A DNA stretch of 64,000 nt, taken from positions 248,001 through 312,000 of the forward strand of contig NZ_VMHK01000001.1 of the NCBI RefSeq assembly GCF_007559275.1, given 5' to 3'. Positions 1-64,000 of the stretch are shown here, in pieces. Position 1 is the first letter of the stretch. Every line of letters starts with the position of its first letter. The DNA is from Bifidobacterium apousia. Lineage in GTDB: Bacteria; Actinomycetota; Actinomycetes; Actinomycetales; Bifidobacteriaceae. The notes under the pieces were generated by a model. The model saw nothing but the letters and a program-made list of their open reading frames with translations, ran no database searches and was not told the origin of the DNA. The position numbers and the translations under genes were made by a program.

Positions 1-374
1 ACATCGGTCCCTCCGACTATGTGGCCTGGCTGGATGACCGCAAGCTGGCCTTCGTGCGCCTGGAGGGCACCACCTTCGGCGATGTCCCGCTGAATCTGGA
101 GTACAAGCTGGAGGTCTGGGATTCGCCCAACTCGGCCGGCATCGTCATCGATGCCCTGCGTGCCGCCAAGATCGCCCTGGACCGCCACCTGGCCGGCCCG
201 GTGCTGGCACCCAGCTCCTACTTCATGAAGTCCCCGGCTGTTCAGCATGAGGACAACGAGGCCCGCCAGCTGGTCGAGGATTACATCGCCGGCAAGGTCG
301 AGGGCGACGAGAGCGCCCTGGATGCCGATGTCAAGGCCGCCAAGGAGAACGGCAAGGACGTCTGGCACGCCTGA
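1..374 (+). CDS. ino1: Inositol-3-phosphate synthase, C-terminal part
   Basis: This is the 3' end of a gene that begins outside the window; the first complete codon is at base 3. The visible 123 residues begin [14 protein letters not shown] and contain [15 protein letters not shown] and SSYFMKSP, the C-terminal signature of the actinobacterial NAD-dependent myo-inositol-1-phosphate synthase. The enzyme isomerises glucose-6-phosphate to inositol-1-phosphate in the cytosol, the first step towards inositol-containing lipids and thiols in actinobacteria. The tail after SYFMKSP is acidic and lysine-rich. A strong hairpin follows at 458-496. The family assignment rests on remembered motifs and is firm; nothing can be said about the missing N-terminal Rossmann part. 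Confidence 0.9.
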
Positions 375-457
375 GCCTGCAGATTCTGCCTGATTGATGT
401 CTGGGGCGCCTCTTCCAAGGTCGCCCCGGATGCATGAATGGCAGATGCTTGGTCTGG

Positions 458-496
458 AAAGAGGCCGGTCGCTTTTCATAGGCGGCCGGCCTCTTT
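458..496 (+). terminator. Rho-independent terminator after ino1
   Basis: An 11-bp perfect stem (AAAGAGGCCGG / CCGGCCTCTTT) encloses a 17-nt loop, and the 3' arm ends in TTT followed by GTAT. It lies 84 bp after the ino1 stop and before the convergent glf stop at 626, so it may serve both strands because the 5' arm begins with AAA. The rest of 375-625 holds no credible gene. Confidence 0.75.
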
Positions 497-625
497 GTAT
501 TCTGAACGGAACAGTGCTTTCGGATTTGCTGGCTCAACCTGGCGCCGAGTTCTTCAGTCTCAGGCTCCCTTCAAGGATTTCCTCTGAATTGCCCCTGGAA
601 GATCGTCAGGAGTGCAATCAGGGTT

Positions 626-1804
626 TCAGTCCTTGGTGTGGCCTACCAGGGGAGCGATCCGCTTATCCCAGGCATCCAGAGCTGAATTGATGACCTGGTG
701 CATGTCGTAGTAGGCGTAGGTGCCCAGGCGGCCGCCGAAGACCACCTTCGGCTGCTGGGCGGCCAGCTGCTTGTACTGGGTGTAGAGGGCGCGGTCGTCG
801 CCCGTGTTGATGGGGTAGTAGGGTTCGTCGCCCTTGCCGGCGAATCGGCTGTACTCCTCCCAGACCACGGTGCGCTCATGATTCTGGCGGTCGTAGCGCT
901 CGGGGTTGAAGTTCTTGAACTCGATGGCGCGGGTGTAGGGCACGTCAGGATCGGAGAAGTTCATGACCGGGCAGCCGAAGTGGTCGTCCTCGTCGTAGCG
1001 GCGCTCCTTGAAGTCCACGGTCCGCCACTTGAGCTCGCCCAGACGGTAGTCGAAGTAACGGTCGACCGGGCCCGTGTAGACCACGGGGACCTGCCCCACC
1101 AGAGCATCCCGGTTCCAGGGCTGGGAGTCGTCGAAGAAGTCGGTCTTCAGGCTCACCTGGATGTGTGGGTCGTCGATCATCCGCTCGAACCAGGCCGTGT
1201 AGCCGTCCTTGGGCAGGCCCTCCCAGGTGTCCTTGAAGTAGTGGTTGTCGTAGTTGAATCGCACTGGCAGCCGCTTGATGATGGAGGCGGGCAGCTGTGA
1301 GGGGTCGGTCTGCCACTGCTTGGCCGTGTAGTTTTTGATGAAGGCCTCATAGAGGGGGCGGCCGATCAGGCTGATCCCCTGATCGTTCAGGTTGCCCGGG
1401 TCGGTCCCGGCCAATTCGCCGGCCTGTTGACGAATCAAATCCCTGGCCTGCTGGGGGGTGTAGTGGGCGTGGAAGAACTGGTTGATGGTGCCCAGGTTGA
1501 TGGGTAGGGGATAGACCTCGCCCTTGTGGGTGGTGTAGACCCGATGGGTGTAGTCAGTGAATTCGGTGAAGCGATTGACGTACTCCCAGACCTTGCGGTT
1601 GGAGGTGTGGAAGAGGTGTGCGCCGTACTTGTGAATTTCGGCCCCGGTCTCCTCGTCCATGTAGGAGTATGCGTTGCCGCCGATGTGATCGCGCACGTCG
1701 ATGATCTGCACTCGGGCTCCACTGTGCTCGACCGCCTGCTGGGCCACGGTCAGGCCAAACAAGCCAGCGCCTACAATCACCAAATCAGCATCCATGTCAG
1801 CCAT
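626..1804 (-). CDS. glf: UDP-galactopyranose mutase
   Basis: The product converts UDP-galactopyranose to UDP-galactofuranose, a cell-surface glycan precursor, using reduced FAD. The N-terminus carries a dinucleotide-binding fold (DLVIVGAGLFGLTVA). It is followed by family blocks DHIGGNAYSY, YGAHLFHTSN and VYPLPINLGT, and later by the KQWQTDPSQLP and GRLGTYAYYDMH regions that shape the FAD/UDP-Gal pocket. At about 390 residues the length is normal. Three in-frame ATGs exist at 1822, 1804 and 1795. The first lies immediately after a GGG and the second has a weak AGAAG upstream, so 1804 is a compromise. The gene is transcribed away from the SRP RNA and converges on ino1. No other galactofuranose gene is in view, although a related flavoprotein lies at 42633-44222. 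Confidence 0.93.
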   Translation of the reverse strand: MADMDADLVIVGAGLFGLTVAQQAVEHSGARVQIIDVRDHIGGNAYSYMDEETGAEIHKYGAHLFHTSNRKVWEYVNRFTEFTDYTHRVYTTHKGEVYPLPINLGTINQFFHAHYTPQQARDLIRQQAGELAGTDPGNLNDQGISLIGRPLYEAFIKNYTAKQWQTDPSQLPASIIKRLPVRFNYDNHYFKDTWEGLPKDGYTAWFERMIDDPHIQVSLKTDFFDDSQPWNRDALVGQVPVVYTGPVDRYFDYRLGELKWRTVDFKERRYDEDDHFGCPVMNFSDPDVPYTRAIEFKNFNPERYDRQNHERTVVWEEYSRFAGKGDEPYYPINTGDDRALYTQYKQLAAQQPKVVFGGRLGTYAYYDMHQVINSALDAWDKRIAPLVGHTKD

Positions 1805-2006
1805 TCGTCTTCTGCCATCCATCCCTTGTCGCTGTGATGCCGGGGTGCCTATTGTCTATTGTCAGGGTCCGGCATGATCCGTGATCAACCGCTGGAGTAC
1901 GGCGATCCTGTTGTTTACATGCTAGCGTACGGGCCTGGTTGGGGAAACGGCGGGCGGTGATGTCAACTGAATGCGCACCTGGCACGGAGGGTTCGGTGCC
2001 TTTTAG

Positions 2007-2034
2007 TGGACAAGTGGAATCTGTCTGCTATCAT
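2007..2034 (+). promoter_or_regulatory. Promoter of the SRP RNA gene
   Basis: A -35 hexamer TGGACA (2007-2012) and a -10 hexamer TATCAT (2029-2034) are separated by 16 bp. The predicted start, about 2041-2044, coincides with the 5' end of the SRP RNA, which supports the call. Confidence 0.6.
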
Positions 2035-2043
2035 GGTGACTTG

Positions 2044-2125
2044 CTCTCACGTGGCGTTATGTCACCCAATCCCCCCAGGGCAGGAATGCAGCAAGGGTAA
2101 GTGGCCTCTGGCGGGTGCGTGGGAG
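2044..2125 (+). ncRNA. ffs: Signal recognition particle RNA, small bacterial (4.5S) type
   Basis: The apical domain of bacterial SRP RNA is recognisable as CCCAGGGCAGGAATGCAGCAAGGGTAA (about 2075-2100), the loop that binds Ffh and the FtsY interface. The flanks pair into one rod: CTCTCACG at the 5' end against CGTGGGAG at the 3' end, with one G-U pair. TTTT at 2126-2129 follows and probably ends transcription. The roughly 82-nt length is that of the short 4.5S form without an Alu domain. The canonical GGAA tetraloop region reads GGAATG here, where GGAAGG is usual. Ends are estimated from pairing. Confidence 0.85.
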
Positions 2126-2229
2126 TTTTCCATATCTGTCCTGCCTGGGCTGGCTGAAGTCGTGAAGGGAACGCGTCCGTCGGACGGGGTGTCGGCTGTC
2201 GACCCAGGGGTTGGTTAGAGTCTTGAGGT

Positions 2230-3249
2230 ATGACCAACAAGCACAAGCAGGGCGAAGCGCAAGAAGCCTGGTACCGGGATCCGAATGAGCAAACCGAAGC
2301 GGACGGCAGCCATGTTGACCGGGATCCTTTGACGTCTCGCCCCCGGATTTCGGCCCTGGTTCTGTGCCTGGTCGCCGGCCTGGCCTGCCTGGGTCTGGCG
2401 GCTCTGGTCTGGTGGGCAGCTGTGTGGACTGTTCCCGGGCAGACCTATGACGACATGGCCCTGACCAACTTCCGCGGTTTCCTTGATCAGGCGCCCCTTG
2501 TCAAGGCTTATCTGGGACTGTTCGCCATGCCCTATGTGACTGTGGTGATCTGCGTGGTGCTGGGCCTTGCAGCCCTGGTGGTTGTTCTGGTCAGGCGCCG
2601 GTGGTGGCTGCTCGGCCAGGTTGCCGTGTATGCTCTGGTGGTCTACGGGGCGGCGCGTATGCTCAAGCGCTTCCTGCCTCGCCCGGTGCTGATCCATTCT
2701 CAGGCTTCCACAGCCAATTCTGCCCCCTCAGGTCACACAATCCTGGCTTTGGCGGTGGTCCTGGCTCTGCTCTGTGTGGTGCCGCGTGTTTGGAGGGCCC
2801 CGGTCGCCTTGGTGGGGTTCGCTTTTGACTTGTCTGTGGGCTGCTCGCTGGTGCAGGGAGGTTGGCATCGCCCCTCAGACGTGGTCATGGGCGTGCTTAT
2901 TCCGGTCGGTCTCTGCCTTATTGCTCTGGCCGTCACTCGTGGCACCGGGATGGACGTTCCTGGAACCAGGATGTCCTCGGCTTCGATCCAGATTGTCGCT
3001 ACCTTGATGCTGGTGGCAGGGTTCCTGGGGATGCTCTATGCCTGCTATGTCATTTGGCAGGTCAGCCCTGGTCTGGAGATCGGCGCTCGGTGGGCGGCCT
3101 ACGGGGTTCATTGCTCGGCCGTCATACTGATGGCCTCCCTTCTGTCGCTGACCCTGGGACTGGTTCTGGCGCTGAGGCAGATTACGGCCTCGCCTCTGAC
3201 CAGAATGGGCCTTGTCGGTCGGCCCCCGGCTCCTCCCCAGAATGACTGA
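2230..3249 (+). CDS. PAP2-family membrane phosphatase
   Basis: A 339-residue integral membrane protein with a hydrophilic N-terminus of about 40 residues and roughly seven hydrophobic segments. It carries the three acid-phosphatase/lipid-phosphatase motifs: KRFLPRP (about 145-151), PSGHT (about 166-170) and SLVQGGWHRPSDV (about 206-218), where the last supplies the catalytic His and Asp. The Arg usually found at the start of motif 3 is not evident. Such proteins dephosphorylate undecaprenyl pyrophosphate or phosphatidate at the outer face of the membrane; the substrate here cannot be told. Two further C-terminal helices follow the catalytic core. No Shine-Dalgarno sequence is present at a usable distance; a TAGAGT hexamer lies 8 nt before the ATG, so the mRNA may be leaderless. 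Confidence 0.82.
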   Translation: MTNKHKQGEAQEAWYRDPNEQTEADGSHVDRDPLTSRPRISALVLCLVAGLACLGLAALVWWAAVWTVPGQTYDDMALTNFRGFLDQAPLVKAYLGLFAMPYVTVVICVVLGLAALVVVLVRRRWWLLGQVAVYALVVYGAARMLKRFLPRPVLIHSQASTANSAPSGHTILALAVVLALLCVVPRVWRAPVALVGFAFDLSVGCSLVQGGWHRPSDVVMGVLIPVGLCLIALAVTRGTGMDVPGTRMSSASIQIVATLMLVAGFLGMLYACYVIWQVSPGLEIGARWAAYGVHCSAVILMASLLSLTLGLVLALRQITASPLTRMGLVGRPPAPPQND

Positions 3250-3398
3250 AGTCAGTCGCTGAGCATACTGAACGTCTCTGATTCATCCACCCTGGATCCC
3301 AGGGATCCACACCCATGCACAATGACCCCTTGATTTGCATGGTGACGGAACCTCGTGAGTAAGATGGCGTGCGAAAGACCACAATATAAGGAGAGGCC

Positions 3399-6245
3399 AT
3401 GGCATCCGGCAATAAGCTCGTCATTGTTGAGTCGCCAACCAAGGCAAAGAAGATCGGCGGGTACCTGGGCAAGGGCTACACGGTCATGGCCTCGGTGGGC
3501 CATATCCGCGACCTGGCCCAGCCATCGCAGGTCCCGGCCTCCCAGAAAAAGGCCTACGGCAAGTTCGGCGTGGACGTGAACGATGGCTTCAAGCCCTACT
3601 ACATCGTGGACGACAAGAAGAAGCACACGGTGTCCGAGCTCAAGAAGGCGCTGAAGAACGCCGACGAGCTCTACCTGGCCACTGATGAGGATCGGGAGGG
3701 GGAGGCCATCGCCTGGCATCTGGTGCAGACCCTCAAACCCAAGGTGCCGGTAAAGCGCATGGTCTTTCATGAGATCACCCCAGAGGCCATCAAGGATTCG
3801 CTCAAGCACACCAGGGACGTGGATGCCCACATGGTGGATGCCCAGGAGACCCGCAGGGTTCTGGATCGGCTCTATGGCTATGAACTTTCACCGGTGCTCT
3901 GGCGCAAGGTGGGTCCGGGGCTGAGCGCCGGGCGTGTCCAGTCTGTGGCGACTCGGCTGATTGTGGAGCGCGAGCGTGAGCGCATGGCCTTCGTCAAGGC
4001 CTCCTACTGGGATCTGCTAGCGCATCTGGTGCAGGAGGATGCTGGGGAATCGTCATCGTCGGGCGGTTTTCAGGCGCGGATGATCGGTCTGGGGGATCAG
4101 CGGCTGGCGGTCTCCAAGGACTTCACCTCCAAGGGTCAGCCGACGCAGGCTGCAGCCAAGGAGCAGGTCCTGCAGCTGGATGAGCAGCACGCCCGAAGCC
4201 TGGCTGAGACGCTGAAAAATCAGGACTTCACGGTGACGGGTATGGAGACCAAGCCCTACCGGCGGCGCCCCCAGCCCCCCTTCACCACGTCGACCCTGCA
4301 GCAGACGGCAGGCAACCGGCTGGGCATGAGTTCCCGGGCCACCATGCGCGCTGCCCAGGGGCTCTATGAGAACGGGTTCATCACCTATATGCGTACCGAT
4401 TCGGTCACCCTCTCCCAGGAGGCCATTGCCGCTGCTCGCAAGGGGGTCGAACGCGAGTACGGGGCCGAGTACCTGTCGGCTGAGTCCAAGCAGTATGTGA
4501 CTAAGACCGCCGGCGCCCAGGAGGCCCACGAATGCATCCGGCCCGCCGGTTCCACCTTCCATAGGCCCCAGGAGCTGGCCGACCGTCTGGCCCCTGACCA
4601 GCTCAAGCTCTACACCCTGATCTGGCGTCGCACCCTGGCCTCGCAGATGGCCGACGCCACCGGGTCCACCGCCACCATCCGCCTGTCGGCTTCGACGGGC
4701 AAGGAGGGCACAGCCCTCTTCCAGGCTTCAGGTACCGTCATCAAGTTCCCTGGCTTCCTTAAGGCCATGGGTTCAGGCCCTGAACAAACCGATGAGGATT
4801 CATCTCTGCCTCCGGTCCAGAAGGGCGACGTGCTTCGTGCTGCTGCCCTTGAGCCTGAGGGCCATGAGACACAGCCGCCGGCCCGTTACACCGAGGCCTC
4901 CCTGGTCAAGACCCTGGAGGCCAAGGAGATCGGCAGGCCTTCCACCTATGCCAGCATCATCTCGACCATCATCGATCGCGGATACGTCTACGAGCGCGGT
5001 CGTGCCCTGATCCCCTCCTGGCTGGCCTTTTCGGTAGTCAGATTGCTGGAGACCAATTTCCCCAAGTATGTGGACTACCAGTTCACGGCGCAGATGGAGA
5101 ACGGCCTGGACATGATCGCCCATGGCAAGGAGCGGGGCAAGGACTGGCTGACCCGGTTCTACTTCGGCTCTGGCCCGGGCGCCGCTCAGAACGCTGACCA
5201 GGCTCATCAGGGCTTGCAGGAGCAGGTGGCCCAGTTGGGAGACATCGACGCTCGCAAGATCAACACCATCGAGATAGGCGATGGCCTGCAGGTGAGGGTC
5301 GGCCGCTACGGCCCCTATCTTGAGGATACGGCTGACCTGGATGCCGACGGCAATCCCAAGCGCGCCTCGTTGCCACCGACGATGGCTCCGGACGAGCTGA
5401 CGGTGGCAGCGGGCCATGAGCTGATCGCAGCCAATGCTGGCGGTCCCCGTCAGCTTGGCAAGGATCCGGAGACCGGCGGTCGGGTTGAGGTGCGCAAGGG
5501 TCGATTCGGGCCCTATGTGGCCCTGATCAGCCCAGAAGAGGAAGCGGCCGAAGAGAAGAAGCCGACTGGTAAAACTGCACGGACGGCCAAGCGAACAGGT
5601 CCTAAGCCCAAGATGGCTTCGCTCTTCAAAACCATGGATCCAGACACGGTCACCCTGGAGGATGCCCTGAAGCTGCTCAGCCTGCCCAGGACAGTGGGCA
5701 GCATCGAGCTGACCGATGCCAAGACGGGAGCAACCAGCCAGGCCACCGTCACAGCCAGCAACGGTCGCTATGGCCCCTACCTGACGGCCACCAAAGCCGA
5801 CGGCGGCACCGAAACGCGTTCGCTGACCGACGAGGATCAGATTTTCACCATTGACCAGTCCGGGGCCAAGGCCCTCTTCGACCAGCCCAAGTACGGACGG
5901 CGTTCCCGGAGCGCGGCCAAGCCTCCTCTTCGTGAGCTGGGTACGGACCCTGACAGCGGCAGACCCGTCACCATCAAGGACGGATTCTACGGTGTCTATA
6001 TCACCGACGGGCAGACCAACAGGACCCTGCCCAAGCAGTACACGGCCCAGTCCATCGAACCGGAGGTGGCCTTCCGCCTGCTGGCAGAGAAGCGCGCGGC
6101 CGGACCCGCCAAGCGGCGTGGCAGAACCACTCGCAAGTCGACCGCACGAAAGGCGACTGCCCGCAAGTCGGCTACTCGCGCCCGCAAAACCACAAAGAAG
6201 GCCAAGGCCGCCAAGACTTCCAAGAGTACGGAGCATCAGGCATGA
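3399..6245 (+). CDS. topA: DNA topoisomerase I
   Basis: The 948-residue product is a type IA topoisomerase that relaxes negative supercoils through a 5'-phosphotyrosyl intermediate. It opens with the TOPRIM domain ([14 protein letters not shown], then the acidic [12 protein letters not shown] at about 93-104). The catalytic tyrosine is Tyr330 in [10 protein letters not shown]. Instead of zinc fingers the C-terminus has repeated modules with the motif GRYGPYL or GRFGPYV (about 630-845), as in other actinobacteria. It ends in a tail of some 50 residues dominated by Lys, Arg, Ala and Thr, expected to bind DNA nonspecifically. The start has a good site, AAGGAG, 7 nt upstream. The stop overlaps tmk by 4 bp, so topA, tmk and holB are probably co-transcribed. 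Confidence 0.97.
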
Positions 6246-7231
6246 GTGATGGTTTGTTCATTTCCTTCGAAGGTGTGGATGGGGCAGGCAAAACCACCCA
6301 GGTTCAACGAGCACACGACTATCTGCAGGAGTGCGGACTGCGATCCCAAGTCACCCGCGAACCAGGCGGCACTCCCGTCGGATTGACCATTCGGGAACTC
6401 GTTCTGCATGGCTTGGCTGCTTTCCCCTCGGTTGCCGTGACCGGTGGCACTGATGTGGTTGATGCCTCCGACGATCTGGCCCCCAGGACCGAGGCCCTGC
6501 TCTATGCAGCGGATCGGGCCGAGCATGTGGCCCAGGTGGTGCGTCCGGCTCTGGATCGCGGAGACATTGTGCTCTGCGACCGCTACCTGGATTCCTCAGT
6601 GGCCTATCAGGCCGGAGGCCGTGATCTGTCGGCGGACGTGATTCGTCGGCTGAGCCTGTGGGCCAGTCAGGGTTTGTTGCCCAAGCGCACCTACCTGCTG
6701 GATGCGGATCCGTCTCAGTCAAAGTCGCGTCTGGATCATGAACCCGATCGGCTGGAGTCGGCTGGCGACGACTTCCAGCAGCATGTGCGTCAGGCATTCC
6801 TGCAACTGGCTCAGAGGGAGCCTGACCGGTTCCTGGTTATCGACGCCACCCAGTCCATCGACCGGGTCTGGCAGGTCATCCAAGATGATTTGGACAAGCT
6901 GATTGAGGGCCGCGAGCCTGATCTGCCGCAGGTCGACGATGAGAATGATGACGCTGACGCTGACGCTCAGGACGATGCCGACGATGACGAATCGACTGCA
7001 GGATATGAGGACGACGGGCAGGATGCCGAGTCGGACTGGACTGAGGCTGCGGATAGGTCCGATCAGGCATCGGAGGCTGATGACGACCTGCAGGGTCAAC
7101 TTGATGATGAGCAGGACGATCAGTCCATGGATGCGGAAACAGTCGGCGGTGATGCTGACGACGATTCGATTCCTGTGGATTCCCCGGCTCGCTGGCTGCT
7201 CCGGTCCCGCCTCCTGCGGAAGACCCGATGA
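6242..7231 (+). CDS. tmk: Thymidylate kinase with long acidic C-terminal extension
   Basis: This enzyme phosphorylates dTMP to dTDP. The kinase core spans residues 1 to about 222: P-loop GVDGAGKTT (11-19), TREPGGTP (38-45), the [11 protein letters not shown] block (113-123) and a lid region around 163-186. The family is normally about 210 residues, but this ORF runs to 329. Residues from about 224 to 314 are extremely rich in Asp and Glu and low in complexity, and the last 13 residues turn basic ([13 protein letters not shown]). The extension stays in frame up to a 4-bp overlap with holB, so it is not simple read-through into the next gene. There is also an insertion of some 15 residues (about 62-78) before the [12 protein letters not shown] helix. 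The role of the acidic tail is unknown. Confidence 0.93.
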
Positions 7232-8388
7232 GCGTCTGGGATGCCATTGTGGGCCAGCAGCCCACGGTCGATCTGCTCAAGCGGACGGTGGCCGCTCAGG
7301 CGCAGGGTCATGACGAGGTGGCGCAGTCCTGGCTGATCTGCGGCCCTCCTGGATCAGGACGCTCCAATCTGGCCCGGGCTTTCGCGGCGGCCCTGATCAG
7401 TCCGGATCAGGGCCTGAGCGACCAACCCACCCGCGTCACTCAGCAGGTCCTGGCAGGAACCCATCCGGATGTGACCATACTGTCCACCAATAAGGTCACT
7501 ATCGGCATCAACGAGGTCAGGGAGCTGATCATGACCTCGGAGCAGATGCCTTCAACCTCGCGTTGGCGGGTCATCATCATTGAAGACGTGGACCGGATGC
7601 TGGAGCGGACCACCAATGTGCTGCTCAAGGAGATCGAGGAGCCGGCTGAGCACACTATCTGGCTCCTATGTGCACCCAGCGCCCAGGATGTGCTGCCCAC
7701 CATCCGTTCACGGACCAGGGTGCTCAACCTGGCGGTGCCGTCCAACACCGCTGTGGCCGATTTCCTGACCGATCAGGTGGGCGTGGACCGGCCTCTGGCC
7801 GCCAAGGCCGCCCGTTTGGCTCAGGGACATATCGGCATCGCTCGTCTCTATGCCACCAAGGATCAGGTTCTGGCCGACCGTGATGAGCTGGTGGTAGGTC
7901 TGCTGGGTCTGCGGCGCGCCTCGGATGCCGTGGTCCTGGCTGGTCGGGTGGTCGACGCGGCCCGCGATCAGGCCACCGCCACCGTAGACGACGAGGTGGC
8001 CAGGGACGAGCGGGAGTTTCGGCAGATCAACGGACTCAGGGACAAGGAGCGTATTCCCCGGCAGCTGCGCGGGGCCTACCATGCCTTGGGGGGCAAGGAT
8101 CAGGTCCGTCGGCGTGTCACTAGGCTGACCCGGGATGTGCTGGACCGCAACCTGAGTACCCTGGCCAGCGTCTACCGGGATGTGGGCGTCTTGCAGAACG
8201 GCGCCGAGGAGAAGGCCGGCTTGGTCAATCTGGAGAATCGGGCGGCAATTGCCGATCTGTCCGTCAGACTTTCCAGGCAGGGGGCTATCGATCGCATTCA
8301 GCTGATCGCCCGGGCTCGCAGGAGACTGGCTGCCAACGGTTCGCCGCTCTTGGACTTCGAGGCTCTTTTCTGTACCCTGCTGGTCTGA
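7228..8388 (+). CDS. holB: DNA polymerase III subunit delta'
   Basis: The 386-residue product is the delta' subunit of the clamp loader, a AAA+ protein that helps place the beta clamp on DNA. It begins [15 protein letters not shown] and carries the degenerate P-loop GPPGSGRS (39-46) typical of delta', then VLAGTHPDV, the [13 protein letters not shown] block and [12 protein letters not shown]. It ends its core with [16 protein letters not shown]. In most bacteria the segment after the P-loop holds a four-cysteine zinc module; here residues 57-76 contain no cysteine at all. The gene overlaps tmk by 4 bp and is the last of the topA-tmk-holB set. Confidence 0.92.
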
Positions 8389-8407
8389 GCGCAAACCCAA
8401 GGGTTCG

Positions 8408-9466
8408 TCAGGCGAAAGTGCCTGGCGAGGTCATGTTGCTGCTGCCGATCCTTGGCGACCAGGTCGATTCCCTGCACTCCAGTGCCGGCGGCAGAGCCAC
8501 ATGGGATGGCAGAATGGACTGTCCCTTGGCGTCGACCAACCGCAGAGCCTCCTGGACGATGCCCTCCAGGGGAGTCTTGACTGCGGTCAAGGTCGGACTG
8601 CTGACCAGGCAGGCAGGGCTGTCCACGAAGGCGGCCACCTTGATTTGGTCGGGAACCTGGAAGCCCAGTTGGTTGCAGGCCATTAGAGCGCCCAGAGCCA
8701 GCGAGTCGTCCCCGCAGATAATGGCATCGGGATGGTCGTTTCCCGCGCTGAGCATGGTTGCGACGGCATCGTGGCCGCGTTGCATGCTGCATGGGCCGAA
8801 CTGGACCCAATCCGGCTGAGGAGTCATCCCCAAGGTGTTGGTCAGGGTGGAGAAGGTCGTGAAGAGCTCGGAGGCAGCGCTGGTGCTCAGTTCACGGCTC
8901 AGATAGGCCACGGCATGCGCGTTCTGTTCGGCCAGGTGGGCAATGATCAGCCGCATGGAGGCGGCCTGGTCCATGCCGACCCAGCTGGTGTGGTAGGAGA
9001 CCGGTCTGCCGCCGACCTGGACGATGGGCAGCTCGGATGGCAGGTCAGCCGGCATGCCGACCGGATCGTCGTCCGGCGAAGGAACGACGATGATTCCTTC
9101 GACCTGTCGGGCCGCCATTGATCTGATGGCCGCCTCGCGCTCCTGGTCGCCCCTGACGGATATGACCAGCAGGTAGCGACCCTGTTCGGTCAGCCTTCTG
9201 CTGAGCAGATCCAGAATGGATCCGTCTAGCCCCGCGGAGGTGCCGCACAGAACCAGCCCTACGGTTCTGCTGCGGTCCGAGCGGAGTGCGCTGGCAGCAA
9301 AGTTGGCCGAATAGTTGAGCTTCTCGGCCGCGGTTCTAACCCTGCGGCTGATGTCGTCATTCTTGCTTCTATGGCCGGAAAGGACGCGGGACACAGTCGC
9401 CGTGGAAACTCCGGCCAGAGCTGCGACGTTGGCAATGGAAGGCTTATTGTCCGCCGTGTGTCCCAT
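8408..9466 (-). CDS. LacI-family transcriptional regulator
   Basis: A 352-residue repressor with the LacI helix-turn-helix at the N-terminus (PSIANVAALAGVSTATVSRVLSG, about 9-31) and hinge region YSANFAASALRSDRSRTVGLV. A periplasmic-binding-protein-like sensor domain follows. The ligand cannot be read from sequence. It lies 51 bp downstream of ptsH on the same strand and is probably co-transcribed with it, opposite ptsI. This context suggests control of the PTS genes or of carbon use in general; actinobacteria lack HPr kinase and often use LacI-type regulators for this. A GAGGGA site precedes the ATG. Target operators are not proven; candidates are listed at the ptsH/ptsI region and before glpF. 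Confidence 0.9.
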   Translation of the reverse strand: MGHTADNKPSIANVAALAGVSTATVSRVLSGHRSKNDDISRRVRTAAEKLNYSANFAASALRSDRSRTVGLVLCGTSAGLDGSILDLLSRRLTEQGRYLLVISVRGDQEREAAIRSMAARQVEGIIVVPSPDDDPVGMPADLPSELPIVQVGGRPVSYHTSWVGMDQAASMRLIIAHLAEQNAHAVAYLSRELSTSAASELFTTFSTLTNTLGMTPQPDWVQFGPCSMQRGHDAVATMLSAGNDHPDAIICGDDSLALGALMACNQLGFQVPDQIKVAAFVDSPACLVSSPTLTAVKTPLEGIVQEALRLVDAKGQSILPSHVALPPALECRESTWSPRIGSSNMTSPGTFA

Positions 9467-9517
9467 TGGTTCCCTCGAAGATCTCTCCGCGGATGTCGGT
9501 TGCAGCTGGCGGCGGGG

Positions 9518-9784
9518 TTACTCGGCCTGGGTCAGCTTGGTGACCAAGGAATCGGCCACAAACTCGGCCTCGTCGCCATCGACGGTCACAGTGACCTTGT
9601 CGCCCTTGGCGATGCCCAGGCTCATGACCATCAGAATGCTGCCGGCGTCCACGGGATCGCCCTCGCCCTTGGCTATGGTGACCTTGCATCCGCTGGATGC
9701 GGCGGCCTGCGAGAACTCCGAAGCGGGCCTGGCGTGAATGCCTACCGGGTCGGTGATGACGGTGGAACGTTGTGCTGTTGCCAT
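9518..9784 (-). CDS. ptsH: Phosphocarrier protein HPr
   Basis: The 88-residue product carries phosphate from enzyme I to the sugar-specific IIA proteins. The phosphorylated histidine is His17 in GIHARPAS. Ser49, in the segment AGSILMVMSLGI, occupies the place of the regulatory Ser46 of Firmicutes HPr, but no HPr kinase gene is in view and actinobacteria generally lack one. A CAGGAGAG ribosome-binding site precedes the start. The gene is divergent from ptsI, separated by a 233-bp control region, and is followed by a LacI regulator. Confidence 0.96.
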   Translation of the reverse strand: MATAQRSTVITDPVGIHARPASEFSQAAASSGCKVTIAKGEGDPVDAGSILMVMSLGIAKGDKVTVTVDGDEAEFVADSLVTKLTQAE

Positions 9785-9810
9785 GATTACCAGCTCTCCT
9801 GAAGATATGG

Positions 9811-9828
9811 CCGGTTCTGTCGAACCGG
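9811..9828 (-). promoter_or_regulatory. Inverted repeat in the ptsH leader
   Basis: CCGGTTC (9811-9817) and GAACCGG (9822-9828) form a 7-bp inverted repeat with a 4-nt spacer, just upstream of the ptsH ribosome-binding site. It could be an operator or an mRNA hairpin. The half-sites point the wrong way for a LexA box. Confidence 0.4.
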
Positions 9829-9896
9829 CATGTCGAGTGATGAATACGCTGGTTATCTTACCACCGTCAACAAGGAATTACAGAAAACGATTACCG

Positions 9897-9924
9897 TTGA
9901 AAAACAAATGGATTTGTGTATACT
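9897..9924 (+). promoter_or_regulatory. ptsI promoter with adjacent operator-like sequence
   Basis: TTGAAA (9897-9902) and TATACT (9919-9924) with 16 bp between them make a near-consensus promoter about 85 bp before the ptsI start. A LacI/CRE-like core AAAACGATTA lies at 9885-9894, just upstream of the -35, and AACGTT occurs at 9942-9947 just downstream of the start. Both are only partly symmetric. The rest of 9785-10017 is relatively AT-rich and non-coding. Confidence 0.6.
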
Positions 9925-10017
9925 GAACATCGTTGCTTAAAGAACGTTTCCACCGCCGTTGTGGAGCTTGCCTCAAGGGCGGCCTGCACGCAGTGGCCAG
10001 GCACTAAGGAGTGCGAC

Positions 10018-11667
10018 ATGGAGATCCAAGGCGTGGGCATTGGCCGCGGCGTTGCCGTTGGCCCGGTTATCCATATGGCGGCCGGACTGGATGTGCCCGG
10101 TGATGAGGCGAGGCCTGAGAATCTGACGGCGGATGCTGAATTCAGCAGGGTCGAATCCGCCCTGGCATCGGTCAACAGGGATCTGCTTGCGCGCGCCAAG
10201 GCCGCCCAGGATGGGCAGGGGGCCAAGGATGCTGCTCCGATTCTGACCGCCTTGGCCCAGATGGCCCAGGACCCGGCCCTGAAGACCTCGATCCGATCCC
10301 TGCTGGATGGTGGCAAGACCGCCGAGCGATCCGTTTATGAGGCTTTTGCCGACTTCGAGGGGAAGCTCCAGGCCATCGGCGGCTACATGGGGGAGCGTGC
10401 CAACGATCTGCATGATGTAGGCCAGCGTGTCATCGCCCATCTGCTCGGTGTCCCGGCCCCGGGCGTGCCGGAAAGCGACAAGCCATTCGTCCTGGTCGCC
10501 CCTGACCTGTCTCCGGCCGACACCTCCAGCTTGGACATGACCAAGGTGCTGGCCATTGTCACCATCGAGGGCGGTCCGACCAGCCATACCGCTATCCTGG
10601 CCCGGTCCAGGGGGATCGTCGCCGTCGTGGGCGCTCAGGACGCAGCCGGGCTGTCCGACGGACAGACGGTCATCGTCGATGCAGCTGCCGGCAAGGTGAC
10701 TGCCGATCCCAACCAGGAACAGATCGAGAAGGCTGAGCAGGCCCGACGCGAAGCGGATCAGGCCAAGGCTTTGCGAGGCCGCCCTGGTCAGCTCAAGGAT
10801 GGAACCAGGATCCCCCTCCTGGCCAATGTCGGCAAGCCCGCGGATGCTGATCCGGCCTTGGAGTATGGCGCCGAAGGGGTTGGACTCTTCCGCTCGGAGT
10901 TCCTCTTCCTTGGCAACGAGCAGGCTCCCGGCGTCGAGGAGCAGGCCAAGGCCTACCGTGCTCTTCTTGAACGCTTCCCTGGCCGCAAGGTGGTCATCCG
11001 CCTGCTGGATGCCGGCGCCGACAAGCCTCTGCCTTTCCTGACCCAGGCCGACGAGCCCAATCCTGCCCTGGGGCTGCGTGGTCTGCGCACGCTGAAGGTC
11101 CACAGCCAGGTCCTGGAGGATCAGCTGGAGGCCTTGGCCCGGGCCGATGCCGAGACCAATGCTGACCTGTGGGTCATGGCGCCCATGGTCGCTGACGAGC
11201 ACGAGGCTGACTACTTCGTCCGTCTGGGCAAGAGCAAGGGGCTCAAGCGCGTGGGCGTCATGGCCGAAGTTCCTTCGATTGCACTGATGGCCGACAAGGT
11301 GGCCAAGGTGGCCGATTTCGTCAGCATCGGCACCAACGACCTGACCCAGTACACGTTGGCCGCCGACCGCACATTGGGCTCGGTCGCTTCCTATCAGACC
11401 GCCTGGCATCCTGCCGTCCTCAGGGCCATCAAGCTCATCGCTGATGCCGGTCAGGCCAACAACATGCCTGTCGGAGTCTGCGGCGAGGCTGCTGCCGATC
11501 CGGACCTGGCCGTAGTTTTGGCCGGCATCGGCGTGACCAGCCTGTCCATGACTCCGGTCGCCCTGGATGATGTCCGCGCCGAACTGGCCAAGCACACCAT
11601 GGACGAGGCCAAGGCGCTGGCCGCCAGGGCTCTGGACGGGGAGTTCTACCATCCCCAAGGGTGGTGA
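10018..11667 (+). CDS. ptsI: PTS enzyme I (phosphoenolpyruvate-protein phosphotransferase)
   Basis: The 549-residue enzyme takes phosphate from phosphoenolpyruvate and passes it to HPr. The phosphohistidine is His190 in GGPTSHTAILARS. The C-terminal PEP-binding barrel shows GAEGVGLFRSEFLF, the VIRLLDAGADKPLPF strand and the SIGTNDLTQYTLAADR block. The reading frame is open further upstream, but ATG 10018 follows an AAGGAG site and matches the family's N-terminus. It heads a probable operon with IIA, IIB and IIC (11745-14142), so general PTS and one transporter may be co-expressed. Confidence 0.96.
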   Translation: MEIQGVGIGRGVAVGPVIHMAAGLDVPGDEARPENLTADAEFSRVESALASVNRDLLARAKAAQDGQGAKDAAPILTALAQMAQDPALKTSIRSLLDGGKTAERSVYEAFADFEGKLQAIGGYMGERANDLHDVGQRVIAHLLGVPAPGVPESDKPFVLVAPDLSPADTSSLDMTKVLAIVTIEGGPTSHTAILARSRGIVAVVGAQDAAGLSDGQTVIVDAAAGKVTADPNQEQIEKAEQARREADQAKALRGRPGQLKDGTRIPLLANVGKPADADPALEYGAEGVGLFRSEFLFLGNEQAPGVEEQAKAYRALLERFPGRKVVIRLLDAGADKPLPFLTQADEPNPALGLRGLRTLKVHSQVLEDQLEALARADAETNADLWVMAPMVADEHEADYFVRLGKSKGLKRVGVMAEVPSIALMADKVAKVADFVSIGTNDLTQYTLAADRTLGSVASYQTAWHPAVLRAIKLIADAGQANNMPVGVCGEAAADPDLAVVLAGIGVTSLSMTPVALDDVRAELAKHTMDEAKALAARALDGEFYHPQGW

Positions 11668-11744
11668 GCAGTCGGCCGGATCCACGCGAATCCACCGGAT
11701 CTGGTGCAATCAAGCAAGTCAAACAGCACGAGCAAGGAGCAGAC

Positions 11745-12191
11745 ATGACGGATTTCCAAGCCTTCCTTCCCGACACATCCTTCGCCCTGGATGTGCCGGC
11801 GGCTGACTGGCGGGACGCCATCCGCAAGGCGGGCGACAGGCTGGTGGCCTCCGGGTTCACCACCGATGCCTACACGGACCAGATGATCGAGACCGTCGAG
11901 AAGATGGGACCCTACATCGTCATCGCCCCCGGTCTGGCTCTGGCCCATTCCCGGCCCAGCGAGGCGGTACTGGGAACCGGCCTGAGCTGGGTAAGGCTGT
12001 CCACGCCTGTCGAGTTCGGCAACAAGGCCAATGATCCGGTCTCCCTGGTGATCGGTCTGGCCGGACGGGATGAGCAGGAGCACCTGCAGGTGATGTCCGC
12101 CATCGCCGGTGCGCTGACCGACGCGAAGAAGACCGAGCAGCTGGCCAAGGCCGGCACCCCTGACGAGGTCCGCGCCATTCTTCAATCGTGA
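11745..12191 (+). CDS. PTS IIA component, ascorbate (Ula/Sga) or mannitol-like family
   Basis: A 148-residue cytosolic phosphocarrier. The motif APGLALAHSRPSEAV places the phosphorylated His at residue 68, and the order YIVIAPG-x-ALAHSRP is that of UlaC/SgaA-type IIA domains. The start at 11745 has AAGGAG 5 nt upstream; the open frame before it is ignored. It lies 77 bp after ptsI and 42 bp before IIB. The family includes members for L-ascorbate and for unknown pentitol-like substrates, and no ascorbate catabolic gene (ulaD, ulaE, ulaF, ulaG) is nearby, so the substrate is open. A paralogue lies at 19851-20315. Confidence 0.85.
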   Translation: MTDFQAFLPDTSFALDVPAADWRDAIRKAGDRLVASGFTTDAYTDQMIETVEKMGPYIVIAPGLALAHSRPSEAVLGTGLSWVRLSTPVEFGNKANDPVSLVIGLAGRDEQEHLQVMSAIAGALTDAKKTEQLAKAGTPDEVRAILQS

Positions 12192-12233
12192 ACAAGATGC
12201 AGTAAGAGCAAACAAGAAACAAAGGAGCAACTC

Positions 12234-12506
12234 ATGGATATTCTCTGCGTATGCGGCAACGGCATCGGCACCTCGGTCCTGCTCAAGGTCAACGTCGAGC
12301 AGGTGGCATCGGAGCTGGGCATGGACGTGACCGTGACCACCTCCGACGCGGGCAGCGCCAAGGGCACGGCCAACATGAACGACCTGGTGCTGACCTCGCC
12401 CCAGCTGGCGCCCGAGCTGGAGGGGACCACCACCCCGGTCGAGACCGTCCAGAACTTCATGGACAAGGACGAGATCAAGGGCATCCTGGAGCAGTACGCC
12501 GACTGA
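12234..12506 (+). CDS. PTS IIB component, ascorbate family
   Basis: A 90-residue IIB domain that accepts phosphate from IIA on a cysteine, Cys7 in CVCGNGIGTS, which is the standard phosphocysteine loop of Ula/lactose-type IIB proteins. The rest is a short alpha/beta domain. The start has AAAGGAG 6 nt upstream. It is followed by an 88-bp gap containing a hairpin (12515-12552) and then the IIC gene. Confidence 0.88.
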   Translation: MDILCVCGNGIGTSVLLKVNVEQVASELGMDVTVTTSDAGSAKGTANMNDLVLTSPQLAPELEGTTTPVETVQNFMDKDEIKGILEQYAD

Positions 12507-12514
12507 TGCGTCCG

Positions 12515-12552
12515 GCGGGCATTCGTCATCGCCAGGCCGATGGGACGCCCGC
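12515..12552 (+). promoter_or_regulatory. Intercistronic hairpin between IIB and IIC
   Basis: GCGGGC (12515-12520) pairs with GCCCGC (12547-12552), and inside it CATCG (12527-12531) pairs with CGATG (12538-12542). CTCTTTCG follows. The position 9 nt after the IIB stop fits either a partial terminator or a stabilising structure that sets the IIC to IIB ratio. Confidence 0.45.
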
Positions 12553-12594
12553 TCTTTCGCGGTAAGAACAAGAGAGAAATAGTAAGGACAAACA

Positions 12595-14142
12595 ATGAAT
12601 GTCTTCCTTGCGGTGCTGAACTTCATCAGCCAGGAGATTCTGAATGTGCCCGCCTATCTGATTGGCATCGTGGCGGCCATCGGCCTGATCGCCCTGAAAC
12701 GGAGCGCAGGCCAGGTCATCTCGGGTGCCCTCAAGGCGGCCATGGGCTATCTGATCCTGGGCGCCGGCGCCACCGTGGTGACCAACGCCCTGGATCCCTT
12801 CGGCAAGCTGGTCTTCAAGGCTACTGGCGCCCACGGGGTCGTCCCCACCAACGAGGTGATCGTGGCCCAGGCCTCCAGCCAGTTCGGCGCAGCCTCCGCC
12901 TATATCATCGTGCTCAGCTTCATCGTCATGATCCTGCTGGCACGGTTCACCCCGCTCAAGTACGTCTTCCTGACCGGCCACCATATGGTCTTCATGTCCA
13001 CCCTGCTGGCCCTGGTCCTTTCGATCGGGTTCGGCAAGGGCAACAACCTGCTCATCGTGCTGATCGGCTCCCTGCTCATGGGCGTGATCATGGTGGCCAT
13101 GCCCGCCTTCGCCCAGCCATACATGAACCGGGTGACCGGCAGCGACAAGCTGTCCATCGGCCACTTCAACACCTTGGGCTACGTGGTCTCGGGCGCGGTC
13201 GGCAGCGCTGTGGGCAAGAAGTCGCGTTCCACCGAGGACATCGACTTCCCCAAGGGGCTGAGCTTCCTGCGTGACTCCATGGTCTCCACCACCCTGCTCA
13301 TGGTCGTCCTCTACCTGGTCTTCGCTGTCTGGACCGCCTTTGTGGTGCCGGCCAAGGCCGCTTTCGCCGTCTTTCCGTCACACCCGGCCAACTGGGGGGC
13401 CTTCTTCATGGCCGCCTTCGCCCAGGCCTTGCAGTTCGGCATCGGCGTGAGCATCATCCTCTACGGCGTTCGCATCATCTTGGGCGAGCTGGTGCCCGCC
13501 TTCCAGGGCATCGCCAACAAGGTGGTCCCCGGCGCCCGTCCTGCTCTGGATATCCCCATTGTCTTCCCCTACGGTGCCAACGCATCCCTGATCGGCTTCC
13601 TGGCCTCCTTCGCCGGTGGTCTGGTGGCCCTGGTCATCATCGCCGTCTGGCTCGGGCCCGTCTGGGGTCTGGCCCTGATCCTGCCGGGCATGGTGCCCCA
13701 CTTCTTCGATGGCGGCGGTGCCGGTGTCTTCGGCAATGCGACGGGCGGCCGCATCGGCGCTGTGGTCGGCGGCTTCATCAATGGTCTGCTGATCACCTTC
13801 CTGCCGGCCATCCTGATGACGGTTCTGGGCAGCTTCGGTCTGTCCAACGCCACCTTCGGCGATGCCGACTTCGCCTGGTACGGCACCGTGGTCGGCAAGC
13901 TGGCCCAGCTGGGTATCCCTGCCGGGGCCGTGGTCCTGGTGGTCCTGGCCGTGGTCATCTTCGCCCTGGCCTGGATCTGGCAGGTCAAGGTGGTCAACAC
14001 CGGATGGATGCCTGCCGCCAAGCATGCTGAGTTCATCGCTGATGTCGAGGCTAAAGAGAAGGAGGCCAAGGCTCAGGCTCGTGCAGCCGCCAAGGCCGCC
14101 CGCGCCGAGGCCAAGGCCGCCAAGGCAGCAAAAGCCGAATAG
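12595..14142 (+). CDS. PTS IIC component, ascorbate (UlaA/SgaT) family
   Basis: The 515-residue membrane permease of the first ascorbate-family PTS. It begins with the family's hydrophobic N-terminus and has about eleven hydrophobic segments. It contains the blocks GYLILGAGATVVTNALDPFG and GARPALDIPIVFPYGANASLIGF, and the Gly-rich stretch HFFDGGGAGVFGNATGGRIGA typical of UlaA proteins. The last 40 residues or so are a charged Ala/Lys/Glu coiled tail that the paralogue at 20623-22029 has only in shorter form. Shine-Dalgarno is weak (AAGGACAAACA). Two hairpins close the operon at 14172-14254. Confidence 0.88.
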   Translation: MNVFLAVLNFISQEILNVPAYLIGIVAAIGLIALKRSAGQVISGALKAAMGYLILGAGATVVTNALDPFGKLVFKATGAHGVVPTNEVIVAQASSQFGAASAYIIVLSFIVMILLARFTPLKYVFLTGHHMVFMSTLLALVLSIGFGKGNNLLIVLIGSLLMGVIMVAMPAFAQPYMNRVTGSDKLSIGHFNTLGYVVSGAVGSAVGKKSRSTEDIDFPKGLSFLRDSMVSTTLLMVVLYLVFAVWTAFVVPAKAAFAVFPSHPANWGAFFMAAFAQALQFGIGVSIILYGVRIILGELVPAFQGIANKVVPGARPALDIPIVFPYGANASLIGFLASFAGGLVALVIIAVWLGPVWGLALILPGMVPHFFDGGGAGVFGNATGGRIGAVVGGFINGLLITFLPAILMTVLGSFGLSNATFGDADFAWYGTVVGKLAQLGIPAGAVVLVVLAVVIFALAWIWQVKVVNTGWMPAAKHAEFIADVEAKEKEAKAQARAAAKAARAEAKAAKAAKAE

Positions 14143-14171
14143 GCATGTGCAAGCGCGCCCTATAGGCGCCA

Positions 14172-14254
14172 GGAGAAAGGTCCTGCTGATTCCTTTCTCC
14201 GCCCCAACTCAGAGTCGCCCGTTTCCTTTCTACGTGGAGGGAAACGGGCGACTC
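14172..14254 (+). terminator. Two tandem hairpins ending the ptsI-IIA-IIB-IIC operon
   Basis: The first stem pairs GGAGAAAGG (14172-14180) with CCTTTCTCC (14192-14200). The second is a perfect 15-bp stem, 14212-14226 with 14240-14254, followed by TTGCATTTT. The second is a convincing terminator; the first may be an added pause. The remainder of the gap to 14347 holds nothing recognisable. Confidence 0.8.
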
Positions 14255-14347
14255 TTGCATTTTGACCCAGCGCGATGGGCTTTATTGCTCCAAGCGTCTT
14301 TAACGGATGAACTTGACCCCGTCACTGGAGCGGGCGAGAATCGAACC

Positions 14348-14920
14348 ATGAGGATTATCACAGATTTCGGCACCATTCCCGATCGGTACGCCAAGCGTGC
14401 CCCGCAGTCCCTTACGCGCAAGGGACGTCCTGTCGTCTCCTTCCCCTTCCGGCTTGAGGATGTACCCCAGGAGGCCCGTTACCTGCATTGCATGCTGGTG
14501 GATCCTGATTCCGTGCCGGTCTGCGGCTTCCCTTGGATCCACTGGTCCCTGGCCAATCTGCCTGTTGACGCTCTGGCTGCCCTGCAGTCTGATGAGGCTG
14601 ACAGCTCTGTGCTGGCCATTCCCGAGGACTTCTCCAGAAACCTGCCCAATCTGATTCCCGGTGTGCCTCAGGGCCGGACTTCGGCCGCCTCGCCGCTGGT
14701 CATGGAGGAGGAGATCGCCGACGATCCCGCCGTGCTCATGCGCTACAACGGCCCCACCCCTCCAGACCAGGTTCATGACTATGTGCTGTCGGTCTGGGCC
14801 ACGAAGGAAGCTCTGCCGAATCTGGAGGAGGGATTCTGGCTGAACGCCCTGGTCCATGCCGTTCATTCCGCCCAGCCTGTAGCCGCTGCAGCTCGGGTTT
14901 GGCTGCCAGCCGATGCATGA
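14348..14920 (+). CDS. YbhB/YbcL-family (PEBP, Raf-kinase-inhibitor-like) protein
   Basis: A 190-residue cytosolic protein of the phosphatidylethanolamine-binding-protein fold. The pattern LHCMLVDPDSVPVCGFPWIHWSLANLP matches the ligand-pocket region of bacterial YbhB proteins (usually DPDAP...HW...NIP), and the second half has the YNGPTPPDQVHDYVLSVWAT block. Bacterial members have no settled function. The ATG at 14348 is chosen because the homologous region begins there; the open frame upstream is the shadow of the IIC gene. The gene stands alone between a terminator and the dipeptidase gene. No convincing ribosome-binding site is visible. Confidence 0.85.
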   Translation: MRIITDFGTIPDRYAKRAPQSLTRKGRPVVSFPFRLEDVPQEARYLHCMLVDPDSVPVCGFPWIHWSLANLPVDALAALQSDEADSSVLAIPEDFSRNLPNLIPGVPQGRTSAASPLVMEEEIADDPAVLMRYNGPTPPDQVHDYVLSVWATKEALPNLEEGFWLNALVHAVHSAQPVAAAARVWLPADA

Positions 14921-15112
14921 GAATTTGATTTAGCGCACATCCCCTGATATTGGGACCGATATTGGGGCGGTCTGGCACTAGAGTGAGGCCATGCCCCAAG
15001 TGCGCAGACGGCCGTCATCCCTGCCTGCCCACGCAGTCGGTTGGAACGGCATCCTCCGGCGTCCGGACTGGTGATGACAGTTGACCGCAATCAGACAAAG
15101 GAAGACGCTTAT

Positions 15113-16639
15113 ATGCCCTGCACCACGCTTCTGATAGGCAAGCACGCCAGTTATGACGGATCCACCATCATCGCCCGAAATGAGGATTCAGCCAACGGGG
15201 AGTTCCGTCCCAAGCGCTTCGTCCTGGTCGCTCCCGACCAGCAGCCACGGCACTACCGCAGCGTGATCAGCCACTTGGAGATGGATCTGCCCGAGGACCC
15301 CATGCGCTACACCTCGGTGCCCAATGCTGTGCTCGATCAAGGGTTGTGGGCCGAAGCGGGCGTCAACAGTGCCAACGTGGCCATGTCAGCCACCGAGACC
15401 ATCACCACCAATGAGCGTGTTCTGGGCGCCGATCCGCTAGTGGAGCTCACCCCCGCCCAGGGCCGTCCGGGGGAGGAGGGCTACCTGGCCGAGGTGCCCG
15501 GGGGCATCGGCGAGGAGGACCTGGTCACCATCGTCCTGCCCTATATCCGCTCGGCCCGGGAGGGTGTCCTGCGGCTGGGTTCCCTTCTTGAGCGCTACGG
15601 CACCTATGAGATGAATGGCATTGCCTTCAGCGACGTGGACGAGATCTGGTGGATGGAGACCATAGGCGGCCATCACTGGATCGCCAAGCGGGTGCCCGAT
15701 GACTCTTATGTGACCATGCCCAACCAGCTGGGCATTGACGAATTCGATCTGGACGACGCCTTCGGGGAGCAGACCGATCACCTTTGCTCGGCCGACCTGC
15801 GGGAGTTCATCGCCGACAACCACCTGAACCTTGCCGTGGAGTCGGCCTCGCCCTTCAATCCGCGTGATGCCTTCGGATCCCATAGCGATTCGGATCATGT
15901 CTACAACACGCCTCGGGCCTGGTATATGCAGCGCTTCCTCAACCCCTATGACGAGATCTGGGATGGACCGGATGCTGATCATGCCCCCACCAGCGACAAC
16001 ATTCCCTGGTGCCGCCAGCCCGAGCGGCTGATTACCGTGGAGGATGTCAAGTATCTGCTCAGCTCCCACTACCAGGGCACGCCCTACGATCCCTATGGGC
16101 GGACCGGCAACGAGCACACCAAGGGGCTCTACCGGCCCATCGGCATCAACCGCAATGACCAGCTGGCCCTGATCCAGCTGCGCCCCTACCGGCCTGAATC
16201 CTGCCGGGCCATCCAGTGGATGTCCTATGGGTCCAACGCCTTCAATGCCCTGGTTCCCTTCTATGCCAATGTGGATCGGACGCCCGACTATCTGGCCAAC
16301 GCCACTGACCGGGTCTCCACGGACAGCCTCTACTGGTCCGACCGGCTGATCGCCGCCCTGTGCGATTCCGAATTCGCCGGCACCTCGGCGGCTGTCGAGC
16401 GTTACCAGCAGAGCGTGGGCGGCGAGGGCCACTGGCTGATTGCCGCCGCTGACGAGCAGGTGGCACGGCTGGAAGGCGCCGACCAGGGCACCGACAACGC
16501 CGAGGTGCGCCAGGTGTTGGAGGCCGCCAACCAGGACATGGCCGACCGTCTGCGCAAGGAGACCGATGACCTGCTTGGCCAGGTGCTCTACACGGTCAGC
16601 ATGGGCATGCGCAACGGCTACCACCTGTCCGACAACTGA
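15113..16639 (+). CDS. Dipeptidase, peptidase family C69
   Basis: A 508-residue N-terminal-nucleophile hydrolase. It opens MPCTTLLIGKHASYDGSTIIARNED, where Cys3 is the expected catalytic residue and the GKxAS-DGS-ARNED string is the C69 signature. Family members (PepD of lactobacilli and bifidobacteria) cleave a broad range of dipeptides in the cytosol. The start is set by the motif and by AAAGGAAGA 7-14 nt upstream; the frame is open earlier but would hide the nucleophile. No signal peptide is present. The gene is 39 bp from fhs and may share its transcript. Two copies of GATATTGGG (14945-14953 and 14957-14965) lie in the promoter region. Confidence 0.93.
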   Translation: MPCTTLLIGKHASYDGSTIIARNEDSANGEFRPKRFVLVAPDQQPRHYRSVISHLEMDLPEDPMRYTSVPNAVLDQGLWAEAGVNSANVAMSATETITTNERVLGADPLVELTPAQGRPGEEGYLAEVPGGIGEEDLVTIVLPYIRSAREGVLRLGSLLERYGTYEMNGIAFSDVDEIWWMETIGGHHWIAKRVPDDSYVTMPNQLGIDEFDLDDAFGEQTDHLCSADLREFIADNHLNLAVESASPFNPRDAFGSHSDSDHVYNTPRAWYMQRFLNPYDEIWDGPDADHAPTSDNIPWCRQPERLITVEDVKYLLSSHYQGTPYDPYGRTGNEHTKGLYRPIGINRNDQLALIQLRPYRPESCRAIQWMSYGSNAFNALVPFYANVDRTPDYLANATDRVSTDSLYWSDRLIAALCDSEFAGTSAAVERYQQSVGGEGHWLIAAADEQVARLEGADQGTDNAEVRQVLEAANQDMADRLRKETDDLLGQVLYTVSMGMRNGYHLSDN

Positions 16640-16678
16640 GCCATCCGATTTGCAAAAACCATTAAGGAGGAGAGCCTC

Positions 16679-18199
16679 ATGAGCGGTTTCGACGATTATG
16701 TCAGGCCATACGGCTTGTTTGACAAGATCGATGCCTTCGGCTACTTGAAGGATTTGCGGGAGCATCCGGATATGCCGCGCAAGCAGGGCCGGGTGCTGTT
16801 GGTGACCGCCGACACCCCGCTCAAGGCCTCGCGAGGAGAGGGCAAGACCACAACCACCATCGCCCTGATCGACGCTCTGCGCGCCCGAGGGGTGGATGCT
16901 GCGGCCGTCCTGCGTCAGCCCAGCATGGGCATCACCGCAGCCGGGTCCAAGGGTGGCGCCTCCGGTGGCGGCAAGTCCTCCCTGACGCATCCTGAGCTGG
17001 TGGACTGGGGTCTGTGCGGGGAGATGGCGGCTATCGAATCCGCACAGAACCTCTTGGTCTCCTTCGCGGAGAAGGCTGTGGACGAGGGCCGGCTGGACAC
17101 CGTCCTGGTGCCCCGGGTCAGCGAGGTGCCTTCGCGGTCCTTGCGGCAGATCACCGTGGACCGAGGCAAGGGCGATCTGCCCGAGCGGACCGTGCTGACG
17201 CCAACCTGCGAGCTCATGCAGATCGTCGTGCTCTCCCGGAGCATGGAGGAGATCGAGCGGCGTGTGGCAGGCATGGTCGCGGGGACCTTGGACGGTCGCC
17301 CAGTCACCTTTGGTGAGTTTGTGGACCTGTGGCGGATCACCGGCATTCTGACCGATGCGGTCAAGCCTGCCTTCACTCAGACCCTGGAGGGTTCACCGGT
17401 CTATGTGCATGGCGGGCCTTTCGCCAACGTCTCCATCGGCATCCCCAGCCTGGTGTCCGTGGAGATGGCCTGCGCCAGACATGATGTGGTCGTCGTCGAG
17501 GCGGGCTACGGAGCTGATGCCGGTGCCCAGAAGTGGCTGGACATCGCCGCCCGCGAGTACGGGGCCCAATGGCCGGCCGCCGCCGTGGTCGTCACCCGTG
17601 CCACCACCTGGCGGGACGATCCCAGGCTGAGCTGGCGCTACCCCTTCCATGTGCATCGTTTGGAGGGATTGGGCATCCCCACCTTCCCGCTGATCAACCT
17701 CTGGGAGGGCGAGGACGATCAGGTGGATTCCTTGCGGGAGACGGCCGACGGTCTGGGCTTCCGCAGGCCCATCGCAGGCAACCTCTTCCGTGACGGGGGC
17801 AAGGCCCTTGAGCCTCAGCTGGATGATCTGGTCAAGGCCCTGCAGGAGCCTGCGAAGGCCCAGGCGGATACAGCCAGCCTGCATGATATGTCCGTGCCGG
17901 ATCGGATTCGCTGGATCGCTCAGAGCGCCTACGGCGTGCCGGCTGATCGGGTCATTGAGCGTGAGGGCTTCCAGGACAGCCTTCAGGCGGCCTCCGACCT
18001 TTGCAATAAGGCAGGCATCTCCCTCGAGGATCTGGTGGTGGTGGCGGTCAAGTCGCCGGCTACCATGACCGACGACGACCGGGCCGACCAGGACAAGCGC
18101 ACAGTCACCCTGAAGAAGGTCGAGGCCCATACAGGGGCCGGTCTCCTGCAGGTGAACCTGACCACTTCCCTGACCACGCCCATGCCCAAGATCGTCTAA
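16679..18199 (+). CDS. fhs: Formate-tetrahydrofolate ligase
   Basis: The enzyme makes 10-formyl-tetrahydrofolate from formate, ATP and tetrahydrofolate and feeds one-carbon units into purine synthesis. Visible motifs are ADTPLKASRGEGKTTTTIAL (about 42-61, the ATP loop), RQPSMGITAAGSKGGASGGG and the C-terminal VDRIRWIAQSAYG-VVVAVKSPATMTDD region. At 506 residues it is about 50 shorter than the usual 555-560, and the loop before GEGKTT is longer than usual (KASR inserted). The start has an excellent AAGGAGGAG site. Formate is an end product of bifidobacterial pyruvate formate-lyase, so recycling is a plausible role. Confidence 0.9.
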   Translation: MSGFDDYVRPYGLFDKIDAFGYLKDLREHPDMPRKQGRVLLVTADTPLKASRGEGKTTTTIALIDALRARGVDAAAVLRQPSMGITAAGSKGGASGGGKSSLTHPELVDWGLCGEMAAIESAQNLLVSFAEKAVDEGRLDTVLVPRVSEVPSRSLRQITVDRGKGDLPERTVLTPTCELMQIVVLSRSMEEIERRVAGMVAGTLDGRPVTFGEFVDLWRITGILTDAVKPAFTQTLEGSPVYVHGGPFANVSIGIPSLVSVEMACARHDVVVVEAGYGADAGAQKWLDIAAREYGAQWPAAAVVVTRATTWRDDPRLSWRYPFHVHRLEGLGIPTFPLINLWEGEDDQVDSLRETADGLGFRRPIAGNLFRDGGKALEPQLDDLVKALQEPAKAQADTASLHDMSVPDRIRWIAQSAYGVPADRVIEREGFQDSLQAASDLCNKAGISLEDLVVVAVKSPATMTDDDRADQDKRTVTLKKVEAHTGAGLLQVNLTTSLTTPMPKIV

Positions 18200-18240
18200 G
18201 CAAACTATGTATGGATTCGGCAGACCTGTGACGCGCCGTG

Positions 18241-18268
18241 TTGCGGGTCTGCAGAAACCGTGTATAGT
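18241..18268 (+). promoter_or_regulatory. tRNA-Lys promoter
   Basis: TTGCGG (18241-18246) and TATAGT (18263-18268) are separated by 16 bp and end 26 nt before the tRNA. Confidence 0.55.
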
Positions 18269-18294
18269 ATCTACTTGGCTCTTGAAAGTGTCCT

Positions 18295-18368
18295 GCCCCT
18301 ATAGCTCAGTTGGCTAGAGCAGCTGACTCTTAATCAGCGTGTCCGGGGTTCGAGCCCCCGTGGGGGCA
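18295..18368 (+). tRNA. tRNA-Lys (CUU)
   Basis: A 74-nt cloverleaf can be drawn. The acceptor GCCCCTA pairs with TGGGGGC through one U-G pair, with discriminator A. The D-arm is GCTC/GAGC. The anticodon stem GCTGA/TCAGC holds the loop CTCTTAA, giving anticodon CUU. The T-arm is CGGGG-TTCGAGC-CCCCG. CCA is not encoded. It reads the codon AAG, the main lysine codon in this GC-rich DNA. Confidence 0.96.
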
Positions 18369-18375
18369 CAGAGTC

Positions 18376-18409
18376 AAAGCCCTGCAGCCGCAAAGGCTGC
18401 GGGGCTTTT
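18376..18409 (+). terminator. Terminator of tRNA-Lys
   Basis: AAAGCCCTGCAGCC and GGCTGCGGGGCTTTT form a stem of about 14 bp with one mismatch-like pair and a 5-nt loop, ending in TTTT, 8 nt after the tRNA. Confidence 0.85.
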
Positions 18410-18932
18410 CCATTGCTCGGGGAATTCGCCTGAAACACGGTTTTGTGTAACATCTGTGTGACAAAAGTCCTTGTCAAAAAGCTCTGGCGCAACATTCCGT
18501 GCCTGCTTGGCATGGAAGCCACAAAAACAGCGTTCGTGCATTCCTGACCGGCAGAAAAGCATGCGAATCTTGTGCTTACGAATCAAGCGGACAGATGTAT
18601 GAGCGGGCGGGAGCTGCTTCAAAAACTGCCGAGAGCGCGAAATCCGTCTGGGACATGGATAACCGTGCGTGGTTCTCAATGCGTCATAATCAGCAGTGGC
18701 TGGAATAGAATATGCATGCCGGTTTAAGTGCAGTCGTGTTGATGGTGACACGCGGTTGGGGCTGGCGCTTTATCGGATTTCACTGAATCACTTGAATCAA
18801 CGGAGATCATAAGCGCTTCTCGGCCTAGTGCCATCACCTGTTTTTATTGAATGATGCTCATGCCTTGGCCCTTATATGACCGGTTGGGGAAAGTGGCGCC
18901 ACGGCGGCATCGAGAGAGGGGTGAAGGATTGA
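18410..18932 (+). other. Intergenic region before glpF
   Basis: About 520 bp with lower GC than its surroundings and no gene I can support; short open frames here lack ribosome-binding sites and recognisable content. A perfect octamer AAGCGCTT lies at 18811-18818 in the context ATAAGCGCTTCT, resembling LacI-family or CRE-type operators. It is 115 bp before the glpF start, a suitable place for catabolite control. Confidence 0.4.
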
Positions 18933-19667
18933 ATGGAATATTCGCTCATGACCAAGTTGGCCGCTGAATGTGTCGGCACCGCCATATTGATGATCTTCGG
19001 GAACGGCGCGGTCGCCGACGTGGATCTGGAGGGCACCAAGGGCCACCATTCCGGCTGGCTCACTATTGCCATGGGGTATGGCTTCGGAGTCATGTTTCCC
19101 GTGCTCATGTTTGGCGGGGTATCCGGAGCCCACATCAACCCGGCCATGACTCTGGGACAAGCCGTCATCGGCATCTTTCCCTGGAGCCAGGTTCTGCCAT
19201 ATATTCTGGCGCAGCTGGTCGGGGCGGCCTTGGGCCAGTTGGTGGTCTATGCCTGCTACTTCCCGCACTACCGCATGACCAAAGACCCCTCGCCGATCTT
19301 GGGCACCTTCTGCACCACTGACGCCTCGGGCTCGTTGGTCAACTACTTCATCAATGAGTTTTTTGGCACGCTGGTGTTGGTTCTGGGAGCCCTCTGCTGT
19401 CTGCAAGGCCCATGGGGGTCTAGGGGGTTGGCTGCCGCCTCCATCGTTGTCGGCTTGATCGTCTGGGGGCTGGTCACCTCTCTGGGCGGTCCAACCGGCC
19501 CCGGTTTGAACCCCGCACGTGATCTGGTGCCGCGCTTCCTTCATTGGATTCTGCCCGTGCCCAACAAGGGAGATTCGCGCTGGAGGGAGGCTTGGATCCC
19601 AGTGGTGGCGCCCATCATCGGTGCCATCGTCGGAGCCGTGATTTTCAAGGTCCTCTTCGCCGCCTGA
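18933..19667 (+). CDS. glpF: Glycerol facilitator / aquaporin (MIP family)
   Basis: A 244-residue channel with six hydrophobic helices and two half-helices bearing the NPA motifs: SGAHINPAMTLG (about 67-78) and GPGLNPARDLVPR (about 189-201). An Asp after the second NPA-Arg is the residue that separates glycerol facilitators from water-only aquaporins, so glycerol or another small polyol is the likely substrate. A GTGAAGGATT stretch precedes the ATG; a second Met six codons in is possible. It lies just upstream of the second ascorbate-family PTS but has its own hairpin at 19685-19712. Confidence 0.9.
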   Translation: MEYSLMTKLAAECVGTAILMIFGNGAVADVDLEGTKGHHSGWLTIAMGYGFGVMFPVLMFGGVSGAHINPAMTLGQAVIGIFPWSQVLPYILAQLVGAALGQLVVYACYFPHYRMTKDPSPILGTFCTTDASGSLVNYFINEFFGTLVLVLGALCCLQGPWGSRGLAAASIVVGLIVWGLVTSLGGPTGPGLNPARDLVPRFLHWILPVPNKGDSRWREAWIPVVAPIIGAIVGAVIFKVLFAA

Positions 19668-19684
19668 TCAACAGGAAGCCAAGG

Positions 19685-19712
19685 TCCCGGGCTCCTTCTC
19701 GGAGGCCCGGGA
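19685..19712 (+). terminator. Hairpin after glpF
   Basis: TCCCGGGC (19685-19692) pairs with GCCCGGGA (19705-19712). There is no U-tract, so termination is less certain. Confidence 0.45.
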
Positions 19713-19735
19713 ACCGGCGTCTGAACACGCAAGCA

Positions 19736-19764
19736 TAGACATCATATTGTCATGTTGTTATAAT
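19736..19764 (+). promoter_or_regulatory. Promoter of the second PTS operon
   Basis: TAGACA (19736-19741) and a perfect TATAAT (19759-19764) with a 17-bp spacer. Overlapping inverted repeats GACA-N6-TGTC (19738-19751) and ACAT-N9-ATGT lie within the spacer, where a repressor such as the downstream GntR protein could bind. Confidence 0.7.
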
Positions 19765-19850
19765 GTTTGCGGAATTCGAGGTTGAAGATTCCGTGGGGAG
19801 GCATCCACCCTCCCGCGAACGTTCGCTACGAAGCGGATGGACTTCATTGT

Positions 19851-20315
19851 ATGCGAGGAGGCAAATTGCTGGACGAGTATTTCCCGGAAGGCACCGTCAT
19901 GTACAGGGACGGCGTGGCCGATTGGGAGGAAGCAGTGGATGTGGTCACCGCTCCGCTGGTTGACTTGGGAAGGATCAAGCTCTCTTATGTCGAGGCCATC
20001 AAGGCTTCGATACGCAAACCAGGCGGCACCTACATTGATCTGGGTCAAGGCATCGCCATGGCCCACGCCAGGCCGGAGGCAGGCGTTGTGACCACTTCCC
20101 TGTCGGTGCTGAAGGTCGGCAGGCCCTTTTTGCTGGCCGATTCACAGGATCACCCGATCAGCACGTTCTTCTGCCTGGCCGCGCAGGACTCGAACAGCCA
20201 TTTGAGCCTGATGCAATCGTTGGCGACCTTCCTGAGTGACGGCACCAATCAGGAACGGCTGGGCAAGGCCGCGAACGTTGAGGAATTGAGGACGATCCTC
20301 AAGGAAGAAAGGTAA
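19851..20315 (+). CDS. PTS IIA component, second ascorbate-family system
   Basis: A 154-residue IIA domain paralogous to 11745-12191: VADWEEAV and YIDLGQGIAMAHARPEAG correspond to AADWRDAI and YIVIAPGLALAHSRPSEA. The phosphorylated His is residue 72. The start is uncertain. The frame is open back to a TTG at 19767, but that lies against the -10. ATG 19851 gives the expected N-terminus but no clear ribosome-binding site. TTG 19866 follows GAGGAGG closely and ATG 19899 follows GGAAGG. It is followed after 5 bp by IIB. Confidence 0.82.
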   Translation: MRGGKLLDEYFPEGTVMYRDGVADWEEAVDVVTAPLVDLGRIKLSYVEAIKASIRKPGGTYIDLGQGIAMAHARPEAGVVTTSLSVLKVGRPFLLADSQDHPISTFFCLAAQDSNSHLSLMQSLATFLSDGTNQERLGKAANVEELRTILKEER

Positions 20316-20320
20316 TCAAT

Positions 20321-20626
20321 ATGAAGATTCTGACGGTTTGCAGCACTGGACTGGGGTCGAGCTTCATCACCCAGCTCAACATTGACAAGGCTTTGAAAGA
20401 GCTTGGTGTGACCGGTGTCGAGACCGACCATAGCGATTTGGGCTCGGTCAACAAGGGCGATGCCGATCTTATTTTTGTCGGGCGTGATATCGCTGATGCT
20501 GCCAAGGATCTGGGAGACGTGGTTGTCCTGAACAGCCTGATCGATATGAATGAGATCAAAGAAAAGCTGGCCGAGGCCCTGAAGCGTCACGGTGTGGATG
20601 TTTCTCAAGGAGGGCAGACGGCATGA
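20321..20626 (+). CDS. PTS IIB component, second ascorbate-family system
   Basis: A 101-residue IIB domain beginning MKILTVCSTGLGSSFI, with phosphocysteine Cys7. AAGAAAGG precedes the start, and the stop overlaps the IIC start by 4 bp (ATGA), indicating translational coupling. Compared with the first IIB the loop has STG in place of GNG, so the two systems may not exchange phosphate freely. Confidence 0.88.
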   Translation: MKILTVCSTGLGSSFITQLNIDKALKELGVTGVETDHSDLGSVNKGDADLIFVGRDIADAAKDLGDVVVLNSLIDMNEIKEKLAEALKRHGVDVSQGGQTA

Positions 20627-22029
20627 ACGGTGCATTAAAGGTCCTTTTGGACATTTTCCGACAGCCTTCCGTTATTGTCGCGCTGATCTCCCTGATCGGC
20701 CTGGCCCTGCAGCGCAAGTCTGCCACGGACGTCATGAAAGGAACCATACGGACGTTCGTAGGCTTCCTGGTTCTGGCCGCCGGTGCAGGCGTGGTGACCA
20801 ACGCATTGACTCCCTTTGGGGATATGTTCCAACACGCCTTCCACGTCCAGGGCGTCGTCCCTAACAACGAGGCCATCGTCGGCACGGTCCTAGTTAAGTA
20901 CGGCTCTGTTGCCGCACTCATCTTCTTCTTTGGAATGATTGTCAATGTCCTTCTTTCGGCAACATCATATTTCAAATATGTCTACTTGTCAGGGCATGTG
21001 GCCTTCTATATGGCCACGATGATCACTGTCATCTTCGTAGCGGCCGGATTCTCCACTTGGCAGACCCTGCTTTGGGGCTCAATCGCTCAGGGTCTGGTTG
21101 TGACCCTTTCGCCCGCAGTCGTGCAACCTTTCATGAAGAAGGTCACTGGTACCGATGATGTGGCCCTGGGTCACACCGGCGGCTCAGGTATCGCCCTGGG
21201 CGGTCTGGTGGCCATGCTCACCCGCAGCAAGAAGCATCCCTCTAAATCGACTGAGGATATCAACTTCCCCAAGAATCTGGGCTTCTTGCGCGATACAACC
21301 GTTATCGTCGCTCTGTCCATGGCCGTGATCTATGTCATCGTGGCGCTCTTCGCCGGTCCCGGCTATATCGAGAGCAAGCTCAGCGACGGACAGAACTTCA
21401 TCGTCTATGTGGTCTTGCAGGCGGCTACTTTCTCTGCCGGCGTCTATATCATCCTGGCAGGTGTTCGTGTGGTTTTGGGCGAGATCGTTCCTGCCTTCAA
21501 GGGCATCAGTGAGCACCTGGTCAAGAACGCCAAGCCTGCACTGGATGTCCCTGTCACTTTCACCTTTGCCCCCAACGCCGTTCTGATTGGGTTCCTGTCC
21601 AGCTTCGTCGGCGGCATCGTGGGCATGGCCATCATGGCCTTGGCTGGCACCACTGTCATCATCCCCGGTGTCGTGGCCCACTTCATGACCGGCGGCGCTA
21701 CAGGCGTGATCGGCAATGGCGCGGGCGGTCGGCGCGGAGCCATTCTCGGTTCCTTTGTCAATGGCCTGGCCATAACCTTCCTGCCGCTCCTGCTTCTGCC
21801 AGTGCTGGGTTCTGTGGGCAAGGGCGCCGCCACATACTCGGATGCCGATTTCGGCGTGGCCGGCATCTTCCTAGGCTACCTCAACAAGGCTGGCGGCCAG
21901 ATTGCGATCATCGCGGGAATCATTGTCGTGCTGATCCTGGTCTATGTGGTTTCCTACTTCATGAACAAGCGCAAGAAGGCTATTGCTGCTGCAGCTGACT
22001 CGGCTGACAAGGCTGAAGCCGTCGCCTGA
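20623..22029 (+). CDS. PTS IIC component, second ascorbate (UlaA) family permease
   Basis: A 468-residue membrane permease with about eleven hydrophobic segments. It shares with the first IIC the blocks AAGAGVVTNALTPFG, AKPALDVPVTFTFAPNAVLIGF and HFMTGGATGVIGNGAGGRRGA. The internal sequence is clearly diverged from the first copy, so this is an old duplication or a separate acquisition. AAGGAGG sits inside the IIB gene just upstream. A 9-bp hairpin follows at 22037-22068. Associated genes are a GntR regulator and an amidohydrolase, not ascorbate enzymes. Confidence 0.88.
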   Translation: MNGALKVLLDIFRQPSVIVALISLIGLALQRKSATDVMKGTIRTFVGFLVLAAGAGVVTNALTPFGDMFQHAFHVQGVVPNNEAIVGTVLVKYGSVAALIFFFGMIVNVLLSATSYFKYVYLSGHVAFYMATMITVIFVAAGFSTWQTLLWGSIAQGLVVTLSPAVVQPFMKKVTGTDDVALGHTGGSGIALGGLVAMLTRSKKHPSKSTEDINFPKNLGFLRDTTVIVALSMAVIYVIVALFAGPGYIESKLSDGQNFIVYVVLQAATFSAGVYIILAGVRVVLGEIVPAFKGISEHLVKNAKPALDVPVTFTFAPNAVLIGFLSSFVGGIVGMAIMALAGTTVIIPGVVAHFMTGGATGVIGNGAGGRRGAILGSFVNGLAITFLPLLLLPVLGSVGKGAATYSDADFGVAGIFLGYLNKAGGQIAIIAGIIVVLILVYVVSYFMNKRKKAIAAAADSADKAEAVA

Positions 22030-22036
22030 ATCTGAA

Positions 22037-22068
22037 GCCCCTGTCTCATCTATGAAGATGACAGGGGC
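22037..22068 (+). terminator. Terminator-like hairpin after the second PTS
   Basis: GCCCCTGTC (22037-22045) pairs with GACAGGGGC (22060-22068) around a 14-nt loop; no clear T-run follows. The rest of the gap to 22274 has an imperfect direct repeat CAATATCAGTT / CAATATTTCAGTTT (about 22105 and 22138) and no gene. Confidence 0.55.
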
Positions 22069-22274
22069 GACGATGGGAAGGGTCATGGGACTAGCGGACT
22101 TTTCAATATCAGTTCCATGACCTATCCGTTGCTGGACAATATTTCAGTTTGGCCCCTGTGCAAGGCAGAGACAAGGGGCTTCTGCAATCATTGAACGAAG
22201 CAAGTCTCGATTGGCACAGGCCGCGGGATTTCGATTCATGAAAGCAAGGAAATATCAGGTGGGTCGGTTTTGCA

Positions 22275-23006
22275 ATGGTAGATGGAATTCCCAAGTATGT
22301 GTCCGTGCGAGACCATTTGCGCGGAAGCGTCAAACGGATGAAAGAAGGGGCGCAGCTACCTACTGAGTCCCAACTTTGCGCACGGTACAAGGTCAGTCGG
22401 ATCACGGTTCGCCATGCCATCGAAGATCTGATTCGTGAGGGGCTGATCGTTCGTAGCCAGGGCAAGGGAACCTTCAAGCTGAAGTCGCCCACTTCCTCCC
22501 GCGAGGTGATCAACGGCCGCATCAGAGGCTTCTGGCGTCAGCAGCATGACCTGGGCAGAACGGTCAAGACCCGAGTGCTGGGCAACAGGATTGTCAAGAA
22601 AGCCGATATTGCATCAAAGCTGGGTCTGGAGGCTGAAGCGGACCTGATCGAGCTGGAGCGGTTGCGCTATGTCAATGGCAACCTACAGCAATATGTCTGC
22701 ACCTACCTGCCGGATGCAGAGTTTCCGGAGATACTTGAGCATGATTTCTCCGACGGATCCCTCTATGACTTCATCGAAGGACGATACGACGTCAGGCTCG
22801 CCAGGAACGAGGTCGTGGTCCGCATCGAGAATGTCGATTCACGGATAGCCGGGTACTTTCACGTGGACAAGGGTCGGCCCGTGCTGGCTATGGATTCCAC
22901 CGTCTTCGACGGATTCGGCTCGGTGGTGGCATTCGGCGTGGCTCTTCAACCGCCGGCATATTCCGAAATAGAGTTCGTCATCAACAGCGTGCCGGACTCC
23001 AGGTAA
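22275..23006 (+). CDS. GntR-family regulator, HutC subfamily (UTRA domain)
   Basis: A 243-residue regulator. The winged helix occupies about residues 1-75: LPTESQLCARYKVSRITVRHAIEDLIREGLIVRSQGKGTF is the GntR signature. The rest is a UTRA ligand domain with the usual LIELERLRYVNG strand and a C-terminal hydrophobic strand. UTRA regulators bind phosphorylated sugars or small metabolites, which fits control of the adjoining PTS and amidohydrolase by their product. No strong Shine-Dalgarno sequence precedes ATG 22275. Its operator is not identified; inverted repeats in the promoter at 19736-19764 are candidates. Confidence 0.9.
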   Translation: MVDGIPKYVSVRDHLRGSVKRMKEGAQLPTESQLCARYKVSRITVRHAIEDLIREGLIVRSQGKGTFKLKSPTSSREVINGRIRGFWRQQHDLGRTVKTRVLGNRIVKKADIASKLGLEAEADLIELERLRYVNGNLQQYVCTYLPDAEFPEILEHDFSDGSLYDFIEGRYDVRLARNEVVVRIENVDSRIAGYFHVDKGRPVLAMDSTVFDGFGSVVAFGVALQPPAYSEIEFVINSVPDSR

Positions 23007-23259
23007 CATTCCCGCTCAGGAAGGTCGGTGGTGGCCTCTGGCGATGACTGTGAATGTTTCCCGCCCCTTGGACAGTCCTTCATGGCGGTATTCGGGAATT
23101 GCGGTCTAGTTCCCGTGGCAGGGTGCGCCTGAATGGGATCCACTGTCTGTGTGTCATGCTTGTCCTGCTTGAATGGTTCGCCCCGCCATGGATATGATTG
23201 ACCATATATGCCCGATTCCTCGCAAAGAGTGCATCGGAGATGGGAAGGCAGGTACGACC

Positions 23260-24606
23260 ATGGGGCGTCTTCAAGGCAGGAAAGAGCGCGAGCCGTTTGT
23301 GCTTGAGCATGCCAGTATTGCGACCGGCGATGAACAAGGCACGGTCCAGAAGGATATGTCTGTTCTGGTTTCCGCGGACGGCCGGATAGAACAGGTCTGC
23401 CCGACCCCGCTGGCCTATGTGCCTTCCGGATATCACCGGATCAACGCTACGGGCAAGTTTGTGGCACCTGGACTCATCAATGCCCATACCCATCTTTTTG
23501 CCGACGGCAAGCCCCTGTCCGGCGGTACTGACCTGTCGCCGCGCGTGGTCGACGCTGCTTTGAAAGTGGTGCACAGCCCCGCCGGCAGAGTGCTTATGGA
23601 TGCCAGGATCAAAGGCAACGTCTCCACCCTGTTGAACTCGGGCGTGACGACCATTCGTACCTTGGGCGATGTGGGCTATGAGGCGGTTCGTCTGCGCGAC
23701 AAGATTGATGCCGACGAGCTGACCGGCCCGCGCATGCTGGCTGCCGGCCCGCTCCTGGCAATTCCTGGAGGTCATGGCGATCCCTTCATCGCTCTGTCCT
23801 GCTCCTCTCCCGAAGAGGCCAGGCGTCGGACCAGGGAGAACCTGGACCATGGGGTCAATGCCATCAAGGTGGCTGCGACAGGCGGCGTGACCGATGCCAC
23901 CAAGCTTGGCGAGGCCGGTAGCCCGCAGATGACCGAGGAGGAAATGGCCGCTGTCTGCGATGAGGCCCATGAGTTTGGTGTGCTCGTCGCAGCACACGCT
24001 CAGAGCCCCGAGGGGGTCAAGGCCGCTCTCAAGGCGGGAGTGGATACCATCGAGCACGGCAGCGCTCTGGATGACGAGATGATTGGGCTCTTCCTTGACA
24101 ATCCGCGCTCGCTTCGCGGCTTCTCGGCCTTGGACCCCACCCTGTCCGCCGGGCTGCCTCTGGTCAAGATCAGCCAGCAGGAGCTGGGGATCAGCGATAT
24201 AGTACGCGGCAATTCCGAACTGGTGGTCGACGGTATGGTCAAGAGCGCCAAGCAGGCTCATGAGAACGGCATTGCCGTCGGCGTTGGCACCGACACCGGC
24301 ATGACCTTCGTGCCTCAGTACGGCACTTGGCGGGAACTCGACTATCTGGTGCGGTATGCCGATTTCACCCCGGCGCAGGCCTTCCACGCTGCCACCCAGG
24401 TCAATGCCCGCAACCTGGGCTTCGACAATGTTACTGGCTCGGTCGATACGGGCAAGGATGCGGATCTGATCGTCCTCGACGAGGATCCTGCCAAGAATGT
24501 GCGGACCCTGGCTGATCCCAAGCTGGTCATCGTTCGTGGCAAGCCGGTCTGGCGTCCTAAGGTCAAGCACTTCGAGGAGATCGACCGTCTGCTCGACAGC
24601 TTCTGA
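23260..24606 (+). CDS. Metal-dependent amidohydrolase (imidazolonepropionase/prolidase-like)
   Basis: A 448-residue TIM-barrel hydrolase. It has the metal ligands HTH in APGLINAHTHLF, a lysine in AIKVAATGG likely to be carbamylated, His in LVAAHAQS and IEHGS, and the catalytic Asp in GTDTGM. The C-terminal GSVDTGKDADLIVLDEDP is the beta-domain signature of the superfamily. Substrate is not predictable; relatives hydrolyse cyclic or dipeptide amides. The open frame begins at ATG 23173, but ATG 23260 has GGAAGGCAGG upstream and gives a normal N-terminus. It lies downstream of the GntR gene and the second PTS, suggesting it acts on the imported compound or on a regulatory ligand. Confidence 0.85.
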   Translation: MGRLQGRKEREPFVLEHASIATGDEQGTVQKDMSVLVSADGRIEQVCPTPLAYVPSGYHRINATGKFVAPGLINAHTHLFADGKPLSGGTDLSPRVVDAALKVVHSPAGRVLMDARIKGNVSTLLNSGVTTIRTLGDVGYEAVRLRDKIDADELTGPRMLAAGPLLAIPGGHGDPFIALSCSSPEEARRRTRENLDHGVNAIKVAATGGVTDATKLGEAGSPQMTEEEMAAVCDEAHEFGVLVAAHAQSPEGVKAALKAGVDTIEHGSALDDEMIGLFLDNPRSLRGFSALDPTLSAGLPLVKISQQELGISDIVRGNSELVVDGMVKSAKQAHENGIAVGVGTDTGMTFVPQYGTWRELDYLVRYADFTPAQAFHAATQVNARNLGFDNVTGSVDTGKDADLIVLDEDPAKNVRTLADPKLVIVRGKPVWRPKVKHFEEIDRLLDSF

Positions 24607-24714
24607 GCATTTGCCTGGGGCCATTCAAAGGCATGCAATAGTTTGGCTGACTGATGGCTCCTCAATGACCTGGTGGTATGCAAGCATGTCGGTATGCACA
24701 AGGGAGAACCGAGA

Positions 24715-25737
24715 GTGAGCCAGGCCGGTCAGGCCAAGGTCGTAGGAAGGTTGGCGCCTTCGCCGACTGGGCGGATGCATCTGGGCAATATCTATGCATG
24801 TCTGGCGGCCTGGCTGGGTGTCAGGTCGCAAGGGTCTGGCGGGGTACTGCGGCTTCGCATTGAAGACATAGATACGCCGCGGGTGGTCAAGGACGCTGAC
24901 CGTTGGATCATGGATGACCTGGCCTGGCTGGGATTGGACTGGGATGGCGAGGTGGTCTACCAGTCCCAGCGCGCCGATGCTTACCATCAGGCATTGAAAT
25001 TACTGGAATCGTCGCAATTAATTGGCGGGCAGTCCCTGATTTACCCCTGCTTCTGCTCCCGTGCCGACATCCGCGCGGCATCGGCGCCGAATGAAGGCGA
25101 CGGGTTCATTGTCTATCCGGGTACCTGCCGAGGACTTTCCCCCCAGGTGGTCAGTGAAAGGCTGGCTCAAGGGCAGCGGCACAGCCTCCGAATCGCAGTC
25201 CCTGATCAGCCCGACGAGTCGGATGCCATCTGTTGCTTCGACGATCTGATCTTTGGCCCGCAGTCCTTCAATTTGTCCAGGCAGGTCGGCGATGTGGTCG
25301 TCAGACGTTCGGACGGCTTGGTTTCCTACCAGCTGGCGGTGACGGTGGATGACCTGGCCATGGGGGTCAATCAGATTGTGCGAGGAAGGGACCTGCTCAG
25401 GTCCACAGCCATCCAGGTGTGGATCAGGTACCACCTGCAGCCGCAGGCTCCTCGTGTTCAGTACGCTCATTTGCCGCTGATTGATGGCGTAGACGGCAGA
25501 CGGATGTCCAAGCGTTTCGGATCGCCGGATCTGGGGTCGCTCAGAAAAAATGGTTGGTCGGCCAGGCAAGTGCTGGGGGTTTGTGGCTGGCTCCTGGGAC
25601 TCTTGGAACGGCCCAGACCTGCCAGCGCGCAGGAACTGCTCGATGGTTTCACGTGGAACACACTGGCCGCTGACCGCAGGGACCGACAGCTGGATCTGAG
25701 CGAGCTGAACGTTTCTGACCTAAAGCCGAGTCTGTAG
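24715..25737 (+). CDS. gluQ: Glutamyl-Q tRNA(Asp) synthetase
   Basis: A truncated class I glutamyl-tRNA synthetase paralogue that attaches glutamate to queuosine in tRNA(Asp). It shows GRLAPSPTGRMHLGNIY (HIGH region), RIEDIDTPR, a Cys cluster YPCFCSRADI-YPGTCRGL for zinc, and MSKRFGS in place of KMSKS. The protein ends soon after this, lacking the anticodon-binding domain of GluRS. The start is taken as GTG 24715 behind GGGAGA; ATG codons at 24694 and 24673 are in frame. The zinc cluster and short length favour GluQ over a second GluRS. Confidence 0.87.
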   Translation: MSQAGQAKVVGRLAPSPTGRMHLGNIYACLAAWLGVRSQGSGGVLRLRIEDIDTPRVVKDADRWIMDDLAWLGLDWDGEVVYQSQRADAYHQALKLLESSQLIGGQSLIYPCFCSRADIRAASAPNEGDGFIVYPGTCRGLSPQVVSERLAQGQRHSLRIAVPDQPDESDAICCFDDLIFGPQSFNLSRQVGDVVVRRSDGLVSYQLAVTVDDLAMGVNQIVRGRDLLRSTAIQVWIRYHLQPQAPRVQYAHLPLIDGVDGRRMSKRFGSPDLGSLRKNGWSARQVLGVCGWLLGLLERPRPASAQELLDGFTWNTLAADRRDRQLDLSELNVSDLKPSL

Positions 25738-25831
25738 GTTTTCGATCCCGGCTCACCAGTCTTTCCGGTATGAGCCACTGGCTACCATGGCCTCAGTCAA
25801 GGCTTCCGGATTTTTAAGGAGGTAGCGGGTC

Positions 25832-26644
25832 ATGGTCGCCTATATGGACCACAAGGATCTGGGCAATCGGCAGGTTAGCCAGGAACGAGCCCGGCAGATT
25901 GCGGATGGTGTCAAGCGCGTGGCTGACAGGATCGCCAAAGCGGAGGACTCCGCTGGTCGAAAAGAAGGCTCGGTGACACTGCTGGCGGCCACCAAGACCC
26001 GCGATGTGGGCGAGATCATGGCAGCCATTGATGCCGGGGTGCGTCGAATCGGTGAGAACCGTCCCCAGGAGGTCACCGCCAAGGCCCAGGGATTGTTGGA
26101 GCTCTGTCGGGACAAGGGACTGGCCCTTGGCACCGATGCTGCGGATAACGATTCACCCAGCGTGGGCTTCCATCTGATCGGGCAGCTCCAATCAAACAAG
26201 ATCAATAAGATCCTGCCATATGTCGACACGGTCGAGTCGGTCGACGGGCCATCGCTGGCTCGAAAGCTGGCCACGCGGGCACTGGCGTCGGGCAGAACTG
26301 TGGGCATCCTCCTGGAGGTCAACGAGTCCGGCGAGCAGGCCAAGTCGGGCTGCGCTCCCGACCAGGCCCTGGATCTGGCCTATGAGCTGGCCGCTATGGA
26401 GGGAATCCGGCTCAAGGGCCTGATGACTGTCGGTGCACATGTGGACGACGAGGCCGTCATCAGGAGCGGATTCGCCCATCTGCGCGGTCTGCGCGACCGC
26501 ATCAGGGATTCGGGGGAGCCGGGCACCGACGCCTGCACCATGCTGTCCATGGGAATGACTGGAGACATGGAGTATGCGGTGGCTGAAGGGTCGACCGAGG
26601 TCCGTGTAGGCACGGCCATCTTTGGTCCGCGGGCTTTTATCTGA
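25832..26644 (+). CDS. YggS/PLPBP-family pyridoxal-phosphate-binding protein
   Basis: A 270-residue protein of the alanine-racemase-like barrel. VTLLAATKTR holds the PLP lysine (about residue 55), followed by IGENRPQEVTAK, FHLIGQLQSNKI, LLEVNESGEQAKSGC and the C-terminal SMGMTGDMEYAVAEGSTEVRVGTAIFG, all YggS signatures. Members buffer PLP and affect amino-acid metabolism rather than catalyse a known reaction. AAGGAGGT lies 9 nt before ATG. It is monocistronic as far as can be seen; the 94-bp gap before it holds nothing recognised. Confidence 0.94.
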   Translation: MVAYMDHKDLGNRQVSQERARQIADGVKRVADRIAKAEDSAGRKEGSVTLLAATKTRDVGEIMAAIDAGVRRIGENRPQEVTAKAQGLLELCRDKGLALGTDAADNDSPSVGFHLIGQLQSNKINKILPYVDTVESVDGPSLARKLATRALASGRTVGILLEVNESGEQAKSGCAPDQALDLAYELAAMEGIRLKGLMTVGAHVDDEAVIRSGFAHLRGLRDRIRDSGEPGTDACTMLSMGMTGDMEYAVAEGSTEVRVGTAIFGPRAFI

Positions 26645-26697
26645 CCAGCTACTGTCTGTTTCGGAACCCGATCCTGTCAAGAGGCTCCGCCTGGGGC

Positions 26698-26703
26698 TAG
26701 ACT
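26698..26703 (+). promoter_or_regulatory. -10 hexamer of a probable leaderless transcript
   Basis: TAGACT ends 7 nt before the ATG of the FAH-family gene, and no Shine-Dalgarno sequence is present. Transcription would then begin at or next to the A of the start codon. Confidence 0.5.
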
Positions 26704-26710
26704 GTGCCCT

Positions 26711-27526
26711 ATGAGAATCGCGCGTTTTTCCTACAAGGACACCCCACGATACGCCTTTGTCCAAACTGACAAGCAGGACGGCAAGGACTACCTGGTCGAG
26801 CTGAGCGGCTACCCCCTGACCGGCCAGCAGGTCGAGCCCACCGGCAAGCGCTACCCCCTGGACGACGAGGATGTGCGGCTGCTGGCTCCGGTCATCCCTT
26901 CCAAGATTTACGGGGCAGCCAAGAACTACCGCGCCCACGCCGCCTACATGGCCGAGCATGGTCAGTCCCCGAACCCGGAGCCTCCGGAAAAGCTCATGCT
27001 CTTCATGAAGCCTTCCACCTCGGTCATCGGCCCTGACGATCCCATCGTCAAGCCTTCCTACAGTAAGGACATGAACTACGTGCCCGAGGTTGCCGTCGTT
27101 ATCGGCAGGATGGCCCGGAAGGTGAGCGTCAACGAGGCCATGGACCATGTGCTGGGCTATACCTGCGTCAACGACGTGACCCTGCGCGATCTGCAGAAGA
27201 ACGACCCCATGTGGACCCGCTGCAAGGGCTTTGACACCGCCTGCCCGCTTGGGCCTTGGATCGAGACCGACCTGGACTATCGGGATGCGAAGATCTCCTT
27301 CAAGCTCAACGGAGAAGAGGTGCCCGGGGCCAGCGGCACCACCGCCAACCTGATCCATTCCATTCCTGAGCAGATCGCTTTCATCTCCAGCTTTGCCACC
27401 CTGCTGCCCGGCGATGTCATCATGACCGGTACCCCTAACGCCACAGGTTCGTTGAAAAACCGCGACGAGGCCACGGTCCAGGTGGAGGGAATCGGCTACC
27501 TGCGCAATGTGGTCATCGACGAGTAG
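26711..27526 (+). CDS. Fumarylacetoacetate-hydrolase-family protein
   Basis: A 271-residue enzyme of the FAH/2-keto-3-deoxy hydrolase group. It contains SKIYGAAKNYRAHAAYMAE, then PEVAVVIGRMARKVS (metal-ligand Glu), GYTCVNDVTLRDLQ, FDTACPLGPWIETD, and ends with LLPGDVIMTGTPNATG. Members cleave C-C bonds in acylpyruvates or decarboxylate oxaloacetate; the genome context gives no pathway, and oxaloacetate decarboxylase or acylpyruvase activity is the more likely housekeeping role. The start is supported by the -10 hexamer just upstream, which implies a leaderless mRNA. Confidence 0.9.
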   Translation: MRIARFSYKDTPRYAFVQTDKQDGKDYLVELSGYPLTGQQVEPTGKRYPLDDEDVRLLAPVIPSKIYGAAKNYRAHAAYMAEHGQSPNPEPPEKLMLFMKPSTSVIGPDDPIVKPSYSKDMNYVPEVAVVIGRMARKVSVNEAMDHVLGYTCVNDVTLRDLQKNDPMWTRCKGFDTACPLGPWIETDLDYRDAKISFKLNGEEVPGASGTTANLIHSIPEQIAFISSFATLLPGDVIMTGTPNATGSLKNRDEATVQVEGIGYLRNVVIDE

Positions 27527-27556
27527 CCAAAAACAGTAAAACACGCAAGGTAAAAA

Positions 27557-27577
27557 CTTGAGTCGTTTAGGCTCAAG
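27557..27577 (+). promoter_or_regulatory. HAIR element (HspR operator) before clpB
   Basis: CTTGAGT-N7-GCTCAAG matches the actinobacterial HAIR consensus CTTGAGT-N7-ACTCAAG with one difference. It lies 110 bp before the clpB start, in an AT-rich promoter region. HspR with DnaK represses heat-shock genes through this element; hspR itself is not in the window. Confidence 0.88.
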
Positions 27578-27686
27578 TTTGGGAATAGGTATCCTCATTT
27601 CGCTGTTGTAGAAGACAGATGAACCCGTGACGGGGCCCGGTCGAGTGATTCGGCTAGCCCCGCCGAAGAATGTTGGAGGATGCTCT

Positions 27687-30470
27687 ATGAACGAAAACTT
27701 CACCACCATGGCTCAGCAGGCCATCGGCGATGCTATCCAGTCGGCCTCGGCGGCTGGCAACCCCCAGGTGGATGTGCTCCATTTGTTGGATTCGCTGCTG
27801 CGTCAGCAGTCCGGGGTGGTGCCTGGACTGATCCAGGCGGCCGGTGGCGACAGCCAACGAGTCGGAGCCGAGGTCCGTCAGGCCCTGGTGGCTCTGCCGT
27901 CGGCCAGCGGATCCACGGCCTCCCAGCCCGATGCCAGTCGTCAGCTCAGCATGGCCCTGGCCCAGGCGGAGAAGGAAATGCAGGCCATGGGGGACGAGTA
28001 CGTCTCTACCGAGCATCTGCTCATTGCCATCGCTCAGGGTCCCTCGCAGGCCGCCGATATTCTGAATCGGAACGGTCTGCAGGCCGATACCCTGCGCAAG
28101 GCCGTGCCCCAGGTGCGCGGCGGCGCCAAGGTGACCAGCCCGGATGCCGAGGGTACCTACAAGGCCCTGGAGAAGTACTCCACCGATCTGACTGCCCAGG
28201 CCAAGGAGGGCAAGCTGGACCCGGTCATCGGCAGGGACCAGGAGATTCGTCGTGTCATGCAGATCCTGTCCCGGCGGACCAAGAACAACCCCGTCCTTAT
28301 CGGCGAGCCCGGTGTGGGCAAGACCGCTGTGGTCGAGGGTCTGGCCGAGCGCATCGTGGCCGGTGACGTACCTACCACCCTGCAGGGCAAGAGGCTGATC
28401 TCCCTGGATCTGAGTTCCATGGTGGCTGGCAGCAAGTACCGGGGCGAATTCGAGGAGCGCCTCAAGGCCGTCCTCAATGAGATCAAGAGCGCCAACGGTC
28501 AGGTCATCACCTTCATCGATGAGATCCACACCATCGTCGGGGCTGGTGCTGCCGAGGGATCCATGGATGCGGGCAACATGCTCAAGCCCATGCTGGCCAG
28601 GGGTGAACTGCGCCTGATTGGCGCCACCACCCTGGACGAGTACCGTGAGAACATCGAGAAGGACCCGGCTCTGGAGCGCCGCTTCCAGCAGGTCTTCGTG
28701 GGTGAGCCCTCCGTGGAGGATACCGTGGCCATCCTGCGTGGCCTCAAGCAGCGTTACGAGGCCCACCACAAGGTGACCATCGGGGATGATGCCCTGGTCG
28801 CGGCAGCTACGCTGTCCAACCGGTACATCTCTGGTCGTCAGCTGCCGGACAAGGCCATCGACCTGGTTGACGAGGCCGCTGCCCACCTGCGGATGGAGCT
28901 GGACTCTCAGCCTGAGGAGATCGACGAGCTTCAACGTCGTGTCACCCGTCTGGAGATGGAGGAGATGCAGCTGAAGAAGGCCGATGACCCGGCCTCCAAG
29001 GACCGTCTGAGCAAGCTGCAGGCCGAGCTGGCGGACTCCCGCGAGAAGCTGGGGGGTCTCAAGGCCCGTTGGGAGAATGAGAAGGCTGGCCATAACAAGG
29101 TCGGCGACCTGCGCGCCCAGCTGGATGCCAAGAGGGTCGAAGCTGACAAGGCCACCCGTGAGGGCGACCTGGAGAAGGCTTCCCGCATCCTCTATGGAGA
29201 GATCCCCGGCATTCGCAAGCAGCTGGCCCAGGCGGAGAACGCGGCCGAGCAGGCCAAGAATACCGCCAACGATGCGGGTCCCGATGGGGCTGACATCGCC
29301 GGCGGTCCGGCGCAGGAGCCCATGGTTCCCGACCATGTTGATGCGGATTCCGTGGCGGAGATCGTCTCTGACTGGACTGGGATTCCCGTAGGACGGCTCA
29401 TGGAGGGCGAGAACGAGAAGCTCCTGCATATGGAGGACTACCTGGGCAAGCGGGTGGTCGGCCAGCAGGAGGCCATCCATGCGGTATCCGACGCGGTCCG
29501 GCGCTCGCGTGCCGGCATCGCCGACCCTGACAGGCCTACCGGATCCTTCATGTTCCTGGGCCCCACTGGAGTAGGCAAGACGGAGCTGGCCAAGGCCCTG
29601 GCCGACTTCCTCTTCGACGACGAGAAGGCCATGGTCCGCATCGATATGTCAGAGTACATGGAGAAGGCCTCGGTCTCTCGTCTGATCGGCGCTGCCCCCG
29701 GCTACGTGGGCTATGAGGAGGGTGGTCAGCTGACCGAGGCCGTGCGTAGGCGGCCCTACTCGGTGGTCCTCTTCGACGAGGTGGAGAAGGCCAACCCTGA
29801 GGTCTTCGACCTGCTCCTGCAGGTTTTGGACGACGGCAGGCTGACCGATGGCCAGGGCAGGACGGTGGACTTCAAGAACACCATCCTGATCATGACCTCC
29901 AACCTGGGCTCGCAGTTCCTGGTTCGGGACGACCTGGACGAGGAGGGCAAGCGCAAGGCGGTCATGGATGCCGTGCACGCCAACTTCAAGCCTGAGTTCA
30001 TCAACCGGCTGGACGATCTGGTCATCTTCCATCCGCTGACCCGCGACGAGCTGGGTTCCATTGTGAACATCCAGGTCAAGCAGGTGGCCCAGCGGCTGAC
30101 CGACCGGCGCATCACCCTTGATGTCACCGACTCTGCTAGGGAGTGGCTGGCCAACATGGGCTATGACCCGGCCTTCGGCGCTCGTCCCTTGCGTCGGCTG
30201 GTGCAGACCGAGGTGGGCGATCAGCTGGCCAGGATGCTGCTGGCTGGCAAGGTTCACGACGGCGACACGGTTCTGGTGGACCAGACCGGCGGCGACCACC
30301 TGGAGCTGACCGCCTGGCCCACCGAGAATCTGGTGGACGACTCGGTCACGGTCGACGATGTGACGGCTGATGGCGATGCCGATGCTGATGCCGGCGATGG
30401 CGGACGCGATGGTGGCCGTGGCCGTCATGCCGCTCGTGGCGACGATCAGGATGAGGCCCAGTCTCGCTGA
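27687..30470 (+). CDS. clpB: ATP-dependent disaggregase ClpB
   Basis: A 927-residue Hsp100 chaperone that works with DnaK to dissolve aggregates. Order of domains: N-terminal repeat domain (about 1-145); first AAA+ with [13 protein letters not shown] and a Walker [11 protein letters not shown]; a long coiled-coil middle domain (about 395-545) that marks ClpB rather than ClpC; second AAA+ with [14 protein letters not shown] and [10 protein letters not shown]; small C-terminal domain. About 50 residues after the conserved end form a tail first rich in Asp, then Gly/Arg. Between the middle domain and the second AAA+ there is an Ala/Gly-rich stretch. ATG 27687 follows TTGGAGG; the upstream frame is non-homologous. 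Control by HspR is indicated by the HAIR element. Confidence 0.97.
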
Positions 30471-30479
30471 GATCAATTA

Positions 30480-30514
30480 GGGTCGGCACCGGGGATAATC
30501 CCCGGTGCCGACCC
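30480..30514 (+). terminator. Terminator of clpB
   Basis: A perfect 15-bp stem (30480-30494 with 30500-30514) with a 5-nt loop is followed by TTTT. It also separates clpB from the convergent P-type ATPase gene that ends at 30549. Confidence 0.92.
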
Positions 30515-30548
30515 TTTTGGTATATCGCCTACTGTGCTCTATGGGGAT

Positions 30549-32612
30549 TCAGTCCATGGCGGCCGCCGGATCCTGGCCCTCTTGCATGGATTCCCACTGG
30601 CTGTCGACGATGACCTGGGGTCGCCGTGCCGCGACCGTCGGAAGTTGGTCCGTGTCGATCAGGGCGAGGCGCAGCCAGCGGCGGCGCAGGTGCCGCAGCC
30701 GGTGTAGACGACGAACGTTGAGCATGGCCAGAATGGTGGACAGGGCCCCTGTCACTGCCGCGATCATGGGGTTGAGCATCCAGCCAAGGAAAGGTTGGCA
30801 AATTCCGGTGGCAACGACCAGGGCGATGATGTTGTAGACAGTGGACCAGGTCAGGTTCTGCCTGATGACCTGGGTTGTGGCCCGGCTCAGTTCTATGGCC
30901 CTGCCGGTTCCGTCCAGATCGCCCTGGTGCAGGATGAGATCCGGTTGCATCGGGTCTGTACCGTCCGCATCTGCCTGAAGCTGGGGACCCAGAGCGATGC
31001 TTACTCGGGCCTTGTCTGTCAGCTCATGATCGGCGGTTGTCGCAGCTGCCAAAGCCACTAGTCTGGTTCGGCCCTGTTCCCCGGTGGAGGTGGCGTTTTG
31101 TCCAGTCCGATCCGCCGGAACGCCCCTGCTGGTCCGGGTCAGATCGTGGTTGAGTCTATCCATGCATTCGCGTTTGCGCTCGGGTGTCAGCTGGGTGATC
31201 AACATGTCCACGCCAGCCTGACGGGCTGCACGCTCAATCCTGTCGTCCGGCTGGCGGCTTCCATCCAGGATCAGGCTGCTTACCCGCAGGGCGCGTAGAT
31301 GGGTGGCGGTTCGGGTCAGGGATTCCGTATGCACCCCTTGGCCCTCCGAGTCGTCGGGGTCCAGTAGAGAGGAGTCGTCCAGAATCAGGGTCCGCACCCG
31401 GCCCAGGCGGTTCATGGCTCGTGGCGAGGTGAAGAGCAGGCCGTGGGCCAGGCCCGTCTCCAGACTGGTTCGGAAGGCCATGGGGATGGTCATGGCTGCG
31501 ACAGCAGGGCAGGCGATGGTCAGCACGCAGACGGCATTGCCTACAGCATGGGCCAGGTGGGGCTGCGGACCCAGCATGAGCCAGAGCATGAAGGCCCAGA
31601 CAGCCAGGATCATGATCATGGCGATGGCTGTGTGGACGATCCGATCCATCCTGCGCATGTCCGGGGATCGCTCGACCAGGGCCTGGGGGATGATCTTCGC
31701 GAGCCTGGCTGCGTAGGTGTTGTCGCCGACAGCATCAGCGCGAATGGACAGTCGGCCCTCCAGAATCATGCTGGAGGCCAGGATCCGGTCGCCGGGCCCG
31801 CATGGCCGGGGTCTGTCACCGCCTGTCAGCTCGCTGTCGTCCACCAGGGCCGACCCTGATTCCACAACTCCGTCAGCAGCGGGCCGCTCACCTGTGCGTA
31901 CCAGGAGCAGATCGCCTGGGCGGATCCGGTCACGTGCAAGGATCTGGGCGGGGATGGATTGCGGATGTTCCGGATCGGCTACCAGGCCTGAGGCTGGCCG
32001 TATCTCCGTCAGGTGGTTCAACGAGGCCACCAAGGAGGCTTCCATTCTGGTGCCGATGACCCGAGCCAGCAAGAGGAGGGTGATGACCACGCCGATCAGA
32101 TCGAAGTAGGGGGATCGGGAGCCTTCCGGCAGCTGGGATCCGGCTAGGCAGGTGACCAGGCTGTACAGGTAGGCCAGGCTTGTGGCCAGCATGGCCAGGA
32201 GGTCGGGGCTGCAGCGGTGCTCGGTCATGGCCTTCCAGCCGTCCGTGAGTATTCCACGGCCGCAGTAGAAGAAGACTGGAGTTATCAGAATAGCCTGCAC
32301 CCAGGGGCTGGTCAGCCAAGAGGGTAGCAAATCGGGGCCGAAACGATCGAACAGATCCAGAACCAGGACGGGCGCGGTGAGCAGGGCGCTGACGATGGTC
32401 GGCCTGATCAGACGATGACCGCGGGAGTCCAGATCGGCCCCCCACCTGCCCCAATCCTCGGGATCGCGCCAAGCACGGTTGGCTGGGGAGCCCGTGCCTG
32501 CATCCTGGCCATGGACATGAGCCGACGGCATAAGGAAGTACCAGATGATCAGCCAGGTGACCGCACAGGCCACGACCAGATCGGCTATCGCCAGGAAGAT
32601 ATCGATACCCAC
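30549..32612 (-). CDS. Catalytically degenerate P1B-type ATPase homologue
   Basis: A 687-residue membrane protein with the layout of heavy-metal P-type ATPases: about five N-terminal hydrophobic segments, an actuator-like domain (about 195-310), two helices with TIACPAVAAMTIP where CPC is usual, and two C-terminal helices. Every catalytic signature is lost. The actuator TGES reads TGGD (263-266). The phosphorylation motif DKTGT reads LDDSS (about 411-415). The P-domain TGD reads LDGS, and GDGxND reads AAATTAD. The distance between the last two former motifs and LDDSS is too short to hold a nucleotide-binding domain. The frame is intact for 2 kb. GTG 32612 has AAGGAG 5 nt upstream; a TTG start at 32636 is also open. 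Transport by ATP hydrolysis looks impossible; sensing or scaffolding are guesses. Confidence 0.8.
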   Translation of the reverse strand: MGIDIFLAIADLVVACAVTWLIIWYFLMPSAHVHGQDAGTGSPANRAWRDPEDWGRWGADLDSRGHRLIRPTIVSALLTAPVLVLDLFDRFGPDLLPSWLTSPWVQAILITPVFFYCGRGILTDGWKAMTEHRCSPDLLAMLATSLAYLYSLVTCLAGSQLPEGSRSPYFDLIGVVITLLLLARVIGTRMEASLVASLNHLTEIRPASGLVADPEHPQSIPAQILARDRIRPGDLLLVRTGERPAADGVVESGSALVDDSELTGGDRPRPCGPGDRILASSMILEGRLSIRADAVGDNTYAARLAKIIPQALVERSPDMRRMDRIVHTAIAMIMILAVWAFMLWLMLGPQPHLAHAVGNAVCVLTIACPAVAAMTIPMAFRTSLETGLAHGLLFTSPRAMNRLGRVRTLILDDSSLLDPDDSEGQGVHTESLTRTATHLRALRVSSLILDGSRQPDDRIERAARQAGVDMLITQLTPERKRECMDRLNHDLTRTSRGVPADRTGQNATSTGEQGRTRLVALAAATTADHELTDKARVSIALGPQLQADADGTDPMQPDLILHQGDLDGTGRAIELSRATTQVIRQNLTWSTVYNIIALVVATGICQPFLGWMLNPMIAAVTGALSTILAMLNVRRLHRLRHLRRRWLRLALIDTDQLPTVAARRPQVIVDSQWESMQEGQDPAAAMD

Positions 32613-32737
32613 GGATCTCCTTCGGTCTTGCTCCAACCCCTTGATATTTCCTATTCTGCCCGTCGTCGGGGCCTGGCACTGGTTTCAAGGCCGATTCCTT
32701 GCGGAAAAAACGAATTTTCGGACTACCGTCGACAGCC

Positions 32738-32750
32738 TGCCGGGCCGGCA
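32738..32750. promoter_or_regulatory. Palindrome in the divergent P-ATPase/rmuC region
   Basis: TGCCGG-G-CCGGCA is a perfect 13-bp palindrome midway between the two divergent genes. A protein-binding site is possible; a GC-rich coincidence is equally so. Confidence 0.3.
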
Positions 32751-32780
32751 CGACCTTGGGGTCCAGCCTTGGGGGTTTAC

Positions 32781-32796
32781 TAGAACATATGTTCGA
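32781..32796 (+). promoter_or_regulatory. LexA (SOS) box-like palindrome over the rmuC start
   Basis: TAGAAC-ATAT-GTTCGA differs at one base from the actinobacterial/Gram-positive LexA consensus TCGAAC-N4-GTTCGA, and its core GAACATATGTTC is a perfect 12-bp palindrome. It overlaps the predicted rmuC start codon (32789). RmuC is linked to DNA recombination, so DNA-damage control makes sense. Confidence 0.65.
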
Positions 32797-34141
32797 TTCT
32801 ACGTCATCAGTGGTCATGGTGGTGTTTCTCCTGCTGATCGGTATGGTCCTGGGAGGGTTGGCCGGGTATGCCCTGGGTCGTACCCAGGGCCGCAGGGCCG
32901 TCGGCATGGGGTCTGATAGCCAGGTGGATGAGCTGCGCTCGCAGCTGGATCAGGCCCAGGACCGGCTCCATGGATCCGAGGCGGCCTTGGTGGAGGCTCG
33001 GACCAAGGTGGATGGCCTGAACCGCGAACTCTCCTTTGTCAAATCCCAGCTGGCCCAGGCCCAGCAGGCCGAGCAGATCAGAATCGAGCAGGAGCGTCGC
33101 CGTGCCCAGGCTCAGGAGGAGGAGAAACGGCGCAGGCAGGCTCAGAATCTGGAGGAGGAGAGCAAGGTGCTCTCGGCCTTGGCTCCGGTACAGAAGAACC
33201 TGGATGCCCTCCAGCACAAGGTGGCCCAGATCGAGGAGGGCCGCAAACAGGAGATGGGTTCTCTGGGACAGCAGCTGAAGAGTCTGGGTGAGCAGCAGGG
33301 GAGACTGGACAAGGAGACCAGCTCCCTGGCTTCGGCCCTGCGCAACAACAAGGTGCGCGGCGCTTGGGGCGAGGCTCAGCTCAGGAATATCGTCGAGTCG
33401 GCGGGGCTCTTGGAACATGTGGATTTCGACACCCAGGTGGTGGTCACTGCCTCGGATGGACGTGTCCTGCGTCCTGACATGGTGGTTCACCTGCCTGGCG
33501 GCAAGACCATCCCCATTGATGCTAAGGCCCCCTATTCCGACTACCAGCGGGCCTGCGAGATCCCCGACACCGCTTCGGATGACGAGCTGCACCGCCGGGA
33601 CGAACTGCTCAAGGCGCATGCCCGGGCCCTGCGCGAGCATGTCAAGGCCCTGGCCGACAAGGAGTACTGGAACGCCTTCGAAACGGCCCCGGACTTCGTG
33701 GTGGCCTTCATCCCCAACGATTCCCTTCTGCAGGCCGCCCTGGAGGTGGACCCCACCCTGATGGACGATGCCTTTGCGCAGAAGGTGGCCCTGACCTCGC
33801 CGGTGACCCTCTGGGCTGTGCTCAAGTCGGTGGCCTACGCCTGGCAGCAGCAGAACCTGTCCGAGGACGCCCGCACCCTCTTCACGCTCACCCACGAGCT
33901 CTATGACCGCTTTGTGGTTCTGGGCGATCGGGCCAACAAACTGGGGCGCTCCATCACTGCCACGGTGACTGCCTACAACAAGTTCGCCTCCTCCTTGGAG
34001 TCGCGGGTTCTGGTCACCGCCCGCAAGCTGCAGCAGATGGATCCTGCCAAGGTCATCGATTCGGTCGATATGATCGATTCGGACAAGGGCAACATCAGAG
34101 AGCTGACGGCTCCGGAGGTTCTTTCCGACCAAGGGCAGTGA
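32789..34141 (+). CDS. rmuC: RmuC-family DNA recombination protein
   Basis: A 450-residue membrane-anchored protein. An N-terminal helix (about 9-30) is followed by a long coiled coil rich in Gln, Glu and Arg (about 45-185) and then the RmuC nuclease-like domain: ALRNNKVRGAWGEAQLRNIVESAGLLEHVDF, then LRPDMVVHLPGGKTIPIDAKAPYSDY, whose D and DAK residues fit a PD-(D/E)XK-type core. Escherichia coli RmuC limits inversion between short inverted repeats. ATG 32789 lies inside the LexA-like box; ATG 32816, ten codons later, would spare the operator but cut into the membrane helix. It probably heads a set with the next four genes. Confidence 0.9.
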   Translation: MFDSTSSVVMVVFLLLIGMVLGGLAGYALGRTQGRRAVGMGSDSQVDELRSQLDQAQDRLHGSEAALVEARTKVDGLNRELSFVKSQLAQAQQAEQIRIEQERRRAQAQEEEKRRRQAQNLEEESKVLSALAPVQKNLDALQHKVAQIEEGRKQEMGSLGQQLKSLGEQQGRLDKETSSLASALRNNKVRGAWGEAQLRNIVESAGLLEHVDFDTQVVVTASDGRVLRPDMVVHLPGGKTIPIDAKAPYSDYQRACEIPDTASDDELHRRDELLKAHARALREHVKALADKEYWNAFETAPDFVVAFIPNDSLLQAALEVDPTLMDDAFAQKVALTSPVTLWAVLKSVAYAWQQQNLSEDARTLFTLTHELYDRFVVLGDRANKLGRSITATVTAYNKFASSLESRVLVTARKLQQMDPAKVIDSVDMIDSDKGNIRELTAPEVLSDQGQ

Positions 34142-34166
34142 GTATCGCTTAGGGGCCTCCGGCGCT

Positions 34167-34172
34167 AATCTG
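34167..34172 (+). promoter_or_regulatory. -10-like hexamer before the PyrE-like gene
   Basis: TAATCT ends 6 nt before ATG 34179 and no ribosome-binding site is visible, again suggesting a leaderless start internal to the gene cluster. Confidence 0.35.
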
Positions 34173-34178
34173 ATAAGC

Positions 34179-34856
34179 ATGAACGAGGCAACGAAGAGAC
34201 AAGAGGGTTCATCCTTCAGGCCCACTGGGTCGCCGGATCTGATTGGGCGCGAATCCGGAACAAACCTGCCTGAGCCTGTCGACCAGCTCCGTGCGCTCCT
34301 TGCCCAGGAGATCGGCGGGCGTCCCTTCACCGAGCTCAGCGGGGTCACCTTTCACCACCGCGGGGCCGAACTGGCCGGGCATGTTCTTCTGGACACCCTG
34401 GAAGATGCAGGATATTCGGTCGACGACTTCGATGCGGTCGGGGCGCTTACCGCTGCTGCTGTGCCACTGGCTGATGCCATGCTTCATGCAGCGGCCTCGC
34501 GCGGGCAGGATTTGGACGCCTTCGTCATGGACTTCGTCTACCCCTCCATCAAAGGCCCGTCCATCAAGGGCAGGCGCGTCATCCTGCTGGATGCTTGGCT
34601 GGGCAGGAAATCCTACGTGCAGACTTCATCCCTGGTCACCTTGGGCAAGAACAACGAGCTCAATCTTGACTGCGGGATCATCCAGCGCCAGGGCGCGGAG
34701 ACGCTGGCCATCGCTTCGCTGGTGGGCGGCCGGACAGGCGGCAGCATTCAGGTGGTCGATCCGGTGGACGGATCCCGGCAACGGCTGCCTTTCATCTGTG
34801 CCTACCAGGAGGATCAATTCGTCGGTGCGGCCGACGATTCCCCGGAGCGATCATGA
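34179..34856 (+). CDS. PyrE-like phosphoribosyltransferase-fold protein, PRPP loop degenerate
   Basis: A 225-residue protein. The middle third resembles orotate phosphoribosyltransferase: FDAVGALTAAAVPLADAML in place of the VVG-GG-P strand, and GRRVILLDAWLGRKSYVQT at about 131-149 where VLLVDDVITTGGT (the PRPP-binding loop) would be. Only the first Asp of that loop survives, so PRPP binding is doubtful. I recall similar proteins in bifidobacteria annotated as orotate phosphoribosyltransferase, but the motif does not support enzymatic activity. It overlaps the methyltransferase gene by 4 bp and follows rmuC by 37 bp. Function is unknown. Confidence 0.6.
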   Translation: MNEATKRQEGSSFRPTGSPDLIGRESGTNLPEPVDQLRALLAQEIGGRPFTELSGVTFHHRGAELAGHVLLDTLEDAGYSVDDFDAVGALTAAAVPLADAMLHAAASRGQDLDAFVMDFVYPSIKGPSIKGRRVILLDAWLGRKSYVQTSSLVTLGKNNELNLDCGIIQRQGAETLAIASLVGGRTGGSIQVVDPVDGSRQRLPFICAYQEDQFVGAADDSPERS

Positions 34857-35557
34857 GGGAGCCTGATCCAGTGACCCGAGCGGCCATGGCCTCAGATGAG
34901 CCGGTCTTCCGGCAGGTGGGGGTCGGCCCCTGGCAGGAAGAGCATCCTGAGCAGCCCATGCCGACTGACCCGCGCTATGACCGCGCACTGCTGGATCAAG
35001 GGGATCGCCGCAACGTCCTGGACCGATACCGCTACTGGAAGGTCGAGGCCATCCGGGATGACCTGGATCGCCGGGGTCGTCATGAGTTTGAGGTGGCTGT
35101 GGAGAACTGGACCCACGACTTCAATATCGGCTCCATGGTCCGCACAGCCAATGCCTTCGCCGCCAGCCGCGTCCATATCGTCGGACCTCACAAATGGAAC
35201 CGCAAGGGCTCGCTGATGACCGAGCTCTACCAGCACGTGGTCCACGACCCCGACATAGCAACCATGGCGACCGCTCTGCGAGAAGAAACAGCCAGGCAGG
35301 GGGAGTCCATGCCCCGTATGATCGCCATCGACAACGTCCCCGGGGCCGTACCCATGGAGACCTACCGCTTTCCCAGTCGCTGCCTGCTCATGTTCGGCGC
35401 TGAGGGGCCAGGGCTGTCCGAGAAGGCCTTGGAGTTGGCGGACGATGTAGTTTACATCTCCCAGTTCGGATCGGTGCGCTCCATCAACGCCGGGGCTGCG
35501 GCTGCCGTAGCCATGCACTCCTGGATCTGTCAGCATGCGGAGGTGGCAGGTCCATGA
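34853..35557 (+). CDS. SpoU/TrmH-family RNA methyltransferase
   Basis: A 234-residue SPOUT-class enzyme using S-adenosylmethionine to methylate ribose 2'-OH in rRNA or tRNA. The three motifs are present: FNIGSMVRTANAF (motif 1, about 90-102), CLLMFGAEGPGLS (motif 2) and YISQFGSVRSINAGAAAAVAMHSW (motif 3, with the trefoil knot). The target RNA cannot be assigned from sequence. The gene overlaps both neighbours by 4 bp (ATGA), so translation of the cluster is coupled. Confidence 0.92.
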   Translation: MREPDPVTRAAMASDEPVFRQVGVGPWQEEHPEQPMPTDPRYDRALLDQGDRRNVLDRYRYWKVEAIRDDLDRRGRHEFEVAVENWTHDFNIGSMVRTANAFAASRVHIVGPHKWNRKGSLMTELYQHVVHDPDIATMATALREETARQGESMPRMIAIDNVPGAVPMETYRFPSRCLLMFGAEGPGLSEKALELADDVVYISQFGSVRSINAGAAAAVAMHSWICQHAEVAGP

Positions 35558-36480
35558 TCGTCATCGACTCGCTGACCAAGCGCTACGGCTCCCACAAGGT
35601 ACTGAACCGTGTCTCCTTCACGGCCAGGGACGGTCGGGTGACTGGGCTTGTGGGGCCCAAAGGCGCTGGTAAGTCGACTGCTCTGCGCATCGCTCTGGGG
35701 CTGGTTCGCCCTGATGCAGGCAGGGCCCTGTTCGATGGCCATCCCTTCGTCCGGCTCTCATCGCCCATGCGGACGGCGGGGGCAGTATTGAATCCAAGCG
35801 AGGCCCGTTCTGCCTGCAAGGCCAGGGATCACCTGTTGGCCTTGGCCGCGGTCAATAGCATTGATCACCGTCGGGTGGATCAGGTACTGGAGATGGTTGG
35901 CCTGCAATCGGTCGCCGACAGGCCGATGGGCTCCCTTTCTCTGGGGATGAGTCAGCGGCTGGCCCTGGCTGCAGCCCTTCTGGGCGACCCCCACAATCTG
36001 GTTCTGGATTCGAAGGGAACCGAGCGGATGAGGGGCATCTGGCGCAGTCTTGCCTCACAGGGCCGGGCAGTCCTCCTAAGCTCCCGTAAGATTGACGAGG
36101 TAGCTCAAATCGCTGACGATCTGGTCATCATCGCCAAAGGACGGATCCTAGAGAGAACGACCGTGGCCCAGTTCATCGGCGAGCACTCCCGTGACTCCAT
36201 TTATGCGGTGACGCCACAGCCTGACCAATTAAAGGCCGCCCTGGCCACGGCTGCCGGAATCAGCATCACCCGTCTGCCCCCGGACAAGCACTGTCCTCCC
36301 GATGCCGCCCGCTTCCGCATCCAGGGTGCGCCCCTGGCTTCCACAGCCTCGATTCTGGCCCAGGAGGGTGTGGTGCTCTACGAGTTTCAGCAGGAGGAAG
36401 TGTCCCTGGAACAGGCCTACAAGGGCGTCATTCACGGAGGAAGGGATGCGCGGCAGCGTGATCCGGAGGCACGGCCATGA
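35554..36480 (+). CDS. ABC transporter ATP-binding subunit with degenerate catalytic motifs
   Basis: A 308-residue subunit of the BcrA/ABC-2 type. The Walker A GPKGAGKST (34-42) is intact, and the signature reads LSLGMSQR (128-135), close to the SLGMRQR of this subfamily. After Walker B the sequence is LVLDSKGTERM: the catalytic Glu is Ser153, and the following segment with the D-loop is shortened by about seven residues relative to the usual EPTNGLDPEG. The H-loop histidine is Arg178 (SSRK for SSHL). ATP binding is possible but hydrolysis is unlikely. It overlaps the permease gene by 4 bp. Since the frame is intact and coupled to its partner, a non-hydrolysing or regulatory role is more likely than decay, though recent decay is not excluded. 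Confidence 0.85.
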   Translation: MIVIDSLTKRYGSHKVLNRVSFTARDGRVTGLVGPKGAGKSTALRIALGLVRPDAGRALFDGHPFVRLSSPMRTAGAVLNPSEARSACKARDHLLALAAVNSIDHRRVDQVLEMVGLQSVADRPMGSLSLGMSQRLALAAALLGDPHNLVLDSKGTERMRGIWRSLASQGRAVLLSSRKIDEVAQIADDLVIIAKGRILERTTVAQFIGEHSRDSIYAVTPQPDQLKAALATAAGISITRLPPDKHCPPDAARFRIQGAPLASTASILAQEGVVLYEFQQEEVSLEQAYKGVIHGGRDARQRDPEARP

Positions 36481-37466
36481 GTGCCGACAACGGTCGCCGA
36501 GCCCGTCGGAGCCGGCGAGAGGTAGCCGCAGAGCCTGATTACGCAACTCCACGGCATGGTTCCGACTTCACTCGGCTGCGTCGAACCTCGGGGCTGCCCT
36601 TCCTGGATTCGCGTCGTCCATCCGGTCAGTTGACCCTTTCCGGGGCGGTCCGAGGGGAGCTGCGCAAGATGTTCTCCCTGCAATCGACTTGGGTCCTGCT
36701 GCTGATCATCACGTTGCTGCAGCCGTTGAGCACCGGCCTGATGGCTCGTGCGACCAGGGTCTTGGCTGGCCTGGACCGGCAGATCGATGACTTCCCAGCC
36801 CATCTCGTGTTTGCCTCCGGTGACGTTTTCTGGCTGGCCGTTGCTTCCGGCCTGTTTCCGGCCATGATCATGGCGGGCATTCTGGGGGTTCTGGTCCTTA
36901 CACGCGAGTTTTCTGGCGACACCATTGAGAGCACGCTGATGGCCAACCCTCGTCGAGGCATGGTCCTGATGGCCAAGGGTCTTGCCTTGACATTGCTGAC
37001 TTGGTTGGCGGCACAGGTGGGCCTGCTGATCAGCTGGATCCTGGCAACCCTGCTTCTGCCAGGCAAATCCGGCGCCTTGCCCGCCTACCAGCCTGGGCTT
37101 GCGCTGATTGATCTGCTGGGCGGCCCGCTCCTGCTGGTCCTCTTTGCCTTGATGGGCCTGGGTCTGGGAGCCTTGAGTCGATCCAAGGCCGGCGGGATCG
37201 GCTTGTTCTTGGGGCTGACTGTGGTCCTGCCGCTGATTCTGTACCTTCTGCGGGGTTTAATCCCTCATGCCGGCTGGCTGCAGACCCTCTTCAGGCTGAC
37301 CCCCGCCAGTCTGCTGGGCACCTTCCTCTCAGGTCTGGGCTGGGCGCCAGAAGCAGGCATCGGATGGTGGCCGACCTGGTGGCAGGCGGGCCTGATTCTG
37401 ACGGTCTGGACAGCCCTGTGCTGTGCTCTGGGAACCCTGGTCTTCCGGCGTGCAGACATCGTTTGA
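36477..37466 (+). CDS. ABC-2 type permease
   Basis: A 329-residue membrane protein, partner of the preceding ATPase subunit. A basic cytosolic N-terminus of about 65 residues, unusually long and Arg-rich, is followed by six hydrophobic segments. GVLVLTREFSGDTIESTLMANPRRG between the second and third segments is the cytosolic coupling motif of ABC-2 permeases (usually REYRYGTI-TLL-P-R). Such exporters often handle peptides or confer resistance. The transported substrate is unknown. The 4-bp overlap with the ATPase gene shows they are made together. Confidence 0.85.
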   Translation: MSADNGRRARRSRREVAAEPDYATPRHGSDFTRLRRTSGLPFLDSRRPSGQLTLSGAVRGELRKMFSLQSTWVLLLIITLLQPLSTGLMARATRVLAGLDRQIDDFPAHLVFASGDVFWLAVASGLFPAMIMAGILGVLVLTREFSGDTIESTLMANPRRGMVLMAKGLALTLLTWLAAQVGLLISWILATLLLPGKSGALPAYQPGLALIDLLGGPLLLVLFALMGLGLGALSRSKAGGIGLFLGLTVVLPLILYLLRGLIPHAGWLQTLFRLTPASLLGTFLSGLGWAPEAGIGWWPTWWQAGLILTVWTALCCALGTLVFRRADIV

Positions 37467-37491
37467 CCCTGTCTTCTGCGTGTCATAGAGC
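37463..37491 (+). promoter_or_regulatory. Possible gatCAB promoter
   Basis: TTGACC (37463-37468) and TAGAGC (37486-37491) lie 17 bp apart, inside the end of the permease gene and the short gap. The start would fall at about 37498, at the first ATG of the gatC frame. Confidence 0.4.
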
Positions 37492-37509
37492 ACCCATATG
37501 ATAAGTGGT

Positions 37510-37806
37510 ATGCCAACTTTTACACGTGAAGAGATCAAGCACTTGGGCGATCTGGCCCGAATCGCCTTGACCGATCAGGAGGCCGACCGCCTCAAGGGCG
37601 AGCTCAATGTGATCGCCGATTCCATCACCAAGGTCCAGGAGGTGGCCGGCGATGATGTGCCGCCCACTGCCAATCCCATTCCTCTGGAAGCCTACCTGCG
37701 CCCCGATGAGGCTGAAGAGCCGCTGACCCAGGAGGCTGCCCTTTCGGGGGCCCCGGTCACCGAGTCGGGCATGTTTGTGGCCCCGCGCATTCTGGGTGAG
37801 GAGTGA
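37510..37806 (+). CDS. gatC: Asp/Glu-tRNA amidotransferase subunit C
   Basis: A 98-residue stabilising subunit of the GatCAB complex, which converts misacylated Glu-tRNA(Gln) and Asp-tRNA(Asn) to the correct amides. It begins [22 protein letters not shown] and ends with the [10 protein letters not shown] signature. ATG 37510 matches the family; an in-frame ATG at 37498 could be used on a leaderless mRNA. It precedes gatA by 4 bp. Confidence 0.93.
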
Positions 37807-37810
37807 GACG

Positions 37811-39364
37811 ATGAGCGCACAGGAAGAATTGGTCAAGCATTCCGCCTCCGATATGGCCGCGCAGCTGCGATCTGGGCAGGTCTCCAGCCGTGAACTGGTT
37901 CAGGCCCATCTGGATGTGATCGAGGCCGCCGAACCCAGCATTGATGCATTCCTGCAGGTCAGCGCCGATCAGGCCCTGGAGCAGGCCGACGCCTTCGATC
38001 AGCGTCTGGCTCATGAAGGCGCCGAGGGGCTGCCGGAACTGGCCGGCGTGCCCATTGCCATCAAGGACATGATCGTCACCGAGGGCATCCCCACTACGGC
38101 CGCATCCAAGATCCTTGAGGGATGGGTGCCGCCTTACGATGCCACCGTCATCAAGAAGCTCAAGGCTGCAGGGATGCCCATTCTGGGCAAGACCAACTTG
38201 GACGAGTTCGCTCAGGGATCCTCCACTGAACACTCAGCCTTCAAAACCACACACAACCCCTGGGACACCGAGCGGGTTCCGGGCGGTTCAGGCGGCGGCT
38301 CGGCCTCGGCTGTCGGTGCCTTTGAGGCTCCGCTGGCCTTGGGCACCGACACCGGTGGATCCATTCGCCAGCCCGGATCCCTGACCGGCACCGTAGGCGT
38401 CAAACCCACCTACGGCGGCGTCTCCAGGTTCGGGGCCATCGCCATGGCTTCCTCCCTGGATCAGATCGGTCCGGTTTCCCGGTCCGTGCTGGATGCGGCC
38501 CTGTTGCAGGAGGTCATCGGCGGCTACGACCGCCGGGACTCCACATCCATTCCCAAGCCGGTTCCCCCTCTGGCCCAGGCTGCTCGTCAGGGCCAGAAGC
38601 GCGATCTGAAGGGTCTCAAGGTGGGTCTGGTCAAGGAGCTGGGCGGCGAGGGCTACCAGCCCGGCGTCGAGGCCCGCTTCAACGAGGCCGTTTCGTTGCT
38701 GGAGTCCATGGGCGCCGAGGTGGTCCAGGTCTCCTGCCCGCACTTCCCCTACGCGCTGGCCGCCTACTACATCATCATGCCCTCCGAGGTCTCCTCCAAC
38801 CTGGCCCGTTACGACGGCATGCGCTACGGCCTGCGGGTCATGCCCCCCGAGGGCGTGCCCCAGACGGCTGCCAATATGATGGCTGCCACCCGTGAAGCCG
38901 GGTTCGGCGACGAAGTCAAGCGCAGGATCATCCTGGGCATCTACGCCCTGTCCGCCGGCTACTACGACGCCTGGTACGGCTCGGCTCAGAAGGTCCGCAC
39001 CCTGGTCATCCGCGACTTCGAGAAGGCCTTCGAACAGGCCGACGTCCTGGTTTCTCCCACATCGCCGACCACGGCCTTCCGTTTCGGCGAGAAGATGGAC
39101 GACCCGCTGGCCATGTATCTGAACGATGTGGCCACCATTCCGGCCAACCTGGCCGGCACTCCAGCCATGTCGATTCCTGCCGGGCTTAGCGACGACGGAT
39201 TACCTGTCGGCTTCCAGTTCTTCGCCCCCCAGATGCGCGACGAGGTCATGTACCGGCCTGCCGCCGCTCTTGAGGCAGCCCTGGAGGAGCAGTGGGGCGG
39301 GCCCATCTCCAAGAAGCTGTCCACCCCCTGGCTGGATGGCCTGGCTCAGGATTCGACCAAGTAG
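37811..39364 (+). CDS. gatA: Asp/Glu-tRNA amidotransferase subunit A
   Basis: The 517-residue amidase subunit that releases ammonia from glutamine. The amidase-signature triad is visible: Lys in VPIAIKDM (about 83), the Ser pair in the Gly/Ser-rich segment [33 protein letters not shown] (about 157-190), followed by [20 protein letters not shown] ahead of ATG 37811 is the ribosome-binding site. It lies between gatC and gatB in the common actinobacterial order. Confidence 0.96.
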
Positions 39365-39388
39365 GCATCGGAAGGAAACGGAATCATA

Positions 39389-40891
39389 ATGGCTGAAAAA
39401 CTGATGAAGTACGCCGATGCCGTGGCCAAGTACGACCCGGTGTTCGGCCTGGAGGTCCACGTCGAGCTCTGCACCAACACCAAGCTCTTCTGCCCGGCCC
39501 ATATCGAGTTCGGCGGCGAGCCCAACACCCAGCTGACCCCGGTCTCCCTGGGTCTGCCCGGCAGCCTGCCCGTAGTCAACAAGACCGCCATCGACTATGC
39601 GGTCAAGCTCGGCCTGGCCCTGCACTGCAAGGTCAACGAGTGGAGCCAGTTCGCCCGGAAGAACTACTTCTACCCGGACATGCCCCGCGACTATCAGATC
39701 TCCCAGTATGACAAGCCCCTGAATGGCGAGGGCTACCTGGACGTGGAGCTGGACGACGGGAGCATTTTCCGTGTGCCCATCGAGCGGGCCCATGTGGAGG
39801 ATGATGCCGGCAAGAACACCCACGTGGGCGGTGCCGACGGCCGCATCGAAGGCGCCGACCACTCCCTGGTGGACTACAACCGTGCCGGCGTGCCCCTGGT
39901 CGAGATCGTGACCAAGCCCATCGAGGGCGCCGGGGCACGCACCCCAGAGGTGGCCGGGGCCTACGTTCGGGCCATCCGCGACATCGTCCGGGCCCTGGGC
40001 ATCTCCCACGCCCGGATGGAGCAGGGCAACATGCGCGCTGACGTCAACGTCTCCCTGCACGCCGGGCCGGACGCCCCTCTGGGAACCCGGTCGGAGACCA
40101 AGAATGTCAACACTTTCAAGGGCATCGAGAAGACGCTGACCTACGAGATCCGCCGTCAGGCCGCCCTGCTGGAGTCCGGCGGGGAGGTGCTGCAGGAGAC
40201 CCGCCACTGGGATGAGTCCACGCAGACCACCGCCGGCGGCCGGGTCAAGACCGATGCCAACGATTACCGGTACTTCCCTGACCCTGACCTGGTCATGGTC
40301 CATGTGACCAAGGACCATATCGAGGAGCTCAAGGCCCAGATGCCTGAGATGCCGCGTGAGCGCCGCGCCCGTCTCAAGAAGGAGTGGGACTTCACCGACC
40401 GTCAGATGCAGGACGCAGTCAACGCCGACGCCGTGGATCTGATCGAGGACACGGTCAAGGCCGGCGCTACGGCTGCCGGAGCCCGCAAGTGGTGGCTGGG
40501 CGAGATCTCCCGCGAGGCCAACACCCGTGGGGTCAGCCTGCAGGAACTGCCCATCTCGGCTCAGGATGTCGCCGATGTGGAGCAGCTGATTGCTGACGGC
40601 AAGCTCAACGACAAGCTGGCCAAGCAGACCGTCTCCGGCGTGTTGGCAGGAGAAGGCAAGCCCGCCGAGGTTGTCAAGAAGCACGGGTACCAGGTGGTTT
40701 CGGATGACGGGGCTCTGGACGCAGCCGTCGATCAGGCCCTCAAGGACAACCCGGACATCGTGGCCAAGCTCAAGGGCGGCAATATGAAGCCCATGGGCGC
40801 TATTATCGGAGCGGTCATGCGGGCCACCAAAGGTCAGGCCGATGCCAAGGCAGTCAGCAAGATCGTCATGGAGCGCATCGCTAAGTCCTGA
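39389..40891 (+). CDS. gatB: Asp/Glu-tRNA amidotransferase subunit B
   Basis: The 500-residue subunit that phosphorylates the misacylated tRNA and carries out transamidation. It shows [36 protein letters not shown], the [13 protein letters not shown] and [14 protein letters not shown] strings, EMKNVNTFK-type segment [15 protein letters not shown] and [10 protein letters not shown], all GatB signatures. A YqeY-like tRNA-binding tail closes the protein. It is followed by a hairpin at 40900-40940. Confidence 0.97.
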
Positions 40892-40899
40892 TCAGGCCC

Positions 40900-40940
40900 G
40901 GTCCGCCGACCTGATTCCATCGGGTTCAGACCGGCGGACC
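40900..40940 (+). terminator. Terminator-like hairpin after gatB
   Basis: GGTCCGCCG (40900-40908) pairs with CGGCGGACC (40932-40940). There is no T-run, so it may be a processing or Rho-related structure. Confidence 0.5.
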
Positions 40941-41022
40941 TGCCCGGCTTCTCATGGTTTTCCCAGGGGCGAGGGATTACAATTGATTGCCATCGCAAGG
41001 TGGCGACCATGGAGGTGACGTG

Positions 41023-42183
41023 ATGTCTATGAGCGGCAGGGACAATAACCGACCGCAAACGCAAGCTGAGAGACCTGACGATGTGGCGAGCCGACAGCTG
41101 CCCGACCGGATCGAGATCCCCTATATCCGGGGCGAGATGTTGCACCTGCGTCCGGCGGTTATCGCCGATCTGACGGCAATGGATCAGCTGGAGGCCTTCT
41201 ATAATTCCACCGGCATCACCGGTAAGGGACCAAGCGCCGAACGAGCCGTCGTCAACGCTTGGGTGCGTCGGTCGGTGGCCTGGTCCAAGGGCCTGGCCGC
41301 CCGTGATTCAGGCGTGGGCGACCCCGAGTCCCGTCGCACCCTGGCCTGGGCCATGGTCACTGATGCGGACACCGACCAGGACGGCTCGCCCGATGCCGAT
41401 GCCACCAAGGGAGTCATCGGCATGATCTTCCTGATCGACGTGGACGGCTGGTCGCGTTCAGCCAGGATCCAGGTGGTCCTGGGCAGGCATTTCCGAGGGC
41501 GCGGCTACTCCCGGGATGCCATGCCCAGAATCATGACCTACGGGTACGCTGCCGCTCCTACGGGTCTGGGCCTGCACCGGATCTGGGTGGCTGTGCCAGA
41601 GAAAAACACACGCTCCATCTCCGTCTATCAGTCCTTGGGATTCATGATTTCGGGCACCTCCCGTGATGCGCTCTGGGACGCCGAGAACGGCAAGTATCAG
41701 GATCAGATCGTCATGGACGCCTTGGTCGACGAGTATGATCCCATCCGTTCTTTGAATGCCTTCGGCATGCATGTCATCCGTGAAAATCCTGGCGTGGCCG
41801 AAGCCCTTGTTGCACACGGATACGCTGCGGATGAGGATGGCGGCATAAGCGGGTCCGAGGAGTCCACTCCGTCAGCTCAGGATCCGCACGTATCAGGTGA
41901 CCGGACCCATCTGGCCTCGAAGGGTGACCCGCATTCAGAACAATCTGCTCAAGGCCATGCAGGACCCGATAGCAGGAATGATGGGAAGGCGGTCCCTGGT
42001 CAGAAGGACGCTGAAGATACGGGGGAGGGGTCCGGTTCCGAAGAATCCGTTGCCGAGCAGTCCGACGAGGAGCACACGGCCTCGGACTGGGCCTATGGGT
42101 CGGCTGAGGCCAAGCGATCCAAACGCGCCTGGTGGCGTACGCTTGGCCATGGCCGTGATCGCGCGAATGGAGGTAGTCGATGA
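41023..42183 (+). CDS. GNAT-family acetyltransferase with disordered C-terminus
   Basis: A 386-residue protein. Residues about 35-235 form a GNAT N-acetyltransferase of the RimJ/RimL kind: LHLRPAVIADL at the start, the acetyl-CoA loop VVLGRHFRGRGYSRDAM, then LHRIWVAVPEKNTRSISVYQSLGF. The last 130 residues are acidic, Ser/Glu/Asp-rich and probably disordered, ending in a short basic stretch. Substrate unknown. GGAGGTGA precedes ATG 41023. It overlaps the DUF2469 gene by 4 bp. Confidence 0.85.
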   Translation: MSMSGRDNNRPQTQAERPDDVASRQLPDRIEIPYIRGEMLHLRPAVIADLTAMDQLEAFYNSTGITGKGPSAERAVVNAWVRRSVAWSKGLAARDSGVGDPESRRTLAWAMVTDADTDQDGSPDADATKGVIGMIFLIDVDGWSRSARIQVVLGRHFRGRGYSRDAMPRIMTYGYAAAPTGLGLHRIWVAVPEKNTRSISVYQSLGFMISGTSRDALWDAENGKYQDQIVMDALVDEYDPIRSLNAFGMHVIRENPGVAEALVAHGYAADEDGGISGSEESTPSAQDPHVSGDRTHLASKGDPHSEQSAQGHAGPDSRNDGKAVPGQKDAEDTGEGSGSEESVAEQSDEEHTASDWAYGSAEAKRSKRAWWRTLGHGRDRANGGSR

Positions 42184-42494
42184 GTGCTGAGGATCTCGAC
42201 AACTATGAGACCAACGCCGAACTGGCCTTGTACCGCGAGTACCGGGACGTGATCAAGCTGTTCACCTACGTCGTCGAGACCGAGCGGCGGTTCTACCTGG
42301 CCAACAAGGTGGACTTCAACGTCCGCTCCGCTGGGCAGGACGTCTATTTCGACGTCCGGTTGACCGATGCCTGGGTCTGGGATGTCTACCGGTCCAGCCG
42401 GTTCGTCAAGAACGTCCGCATCGTCACCTTCAAGGATGTCAATGTGGAGGAAGTGCAGAAGACAGACATCGATATCCCCGATTCGTTGGGTTAA
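42180..42494 (+). CDS. DUF2469 family protein
   Basis: A 104-residue protein conserved across actinobacteria: MSAEDLDNYETNAELALYREYRDV, then VETERRFYLANKVDF and TDAWVWDVYRSSRFVKNVRIVTFKDVNVEE. No function is established for the family. In many actinobacteria it lies near ribosome or secretion genes; here it is translationally coupled to the GNAT gene. It is soluble and slightly acidic. Confidence 0.92.
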   Translation: MSAEDLDNYETNAELALYREYRDVIKLFTYVVETERRFYLANKVDFNVRSAGQDVYFDVRLTDAWVWDVYRSSRFVKNVRIVTFKDVNVEEVQKTDIDIPDSLG

Positions 42495-42632
42495 GCGTCG
42501 CGCAAGGGCGAGCATCATCACGTTTGTTCCACGCAATGGCGGGAATTCGTGAGGGAAGTCCTTCAGCAGCTTTTGACTGGAGACGATCCGGATACAGTGG
42601 TGATGATTTTATATGGTTTTCAGGAGGTTGGC

Positions 42633-44222
42633 ATGGAGCGCAAGCAGTCCGTGATCGTCATCGGCGGAGGGCCCGCCGGCTTGACAGCGGCATGGGAACT
42701 GGTCAAGGACGGCGGTGACGAGCGCTATGACGTCACTGTGCTGGAAGCCACTAACGCCTTTGGCGGCATCTCACGCACGGTTCGGCACAACGGCAACCGC
42801 ATGGATATCGGCGGCCACCGGTTCTTCTCCAAGGATGACCGGATCATGGACTGGTGGAAGGAGGTCCTGCCCCTGCAGGGCGCGCCCTCCTATGACGATA
42901 AAAAACTGGGCCGCCACCACGATCTGGAGCCCGGCGGCCCCGACCCGGAGAAGACGGACCGGGTCATGCTCAAGCGTCATCGCGTCTCCAGGATTTACTG
43001 GAACCACCACTTCTTCGACTATCCCATCTCCTTGACACTCAACACACTCAAGGCCATGGGCTTCAAGCTGACCATGCAGGCCGGGTTCAGCTATCTGAAG
43101 TCCGTCGTCCACAAGCTTCCTGAGGACAACTTGGAGAACTTCTATATCAACCGCTTCGGTCGCAAGCTCTACTCCATGTTCTTCGAGGGCTACACCGAAA
43201 AGCTCTGGGGCCGCCATCCCCGCGAGATCAGCGCCGACTGGGGCGCCCAGCGGGTCAAGGGGCTCAGCATCATGGGCGTGCTCAAGAACGCTGTCCAGAA
43301 GCTGCTGCCCAAGAAGCGCGATGCCCATCAGGTCGAGACCAGCCTGATCGAGGAGTTCTGGTACCCCAAGCTGGGCCCGGGCCAGCTCTGGGAGACCGTG
43401 GAGCGTCGCAATGTGGAGCACGGGGTCCATGTGATCACCGATGCCCGTGTGATCGGACTGACCCAGCATGATGGCCGCATGACCGGTGTGATCTACCGCA
43501 ACGCTGATGGCAAGGAGGTGACCCTGCAGGCTGATCAGATCATCTCCTCCATGCCCATCAAGGACCTGGTGGAGGCCATTGCCCACGAGGAGCCCTCCAC
43601 CGACAAGGAAATGGTCAGGGTGGCTCAGGGCCTGCCCTACCGTGACTTCGTGACTGTTGGCCTGCTGGTCCGCCACCTGCGCATCCGCAACACCACCTCC
43701 ATCAAGACCCTGGGCGACCCGCCCATCGTTCCCGACTGCTGGATCTATGTGCAGGATCCCGGCTACAAGATGGGCCGCATCCAGATCTTCAACAACTGGA
43801 GCCCCTACATGGTCAAGAATGTGGACGGCACTGTCTGGATCGGCCTGGAGTACTTCTGCAAGGAGGGCGACGACTTCTGGAGCATGAGCGATCAGGAGAC
43901 CACTGATTTCGCCATCAAGGAGCTGACCCGGATGGGCATCATCAACGGCCCTACCGACGTGCTGGATTCGCACCGGGAGCGGGTGGTCAAGGCCTACCCG
44001 GCATACTTCGATACTTACGCGCAAATGCCGGAGCTGGTCAAATGGCTGGATTCCTTCGGCAACCTCTACTGCGTGGGCCGCAACGGGCAGCATCACTACA
44101 ACAACCAGGATCACTCCATGGCCACATCCATGGAAGCTGTGGCCAACATCAAATCGGGGCGTACTGACAAGACCAACGTCTGGAATGTCAACACTGAGAA
44201 GTCCTACCACGAGGAGAAGTAA
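42633..44222 (+). CDS. FAD-dependent oxidoreductase, UGM/protoporphyrinogen-oxidase-like
   Basis: A 529-residue flavoprotein. The N-terminal Rossmann motif is [17 protein letters not shown], followed by [16 protein letters not shown] and [16 protein letters not shown], which resemble the isoprene/UGM-type FAD domain. It also carries [24 protein letters not shown], a block shared with UDP-galactopyranose mutase relatives, and the end [21 protein letters not shown] closes the FAD pocket. The reaction is not known; a role in envelope glycan or lipid modification is a guess from the relatives. AGGAGG lies 6 nt before ATG 42633, which fixes the start against the longer open frame. Confidence 0.8.
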
Positions 44223-44246
44223 GCAAACCTCAGTCTTCGTTTTCCT

Positions 44247-44278
44247 CCAAGCCTTCGACTGCAGGGTCGGGGGCTTGG
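44247..44278. terminator. Shared terminator between convergent genes
   Basis: CCAAGCC (44247-44253) pairs with GGCTTGG (44272-44278), with an inner CGAC/GTCG; TCATTTTA follows on the plus strand. It sits between the flavoprotein and the tetR-type gene. Confidence 0.6.
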
Positions 44279-44283
44279 TCATT

Positions 44284-44946
44284 TTATGACAGGGCGATGG
44301 CTGGGGGCTTCAGTGGCAGGCCCAGCAGCTGCGAGAAGAAGGCTACGCTCTCGCGGACACGTTGGCGGACCACCTCTCTGATCTGCGGGTGTCCGGCGGG
44401 TCCTCTGCCGTTGCTGACGATGGACGAGAGTCCGTCGGCCATCAGCCAGGCCACAGTGCGGGTGCTGGCTATTTGGATCAGCTGGGTCTGCGGCAGGTCG
44501 CCCCGATCCAGCCAGCGGTCCAGGGCCTTGGTCAAAGGGTCGATGATCTGCCTGACGAAGCCCTCCATCACATTGCTGTTGGTGCTCAGGTAGTTGTACC
44601 AGTTGGCCTTGTCCGCGAAGATGACGTCCATCTTCCAGATGGCTCTTATCAGATGCGGGCAGATGTCGTCCAGCGCCTCTTGAACGCTCAGGTCAGCATC
44701 CTGCAGAATGTCAACCACATGGTCCACATAAGAGGCCAGATAGGTGCGCACGCAGGCGTCTATCAGGTCGTCCTTGGATGTGAAATAGTAATAGAAAACG
44801 CTCATGCCCACGCCCTTGCCGTGGTTCATGGCGTGGATTACGTCGCGCAGGGAGGTGTTTGCAGCACCTTTCCGGTCGAAGACCCGCATGGCGGTGGTTA
44901 CGAATTCGCTCCGCCGTTGCTCACGCAGAGATGATCGGTCATTCAT
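44284..44946 (-). CDS. TetR-family transcriptional regulator
   Basis: A 220-residue regulator with the N-terminal TetR helix-turn-helix: RRSEFVTTAMRVFDRKGAANTSLRDVIHAMNHGKGVGMSVFYYYFTSKDDLIDACV, with a few extra residues (GKGV) in the recognition region. The rest is a helical ligand domain of unknown specificity. It diverges from rho. On its own strand a TAGACT hexamer ends 6 nt before the ATG with no ribosome-binding site, so the message may be leaderless. Confidence 0.88.
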   Translation of the reverse strand: MNDRSSLREQRRSEFVTTAMRVFDRKGAANTSLRDVIHAMNHGKGVGMSVFYYYFTSKDDLIDACVRTYLASYVDHVVDILQDADLSVQEALDDICPHLIRAIWKMDVIFADKANWYNYLSTNSNVMEGFVRQIIDPLTKALDRWLDRGDLPQTQLIQIASTRTVAWLMADGLSSIVSNGRGPAGHPQIREVVRQRVRESVAFFSQLLGLPLKPPAIALS

Positions 44947-44947
44947 A

Positions 44948-44958
44948 TGCCTAGTCTA
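44948..44958. promoter_or_regulatory. Copy 1 of a motif shared with the rho upstream region
   Basis: TGCCTAGTCTA abuts the tetR-type start codon; a near-identical TGCCTAGCCTA lies at 45099-45109. On the minus strand this site also contains the TAGACT -10. Confidence 0.4.
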
Positions 44959-45098
44959 GAGGCTTATCCATGAATTGTTGGACACGCAGGCTGTTCCTTG
45001 CACCGGTCGGGCACTCGTTGTAGGCTTATGGAAGTTCGATAAGCCGAGTCGGCATCGAATTTTCATGAGCGGTACCCCCGCACTATTCTCAAGCTATT

Positions 45099-45116
45099 TG
45101 CCTAGCCTAATTAGGC
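45099..45116. promoter_or_regulatory. Copy 2 of the shared motif, with a perfect palindrome
   Basis: TGCCTAGCCTA (45099-45109) overlaps the 12-bp palindrome GCCTAATTAGGC (45105-45116), about 25 bp before the rho start codon. It may be a TetR-type operator. Confidence 0.45.
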
Positions 45117-45141
45117 ATAGCGAAGGAAAGGCATTACAACA

Positions 45142-47034
45142 GTGGCAACAAGCCAAGATATTCATTCCATGAAGCTGCCCGAACTCAAGGAATTGGCCAG
45201 GCAGTTGGGGTTGCGCGGTATTTCCGGCATGCGCAAGCCTGTCCTGATCGAGACGATCGAGGCGGCACGCTCGGGTGGCAAGGCCCCTGAGGGAGTAACC
45301 GTGGGCAAGCCTAAGGCCGCGGCCGCCGTGGCCAAGGGGGGCCAGGCCGACGAACAGCAGCAGCCGACAAAGCAGGAGGCGAAGTCCTCTGCGGAGGGCG
45401 GACAGGAATCCACGGAGGCCAAGGAATCCAAGGATGATCGTCCTGTCGGTGACCTCTTCGATGTTTTGGGCATTGACGATCATAAGAGCGGCCATACCGA
45501 GCACAGGAACCGCTTCCCTCATACTGTGGCCGACGAGGAGAACGTGGTCATATCCCGGCGCCGTCACCGCAGCACGGATTCGTCCCGGGGCTCCCGCACC
45601 AACCGTGGCCGGAGCGAGCGTGAGCATGGTGAGGAGCGCGAAGGCTCTGGCTCCGGTTCAGTGCGTAATTTGGACGATATTCTGGCAGCACTTCCCTCAC
45701 GGAACGACCGCCCTCGTCGGCGCAGCTATGAGGATCGTGGCGAGGATGGGCGCGACTACCGCCACAACGGCTATGATCGCCGAAACCGGGGCGATCGCAA
45801 TGACCGCAACGATCGCAACGACCGCCGCAACCGCAACAACCATCGCAGCAGCGGCCGGGATCGTGACTATGAGCCCAGGGAGAACTTCAAGCCCGAGGAT
45901 CTGGTCCCCGTGGCCGGCATTGTGGATGTGCTGGACTCCTACGCCTTCGTGCGCACCTCCGGCTACCTGCCTGGCCCCAACGACGTTTACATCTCCATGG
46001 GTCAGGTCAAGAAGTACGGCCTGCGCAAGGGCGATGCCGTGCACGGTTCCATCCGTCCTCCTCGCGAGGGTGAGCATCGCAATCAGCGCCAGAAGTTCGT
46101 TCCCCTGCAGGCTATCGACACCATCAACGGCATGAGCGTGGAGGATGCAGCAGGGCGCCCTCACTTTAACAAGCTGACCCCCCTCTACCCGCAGGAGCGC
46201 ATGCGGATGGAGACCCAGCCCAAGAACATCACCGGTCGTCTGATCGACATCGTCGCCCCCATCGGCAAGGGCCAGCGCGGTCTGATCGTTTCGCCGCCCA
46301 AGGCCGGCAAGACCCTGACCCTGCAGTCCATCGCCAACTCCATCACCGCCAACAACCCTGAGGTGCATCTGATGGTGGTCCTGGTGGATGAGCGGCCCGA
46401 GGAGGTCACCGACATGGAGCGCACGGTTCAGGGCGAGGTCATCTCCTCCACCTTCGACCGTCCGGCCAGCGATCACACCACTGTGGCCGAGCTGGCCATC
46501 GAACGGGCCAAGCGTCTGGTGGAGCTGGGGCAGGATGTGGTGGTCCTGCTGGACTCCATGACCCGCCTGGCCCGCGCCTACAACATCTCGGCTCCCGCCT
46601 CCGGCCGCATCCTCTCCGGCGGTGTGGACGCTCAGGCCCTCTATCCGCCCAAGCGCTTCTTCGGCGCCGCCCGCAACATCGAGAACGGCGGCTCCCTGAC
46701 CATCATCTCCTCGGCCTTGGTGGAAACCGGGTCCAAGATGGACGAGGTCATCTTCGAGGAGTTCAAGGGCACCGGCAACATGGAGCTGAGGCTGACCAGG
46801 GACCTGGCCGATAAACGCATGTTCCCAGCTATTGACATCAACGCTTCCGGCACCAGGCGCGAGGAGCTGATCACCGCGCCCGAGGAGCTGGCTGTGGTCT
46901 ACCGGCTGCGTCGCCTCCTGGGCGGCATGGAGACCGAGCAGGCCTATCAGACCCTGGTACCCAGGCTGAAGAAGACGGCCACCAACCGGGACTTCCTGTC
47001 GGCTATCAACCAGTCCATGCTGGCTCAGAAGTGA
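45142..47034 (+). CDS. rho: Transcription termination factor Rho
   Basis: A 630-residue hexameric helicase that ends transcription. The N-terminal RhoN helix bundle ([30 protein letters not shown]) is separated from the RNA-binding cold-shock domain (about 252-330, [21 protein letters not shown]) by an insertion of about 200 residues. The insertion is first Ala/Glu/Gln-rich, then Arg/Asn/Asp-rich with the triplet DRN repeated. The ATPase has Walker [13 protein letters not shown], the [10 protein letters not shown] block and the Q-/R-loop region near the C-terminus. The start is GTG 45142 behind GAAGGAAAGG. The basic insertion is a known actinobacterial trait that strengthens RNA binding. A 14-bp hairpin follows. 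Confidence 0.96.
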
Positions 47035-47059
47035 CTCGGGCCTGACGCCTGACATGTTT

Positions 47060-47101
47060 ATTGGGCCCTATCCGCGATTCAGTTCGTGGATAGGGCCCAA
47101 T
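47060..47101 (+). terminator. Hairpin after rho
   Basis: A perfect 14-bp stem, 47060-47073 with 47088-47101 (core TTGGGCCCTATCC), but without a T-run. It lies between rho and the convergent surface-protein gene. Confidence 0.6.
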
Positions 47102-47195
47102 GCATAAGCAGTGGCGAAACAAGACAGCTGTTTAGGGCGATGATCTATTCGAAGCCTGTCAGCCCAGGTTTTTCATAGTGTCGTCCCTGCCCCTG

Positions 47196-50100
47196 TCATG
47201 CTGCCATTTTGTTCTCCCGCCGATGGAATCTGGCAGCCATGGCGGCTCCCATGCCCAGCAGGCCAGCTATGATCAGCAGAATCACGCCAGTGCTGCCGGT
47301 CAGGGGCAGGACGGCCAACTGGTCGTAGGTGTAGGGCAGTGTCTGATCCTGCTGGTCCACGCCTACCAGGCTCCAATGAATGACAGTATCCACCTGCCCG
47401 GGCCTGTAGCGTGGGGTGACTGCCACCCAGGCGCCATTCTGGTACTGCGGGGTTCCCTCTGCAGACAGTCCGGCGAAGGTGACCGTTTTGACCAGGCTTC
47501 TGATCACGACAGCCTGTGGCGTCTTGCTGTTCAGGTCCGGTCCGGACTGATCGTCACCCAGCTGGCCGGCATCGTCGGCACCCCATCCGTAGGCCAGGCC
47601 GTCGGAGCCTAGGGCCAGTGAGCTCGGGTCGCCCGTGCTGACGGCTGTGAAGCTGAAATCCTCAGACACGTTCCTGGGTTTGGCCAAGAATGCGGGATCT
47701 GTGCCTTCTGCGGCATTGCTCCAGGTCAGGATCCGCCCGTCGGAGCCCAGGGCGGAGGATGCTCCGGTGCCAGCACTGATCTGTGTAATGGCAAACCCCG
47801 TCGGCAGTCCGTCGGGAAGGGTCAATAGGGCAGGGGTTTTCTTGTTCTCGCCCTTGACCTGTCCCCAGGTCCAGATGTGCCCTTGGGAATCCAGGGCCAG
47901 AGCTTGGTGGTCTCCAGCGCTGATGGCACTCATCTCGCCCGTCAGTCCTTGAACGGCAGACGGTGTGGGGTTGGCGCCGTCAGAGCTCACTGGCAGGGAG
48001 GGGTCGCCCAGCTGGCCGGAATCATTGGTGCCCCAGGCGTAGACCTGTCCATCCACGGTCATGGCCAGCGAATACCGGCTTCCGGCACTGATTGCCGTTG
48101 TGGTTGTCGGGATTCCGGTCACCATGGCAGGGCTGGTTCGCCCGTCTGGCGAGACGGTATCGCCGCCGGCATTATCCAGGCCCAGCTGCCCGTATTGGTT
48201 GGCACCCCAGGACCAGACTCGTCCCTGGGAATCCAGAGCCAAGGCATGTCCACCACCGGCGCTGATGGACCGGATCTTGTCAGGCAGACCAGGTACCAGA
48301 TGGGGCCGGCCCTGGGCATTTAGGGTGGAGTCGCCCAGCTGGCCAATGTCGTTGTTGCCCCAAGCGTAGGCCTTTCCATCGGAACCTAGAGCAAGGCCAT
48401 AATCCCGGCCCGCGCTGACCTGGGTGAAGACGAAGTTGGCTTCCGCTTTCTCGGGCATGTCCACTCGGACCGGCATGGTGCTGGCGCTGCCCTTGGCGAT
48501 GTTCGCGTTGCCCAGCTGGCTGCTGTTGTTCTTGCCCCAGGCGTAGGCCTTCCCGTCGGACCCTAAGGCCAGGGACCAGTGGGAACCGGCACTGACCTGG
48601 CTGAAGCGAATGCCCCGCAGGGCTGGCGGCGTCAGGGTGACCTTCGTTCCGCCCATCTCGGTTCCATGGCTCGGGGTCATGCTCCAGTTCTGATTCTCAG
48701 GGCTCCAGTGGGCCTTGAGCGTCATGGAGCTGGTGACTGGCTTGGAGAAGTCGTAGGCGGTCTTGCCTAGGAACCAGCCGTCGAAGCGGTAGCCGGCCTT
48801 GGTCGGATCAGCGCTGGGGCGGACTGCCCGCTCTCCCGCTTCCAGACTCTGGCTGGGTGGTGCCGGTGAATCGCTCTCTGACTGGAAGGTTACGGTCACC
48901 CCGCGCGCCAGGTAGCGGAAGGGCAGGTGGACCTGGGTCTGTTCTTGATCGTTCAAGGTCCATGTCAGGGCCACATCCACCAGCCCTGGGGCGTGCGGCG
49001 GGGTGCTAGCCGTCCAGGTCCCGTTCTTTTGCGCCTGCATTCCGGTGGTGATATCCGTAGTGTCGAATTTGATTCCGGTCAGTTTCGCCGGCCAGGGGAA
49101 GGCGACCGCAGAGGGCCGGTTATGGGCGCCATCGCCGCTGGTACCCTGACCCAGCTGACCCTCGTCGTCACGTCCCCAGCTATAGGTCTGGCCGTCGTCG
49201 CCGATAGCCAGGTTAAAATCTTCGCCAGCGCTGATGCTGATCCAGTGCCGACCGGCAAGCTTTGGATCTTCCAAGCGTTCCGGAGTGGTCTGGGGGCTGT
49301 CTGCTGCAGAGGTCTTGCCGTCGCCCATTTGTCCGTAGCTGTTGTCGCCCCAGGCCCAGATATTGCCATCTGAATCCAGAGCTATGGCGTGATTGGAACC
49401 GTAATGGTGGCCACCAGCGATGGCGGTAATTCTGGTCCCTTGGGGGAAGCTGACCTGAACGGGGTCTTTGAACACCTCGGTCTTGCTGGCGCTTGACCCG
49501 TTGCCGATCTGGCCGTTTTCGTTCATTCCCCAGGTCCAGACTTTTCCCTGGTCATCCAGGGCCAGGGTGTTCTCAAAGCCGTCTGCGATGGCCACCACAT
49601 GGACCTTGTCAAGGCCGTGGATCTTGATCGGCGTATAGTTTCCTACGACCGCGCCGGCGGATGGATCCAACTGGTGGTAAAGGTTGCTTCCCCATGACCA
49701 TACCGTGCCAGCGTCGTCCAGAGCTGTTGAGTAGTTCATTCCTGCCTGCACAGCTATGATTTTGTGGTTCTTATCGAATCCCTGGATGAGGCTGGGCGTG
49801 GAGTCGCATATGCCGTCGCACTTATGGCGGCCGGTTTCTCCTTCACTGCAGGTTCCCCAGCCATAGACGTTGCCATCCGATCCTATGGCCAGGGTGTGAT
49901 TGTGACTACCGGTGACGGCCTTGTAGGTGAATCCGGCCGGCACTCCTTCAGGCAGCATCACCTTGACCAGGTGTTCCGAATAGTTATGCATGCCGCTGTC
50001 AGCCACATTCGGGTTGCCCAAGGTCTTCAGATAGTTGTACCCCCAGGACCAGAGGGTGCCATGGTTGTCCAGGGCCATGCTGAAGAACCGGCCAGCGTTG

Positions 50101-50951
50101 ACACTGACAAACCGAAAATCCTTGTCATTGCGGGCTTCTTCGGGCCGGGGCACCCTTATGGGCGTCGACCTGTTGACAATAGTGCCATCACCTAGCTGAC
50201 CAGCACGGTTAAAGCCCCAGGCGTAGACGTTGCCATCCGATCCCAAAGCCAGCGAGAACCGGGTGCCTGCACTAACCTGGCTGAAACGGACACCGGAGGG
50301 TGGAGGCGGGGTAAGGGTCACTCCGGTGCCTCCTGATTCTGGTCCCTCTTGCGGTTGCATGGTCCAGGTCTGGTCGGCGCGGGCCCACTTGGCTTTCAGG
50401 GTTAGGTTCGCATGCACAGGTGCGGAGAAGTCATAGGCTACCTTGCCTGCGAACCATCCTTCGAGAACGAATCCTCGGCGGGTGGGTTCAGGACTGGGGC
50501 GCGCAACCTGGGCGCCATCAGCCACAGTCGAGGTGGTCGGAGTTGCAGACTGCATGTTGTAGTCGAAAGTGACTGTGTGGCTGGTGGCATTCGATGGGGA
50601 AGAGGCGGTTGAGGTCGGTTCCGAGGAACCTGCTGTGCCGGGCGAAGGCGAGGACGGAGAGGTGGGCGATGTGCTGGCGGCAGGCGCTGATTGTCCTGTT
50701 GCCGCTGCACCAGAGCCACTGGACAGGGTGGGCATGCCCGACGGCGATGATGAGGGACCGGGGGAAACCGAAGGAATCTGTCCGGGAGTATTGGTTCCAG
50801 TGCCAATTGCTCCAGTTCCCTGAGTCGCGACTGCGGTCTCATTGGACTCCGGCGCTGCTTGACCGAATTGCAGACCAAGCATGCTGCAGACAACCAAGAC
50901 GCAGCAGAGGCTGATGAGCAGTGTGACGCGACGACTACGTACCATCTTCAT
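47196..50951 (-). CDS. Sortase-anchored surface protein: two RCC1 propellers nested in TIG-like domains
   Basis: A 1251-residue secreted protein. It has a signal peptide (residues about 1-32), a Ser/Pro/Thr-rich stalk, then two units. Each unit is an InlB-type B-repeat (about 70 residues, ending GWF-GKVAYDFSAPVHANLTLKAKW-like), a strand GGTGVTLTPP or GGTKVTLTPP, seven RCC1-type repeats, and a closing block (LTGIKFD...TPPHAPGLVDVALTW). I count seven repeats in each: Y/W-[AST]-WG...GQLG. In the second unit repeats 5 and 6 are worn. The C-terminus has LPLTG (47295-47309), a hydrophobic helix and a basic tail, as for sortase A substrates. ATG 50951 has GGGAGG upstream. Likely an adhesin or glycan-binding protein; ligand unknown. 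Confidence 0.85.
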   Translation of the reverse strand: MKMVRSRRVTLLISLCCVLVVCSMLGLQFGQAAPESNETAVATQGTGAIGTGTNTPGQIPSVSPGPSSSPSGMPTLSSGSGAAATGQSAPAASTSPTSPSSPSPGTAGSSEPTSTASSPSNATSHTVTFDYNMQSATPTTSTVADGAQVARPSPEPTRRGFVLEGWFAGKVAYDFSAPVHANLTLKAKWARADQTWTMQPQEGPESGGTGVTLTPPPPSGVRFSQVSAGTRFSLALGSDGNVYAWGFNRAGQLGDGTIVNRSTPIRVPRPEEARNDKDFRFVSVNAGRFFSMALDNHGTLWSWGYNYLKTLGNPNVADSGMHNYSEHLVKVMLPEGVPAGFTYKAVTGSHNHTLAIGSDGNVYGWGTCSEGETGRHKCDGICDSTPSLIQGFDKNHKIIAVQAGMNYSTALDDAGTVWSWGSNLYHQLDPSAGAVVGNYTPIKIHGLDKVHVVAIADGFENTLALDDQGKVWTWGMNENGQIGNGSSASKTEVFKDPVQVSFPQGTRITAIAGGHHYGSNHAIALDSDGNIWAWGDNSYGQMGDGKTSAADSPQTTPERLEDPKLAGRHWISISAGEDFNLAIGDDGQTYSWGRDDEGQLGQGTSGDGAHNRPSAVAFPWPAKLTGIKFDTTDITTGMQAQKNGTWTASTPPHAPGLVDVALTWTLNDQEQTQVHLPFRYLARGVTVTFQSESDSPAPPSQSLEAGERAVRPSADPTKAGYRFDGWFLGKTAYDFSKPVTSSMTLKAHWSPENQNWSMTPSHGTEMGGTKVTLTPPALRGIRFSQVSAGSHWSLALGSDGKAYAWGKNNSSQLGNANIAKGSASTMPVRVDMPEKAEANFVFTQVSAGRDYGLALGSDGKAYAWGNNDIGQLGDSTLNAQGRPHLVPGLPDKIRSISAGGGHALALDSQGRVWSWGANQYGQLGLDNAGGDTVSPDGRTSPAMVTGIPTTTTAISAGSRYSLAMTVDGQVYAWGTNDSGQLGDPSLPVSSDGANPTPSAVQGLTGEMSAISAGDHQALALDSQGHIWTWGQVKGENKKTPALLTLPDGLPTGFAITQISAGTGASSALGSDGRILTWSNAAEGTDPAFLAKPRNVSEDFSFTAVSTGDPSSLALGSDGLAYGWGADDAGQLGDDQSGPDLNSKTPQAVVIRSLVKTVTFAGLSAEGTPQYQNGAWVAVTPRYRPGQVDTVIHWSLVGVDQQDQTLPYTYDQLAVLPLTGSTGVILLIIAGLLGMGAAMAARFHRRENKMAA

Positions 50952-51051
50952 GTGAAGGCATCCTCCCCCATGCGTCCGGCACTTGTATAGGCAGGTGTAG
51001 ACGAACGAGACTCTCTCCCCAAGAGTTAATAATCCCATCCACTACAATAAC

Positions 51052-51068
51052 ACCAGTGTCACAGTGGT
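51052..51068. promoter_or_regulatory. Imperfect palindrome between the surface-protein and chorismate-mutase genes
   Basis: ACCAGTGTCACAGTGGT is symmetric at 7 of 8 positions around its centre and lies in the short divergent region, where it could affect either gene. Confidence 0.35.
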
Positions 51069-51103
51069 GGCAGGGCTTGTCGTAGTCGCCTAAGGCGCTT
51101 GAT

Positions 51104-51109
51104 TAGACT
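51104..51109 (+). promoter_or_regulatory. -10 hexamer before the chorismate mutase
   Basis: TAGACT ends 8 nt before the ATG; no Shine-Dalgarno sequence is present, as at 26698-26703. Confidence 0.45.
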
Positions 51110-51117
51110 GGTATTTT

Positions 51118-51474
51118 ATGAGCGATGCGAAGATGGAAACAGTAATCGATGACCAGGTGCAGAGCGGGGGTCCACAGGCCCAGGCCGCCCGACAGGTGGA
51201 GGAATTGCGTGCCGATGTGGACACCATCGATGCCGCCGTTGTCGCCATGCTGGCCGAACGGTTCAGGGTGACCCACCGCATCGGGCTGCTCAAGGCTCAG
51301 GCAGGATTCGCCTCGGCGGATATGCGCCGGGAGAGCGCACAAATAGCTGCCTTGCGAGACAAGGCTGATGATTACGGGCTGGACCCGGATCTGGCTGAGG
51401 CCTATCTGCATCTGGTGGCCGATGCCGCCAAGCGCGACCACGAACGGCTGGCCGATCAGGCCAACTCACACTGA
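51118..51474 (+). CDS. Chorismate mutase (AroQ class)
   Basis: A 118-residue all-helical enzyme converting chorismate to prephenate for phenylalanine and tyrosine. The sequence ELRADVDTIDAAVVAMLAERFRVTHRIGLLKAQAG, later MRRESAQIAALRDKADDYGLDPDLAEAYLHLV, matches the AroQ pattern with its Arg and Lys active-site residues (R in MLAER and RVTHRIG, K in LLKAQ). It stands alone between the two surface-protein genes on the opposite strand, with no other aromatic gene nearby. The start has a -10 hexamer directly upstream. Confidence 0.9.
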   Translation: MSDAKMETVIDDQVQSGGPQAQAARQVEELRADVDTIDAAVVAMLAERFRVTHRIGLLKAQAGFASADMRRESAQIAALRDKADDYGLDPDLAEAYLHLVADAAKRDHERLADQANSH

Positions 51475-51539
51475 GGAAATCCATCGTATGGTCATGGCCG
51501 ACGGCTCGGATCAATTCCTATGCCGTCGGCCACAAAGTA

Positions 51540-54500
51540 TCAGCGAGTGCTGGCTAGAGTCTGGCGGGCCATTTCCAAGTAATGCTGTCTTGCTGCCAGG
51601 ACAGTCACCGTTATGAAAAGTCCGACAAGCAGCACGATGAGCAGACCCTGGCTACCGGTCAGGGGCAGAATATCCCTGTAGGTAAAGGGCAGATTCTCGG
51701 TTTGAGGGTTGCCTTGGCCCACATTCCAGGTGATGTTGACTGTTGTCCGGCCCGCCTTGAAGGCTGGGGTATAGAAGGTCCAGGTATTCCATGATCCCCA
51801 TGCGTCGGCTGTGCCGCTCCGGGTCAGTTCAAGAACTGCGGCAGTATCCGGATCCGTGCCGACTGTGACCGAGCTGATGGTCAATTGCGGCGGGCAGACC
51901 AAGGTGGCTGCCTTGACGGAAGTGTTGTCCAAATTGGTTCCTAGCTGTCTGCTGCTGTTGTCGCCCCAGCCATAGGCCATGTCGTTGGAGTCGATGACCA
52001 GGACTTGGCGCTCGCCTGCACTGATCTGTGTGGTGCTGCCGTCTTTGCTCACCAGAACGGGGGATGCGCTGATGGATCCCGTGATGGAGACATTGCCCAG
52101 GGCGTTTTGACCGTTGTTTCCCCAGGTGTATATCCTCCCTTTGTTGTCGATTCCTGCGCAGAACCATCCTCCGGCGCTGATCTCGGTGGGTTCGAATCCA
52201 TCGCTGCCTCCGTCGGGATCGGCCACCAGGGTTGGTATTGCGGCATCATTGGTGTCTCCGGTGCCCAGTCGCCCGTCGGTATTCGCACCCCAGGCGTAGG
52301 CTTTGCCGTCTCTGCCAATGGCCAGGGAGTGCGAGCCTCCCGCGCTGACCTGGGTGGCGAAGAATCCTATTGATCCGTCCTCGTACTGCACGGGTGACGA
52401 TACCGACACAGGAGTGGCCTGTGAGGCTTTGGCATTGTTGCCCAGTCTGCCGCTGGCGCCGTATCCCCATGCGTAGGTTTGCCCGCTTATACCGATGATC
52501 AGAGAGTGCTGATATCCAGCGCTGACCTGTCTGGCCTGGAATCCAGGACTGGTGGCGCTTGCGTTGACGGCTACAGGAGCAGGGGCGTTCCCGGTCGTGT
52601 TCCCGTCGCCCACCTGTCCGCCGTTGCTCCTGTCCCCCCAGGCATAGGCCTGATGATCCTTACCGACGGCCAGGGAATGATAGCCGCCTGCGCTTACCTG
52701 GGTGTAGGCGAAGTCAGTACCTGCACCGGAGGGCTTCTTCACTTGGACGGGTATCGTATCGGTGCCGCCTGCGGTGCCCTTGCCGAGCTGTCCCCTGCTG
52801 TTGTCTCCCCAGGCGTAGGCGTTGCCGTCACTGCCGAGGGCCAACGAGAACCCATATCCTGCGCTGACTTGGATGTAGGAGAAGTTGTCCTTGTCGCCAA
52901 TTCCCTCGGGCTTCTTCACTTGGACGGGCGTCTTGCTGCCGTCCTTGCTGCCGTTGCCGAGTTGGCCCGTGCTGTTGTTTCCCCAGGCGTAGGCATTCCC
53001 GTCGCTGCCGACGGCCAGGGTATGGTTTTTGCCTGTACTGACCTGGGCGAAGCGGATGCCACGCTGCGAGGGCGGAGTGATGGTGACCTGGTATCCGCCA
53101 GTGGACGGACTGACGGTTGGGTCGACGGTCATTGGAGCCGAAGGCGTCCAGTGCGCGACCAGGGTCAACGGGTCCGTGACCGGCTTGCCGAAATCGTAGG
53201 CCACATTGGAGCTGCCGTCAGCCGCTTTGACGAACCAACCGTCGAACAGGAAGCCTGTCTTGGTCAGGGTCTGTCGCGGTACCAATTCGCCTTCCATGAT
53301 GTCCTTGCTTGTCCATGCAGCTCCAGTACCTCCCTGGGGGTCAAGCGTTATGCGCTTCTCGGTCGGATCGAAGGTGTAGTCGAACTGCTGTGTCTGCTTT
53401 GAGTCTCCGGAGTCGTCGGCGATAGTCCATGTGATGGTGAAACTGGATGGGCCGTATGGGTACGCGGGCGTGACGAAGGTCCAATCCCGGTTTTCATCCC
53501 AGGTGTCTTTGCCTGTCTGGGTCAGATTCGTGGCTGGCTCGGTGCTGCTGGCCATGGTGCCGAAGACGACCTTGGCCAGGGTGATCTGCGGCGGCTGTGT
53601 GGCGCCGGGTCTTAATGCCGATACGCTTTGTCCCAGCTGGTTGTAGTAGTTGTATCCCCAGGTGTAGAGCAATCCGTCAGACCCGATGGCCGTCTGGTGA
53701 TGGCCGGAGGTGGCTACCGCGCAGGCCTTCACCGATTGGGCCAGAGTGATGGCTTTCGGATTGGTCTGCCATGCATCACTATTGCCGTTGCCTAGCTGGC
53801 CGTAACCCTGATTGCCCCAGGTGTAGATTCTTCCGTTGGTGTCTATGGCTTCGGATCCATCGTCGCCTGCACTGATGGCGGTGATGTTGACAGTCTCGTC
53901 TCCGAAGCTGATCTTAGTGGATCCTTTCGTGCTGACATTGGTATCGGTAGTGGAGCCGATGGCGGTGCCGGAACCCCATCCATAGAGGTCATGATCCGTA
54001 TCCAGCGCCAGCACGTGCTGGTAGCCCGCGCTGATGGCGATATAGAACCGGGCATCAGGCTGTCCGGTGTCCAGGTCTTGGACGCGTGTCGGCGTCGGAT
54101 TGTCACCAAGGGCGCCGTTGCCGAGCTGTCCCTTGCTGTTCTCGCCCCAGGCCCAGGCGTGGCCTTGACTGTCCAGGGCCGTGCCTGTGGTGAACCCTGC
54201 GCTGATGGCGGTGATGTTGGACAGCGCCGTGACCTTGGTGGGGGAGGGATGGCTGCCACCGTCTGAGCTGCCGTTGCCGAGCTGTCCCTTGCCGTTGTTG
54301 CCCCAGGTGTAGACTGTACCGTCCGAGGCCAGGGCCATGGCGTATGCCCGTCCCGCGCTGATGGCGGTGATTTTGGCATTGCCGGTCTGTGCCTTTACTG
54401 GTTCTGTGGAATAGTTTCCGGTAGTGCCGTTGCCGAGCTGTCCCTTGCCATTGCTGCCCCAGGTATAGACGGTGCCGTCCGAGGCCAAGGCCATGGAATA

Positions 54501-57032
54501 AGCGTCGCCGGCGCTGACGGCTATGAAGATCTTTCCCCTTATGGCATCATTTTCGGTGATCCGCACCGGCGTTGTTGCCGTGCCTGAGTCTTTGCTGTTT
54601 CCCAGTCCGCCGCTGGCCTGATTCCCCCAGGCGTAGACGTGACCGTCAGAACCCACAGCCAGGGTGTGGTAGCGCCCGCTGCTGGCCTGGGCAAATCTCA
54701 CTGCTCTGGGCTTGGGGGGAGTCAGGGTGATTTTGGAGCCCCCGGTGTCGTCGCCATGGAGGGCATCCGAGGTTTTCCATTTCATGTCTGACGAAGACCA
54801 ATGCGCTTTCAGATTCAGTGGTTCGGTGACCGGGCTGCTGAAGTCGTAGGCCACATTGGAGCTGCCGTCGGCTTCCTTGATGAACCAGCCGTCGAACAGG
54901 AAGCCTGCCTTGGTGACGGTGGGAGGTGAGGCCTGCTTGCCTGCGATGACGGACTGGTCTGAGACAGATGAACCCCCGTCCGAATCAAAGGTGACCTTCT
55001 TAGCAGTGGGCGTGAAGGTATAGTTGGCGATGCTCTGCCCCTGCTGTGCTGCGCCGCCAAGGGACCATTGACCATCGTTGATCCTGATCTCGGTGGTTCC
55101 GTAGGTGTGGTGGGGGGTCGCGATCGTCCATGGGGTATTGGCGCTCCAGGTGTCGTCGCCTGCGGAGGTTCGGCTGATTGGGCTGTTGCTGTCGGTCTTG
55201 GCTACATCCGTCCTGCCGAAGGTTACCTTGGCCAGATCTATCTGGGGTGGGCTGATCGCTGCAGGCTTGGGCTGCGAGCCGCTTTGAGGTCCCTTGCTGC
55301 CCTGTCCCAGCTTGCCGCTTTTCGCTTCTCCCCAGCTGTAGGGGAGCCCATCCGAGCCGATGGCCAGACTGTGCCGGCAGACATCGAACTCGCTGACCGT
55401 GACACCTGTCAGGCTCACCTTGGTCATAGTTGATTTGGGGCTTGTGGTGCCGTCGCCCAGCTGGCCGCTGGAATTGCTGCCGAACATGTACAGGCTGCCC
55501 GCAGAATCGACCACCGCAGAGGAGTAGTCCCCGGCGCTCACTGAAACAGGCGTCGCCGCTCCTGAGGGCAGACTTACCAGGCTGGGATAGAAGGAGTGGA
55601 CGCTGTCGGCATTGGCGTCATTGCCCTTGGTCAGGGGATAACCCCAGTAGTACACCTTGCCTGTATTGCTCAGTGCAAGGACGTGCAGGTACCCTGCATC
55701 GATGTCGGTGTAGACTGTGCTGTCTGGGTTGCCGGTCGAGTCGCCGTAAATGCGCGATGGAGTGTAGACATTGGAACCACTGCTGGTGCCGTCCATGGTG
55801 CCGATGCTGAGCTGGCCGCCCTGGTTGCGTCCCCAGGCGTAGGCATGTCCTTGGCTGTCCAGCGCCGTTTGAAAATCGTATCCGGCGCTGATGGTGGTGA
55901 AGGTGACGCCGGATGAAGAGACCGCTGCTGGTGAAGCGTTGACGTTGACACCCGTGTGCCCGTTGCCGAGCTGGCCGTATTCGTTGTCTCCCCATGTGTA
56001 GATCGTCCCGCTCGAGGACAGGGCCATGGCATGCCAGTATCCGGCGCTGATGGCGGTGATGGTGGCGTTGAGATTCGCCTTTACCGGTACTGAAGAATTC
56101 GTGGTGGATCCGTTGCCGAGTTCGCCGCGACTGTTGTCGCCCCAGGTGTAGACGGTGCCGTCCGAGGCTAGGGCCATGGAGAATGTGGTTCCCGCGCTGA
56201 CGGATACGAAGGTCTTTCCCTTGATAGCGTCATTTTCGGTGATCCGAACCGGCGTGTTTCTGTTGATTGTGGTGTCGTCGCCGAGCTCACCCCTGCTGTT
56301 GTCTCCCCAGGCGTAGACGTGGCCGTCCGAGCCTACGGCCAGGGTGTGATCGTGTCCGGCGCTGACCTGTGCAAATCTCACTCCTCTGGGCTTGGGGGGA
56401 GTCAGGGTGATTGCCGAACCCCCGGTGTCGCCACCGCTGACGTCGGCTGTCGTCCACTGGGCGTCGTTGACCGACGACCAACGGGCCGTCAGCGACTGCG
56501 TGCTGGTGACCGGCTTGCCGAAGTCATAGGCCACATCGGAGCCTTTGAGGAACCATCCATCAAACAGGTAGCCAGATTTGTTGACGGCAGGTGGGGATGC
56601 CAGATGACCTGAGGTCACTGTCTGGCTCAGGGCCGGTGAGCCGGACGCCAGCGAGCCCCCGTCAGGCTCGAAAGTGAGGGTATATGAGGATGAATCCCTG
56701 GTCTGGGGTGACTTGTCTCTCGGTGAGCTGTCCCTGAACGGTCTGTCCGCCCTTTTGCTGTTGAATGGTTGGACGGCCTTGAATGGTGAAGGATTGTTAC
56801 TGGCCAACGGTGACGGTGAGGCGGTCGGGGCAGCGGCTCGAGCCTGTGCCTCACTGCCTGCCCGGAGCAATGGACTTGCGCTGCTGTCAGGATTGGGCGA
56901 GGGCGATTCTGTGGCAGATGCAGGTGTCATGTCGCCGGTGGTTGCGTATGCGCCTGTTGATGCTCCGATCAGCGCCAGCCCAATCATGGCTGTCAACGTC
57001 ACCAGTCTGCGGATGCCATGAGCATTCCCCAT
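51540..57032 (-). CDS. Very large sortase-anchored surface protein: three RCC1 propellers nested in TIG-like domains
   Basis: An 1830-residue secreted protein. After a signal peptide and a short low-complexity region it has three units. Each has an InlB-type B-repeat (GYLFDGWFLKGSDVAYDFGKPVT in the first), a strand ending in TLTPP or TITPP, seven RCC1 repeats with the core YAWGDNSRGELG or a variant, and a closing block LAKVTFG...ATPHHTYGTTEIRI. The repeat counts are 7, 7 and 7. Approximate DNA spans of the propellers are 56370-55290, 54710-53620 and 53065-51900. LPLTG lies at 51654-51668, then a helix and a short basic tail. ATG 57032 has GGGGAGGAAG upstream; the frame is open 16 codons further. 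Units 1 and 2 share long identical DNA stretches (see the repeats). A paralogue is at 47196-50951. Confidence 0.86.
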   Translation of the reverse strand: MGNAHGIRRLVTLTAMIGLALIGASTGAYATTGDMTPASATESPSPNPDSSASPLLRAGSEAQARAAAPTASPSPLASNNPSPFKAVQPFNSKRADRPFRDSSPRDKSPQTRDSSSYTLTFEPDGGSLASGSPALSQTVTSGHLASPPAVNKSGYLFDGWFLKGSDVAYDFGKPVTSTQSLTARWSSVNDAQWTTADVSGGDTGGSAITLTPPKPRGVRFAQVSAGHDHTLAVGSDGHVYAWGDNSRGELGDDTTINRNTPVRITENDAIKGKTFVSVSAGTTFSMALASDGTVYTWGDNSRGELGNGSTTNSSVPVKANLNATITAISAGYWHAMALSSSGTIYTWGDNEYGQLGNGHTGVNVNASPAAVSSSGVTFTTISAGYDFQTALDSQGHAYAWGRNQGGQLSIGTMDGTSSGSNVYTPSRIYGDSTGNPDSTVYTDIDAGYLHVLALSNTGKVYYWGYPLTKGNDANADSVHSFYPSLVSLPSGAATPVSVSAGDYSSAVVDSAGSLYMFGSNSSGQLGDGTTSPKSTMTKVSLTGVTVSEFDVCRHSLAIGSDGLPYSWGEAKSGKLGQGSKGPQSGSQPKPAAISPPQIDLAKVTFGRTDVAKTDSNSPISRTSAGDDTWSANTPWTIATPHHTYGTTEIRINDGQWSLGGAAQQGQSIANYTFTPTAKKVTFDSDGGSSVSDQSVIAGKQASPPTVTKAGFLFDGWFIKEADGSSNVAYDFSSPVTEPLNLKAHWSSSDMKWKTSDALHGDDTGGSKITLTPPKPRAVRFAQASSGRYHTLAVGSDGHVYAWGNQASGGLGNSKDSGTATTPVRITENDAIRGKIFIAVSAGDAYSMALASDGTVYTWGSNGKGQLGNGTTGNYSTEPVKAQTGNAKITAISAGRAYAMALASDGTVYTWGNNGKGQLGNGSSDGGSHPSPTKVTALSNITAISAGFTTGTALDSQGHAWAWGENSKGQLGNGALGDNPTPTRVQDLDTGQPDARFYIAISAGYQHVLALDTDHDLYGWGSGTAIGSTTDTNVSTKGSTKISFGDETVNITAISAGDDGSEAIDTNGRIYTWGNQGYGQLGNGNSDAWQTNPKAITLAQSVKACAVATSGHHQTAIGSDGLLYTWGYNYYNQLGQSVSALRPGATQPPQITLAKVVFGTMASSTEPATNLTQTGKDTWDENRDWTFVTPAYPYGPSSFTITWTIADDSGDSKQTQQFDYTFDPTEKRITLDPQGGTGAAWTSKDIMEGELVPRQTLTKTGFLFDGWFVKAADGSSNVAYDFGKPVTDPLTLVAHWTPSAPMTVDPTVSPSTGGYQVTITPPSQRGIRFAQVSTGKNHTLAVGSDGNAYAWGNNSTGQLGNGSKDGSKTPVQVKKPEGIGDKDNFSYIQVSAGYGFSLALGSDGNAYAWGDNSRGQLGKGTAGGTDTIPVQVKKPSGAGTDFAYTQVSAGGYHSLAVGKDHQAYAWGDRSNGGQVGDGNTTGNAPAPVAVNASATSPGFQARQVSAGYQHSLIIGISGQTYAWGYGASGRLGNNAKASQATPVSVSSPVQYEDGSIGFFATQVSAGGSHSLAIGRDGKAYAWGANTDGRLGTGDTNDAAIPTLVADPDGGSDGFEPTEISAGGWFCAGIDNKGRIYTWGNNGQNALGNVSITGSISASPVLVSKDGSTTQISAGERQVLVIDSNDMAYGWGDNSSRQLGTNLDNTSVKAATLVCPPQLTISSVTVGTDPDTAAVLELTRSGTADAWGSWNTWTFYTPAFKAGRTTVNITWNVGQGNPQTENLPFTYRDILPLTGSQGLLIVLLVGLFITVTVLAARQHYLEMARQTLASTR
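53194..53219. repeat. Internal direct repeat, unit 3 copy
   Basis: 26 bp identical to 54844-54869, 1650 bp away, encoding the B-repeat segment before the third propeller. Confidence 0.8.
54704..54732. repeat. Internal direct repeat, unit 2 copy
   Basis: 29 bp identical to 56384-56412, exactly 1680 bp (560 codons) away, at the junction of the TIG-like strand and the propeller. Confidence 0.85.
54844..54869. repeat. Internal direct repeat, unit 2 copy of the B-repeat segment
   Basis: 26 bp identical to 53194-53219; encodes the GSSNVAYDF region of the second B-repeat. Confidence 0.8.
56384..56412. repeat. Internal direct repeat, unit 1 copy
   Basis: 29 bp identical to 54704-54732; the flanks are also similar, so units 1 and 2 are a recent tandem duplication or have been homogenised. 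Confidence 0.85.
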
Positions 57033-57352
57033 TCGACTCTTCCTCCCCAAGCGTGCCGATTCCCCAGGTCGTGGCCCCAAAATCTGCGTCGACGCACACT
57101 AAAATAAAGTCCCTCTATAACTTTTACTGTAGCATTGCAATCTTTGTGCGGTTTAGAGTGTTGTGGTCAGGGTGTTGCAGGGCAAATTCACTGCAAGAGG
57201 CATGCTGTTGATTATGGAAGCTGTACTTTTTGCATGAACGACGATGGTTTGACTGGCATTGCAGATTGTCATTGTCACCAGTGACACGGATAAGAAAACC
57301 GAGGCGGTGCCTATGGCCGAACCGCCTCGGTTGTATTGGGGAATTGTGGAGC
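57033..57352 (-). other. Intergenic region between valS and the large surface protein
   Basis: About 320 bp, AT-rich by comparison with its neighbours in the part 57100-57240. It must hold the promoter of the surface-protein gene; TTGCAA (57135-57140) and TATAGA (minus strand, 57119-57114) are present but only 15 bp apart, so I do not assign it firmly. The valS terminator is at 57298-57331. No gene is visible. Confidence 0.4.
57298..57331 (-). terminator. Terminator of valS
   Basis: ACCGAGGCGGT and ACCGCCTCGGT form a perfect 11-bp stem with a 12-nt loop. Read on the minus strand it is followed by TTTTCTT, 22 bp after the valS stop. Confidence 0.88.
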
Positions 57353-60094
57353 CTACTTGCGAGGCTTCTTGGCCGGGGGCTCGCCCAGCTGGCTGGCTGT
57401 CACTCGGATGCCCGCTTCATCCTCGCCGGCTCCCTCGGTCTCGGGCTGGGTGGTCTCCTCGACCAGATTCAGATCTCCGGTGACCCTGCCCGCTTCGGCT
57501 ATGTCGTCCAGGGCGGCCTTGACGGCTTTCAGACCCTCCGGCGCCACGCTCAAGGAGGCGGAGAGGATGGGGGTCTTCATGGAGACCTTGGCCTCGGACT
57601 TGATCCGCCGCAGTGAAGCCAAGGCCGTGCCTGCCCAGGCCAGAAGAGCGGGATCCTGTCCCTGGGCAGCTGCCCGGTAGGATTCTGGACGTGGCCAGGA
57701 GGCCCGGTGAACCGATCCGTCTCCCTGGTGCATCCACTGCCATGCTTCTTCGGTGGCGAAGGGCAGGAAGGGGGCCAGGAGACGGTCGAGAGCGTCAAGA
57801 ACCAGTCCCAGGGTTGTGCGGGCGCTGAGCACCTGGGCTTCGCCAGGGGTCCTGCCGGTGGCATCCGCAGTTCCGTAGGCCCGGTTCTTGGCCAGTTCGA
57901 TGTAGTTGTCGCAGAAGTCCCAGAAGAAGGATTCAGTCACCTCCAGGGCCTTGGAGTGCTCGTAGGATTCCAGGGCCTTGGTGGCCTGGTCGATCACTTG
58001 GGCAAGGCCGGCCAGGACTGCCCGGTCCAGCGGGACTGTGACGTCAGCGGGGTTCCAGGTCGCCTCCGCTGCCTGGGTGACCTTATGGTTCTCATCCTCC
58101 CGCCCGATGGCCAGGGCGAACTTGACAGCGTTGAGGAGCTTAACAGCCAGGCGACGGCCGATTTTCATCTGCCCCTCATCGTAGGTGGCATCCAGGCCCA
58201 ACCGGGCGCAGGATGCCCAGTAGCGCACAGCATCGGCGCCATACTTCTTGATGGGTTCGTCCGGCACCACCACATTGCCCTTGGACTTGCTCATCTTCTT
58301 GTGGTCCGGATCCAGGATCCAGCCCGACAGAGTGGTGTCGCTCCAGGGCAGGCAACCGTTCTCCAGATGAGCGCGGTCCATGGAGCTGAAGAGCCAGGTA
58401 CGAATGATGTCCTGTCCCTGGGGACGCAGGTCCATGGGGAAGGTGGCCTTGAAGAGGGCCTGATCCTGCTCGCCTGGTTCGGCCCAGTGGGTTACGATCT
58501 GGGGGGTCAGGGAGCTGGTGGCCCAGGTGTCCATGATGTCCTTCTCGGCCGTGAAGCCGCCGGGCTGGTCGCGCTGGGATTCCTCGAAGCCCTCGGGCAC
58601 ATCGCTGCTGGGGTCGATGGGAAGCCTGTCCTCGGCCGGGGTGATGGGATGGGCGTAGTCGGTCTCGCCGTTCTCCTTGACCGGGTACCAAAGTGGGAAG
58701 GGGACTCCGAAGAAGCGCTGCCGGGAGATCAGCCAGTCGCCGTTCAGGCCCTCGACCCAGTTGTTGTAGCGCACCCGCATGAAGTCCGGGTGGAAGTGGA
58801 GCTCCTTGCCGCGCTCCAGCAGCTCCTGGTTCAGTTTCTGGTCGGTGCCGCCGTTGCGCAGGTACCACTGGCGGGAGGTGACGATCTCCAGGGGCTTGTC
58901 GCCCTTCTCATAGAAGTTGGTCATGCGCTTGGTGGGCTTGGGCTCGCCGTCCAGGTCGCCGGATTCGCGCAGGGCGTCCACGATGATCTTGCGGGCTGAG
59001 AAGGTGGTCTTGCCCTCGGTCTGCTCGAAGATGCGCCGTCCGCCCTCATCGGTGATCCAATCCGGCACGTCCATGACGATTCGTCCGTTGCGCTGGATGA
59101 TGGATCTGGTGGGCAGGTTAAGATCCCGCCACCACTGCACGTCGGTCACGTCGCCGAAGGTGCAGCACATGGCGATGCCGGCGCCCTTGTCCATCTCGGC
59201 GGCGGGATGGGCCAGGATGGGGACTTCTACCTTGAACAGGGGGGAGTAGACCTTCTGACCGAAGTACTTCTGGTAGCGCTTGTCGTCCGGGTGGGCGATC
59301 AGGGCGCCGCAGGCCGCCAACAGCTCAGGCCTGGTGGTCTCGATGTATATCGGCGTGCCGTCCGCAAACCGGAAGGCCACCCGGTGGTAGAAGCCGTCGT
59401 ACTCGCGCGACTCCAGCTCGGCCTGGGCCACGGCGGTCTGGAAGGTCACGTCCCAGAGCCCGGGGGCCTCCTTCTGGTAGGCCTCGCCCCGGGCCAGATT
59501 CCGCAGGAAAGCCTTCTGCGCCACCCGGCGGGGATGCTCGCCGATGGTGTGATAGGTCTGCGACCAGTCCACTGACAGGCCCAGCGACCGCCAGAGCTGC
59601 TCGAAGAGCTTCTCGTCCTCGGCGGTCAGTTCCTCGCACAGTTCGATGAAGTTCTGGCGGGAGACGGGCACCTGATCCTTGGCGCTGATCTTCTTGCCCT
59701 TGGTTCCGTGGAAGGGGGGCTTGAAGTTCGGATCGTACTTGAGCGAGGTGTCCACGCGAACCCCGTAGTAGTTCTGGACCCGCCGCTCGGTAGGCAGGCC
59801 GTTGTCGTCCCAGCCCATGGGGTAGAAGACGTCGTAGCCCTGCATCCGCTTGAACCGGGCGATCACGTCGGTGTGGGTGTATGAGAAGACGTGCCCCACA
59901 TGCAAATGCCCCGAGACGGTGGGCGGCGGGGTGTCGATGGAGTAGACGCCGGAGCGCTCGCGGGTGTTGCGGAAGCGGTAGACGCCGGACTCATCCCAGT
60001 CGCGGCACCACTTTTCCTCCAGGCCATCCACGCCCACCCTGTCAGGCAGGGGGGTCAGATGGGCATTGACGATTCCTTGGTGTTCAGCAGACAT
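57353..60094 (-). CDS. valS: Valyl-tRNA synthetase
   Basis: A 913-residue class I synthetase that charges tRNA(Val). The HIGH motif appears as SGHLHVGH (about residue 56-63) and the KMSKS motif as HKKMSKSKGNVVVPDEPI. The editing domain lies between them (YIETTRPELLAACGALIAHPDD), and the anticodon domain follows. The C-terminus has a short Lys/Pro-rich tail after a charged segment rather than the long coiled arm of many ValRS, consistent with the shorter actinobacterial form. The gene is followed by its own terminator. Confidence 0.97.
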   Translation of the reverse strand: MSAEHQGIVNAHLTPLPDRVGVDGLEEKWCRDWDESGVYRFRNTRERSGVYSIDTPPPTVSGHLHVGHVFSYTHTDVIARFKRMQGYDVFYPMGWDDNGLPTERRVQNYYGVRVDTSLKYDPNFKPPFHGTKGKKISAKDQVPVSRQNFIELCEELTAEDEKLFEQLWRSLGLSVDWSQTYHTIGEHPRRVAQKAFLRNLARGEAYQKEAPGLWDVTFQTAVAQAELESREYDGFYHRVAFRFADGTPIYIETTRPELLAACGALIAHPDDKRYQKYFGQKVYSPLFKVEVPILAHPAAEMDKGAGIAMCCTFGDVTDVQWWRDLNLPTRSIIQRNGRIVMDVPDWITDEGGRRIFEQTEGKTTFSARKIIVDALRESGDLDGEPKPTKRMTNFYEKGDKPLEIVTSRQWYLRNGGTDQKLNQELLERGKELHFHPDFMRVRYNNWVEGLNGDWLISRQRFFGVPFPLWYPVKENGETDYAHPITPAEDRLPIDPSSDVPEGFEESQRDQPGGFTAEKDIMDTWATSSLTPQIVTHWAEPGEQDQALFKATFPMDLRPQGQDIIRTWLFSSMDRAHLENGCLPWSDTTLSGWILDPDHKKMSKSKGNVVVPDEPIKKYGADAVRYWASCARLGLDATYDEGQMKIGRRLAVKLLNAVKFALAIGREDENHKVTQAAEATWNPADVTVPLDRAVLAGLAQVIDQATKALESYEHSKALEVTESFFWDFCDNYIELAKNRAYGTADATGRTPGEAQVLSARTTLGLVLDALDRLLAPFLPFATEEAWQWMHQGDGSVHRASWPRPESYRAAAQGQDPALLAWAGTALASLRRIKSEAKVSMKTPILSASLSVAPEGLKAVKAALDDIAEAGRVTGDLNLVEETTQPETEGAGEDEAGIRVTASQLGEPPAKKPRK

Positions 60095-60138
60095 ACCAGC
60101 ATTTTATGGACGAATGATGACAAGGGGCCCCCGTCTCC

Positions 60139-61671
60139 TCACCCCTTGATGTGCAGGTTCCACAGGGGCAGGTAGCGATCCGTCAGGTAGCCGGGCATGC
60201 CCTGGAGACGGGGAGTGCTCAGGACCAAGGGCGTGCGCTCATAAAGCCAGTCGCTGGGGGAGAGGTCGCTGACCTGTTGGGCGAAGGCTCGCAGCCGCTG
60301 GGCATAGGTGTTCTGGTCGGTGCTGGCCTTGACCTGCTTCCAGGATTCCTGGACTTCGGTGTTGTCGAAGAGCATGGTGGAGTTGGGGTCGGCGAAGCGG
60401 CCGATGTCGTCATTGTCCATGACCAGCAGGGCCATGTCGTAGTCGTGACGGGTGAGCACCTGGTCGCGGAATGCAGCCTGATCCACCATGGAGACCTGGG
60501 TGGGGATACCCACCGCCTTCAGCTGCGTGCTGATCAGATCGCCCACCTGGCTGCCGAATTCCTGGGGATAGACCAGGCGCAGGCCGCCGTGATAGTAGGA
60601 CTGGGCATAGTAGGAGGCTCGACGAGCCGCTTGGACACGGTCGAATGGGAAGGCCTGCAGACCGGGATCGTAGCCTGGGCTGAGCGGGTTGAGCGGTCCG
60701 CCCAAGGCCTTGGCTCCGCCGCCTTCCAGATCGGCCAGTGCCTGGCGGTCCAGGGCATAGCGGACAGCCTCGCGCATATGTTGGTCGGACAGCAGGCTGG
60801 ATGCCTCGTTGTTGAAAGCCAGGACCACATTGTTCGTGCTGGGTGTTGCTGTCGGAGCCTTGCCAGCCTGCTTGGCGGTAGCCGGATCCATGTCCACTAC
60901 AGCGTCCAGACGCCCCTGGTTCAGATCCTTGACGGTCTGCTCGGGGCTGCCGGCATAGCTGAAGATGACCTTGTGGATGGCGGCCTTGTCCGGGCCTCGG
61001 TAGGACTTGTTGGTGGTCAGGGTCAGGCTGGCTCCCGGTTGCCAGTCATCCACTTGGTATGGGCCTGATCCGGCCGATTGGGTGGAGTAGTTGACGCGGG
61101 CCTGGCGATCGTAGACAATGCCGGCCCGACCGCTCAGAGCGTTCAGCAAGAGGGCGTTTGGGCTCTTCAGTCTGATCACCAGGGTGGCATCATCCGGGTT
61201 GGTGACCTTGGCCAGGCCATCCAGGTCCTGGTGGCCCTGATACCGGTGGTCGATGATTTGGCGCAGGGACCAGAGGGCATCCTCTGAGGTCAGCTGGCGC
61301 CCGTCGGCGAAGCGGGCGTCGCTGCGCAGATGAAAGGTGTAGAGCAGCCCATCGGCGGAGACCTCCCAGCTCTGGGCCAGTCCAGGAGTAGGCCGACCTT
61401 GGGCGTCGGGCCTGGTCAGGGTCTGGTAGACGTTGCCCATCAGGGCCTGGTCAGTGGCCCGGCCGGGCTCAGTGCGGATGTCCAGGGAGACTGGGGCCTG
61501 CCGGGCCCGGATGCGCACTACCTGGTCCGAACCTCCAAGGTTCCAGGGCAGCCGCCAGCCTCCTCGGCCAGTCAACAATGGCCAGGCCATGTAGGTGCCC
61601 GCGGTCAGGACCGCCAGTACCAGGATGAAGATGATTCCGGAGCTGATTCCTCTGTGTCTGCCGCGTGCCAT
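60139..61671 (-). CDS. Orphan family-5 solute-binding protein, membrane-anchored
   Basis: A 510-residue extracytoplasmic binding protein of the peptide/nickel class: GNVYQTLTRPDAQGRPTPGLAQSWEVSADGLLYTFHLRSDARFADGRQLTSEDALWSL is the family core. Instead of a lipobox Cys the N-terminus has a basic start and one uncleaved-looking helix (about 10-30), so the protein is probably tethered by that helix. No permease or ATPase genes are adjacent. Whether it feeds a distant transporter is unknown; oligopeptide binding is the common role. It is 44 bp from valS. Confidence 0.82.
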   Translation of the reverse strand: MARGRHRGISSGIIFILVLAVLTAGTYMAWPLLTGRGGWRLPWNLGGSDQVVRIRARQAPVSLDIRTEPGRATDQALMGNVYQTLTRPDAQGRPTPGLAQSWEVSADGLLYTFHLRSDARFADGRQLTSEDALWSLRQIIDHRYQGHQDLDGLAKVTNPDDATLVIRLKSPNALLLNALSGRAGIVYDRQARVNYSTQSAGSGPYQVDDWQPGASLTLTTNKSYRGPDKAAIHKVIFSYAGSPEQTVKDLNQGRLDAVVDMDPATAKQAGKAPTATPSTNNVVLAFNNEASSLLSDQHMREAVRYALDRQALADLEGGGAKALGGPLNPLSPGYDPGLQAFPFDRVQAARRASYYAQSYYHGGLRLVYPQEFGSQVGDLISTQLKAVGIPTQVSMVDQAAFRDQVLTRHDYDMALLVMDNDDIGRFADPNSTMLFDNTEVQESWKQVKASTDQNTYAQRLRAFAQQVSDLSPSDWLYERTPLVLSTPRLQGMPGYLTDRYLPLWNLHIKG

Positions 61672-61681
61672 GGTTTTGATT

Positions 61682-62398
61682 CTATCGAGAGGCCGGTCCG
61701 GCCAGGAGCTCGGCGCTGGGACATGTCTCGGCCAGTGGGCAGTGCAGGCAGTCGGGCTTGCGGGCGTGGCAGGTGGCCCGGCCGTGCAGAATCAGCCTGT
61801 GCGACAGATTGGTCCAGTCCTCGGGCGGGAAGCAGTCGCAGATTTCGTGCTCGATCTTCACCGGATCGGGGTGGGTGCTGCGCCAGTCGGTCCGCCAGCG
61901 CAGGCGGCCGGTGACCCGGGTGACGTGGGTGTCCACCGGGAATCCGGGGATGTTGAAGGCGTTGCCCAGGACCACGTTGGCGGTCTTGCGCCCCACGCCG
62001 GGCAGGCTGGTCAGCTCCTCCATGGTCTGGGGAACTTTGCCGCCATAGTCCTCAGTCAGCATCAGGGAGAGCCCCAAGAGGTGGCGGGCCTTGGCATGGT
62101 AGAAACCCACTGGGTGGATGATGGCCTCCAGCTCGGCCGGCTGGGCCTGGGCCATGGCCGCAGGGTCTGGATAGCGCTCGAAGAGTTCGGGGGTCACCGA
62201 GTTGACCCGCTTGTCGGTGGTCTGGGCGCTTAGGACCGTGGCCACCAGCAGTTCGAAGGGGTTGCGGAAGTGCAGGGCGCAGACCGCCTCGGGAAAGACC
62301 TGGCAGAGGATGCGGTACTCCTCGTGCATGCGGGTCAGGCGCCGGGCCTTGCTCTCCCTGCCTTGGCGGTGCTGTTGATTGGATGATGCATCAGTCAC
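61682..62398 (-). CDS. nth: Endonuclease III
   Basis: A 238-residue DNA glycosylase/AP lyase that removes oxidised pyrimidines. The helix-hairpin-helix [14 protein letters not shown] holds the catalytic Lys, [10 protein letters not shown] the catalytic Asp. The [4Fe-4S] cluster ligands are C-x6-C-x2-C-x5-C at the end ([17 protein letters not shown]). The start is taken as GTG 62398, overlapping glnR by 8 bp; the frame is open further upstream but has no homology. It lies between the binding protein and glnR on the same strand. Confidence 0.93.
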
Positions 62399-63221
62399 TA
62401 TGATCGGTTTTCTTCTTCTTGGCATCTTTGGATTGTTCGGACTGGTTGTCATTGTGCCCGGCGGTGTCCGGTCCGCTTCCTGCATCTGTCGTGGCCTTGG
62501 GGGCTTGGGCCGTTCGTGCCGATGAGGGCGGGTCGAACCGGTATCCCACATTGCGGACCGTGCCGATCAGATGCTCGTACTCGCTGCCCAGCTTGGCCCT
62601 GAGCCGCCGCACGTGTACATCCACTGTCCTGGTGCCGCCGTAGTAGTCATAGCCCCAGACCTCCTGGAGGAGCTGGGCCCTGGTGAAGACCCTGCCTGGA
62701 TGCTGGACCAGATATTTGAGCAGCTCGAACTCCTTGTAGGCCAGGTTGATGGGACGGCCGTGGATTCGGGCCGTGTAGCTTTCGGTATCCACAACCAGGT
62801 CACCCGAGCGGACCTGGCCGGTAGGCACCTGCTCCTCCGCCTCTTCTGGCTGAGCATCGGGCTTGCGTGCCGGTGTCACGCGCTGACAGACCAAGCGCAG
62901 CCGGGCCTCGACCTCGGCGGGCGATGCGGACTGAATGATCACATCAGCCACACCCCAGCTGGCATTGACCACGGTGAAGCCGCCCTCGCTCAGAATCAGG
63001 ATGATGGGCGTGGACAGGCCCGAGGCCCGGGTCAGGTTGCAGAGGGTCTTGGCCTCGGCCAGGTCGTCGCTGGCGTCGATCAGCAACACGGTGTCCTCGG
63101 GCATTCTTACCAGGGAGGCGGCATCCAGGGGCAGGACGCGCACCCGATGGGAGAGCAGGGCCAAGGCTGGCAGAACCGATGCCGGGTCCTCGGCGCAGGT
63201 CATCAAGGTCAGATCCGTCAC
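62391..63221 (-). CDS. glnR: GlnR-type orphan response regulator
   Basis: A 276-residue OmpR-family protein. The atypical receiver ([56 protein letters not shown]) corresponds closely to streptomycete GlnR, which lacks the usual phosphorylation pocket. The DNA-binding half ([53 protein letters not shown]) is nearly the family consensus. GlnR governs nitrogen assimilation genes such as amtB and glnA in other actinobacteria. GTG 63221 is preceded by AAGAAGG; the frame opens 22 codons earlier. A Gln/Lys/Asp-rich tail ends the protein. No sensor kinase is adjacent. Confidence 0.9.
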
Positions 63222-63384
63222 GGGGGTACCTTCTTCCCTGTCCGTTCGTCCATAGCGGGGGTGGATTCGTTGAACAGTCGTCATCATTGTACAATCGGCC
63301 CGTCACAGAGGCTCCGAGTTCACAGGATGGCCTTGCCCTAGGATGTGACGTATGGCTCCCCGACGGGGACAGGCAGGAGGACCC

Positions 63385-64000
63385 ATGGCGCAGACCGGAA
63401 AAGAAACCCAGGATGGGCGCGCGCCCGCCCTGACGCAGCTGCTGGCCTTGGCGGCCCTGATTGTGCCGGGCCTGGCGACGGGCTTGCTGGCCGGACCCCG
63501 GGTCGCTCGATGGGTGCAGACCGTCCTGGTCCTGGTGCTGGCATTGGCCCTGTTGGCCGCCTGGCCCCTGGTGGGCAAAGGCATCCGACCTGGCCCTGAC
63601 CGAGCCATGTTCGGTCTGTTGACCTTGGTCGCTCTGGTGCCGGCCCTGGTGGTGCAGGGGGCTGGTGCCCTCTGGGCCTGGCTGTCGACTGCGGCATTCC
63701 TGCTGGCCCTCCTGGCCGTGTTTATGTTTGCTCGGCAGATGCTGCGTCGGGACAGGCGGATGGTCATCCGCGGCATTGCTGCAACCGCCATGGACGGGGT
63801 GACCGCCGTCGCCGCCTCGGGGTGGGTCTTCCTGCCGGAGCTGGTCAGAGGCCTGCATCCTGACCTGATGCTGATCCTGGTGGTGCTTGTGGCCTTGCTG
63901 CTGCTGGTCGGGCTCATGACCTCGGGCTATCGCTGGGCCCAGGAGGCAGCTGATCGGCGTGGGGCCCTTGGTCTGGCGCTGATGTCGGTTCTTCTGGCCG
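63385..64000 (+). CDS. Polytopic membrane protein, partial
   Basis: The frame runs off the window end, leaving 205 residues. After a short polar N-terminus there are about six hydrophobic segments (for example TQLLALAALIVPGLATGLL, VQTVLVLVLALALLAAW, LILVVLVALLLLVGLM) and short charged loops such as RRDRRMVIRG. No family motif was recognised. ATG 63385 follows AGGAGG at a good distance. It is divergent from glnR. Confidence 0.7.
   Translation, partial: MAQTGKETQDGRAPALTQLLALAALIVPGLATGLLAGPRVARWVQTVLVLVLALALLAAWPLVGKGIRPGPDRAMFGLLTLVALVPALVVQGAGALWAWLSTAAFLLALLAVFMFARQMLRRDRRMVIRGIAATAMDGVTAVAASGWVFLPELVRGLHPDLMLILVVLVALLLLVGLMTSGYRWAQEAADRRGALGLALMSVLLA

Follow-up and report, generated by a model that had tools for sequence, protein, structure and literature searches.

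A three-unit surface protein and its two-unit neighbour

The window, the whole 64,000-nucleotide stretch of Bifidobacterium apousia DNA analyzed here, carries two adjacent genes for large RCC1 proteins on its minus strand. The first, P0001, starts at an ATG at position 57032 and consists of three units of 548-563 residues, each running from an InlB-type B-repeat (PF09479) through a strand ending in GG..TLTPP and seven RCC1 blades to a VTFG...TP..G...I.W...FTY block. The first-pass annotation had described this layout as a B-repeat and a P..G..GG..TLTPP strand before each propeller and a VTFG...TP..G...W block after it, and we found it in 3/3 units. P0002 adjoins P0001 directly downstream and provides two more units of the same design. 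Pfam marks 20 RCC1 stretches (PF00415, 2e-182) and three PF09479 B-repeats (3.8e-28) in P0001. The TIG parts in the following list are labelled according to the assignment argued for below.

51543..57032, minus: P0001, three-unit surface protein of the proposed propeller-in-TIG design, 1830 aa (ORF, translation, Pfam)
51540-51542, minus: P0001 stop codon
56943..57032, minus: P0001 signal peptide (read from sequence: n-region, hydrophobic core, AYA site)
56478..56690, minus: P0001 unit 1 InlB-type B-repeat, PF09479 (Pfam)
56388..56477, minus: P0001 unit 1 TIG N-terminal part, strands A, A', B (independent N-flank HMM, iE 2e-9)
55245..56387, minus: P0001 unit 1 seven-bladed RCC1 propeller (Pfam, reading, blade HMM)
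55011..55244, minus: P0001 unit 1 TIG C-terminal part, strands C to G (independent C-flank HMM, iE 1.3e-8)
54798..55001, minus: P0001 unit 2 B-repeat (Pfam)
54708..54797, minus: P0001 unit 2 TIG N-terminal part (N-flank HMM, iE 1.3e-9)
53589..54707, minus: P0001 unit 2 seven-bladed RCC1 propeller (Pfam, reading, blade HMM)
53367..53588, minus: P0001 unit 2 TIG C-terminal part (C-flank HMM, iE 9.4e-7)
53148..53357, minus: P0001 unit 3 B-repeat (Pfam, AF2 model)
53064..53147, minus: P0001 unit 3 TIG N-terminal part (N-flank HMM, iE 1.8e-8; AF2 strands 77-79, 82-84, 90-94)
51888..53063, minus: P0001 unit 3 seven-bladed RCC1 propeller (AF2, structural alignment to UVR8, Z 53.7)
51672..51887, minus: P0001 unit 3 TIG C-terminal part (C-flank HMM, iE 2.4e-9; AF2 strands 492-499, 511-514, 525-529, 536-546, 552-561)
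51543..51671, minus: P0001 LPLTG cell-wall sorting signal, transmembrane stretch and basic tail (sequence reading)
47199..51038, minus: P0002, adjacent two-unit paralogue with LPLTG anchor, 1280 aa (ORF reading, Pfam, blade HMM)
50298..50384, minus: P0002 unit 1 TIG N-terminal part (N-flank HMM, iE 3.3e-13)
49086..50297, minus: P0002 unit 1 seven-bladed propeller (reading, blade HMM)
48906..49085, minus: P0002 unit 1 TIG C-terminal part (C-flank HMM, iE 3.3e-21)
48618..48704, minus: P0002 unit 2 TIG N-terminal part (N-flank HMM, iE 3.3e-17)
47496..48617, minus: P0002 unit 2 seven-bladed propeller (reading, blade HMM)
47319..47495, minus: P0002 unit 2 TIG C-terminal part (C-flank HMM, iE 1.7e-14)

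The signal peptide of P0001 reads MGNAHGIRRLVTLTAMIGLALIGASTGAYA. Its C-terminus has the LPLTG motif, hydrophobic stretch and basic tail of the wall anchor that had been annotated. The LPLTG tails of P0001 and P0002 and the signal peptide of P0001 are read from the sequence, as in LPXTG sortase substrates; PF00746 scores above its cut-off in P0002 only, not in P0001.

Each propeller has seven blades

The first-pass annotation had counted three blocks of exactly seven RCC1 repeats in P0001, and a different count would have spoken against its proposal. Reading of the translation and a blade HMM both return 7, 7 and 7, so every unit has the predicted count. Structure prediction of one unit, the check put forward with that annotation, gave a confident AlphaFold2 (AF2) model of P0001 unit 3 (pLDDT 92.5, pTM 0.90), whose residues 95-489 superpose on the seven-bladed propeller UVR8 (Z 53.7, rmsd 2.2, 366 residues). 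Other structural matches of the model include RCC1 (Z about 42) and BLIP-II (Z 27.8), and RCC1 propellers fill the list of matches in a Foldseek search. The Pfam score, the blade counts and the superposition all identify these domains as seven-bladed RCC1 propellers. The fold is shared with UVR8, human RCC1, the HERC2 RLDs and BLIP-II; unlike these, the P0001 propellers are surface-anchored, arranged in tandem and, on our reading, nested in another domain.

The two flanks match complementary halves of one IPT/TIG domain

The pieces on either side of each propeller had been proposed to be the first and last parts of a single IPT/TIG domain. We made 30 joined flanks by cutting the propeller out of family units, and 23 of these match Pfam TIG (best 4.9e-5). 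Searched against the PDB, the joined-flank profile finds the plexin-A1 IPT first (2.7e-6, profile positions 9-91), with further matches to plexin-A2, CAMTA1, COE1/3 and the MET IPTs; this search, also suggested at the outset, thus recovers IPT/TIG over the full length. Against 17 TIG domains whose source arrays belong to other families in the order (17/17 confirmed as PF01833), hhalign gives one alignment that passes through the join (98.7%, E 4.5e-16, columns 13-97). The gap at the join is three residues long and falls where canonical TIG has 'GTGF', which places the propeller insertion site in the loop between strands B and C. Across the genome, the N-flank matches TIG model positions of about 6-26 and the C-flank about 30-84. 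These data support the view that the two flanks, with nothing between them, make up one IPT/TIG domain, and that the propeller sits between its strands B and C.

Flank HMMs trained without window sequences recovered 5/5 N-flanks and 5/5 C-flanks of P0001 and P0002, with exactly three of each in P0001 (iE 1e-9 to 2e-8 for N-flanks, 9e-7 to 2e-9 for C-flanks); the best score that they gave on reversed sequences was 0.065. Native P0001 and P0002 score below the Pfam TIG gathering threshold (20.9 bits), as does joined P0002 unit 2, while some relatives exceed it once joined (23.5 bits). The TIG assignment is therefore made at the level of the family, on the family profile. A control using swapped-order HMMs on TIG arrays did not discriminate, since the C+N order arises naturally in tandem arrays.

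Joined in this way, the flanks align over the whole of IPT/TIG domains such as those of plexin-A1, the MET IPT repeats, CAMTA1 and actinobacterial TIG arrays (PF01833). The Bifidobacterium domain differs from an ordinary one in that about 370-400 inserted residues separate its strands B and C. In plexin and MET, the propeller precedes the IPTs in series.

The N-flank depends on the C-flank in the structure model

To look at the relation between the flanks, we modelled residues 1-490 of P0001 unit 3, with the C-flank removed and the same alignment rows. The confidence of N-flank residues 81-90 dropped from 94 to 77 and that of residues 71-80 from 92 to 87; strand 82-84 was lost and strand 90-94 shortened to 92-94. 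Confidence in the B-repeat and the propeller was unchanged. This behaviour of the models suggests that the N-flank needs the C-flank to be ordered. From AF2 confidence and homology, we infer that the strands of the two flanks pack together.

Naturally empty TIG copies

We surveyed 230 ORFs from the group, not all of which carry a unit. N- and C-flanks alternate strictly, bounding 342 propellers, of which 270 have exactly seven detected blades; most of the others come first in proteins of one subgroup and have degenerate blades. The survey also yielded three continuous TIG copies that lack a propeller (L150, L153 and L154), each from a different related genome. Units in L153 run loaded, empty, loaded, loaded, which puts its empty copy between loaded neighbours. 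Some seemingly full-length TIG matches at propeller ends (e.g. L113, L109) proved to be chance extensions into the last blade and were not counted as empty copies. A tree built from the short TIG sequences scatters the empty copies, with low support. Copies that do not group would be expected from separate losses, and the tree, weak as its support is, is suggestive of such an origin.

Taken together, the joined-flank matches, the empty copies and the C-flank deletion support the split-domain proposal, and taken alone, the nesting of the propeller inside the TIG domain is very probable.

A large paralogous family

About 23 genes beyond P0001 and P0002 have the same design, the genome holding 25 such genes in all (26 ORFs, as one gene is split by a frameshift). 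Together they comprise 51 units and 90.8 kb, or 4.4% of the 2.06 Mb genome. Among the 14 closest paralogues in the genome, conservation is 59% in the propeller, 72% in the B-repeat, 70% in the TIG C-part and 84% in the anchor tail. The nearest named relatives are Bifidobacterium choladohabitans, B. asteroides, B. mizhiense, B. mellis and B. sp. 7101.

Propellers as putative heads on an Ig-like stalk

We propose that P0001 is a bee-gut Bifidobacterium RCC1 surface protein whose propellers sit in TIG B-C loops as diversifying heads on an Ig-like stalk, and put the probability of this reading at about 0.8. The stalk would be made up of two to four [B-repeat - TIG] repeats, with the sortase motif attaching it to the wall, and the propellers would be side heads grafted into the TIG loops. 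As the two ends of a propeller lie close together, it can fit such a loop without breaking the TIG domain. A pulling force would then come in through strand A of the TIG and go out through strand G, and the propeller would not carry it. On this inferred geometry, the propellers would be held off the stalk as pendant recognition surfaces that diversify among the roughly 25 paralogues per genome, with the surface of the bee gut, material from pollen or other microbes as putative binding targets.

That the propellers are binding heads is probable, though less so than the nesting itself. Their divergence, in a set of 25 genes and 51 units, fits a diversifying set of putative binding proteins. RCC1 propellers elsewhere bind proteins, as in RCC1-Ran and BLIP-II; the latter, a secreted beta-lactamase-binding protein and RCC1 fold neighbour, is among the structural matches of the unit 3 model, which we count in favour of a binding role. 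The propellers might alternatively be nested as proposed and yet serve as bulky protease-resistant spacers or decoys that vary by repeat drift and recombination. Two observations speak for such a role: their divergence exceeds that of the scaffold only modestly, and the first propeller is often degenerate, with 3-5 blades detected. We consider it less likely than a binding role, given the large expansion of the family, the retention of closed seven-bladed propellers and the protein-binding precedents just mentioned.

A serial arrangement, with B-repeat, linker strand, propeller and an incomplete Ig-like domain placed one after another and the N-flank serving just as linker or as an edge strand within the B-repeat, would agree with Pfam, which marks just B-repeats and RCC1 in P0001 and P0002, and with published accounts that have these two in series. 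It is nevertheless very improbable: the N-flank covers TIG positions 6-26 and the C-flank what remains of the domain, contiguous propeller-free TIG copies exist, and the order of the N-flank in AF2 depends on the C-flank. A single-unit relative (L151, G130:C1) has the TIG N-strand without a preceding B-repeat, its B-repeat following the unit, which indicates that the N-strand belongs to the propeller unit and not to the B-repeat. In another genus, L148 (G038:C3) has propeller-in-TIG units, the first TIG of which also lacks a B-repeat before it.

Coevolution in 338 units bears on which flanks pair. T22-T27c and V24-W23c rank high, as expected if strand B adjoins strand E. In matched sets, own-unit pairing puts 39 N-C pairs into its top 100, vs. 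23 when C(n) is paired with N(n+1). Both lie below the 51% expected by area, so the preference for the own unit is suggestive and favours same-unit pairing only modestly. That the C-flank of one unit completes a TIG with the N-flank of the next, the B-repeats being the inserts, is the least probable reading of all: tandem units do bring C(n) and N(n+1) near each other in the sequence, but the coevolution signal is stronger within units, the empty copies join N and C of one unit, and both halves would be orphaned in single-unit L151 and in the single modelled unit, whose model is nonetheless confident.

Relation to known systems

A comparable arrangement is found in the integrin beta hybrid domain, an Ig-like carrier at the cell surface with an I-like domain inserted in a loop. 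P0001 would share the insertion in an Ig-like loop; the folds of the inserts are unrelated, and the allosteric signalling of integrins is not in evidence for P0001. Across the phylum, none of the roughly 24 loci with RCC1 proteins that were read had TIG-nested propellers, most having the propeller in line or alone.

The family itself has been described. Honeybee Bifidobacterium LPxTG proteins have a Listeria-Bacteroides repeat upstream of each RCC1 domain, with RCC1 domains averaging 7 repeats, 2-4 of them per protein and 7-24 genes per genome, and one three-domain protein is common to all Bifido-1 strains (Bottacini 2012, PMC3447821; Ellegaard 2015, PMC4449606). The first of these lists, for B. 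asteroides PRL2011, 19 proteins with RCC1 and PF09479 and assigns them no function (PMC3447821). P0001 and P0002 belong to this family by its published features: PF09479 before each RCC1 domain of about 7 repeats, 2-4 domains, LPxTG and multiple copies (PMC4449606). A split TIG, empty copies or a mechanism do not appear in the accessible text of the two accounts (PMC3447821, PMC4449606), and literature searches on propellers carried within TIG or Ig domains returned nothing relevant. The initial claim of an undescribed architecture thus holds in part: the tandem, multicopy B-repeat/RCC1/LPxTG design was published in 2012 and 2015 and is not new, while the split TIG seems undescribed. As far as those sources extend, what is new is apparently the nesting, the existence of empty copies and what the design implies for mechanics, inside a known protein family.

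The analysis provides a defined domain unit for this large bee-gut bifidobacterial surface family. Constructs can accordingly be cut as B-repeat plus whole TIG with nested propeller, avoiding a cut through the TIG, and what the proteins bind becomes a directly testable question, with the natural empty TIG copies as ready-made controls. A display principle is also suggested, in which the propeller hangs from an Ig domain that bears the load.

A possible second case

Other Bifidobacteriaceae have SdrD-type proteins in which an unnamed domain, distinct from TIG, is interrupted by RCC1 propellers. L147 (G082:C36) has propellers in two loops of this domain; in L149 (G002:C19), G044, G055 and G154, loop 1 is closed up or empty, and in L149 and its relatives the second loop alone is filled. 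We tentatively suggest, at somewhat below even odds, that Ig-like or beta-sandwich stalk domains repeatedly serve Bifidobacteriaceae as sockets, with RCC1 propellers plugged into their loops or unplugged from them, in TIG and independently in the SdrD-type domain. If true, such a display system would be evolvable, as interchangeable heads would alter binding and leave the load-bearing stalk unchanged; structural confirmation would mean that propellers have been plugged into beta-domain loops more than once in this bacterial family.

Variation among the paralogues

LPLTG is present in only five ORFs of the family in this genome. Paralogues L009-L020 (C7/C8/C9/C11/C12/C14) mostly end in LPxAG motifs (LPKAG, LPRAG, LPQAG, LPHAG, LPNAG, LPMAG), which could reflect a separate sortase specificity. 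One paralogue (L011:4483-8098; G000:C7, about 354.5-358.1 kb) is frameshifted into ORFs of 932 and 321 aa; a pseudogene, phase variation or a sequencing error are possible explanations. In LPxAG-type paralogues such as L010:4430-7972, the first propeller is degenerate (3-5 blades detected, about 300 aa) and the second canonical.
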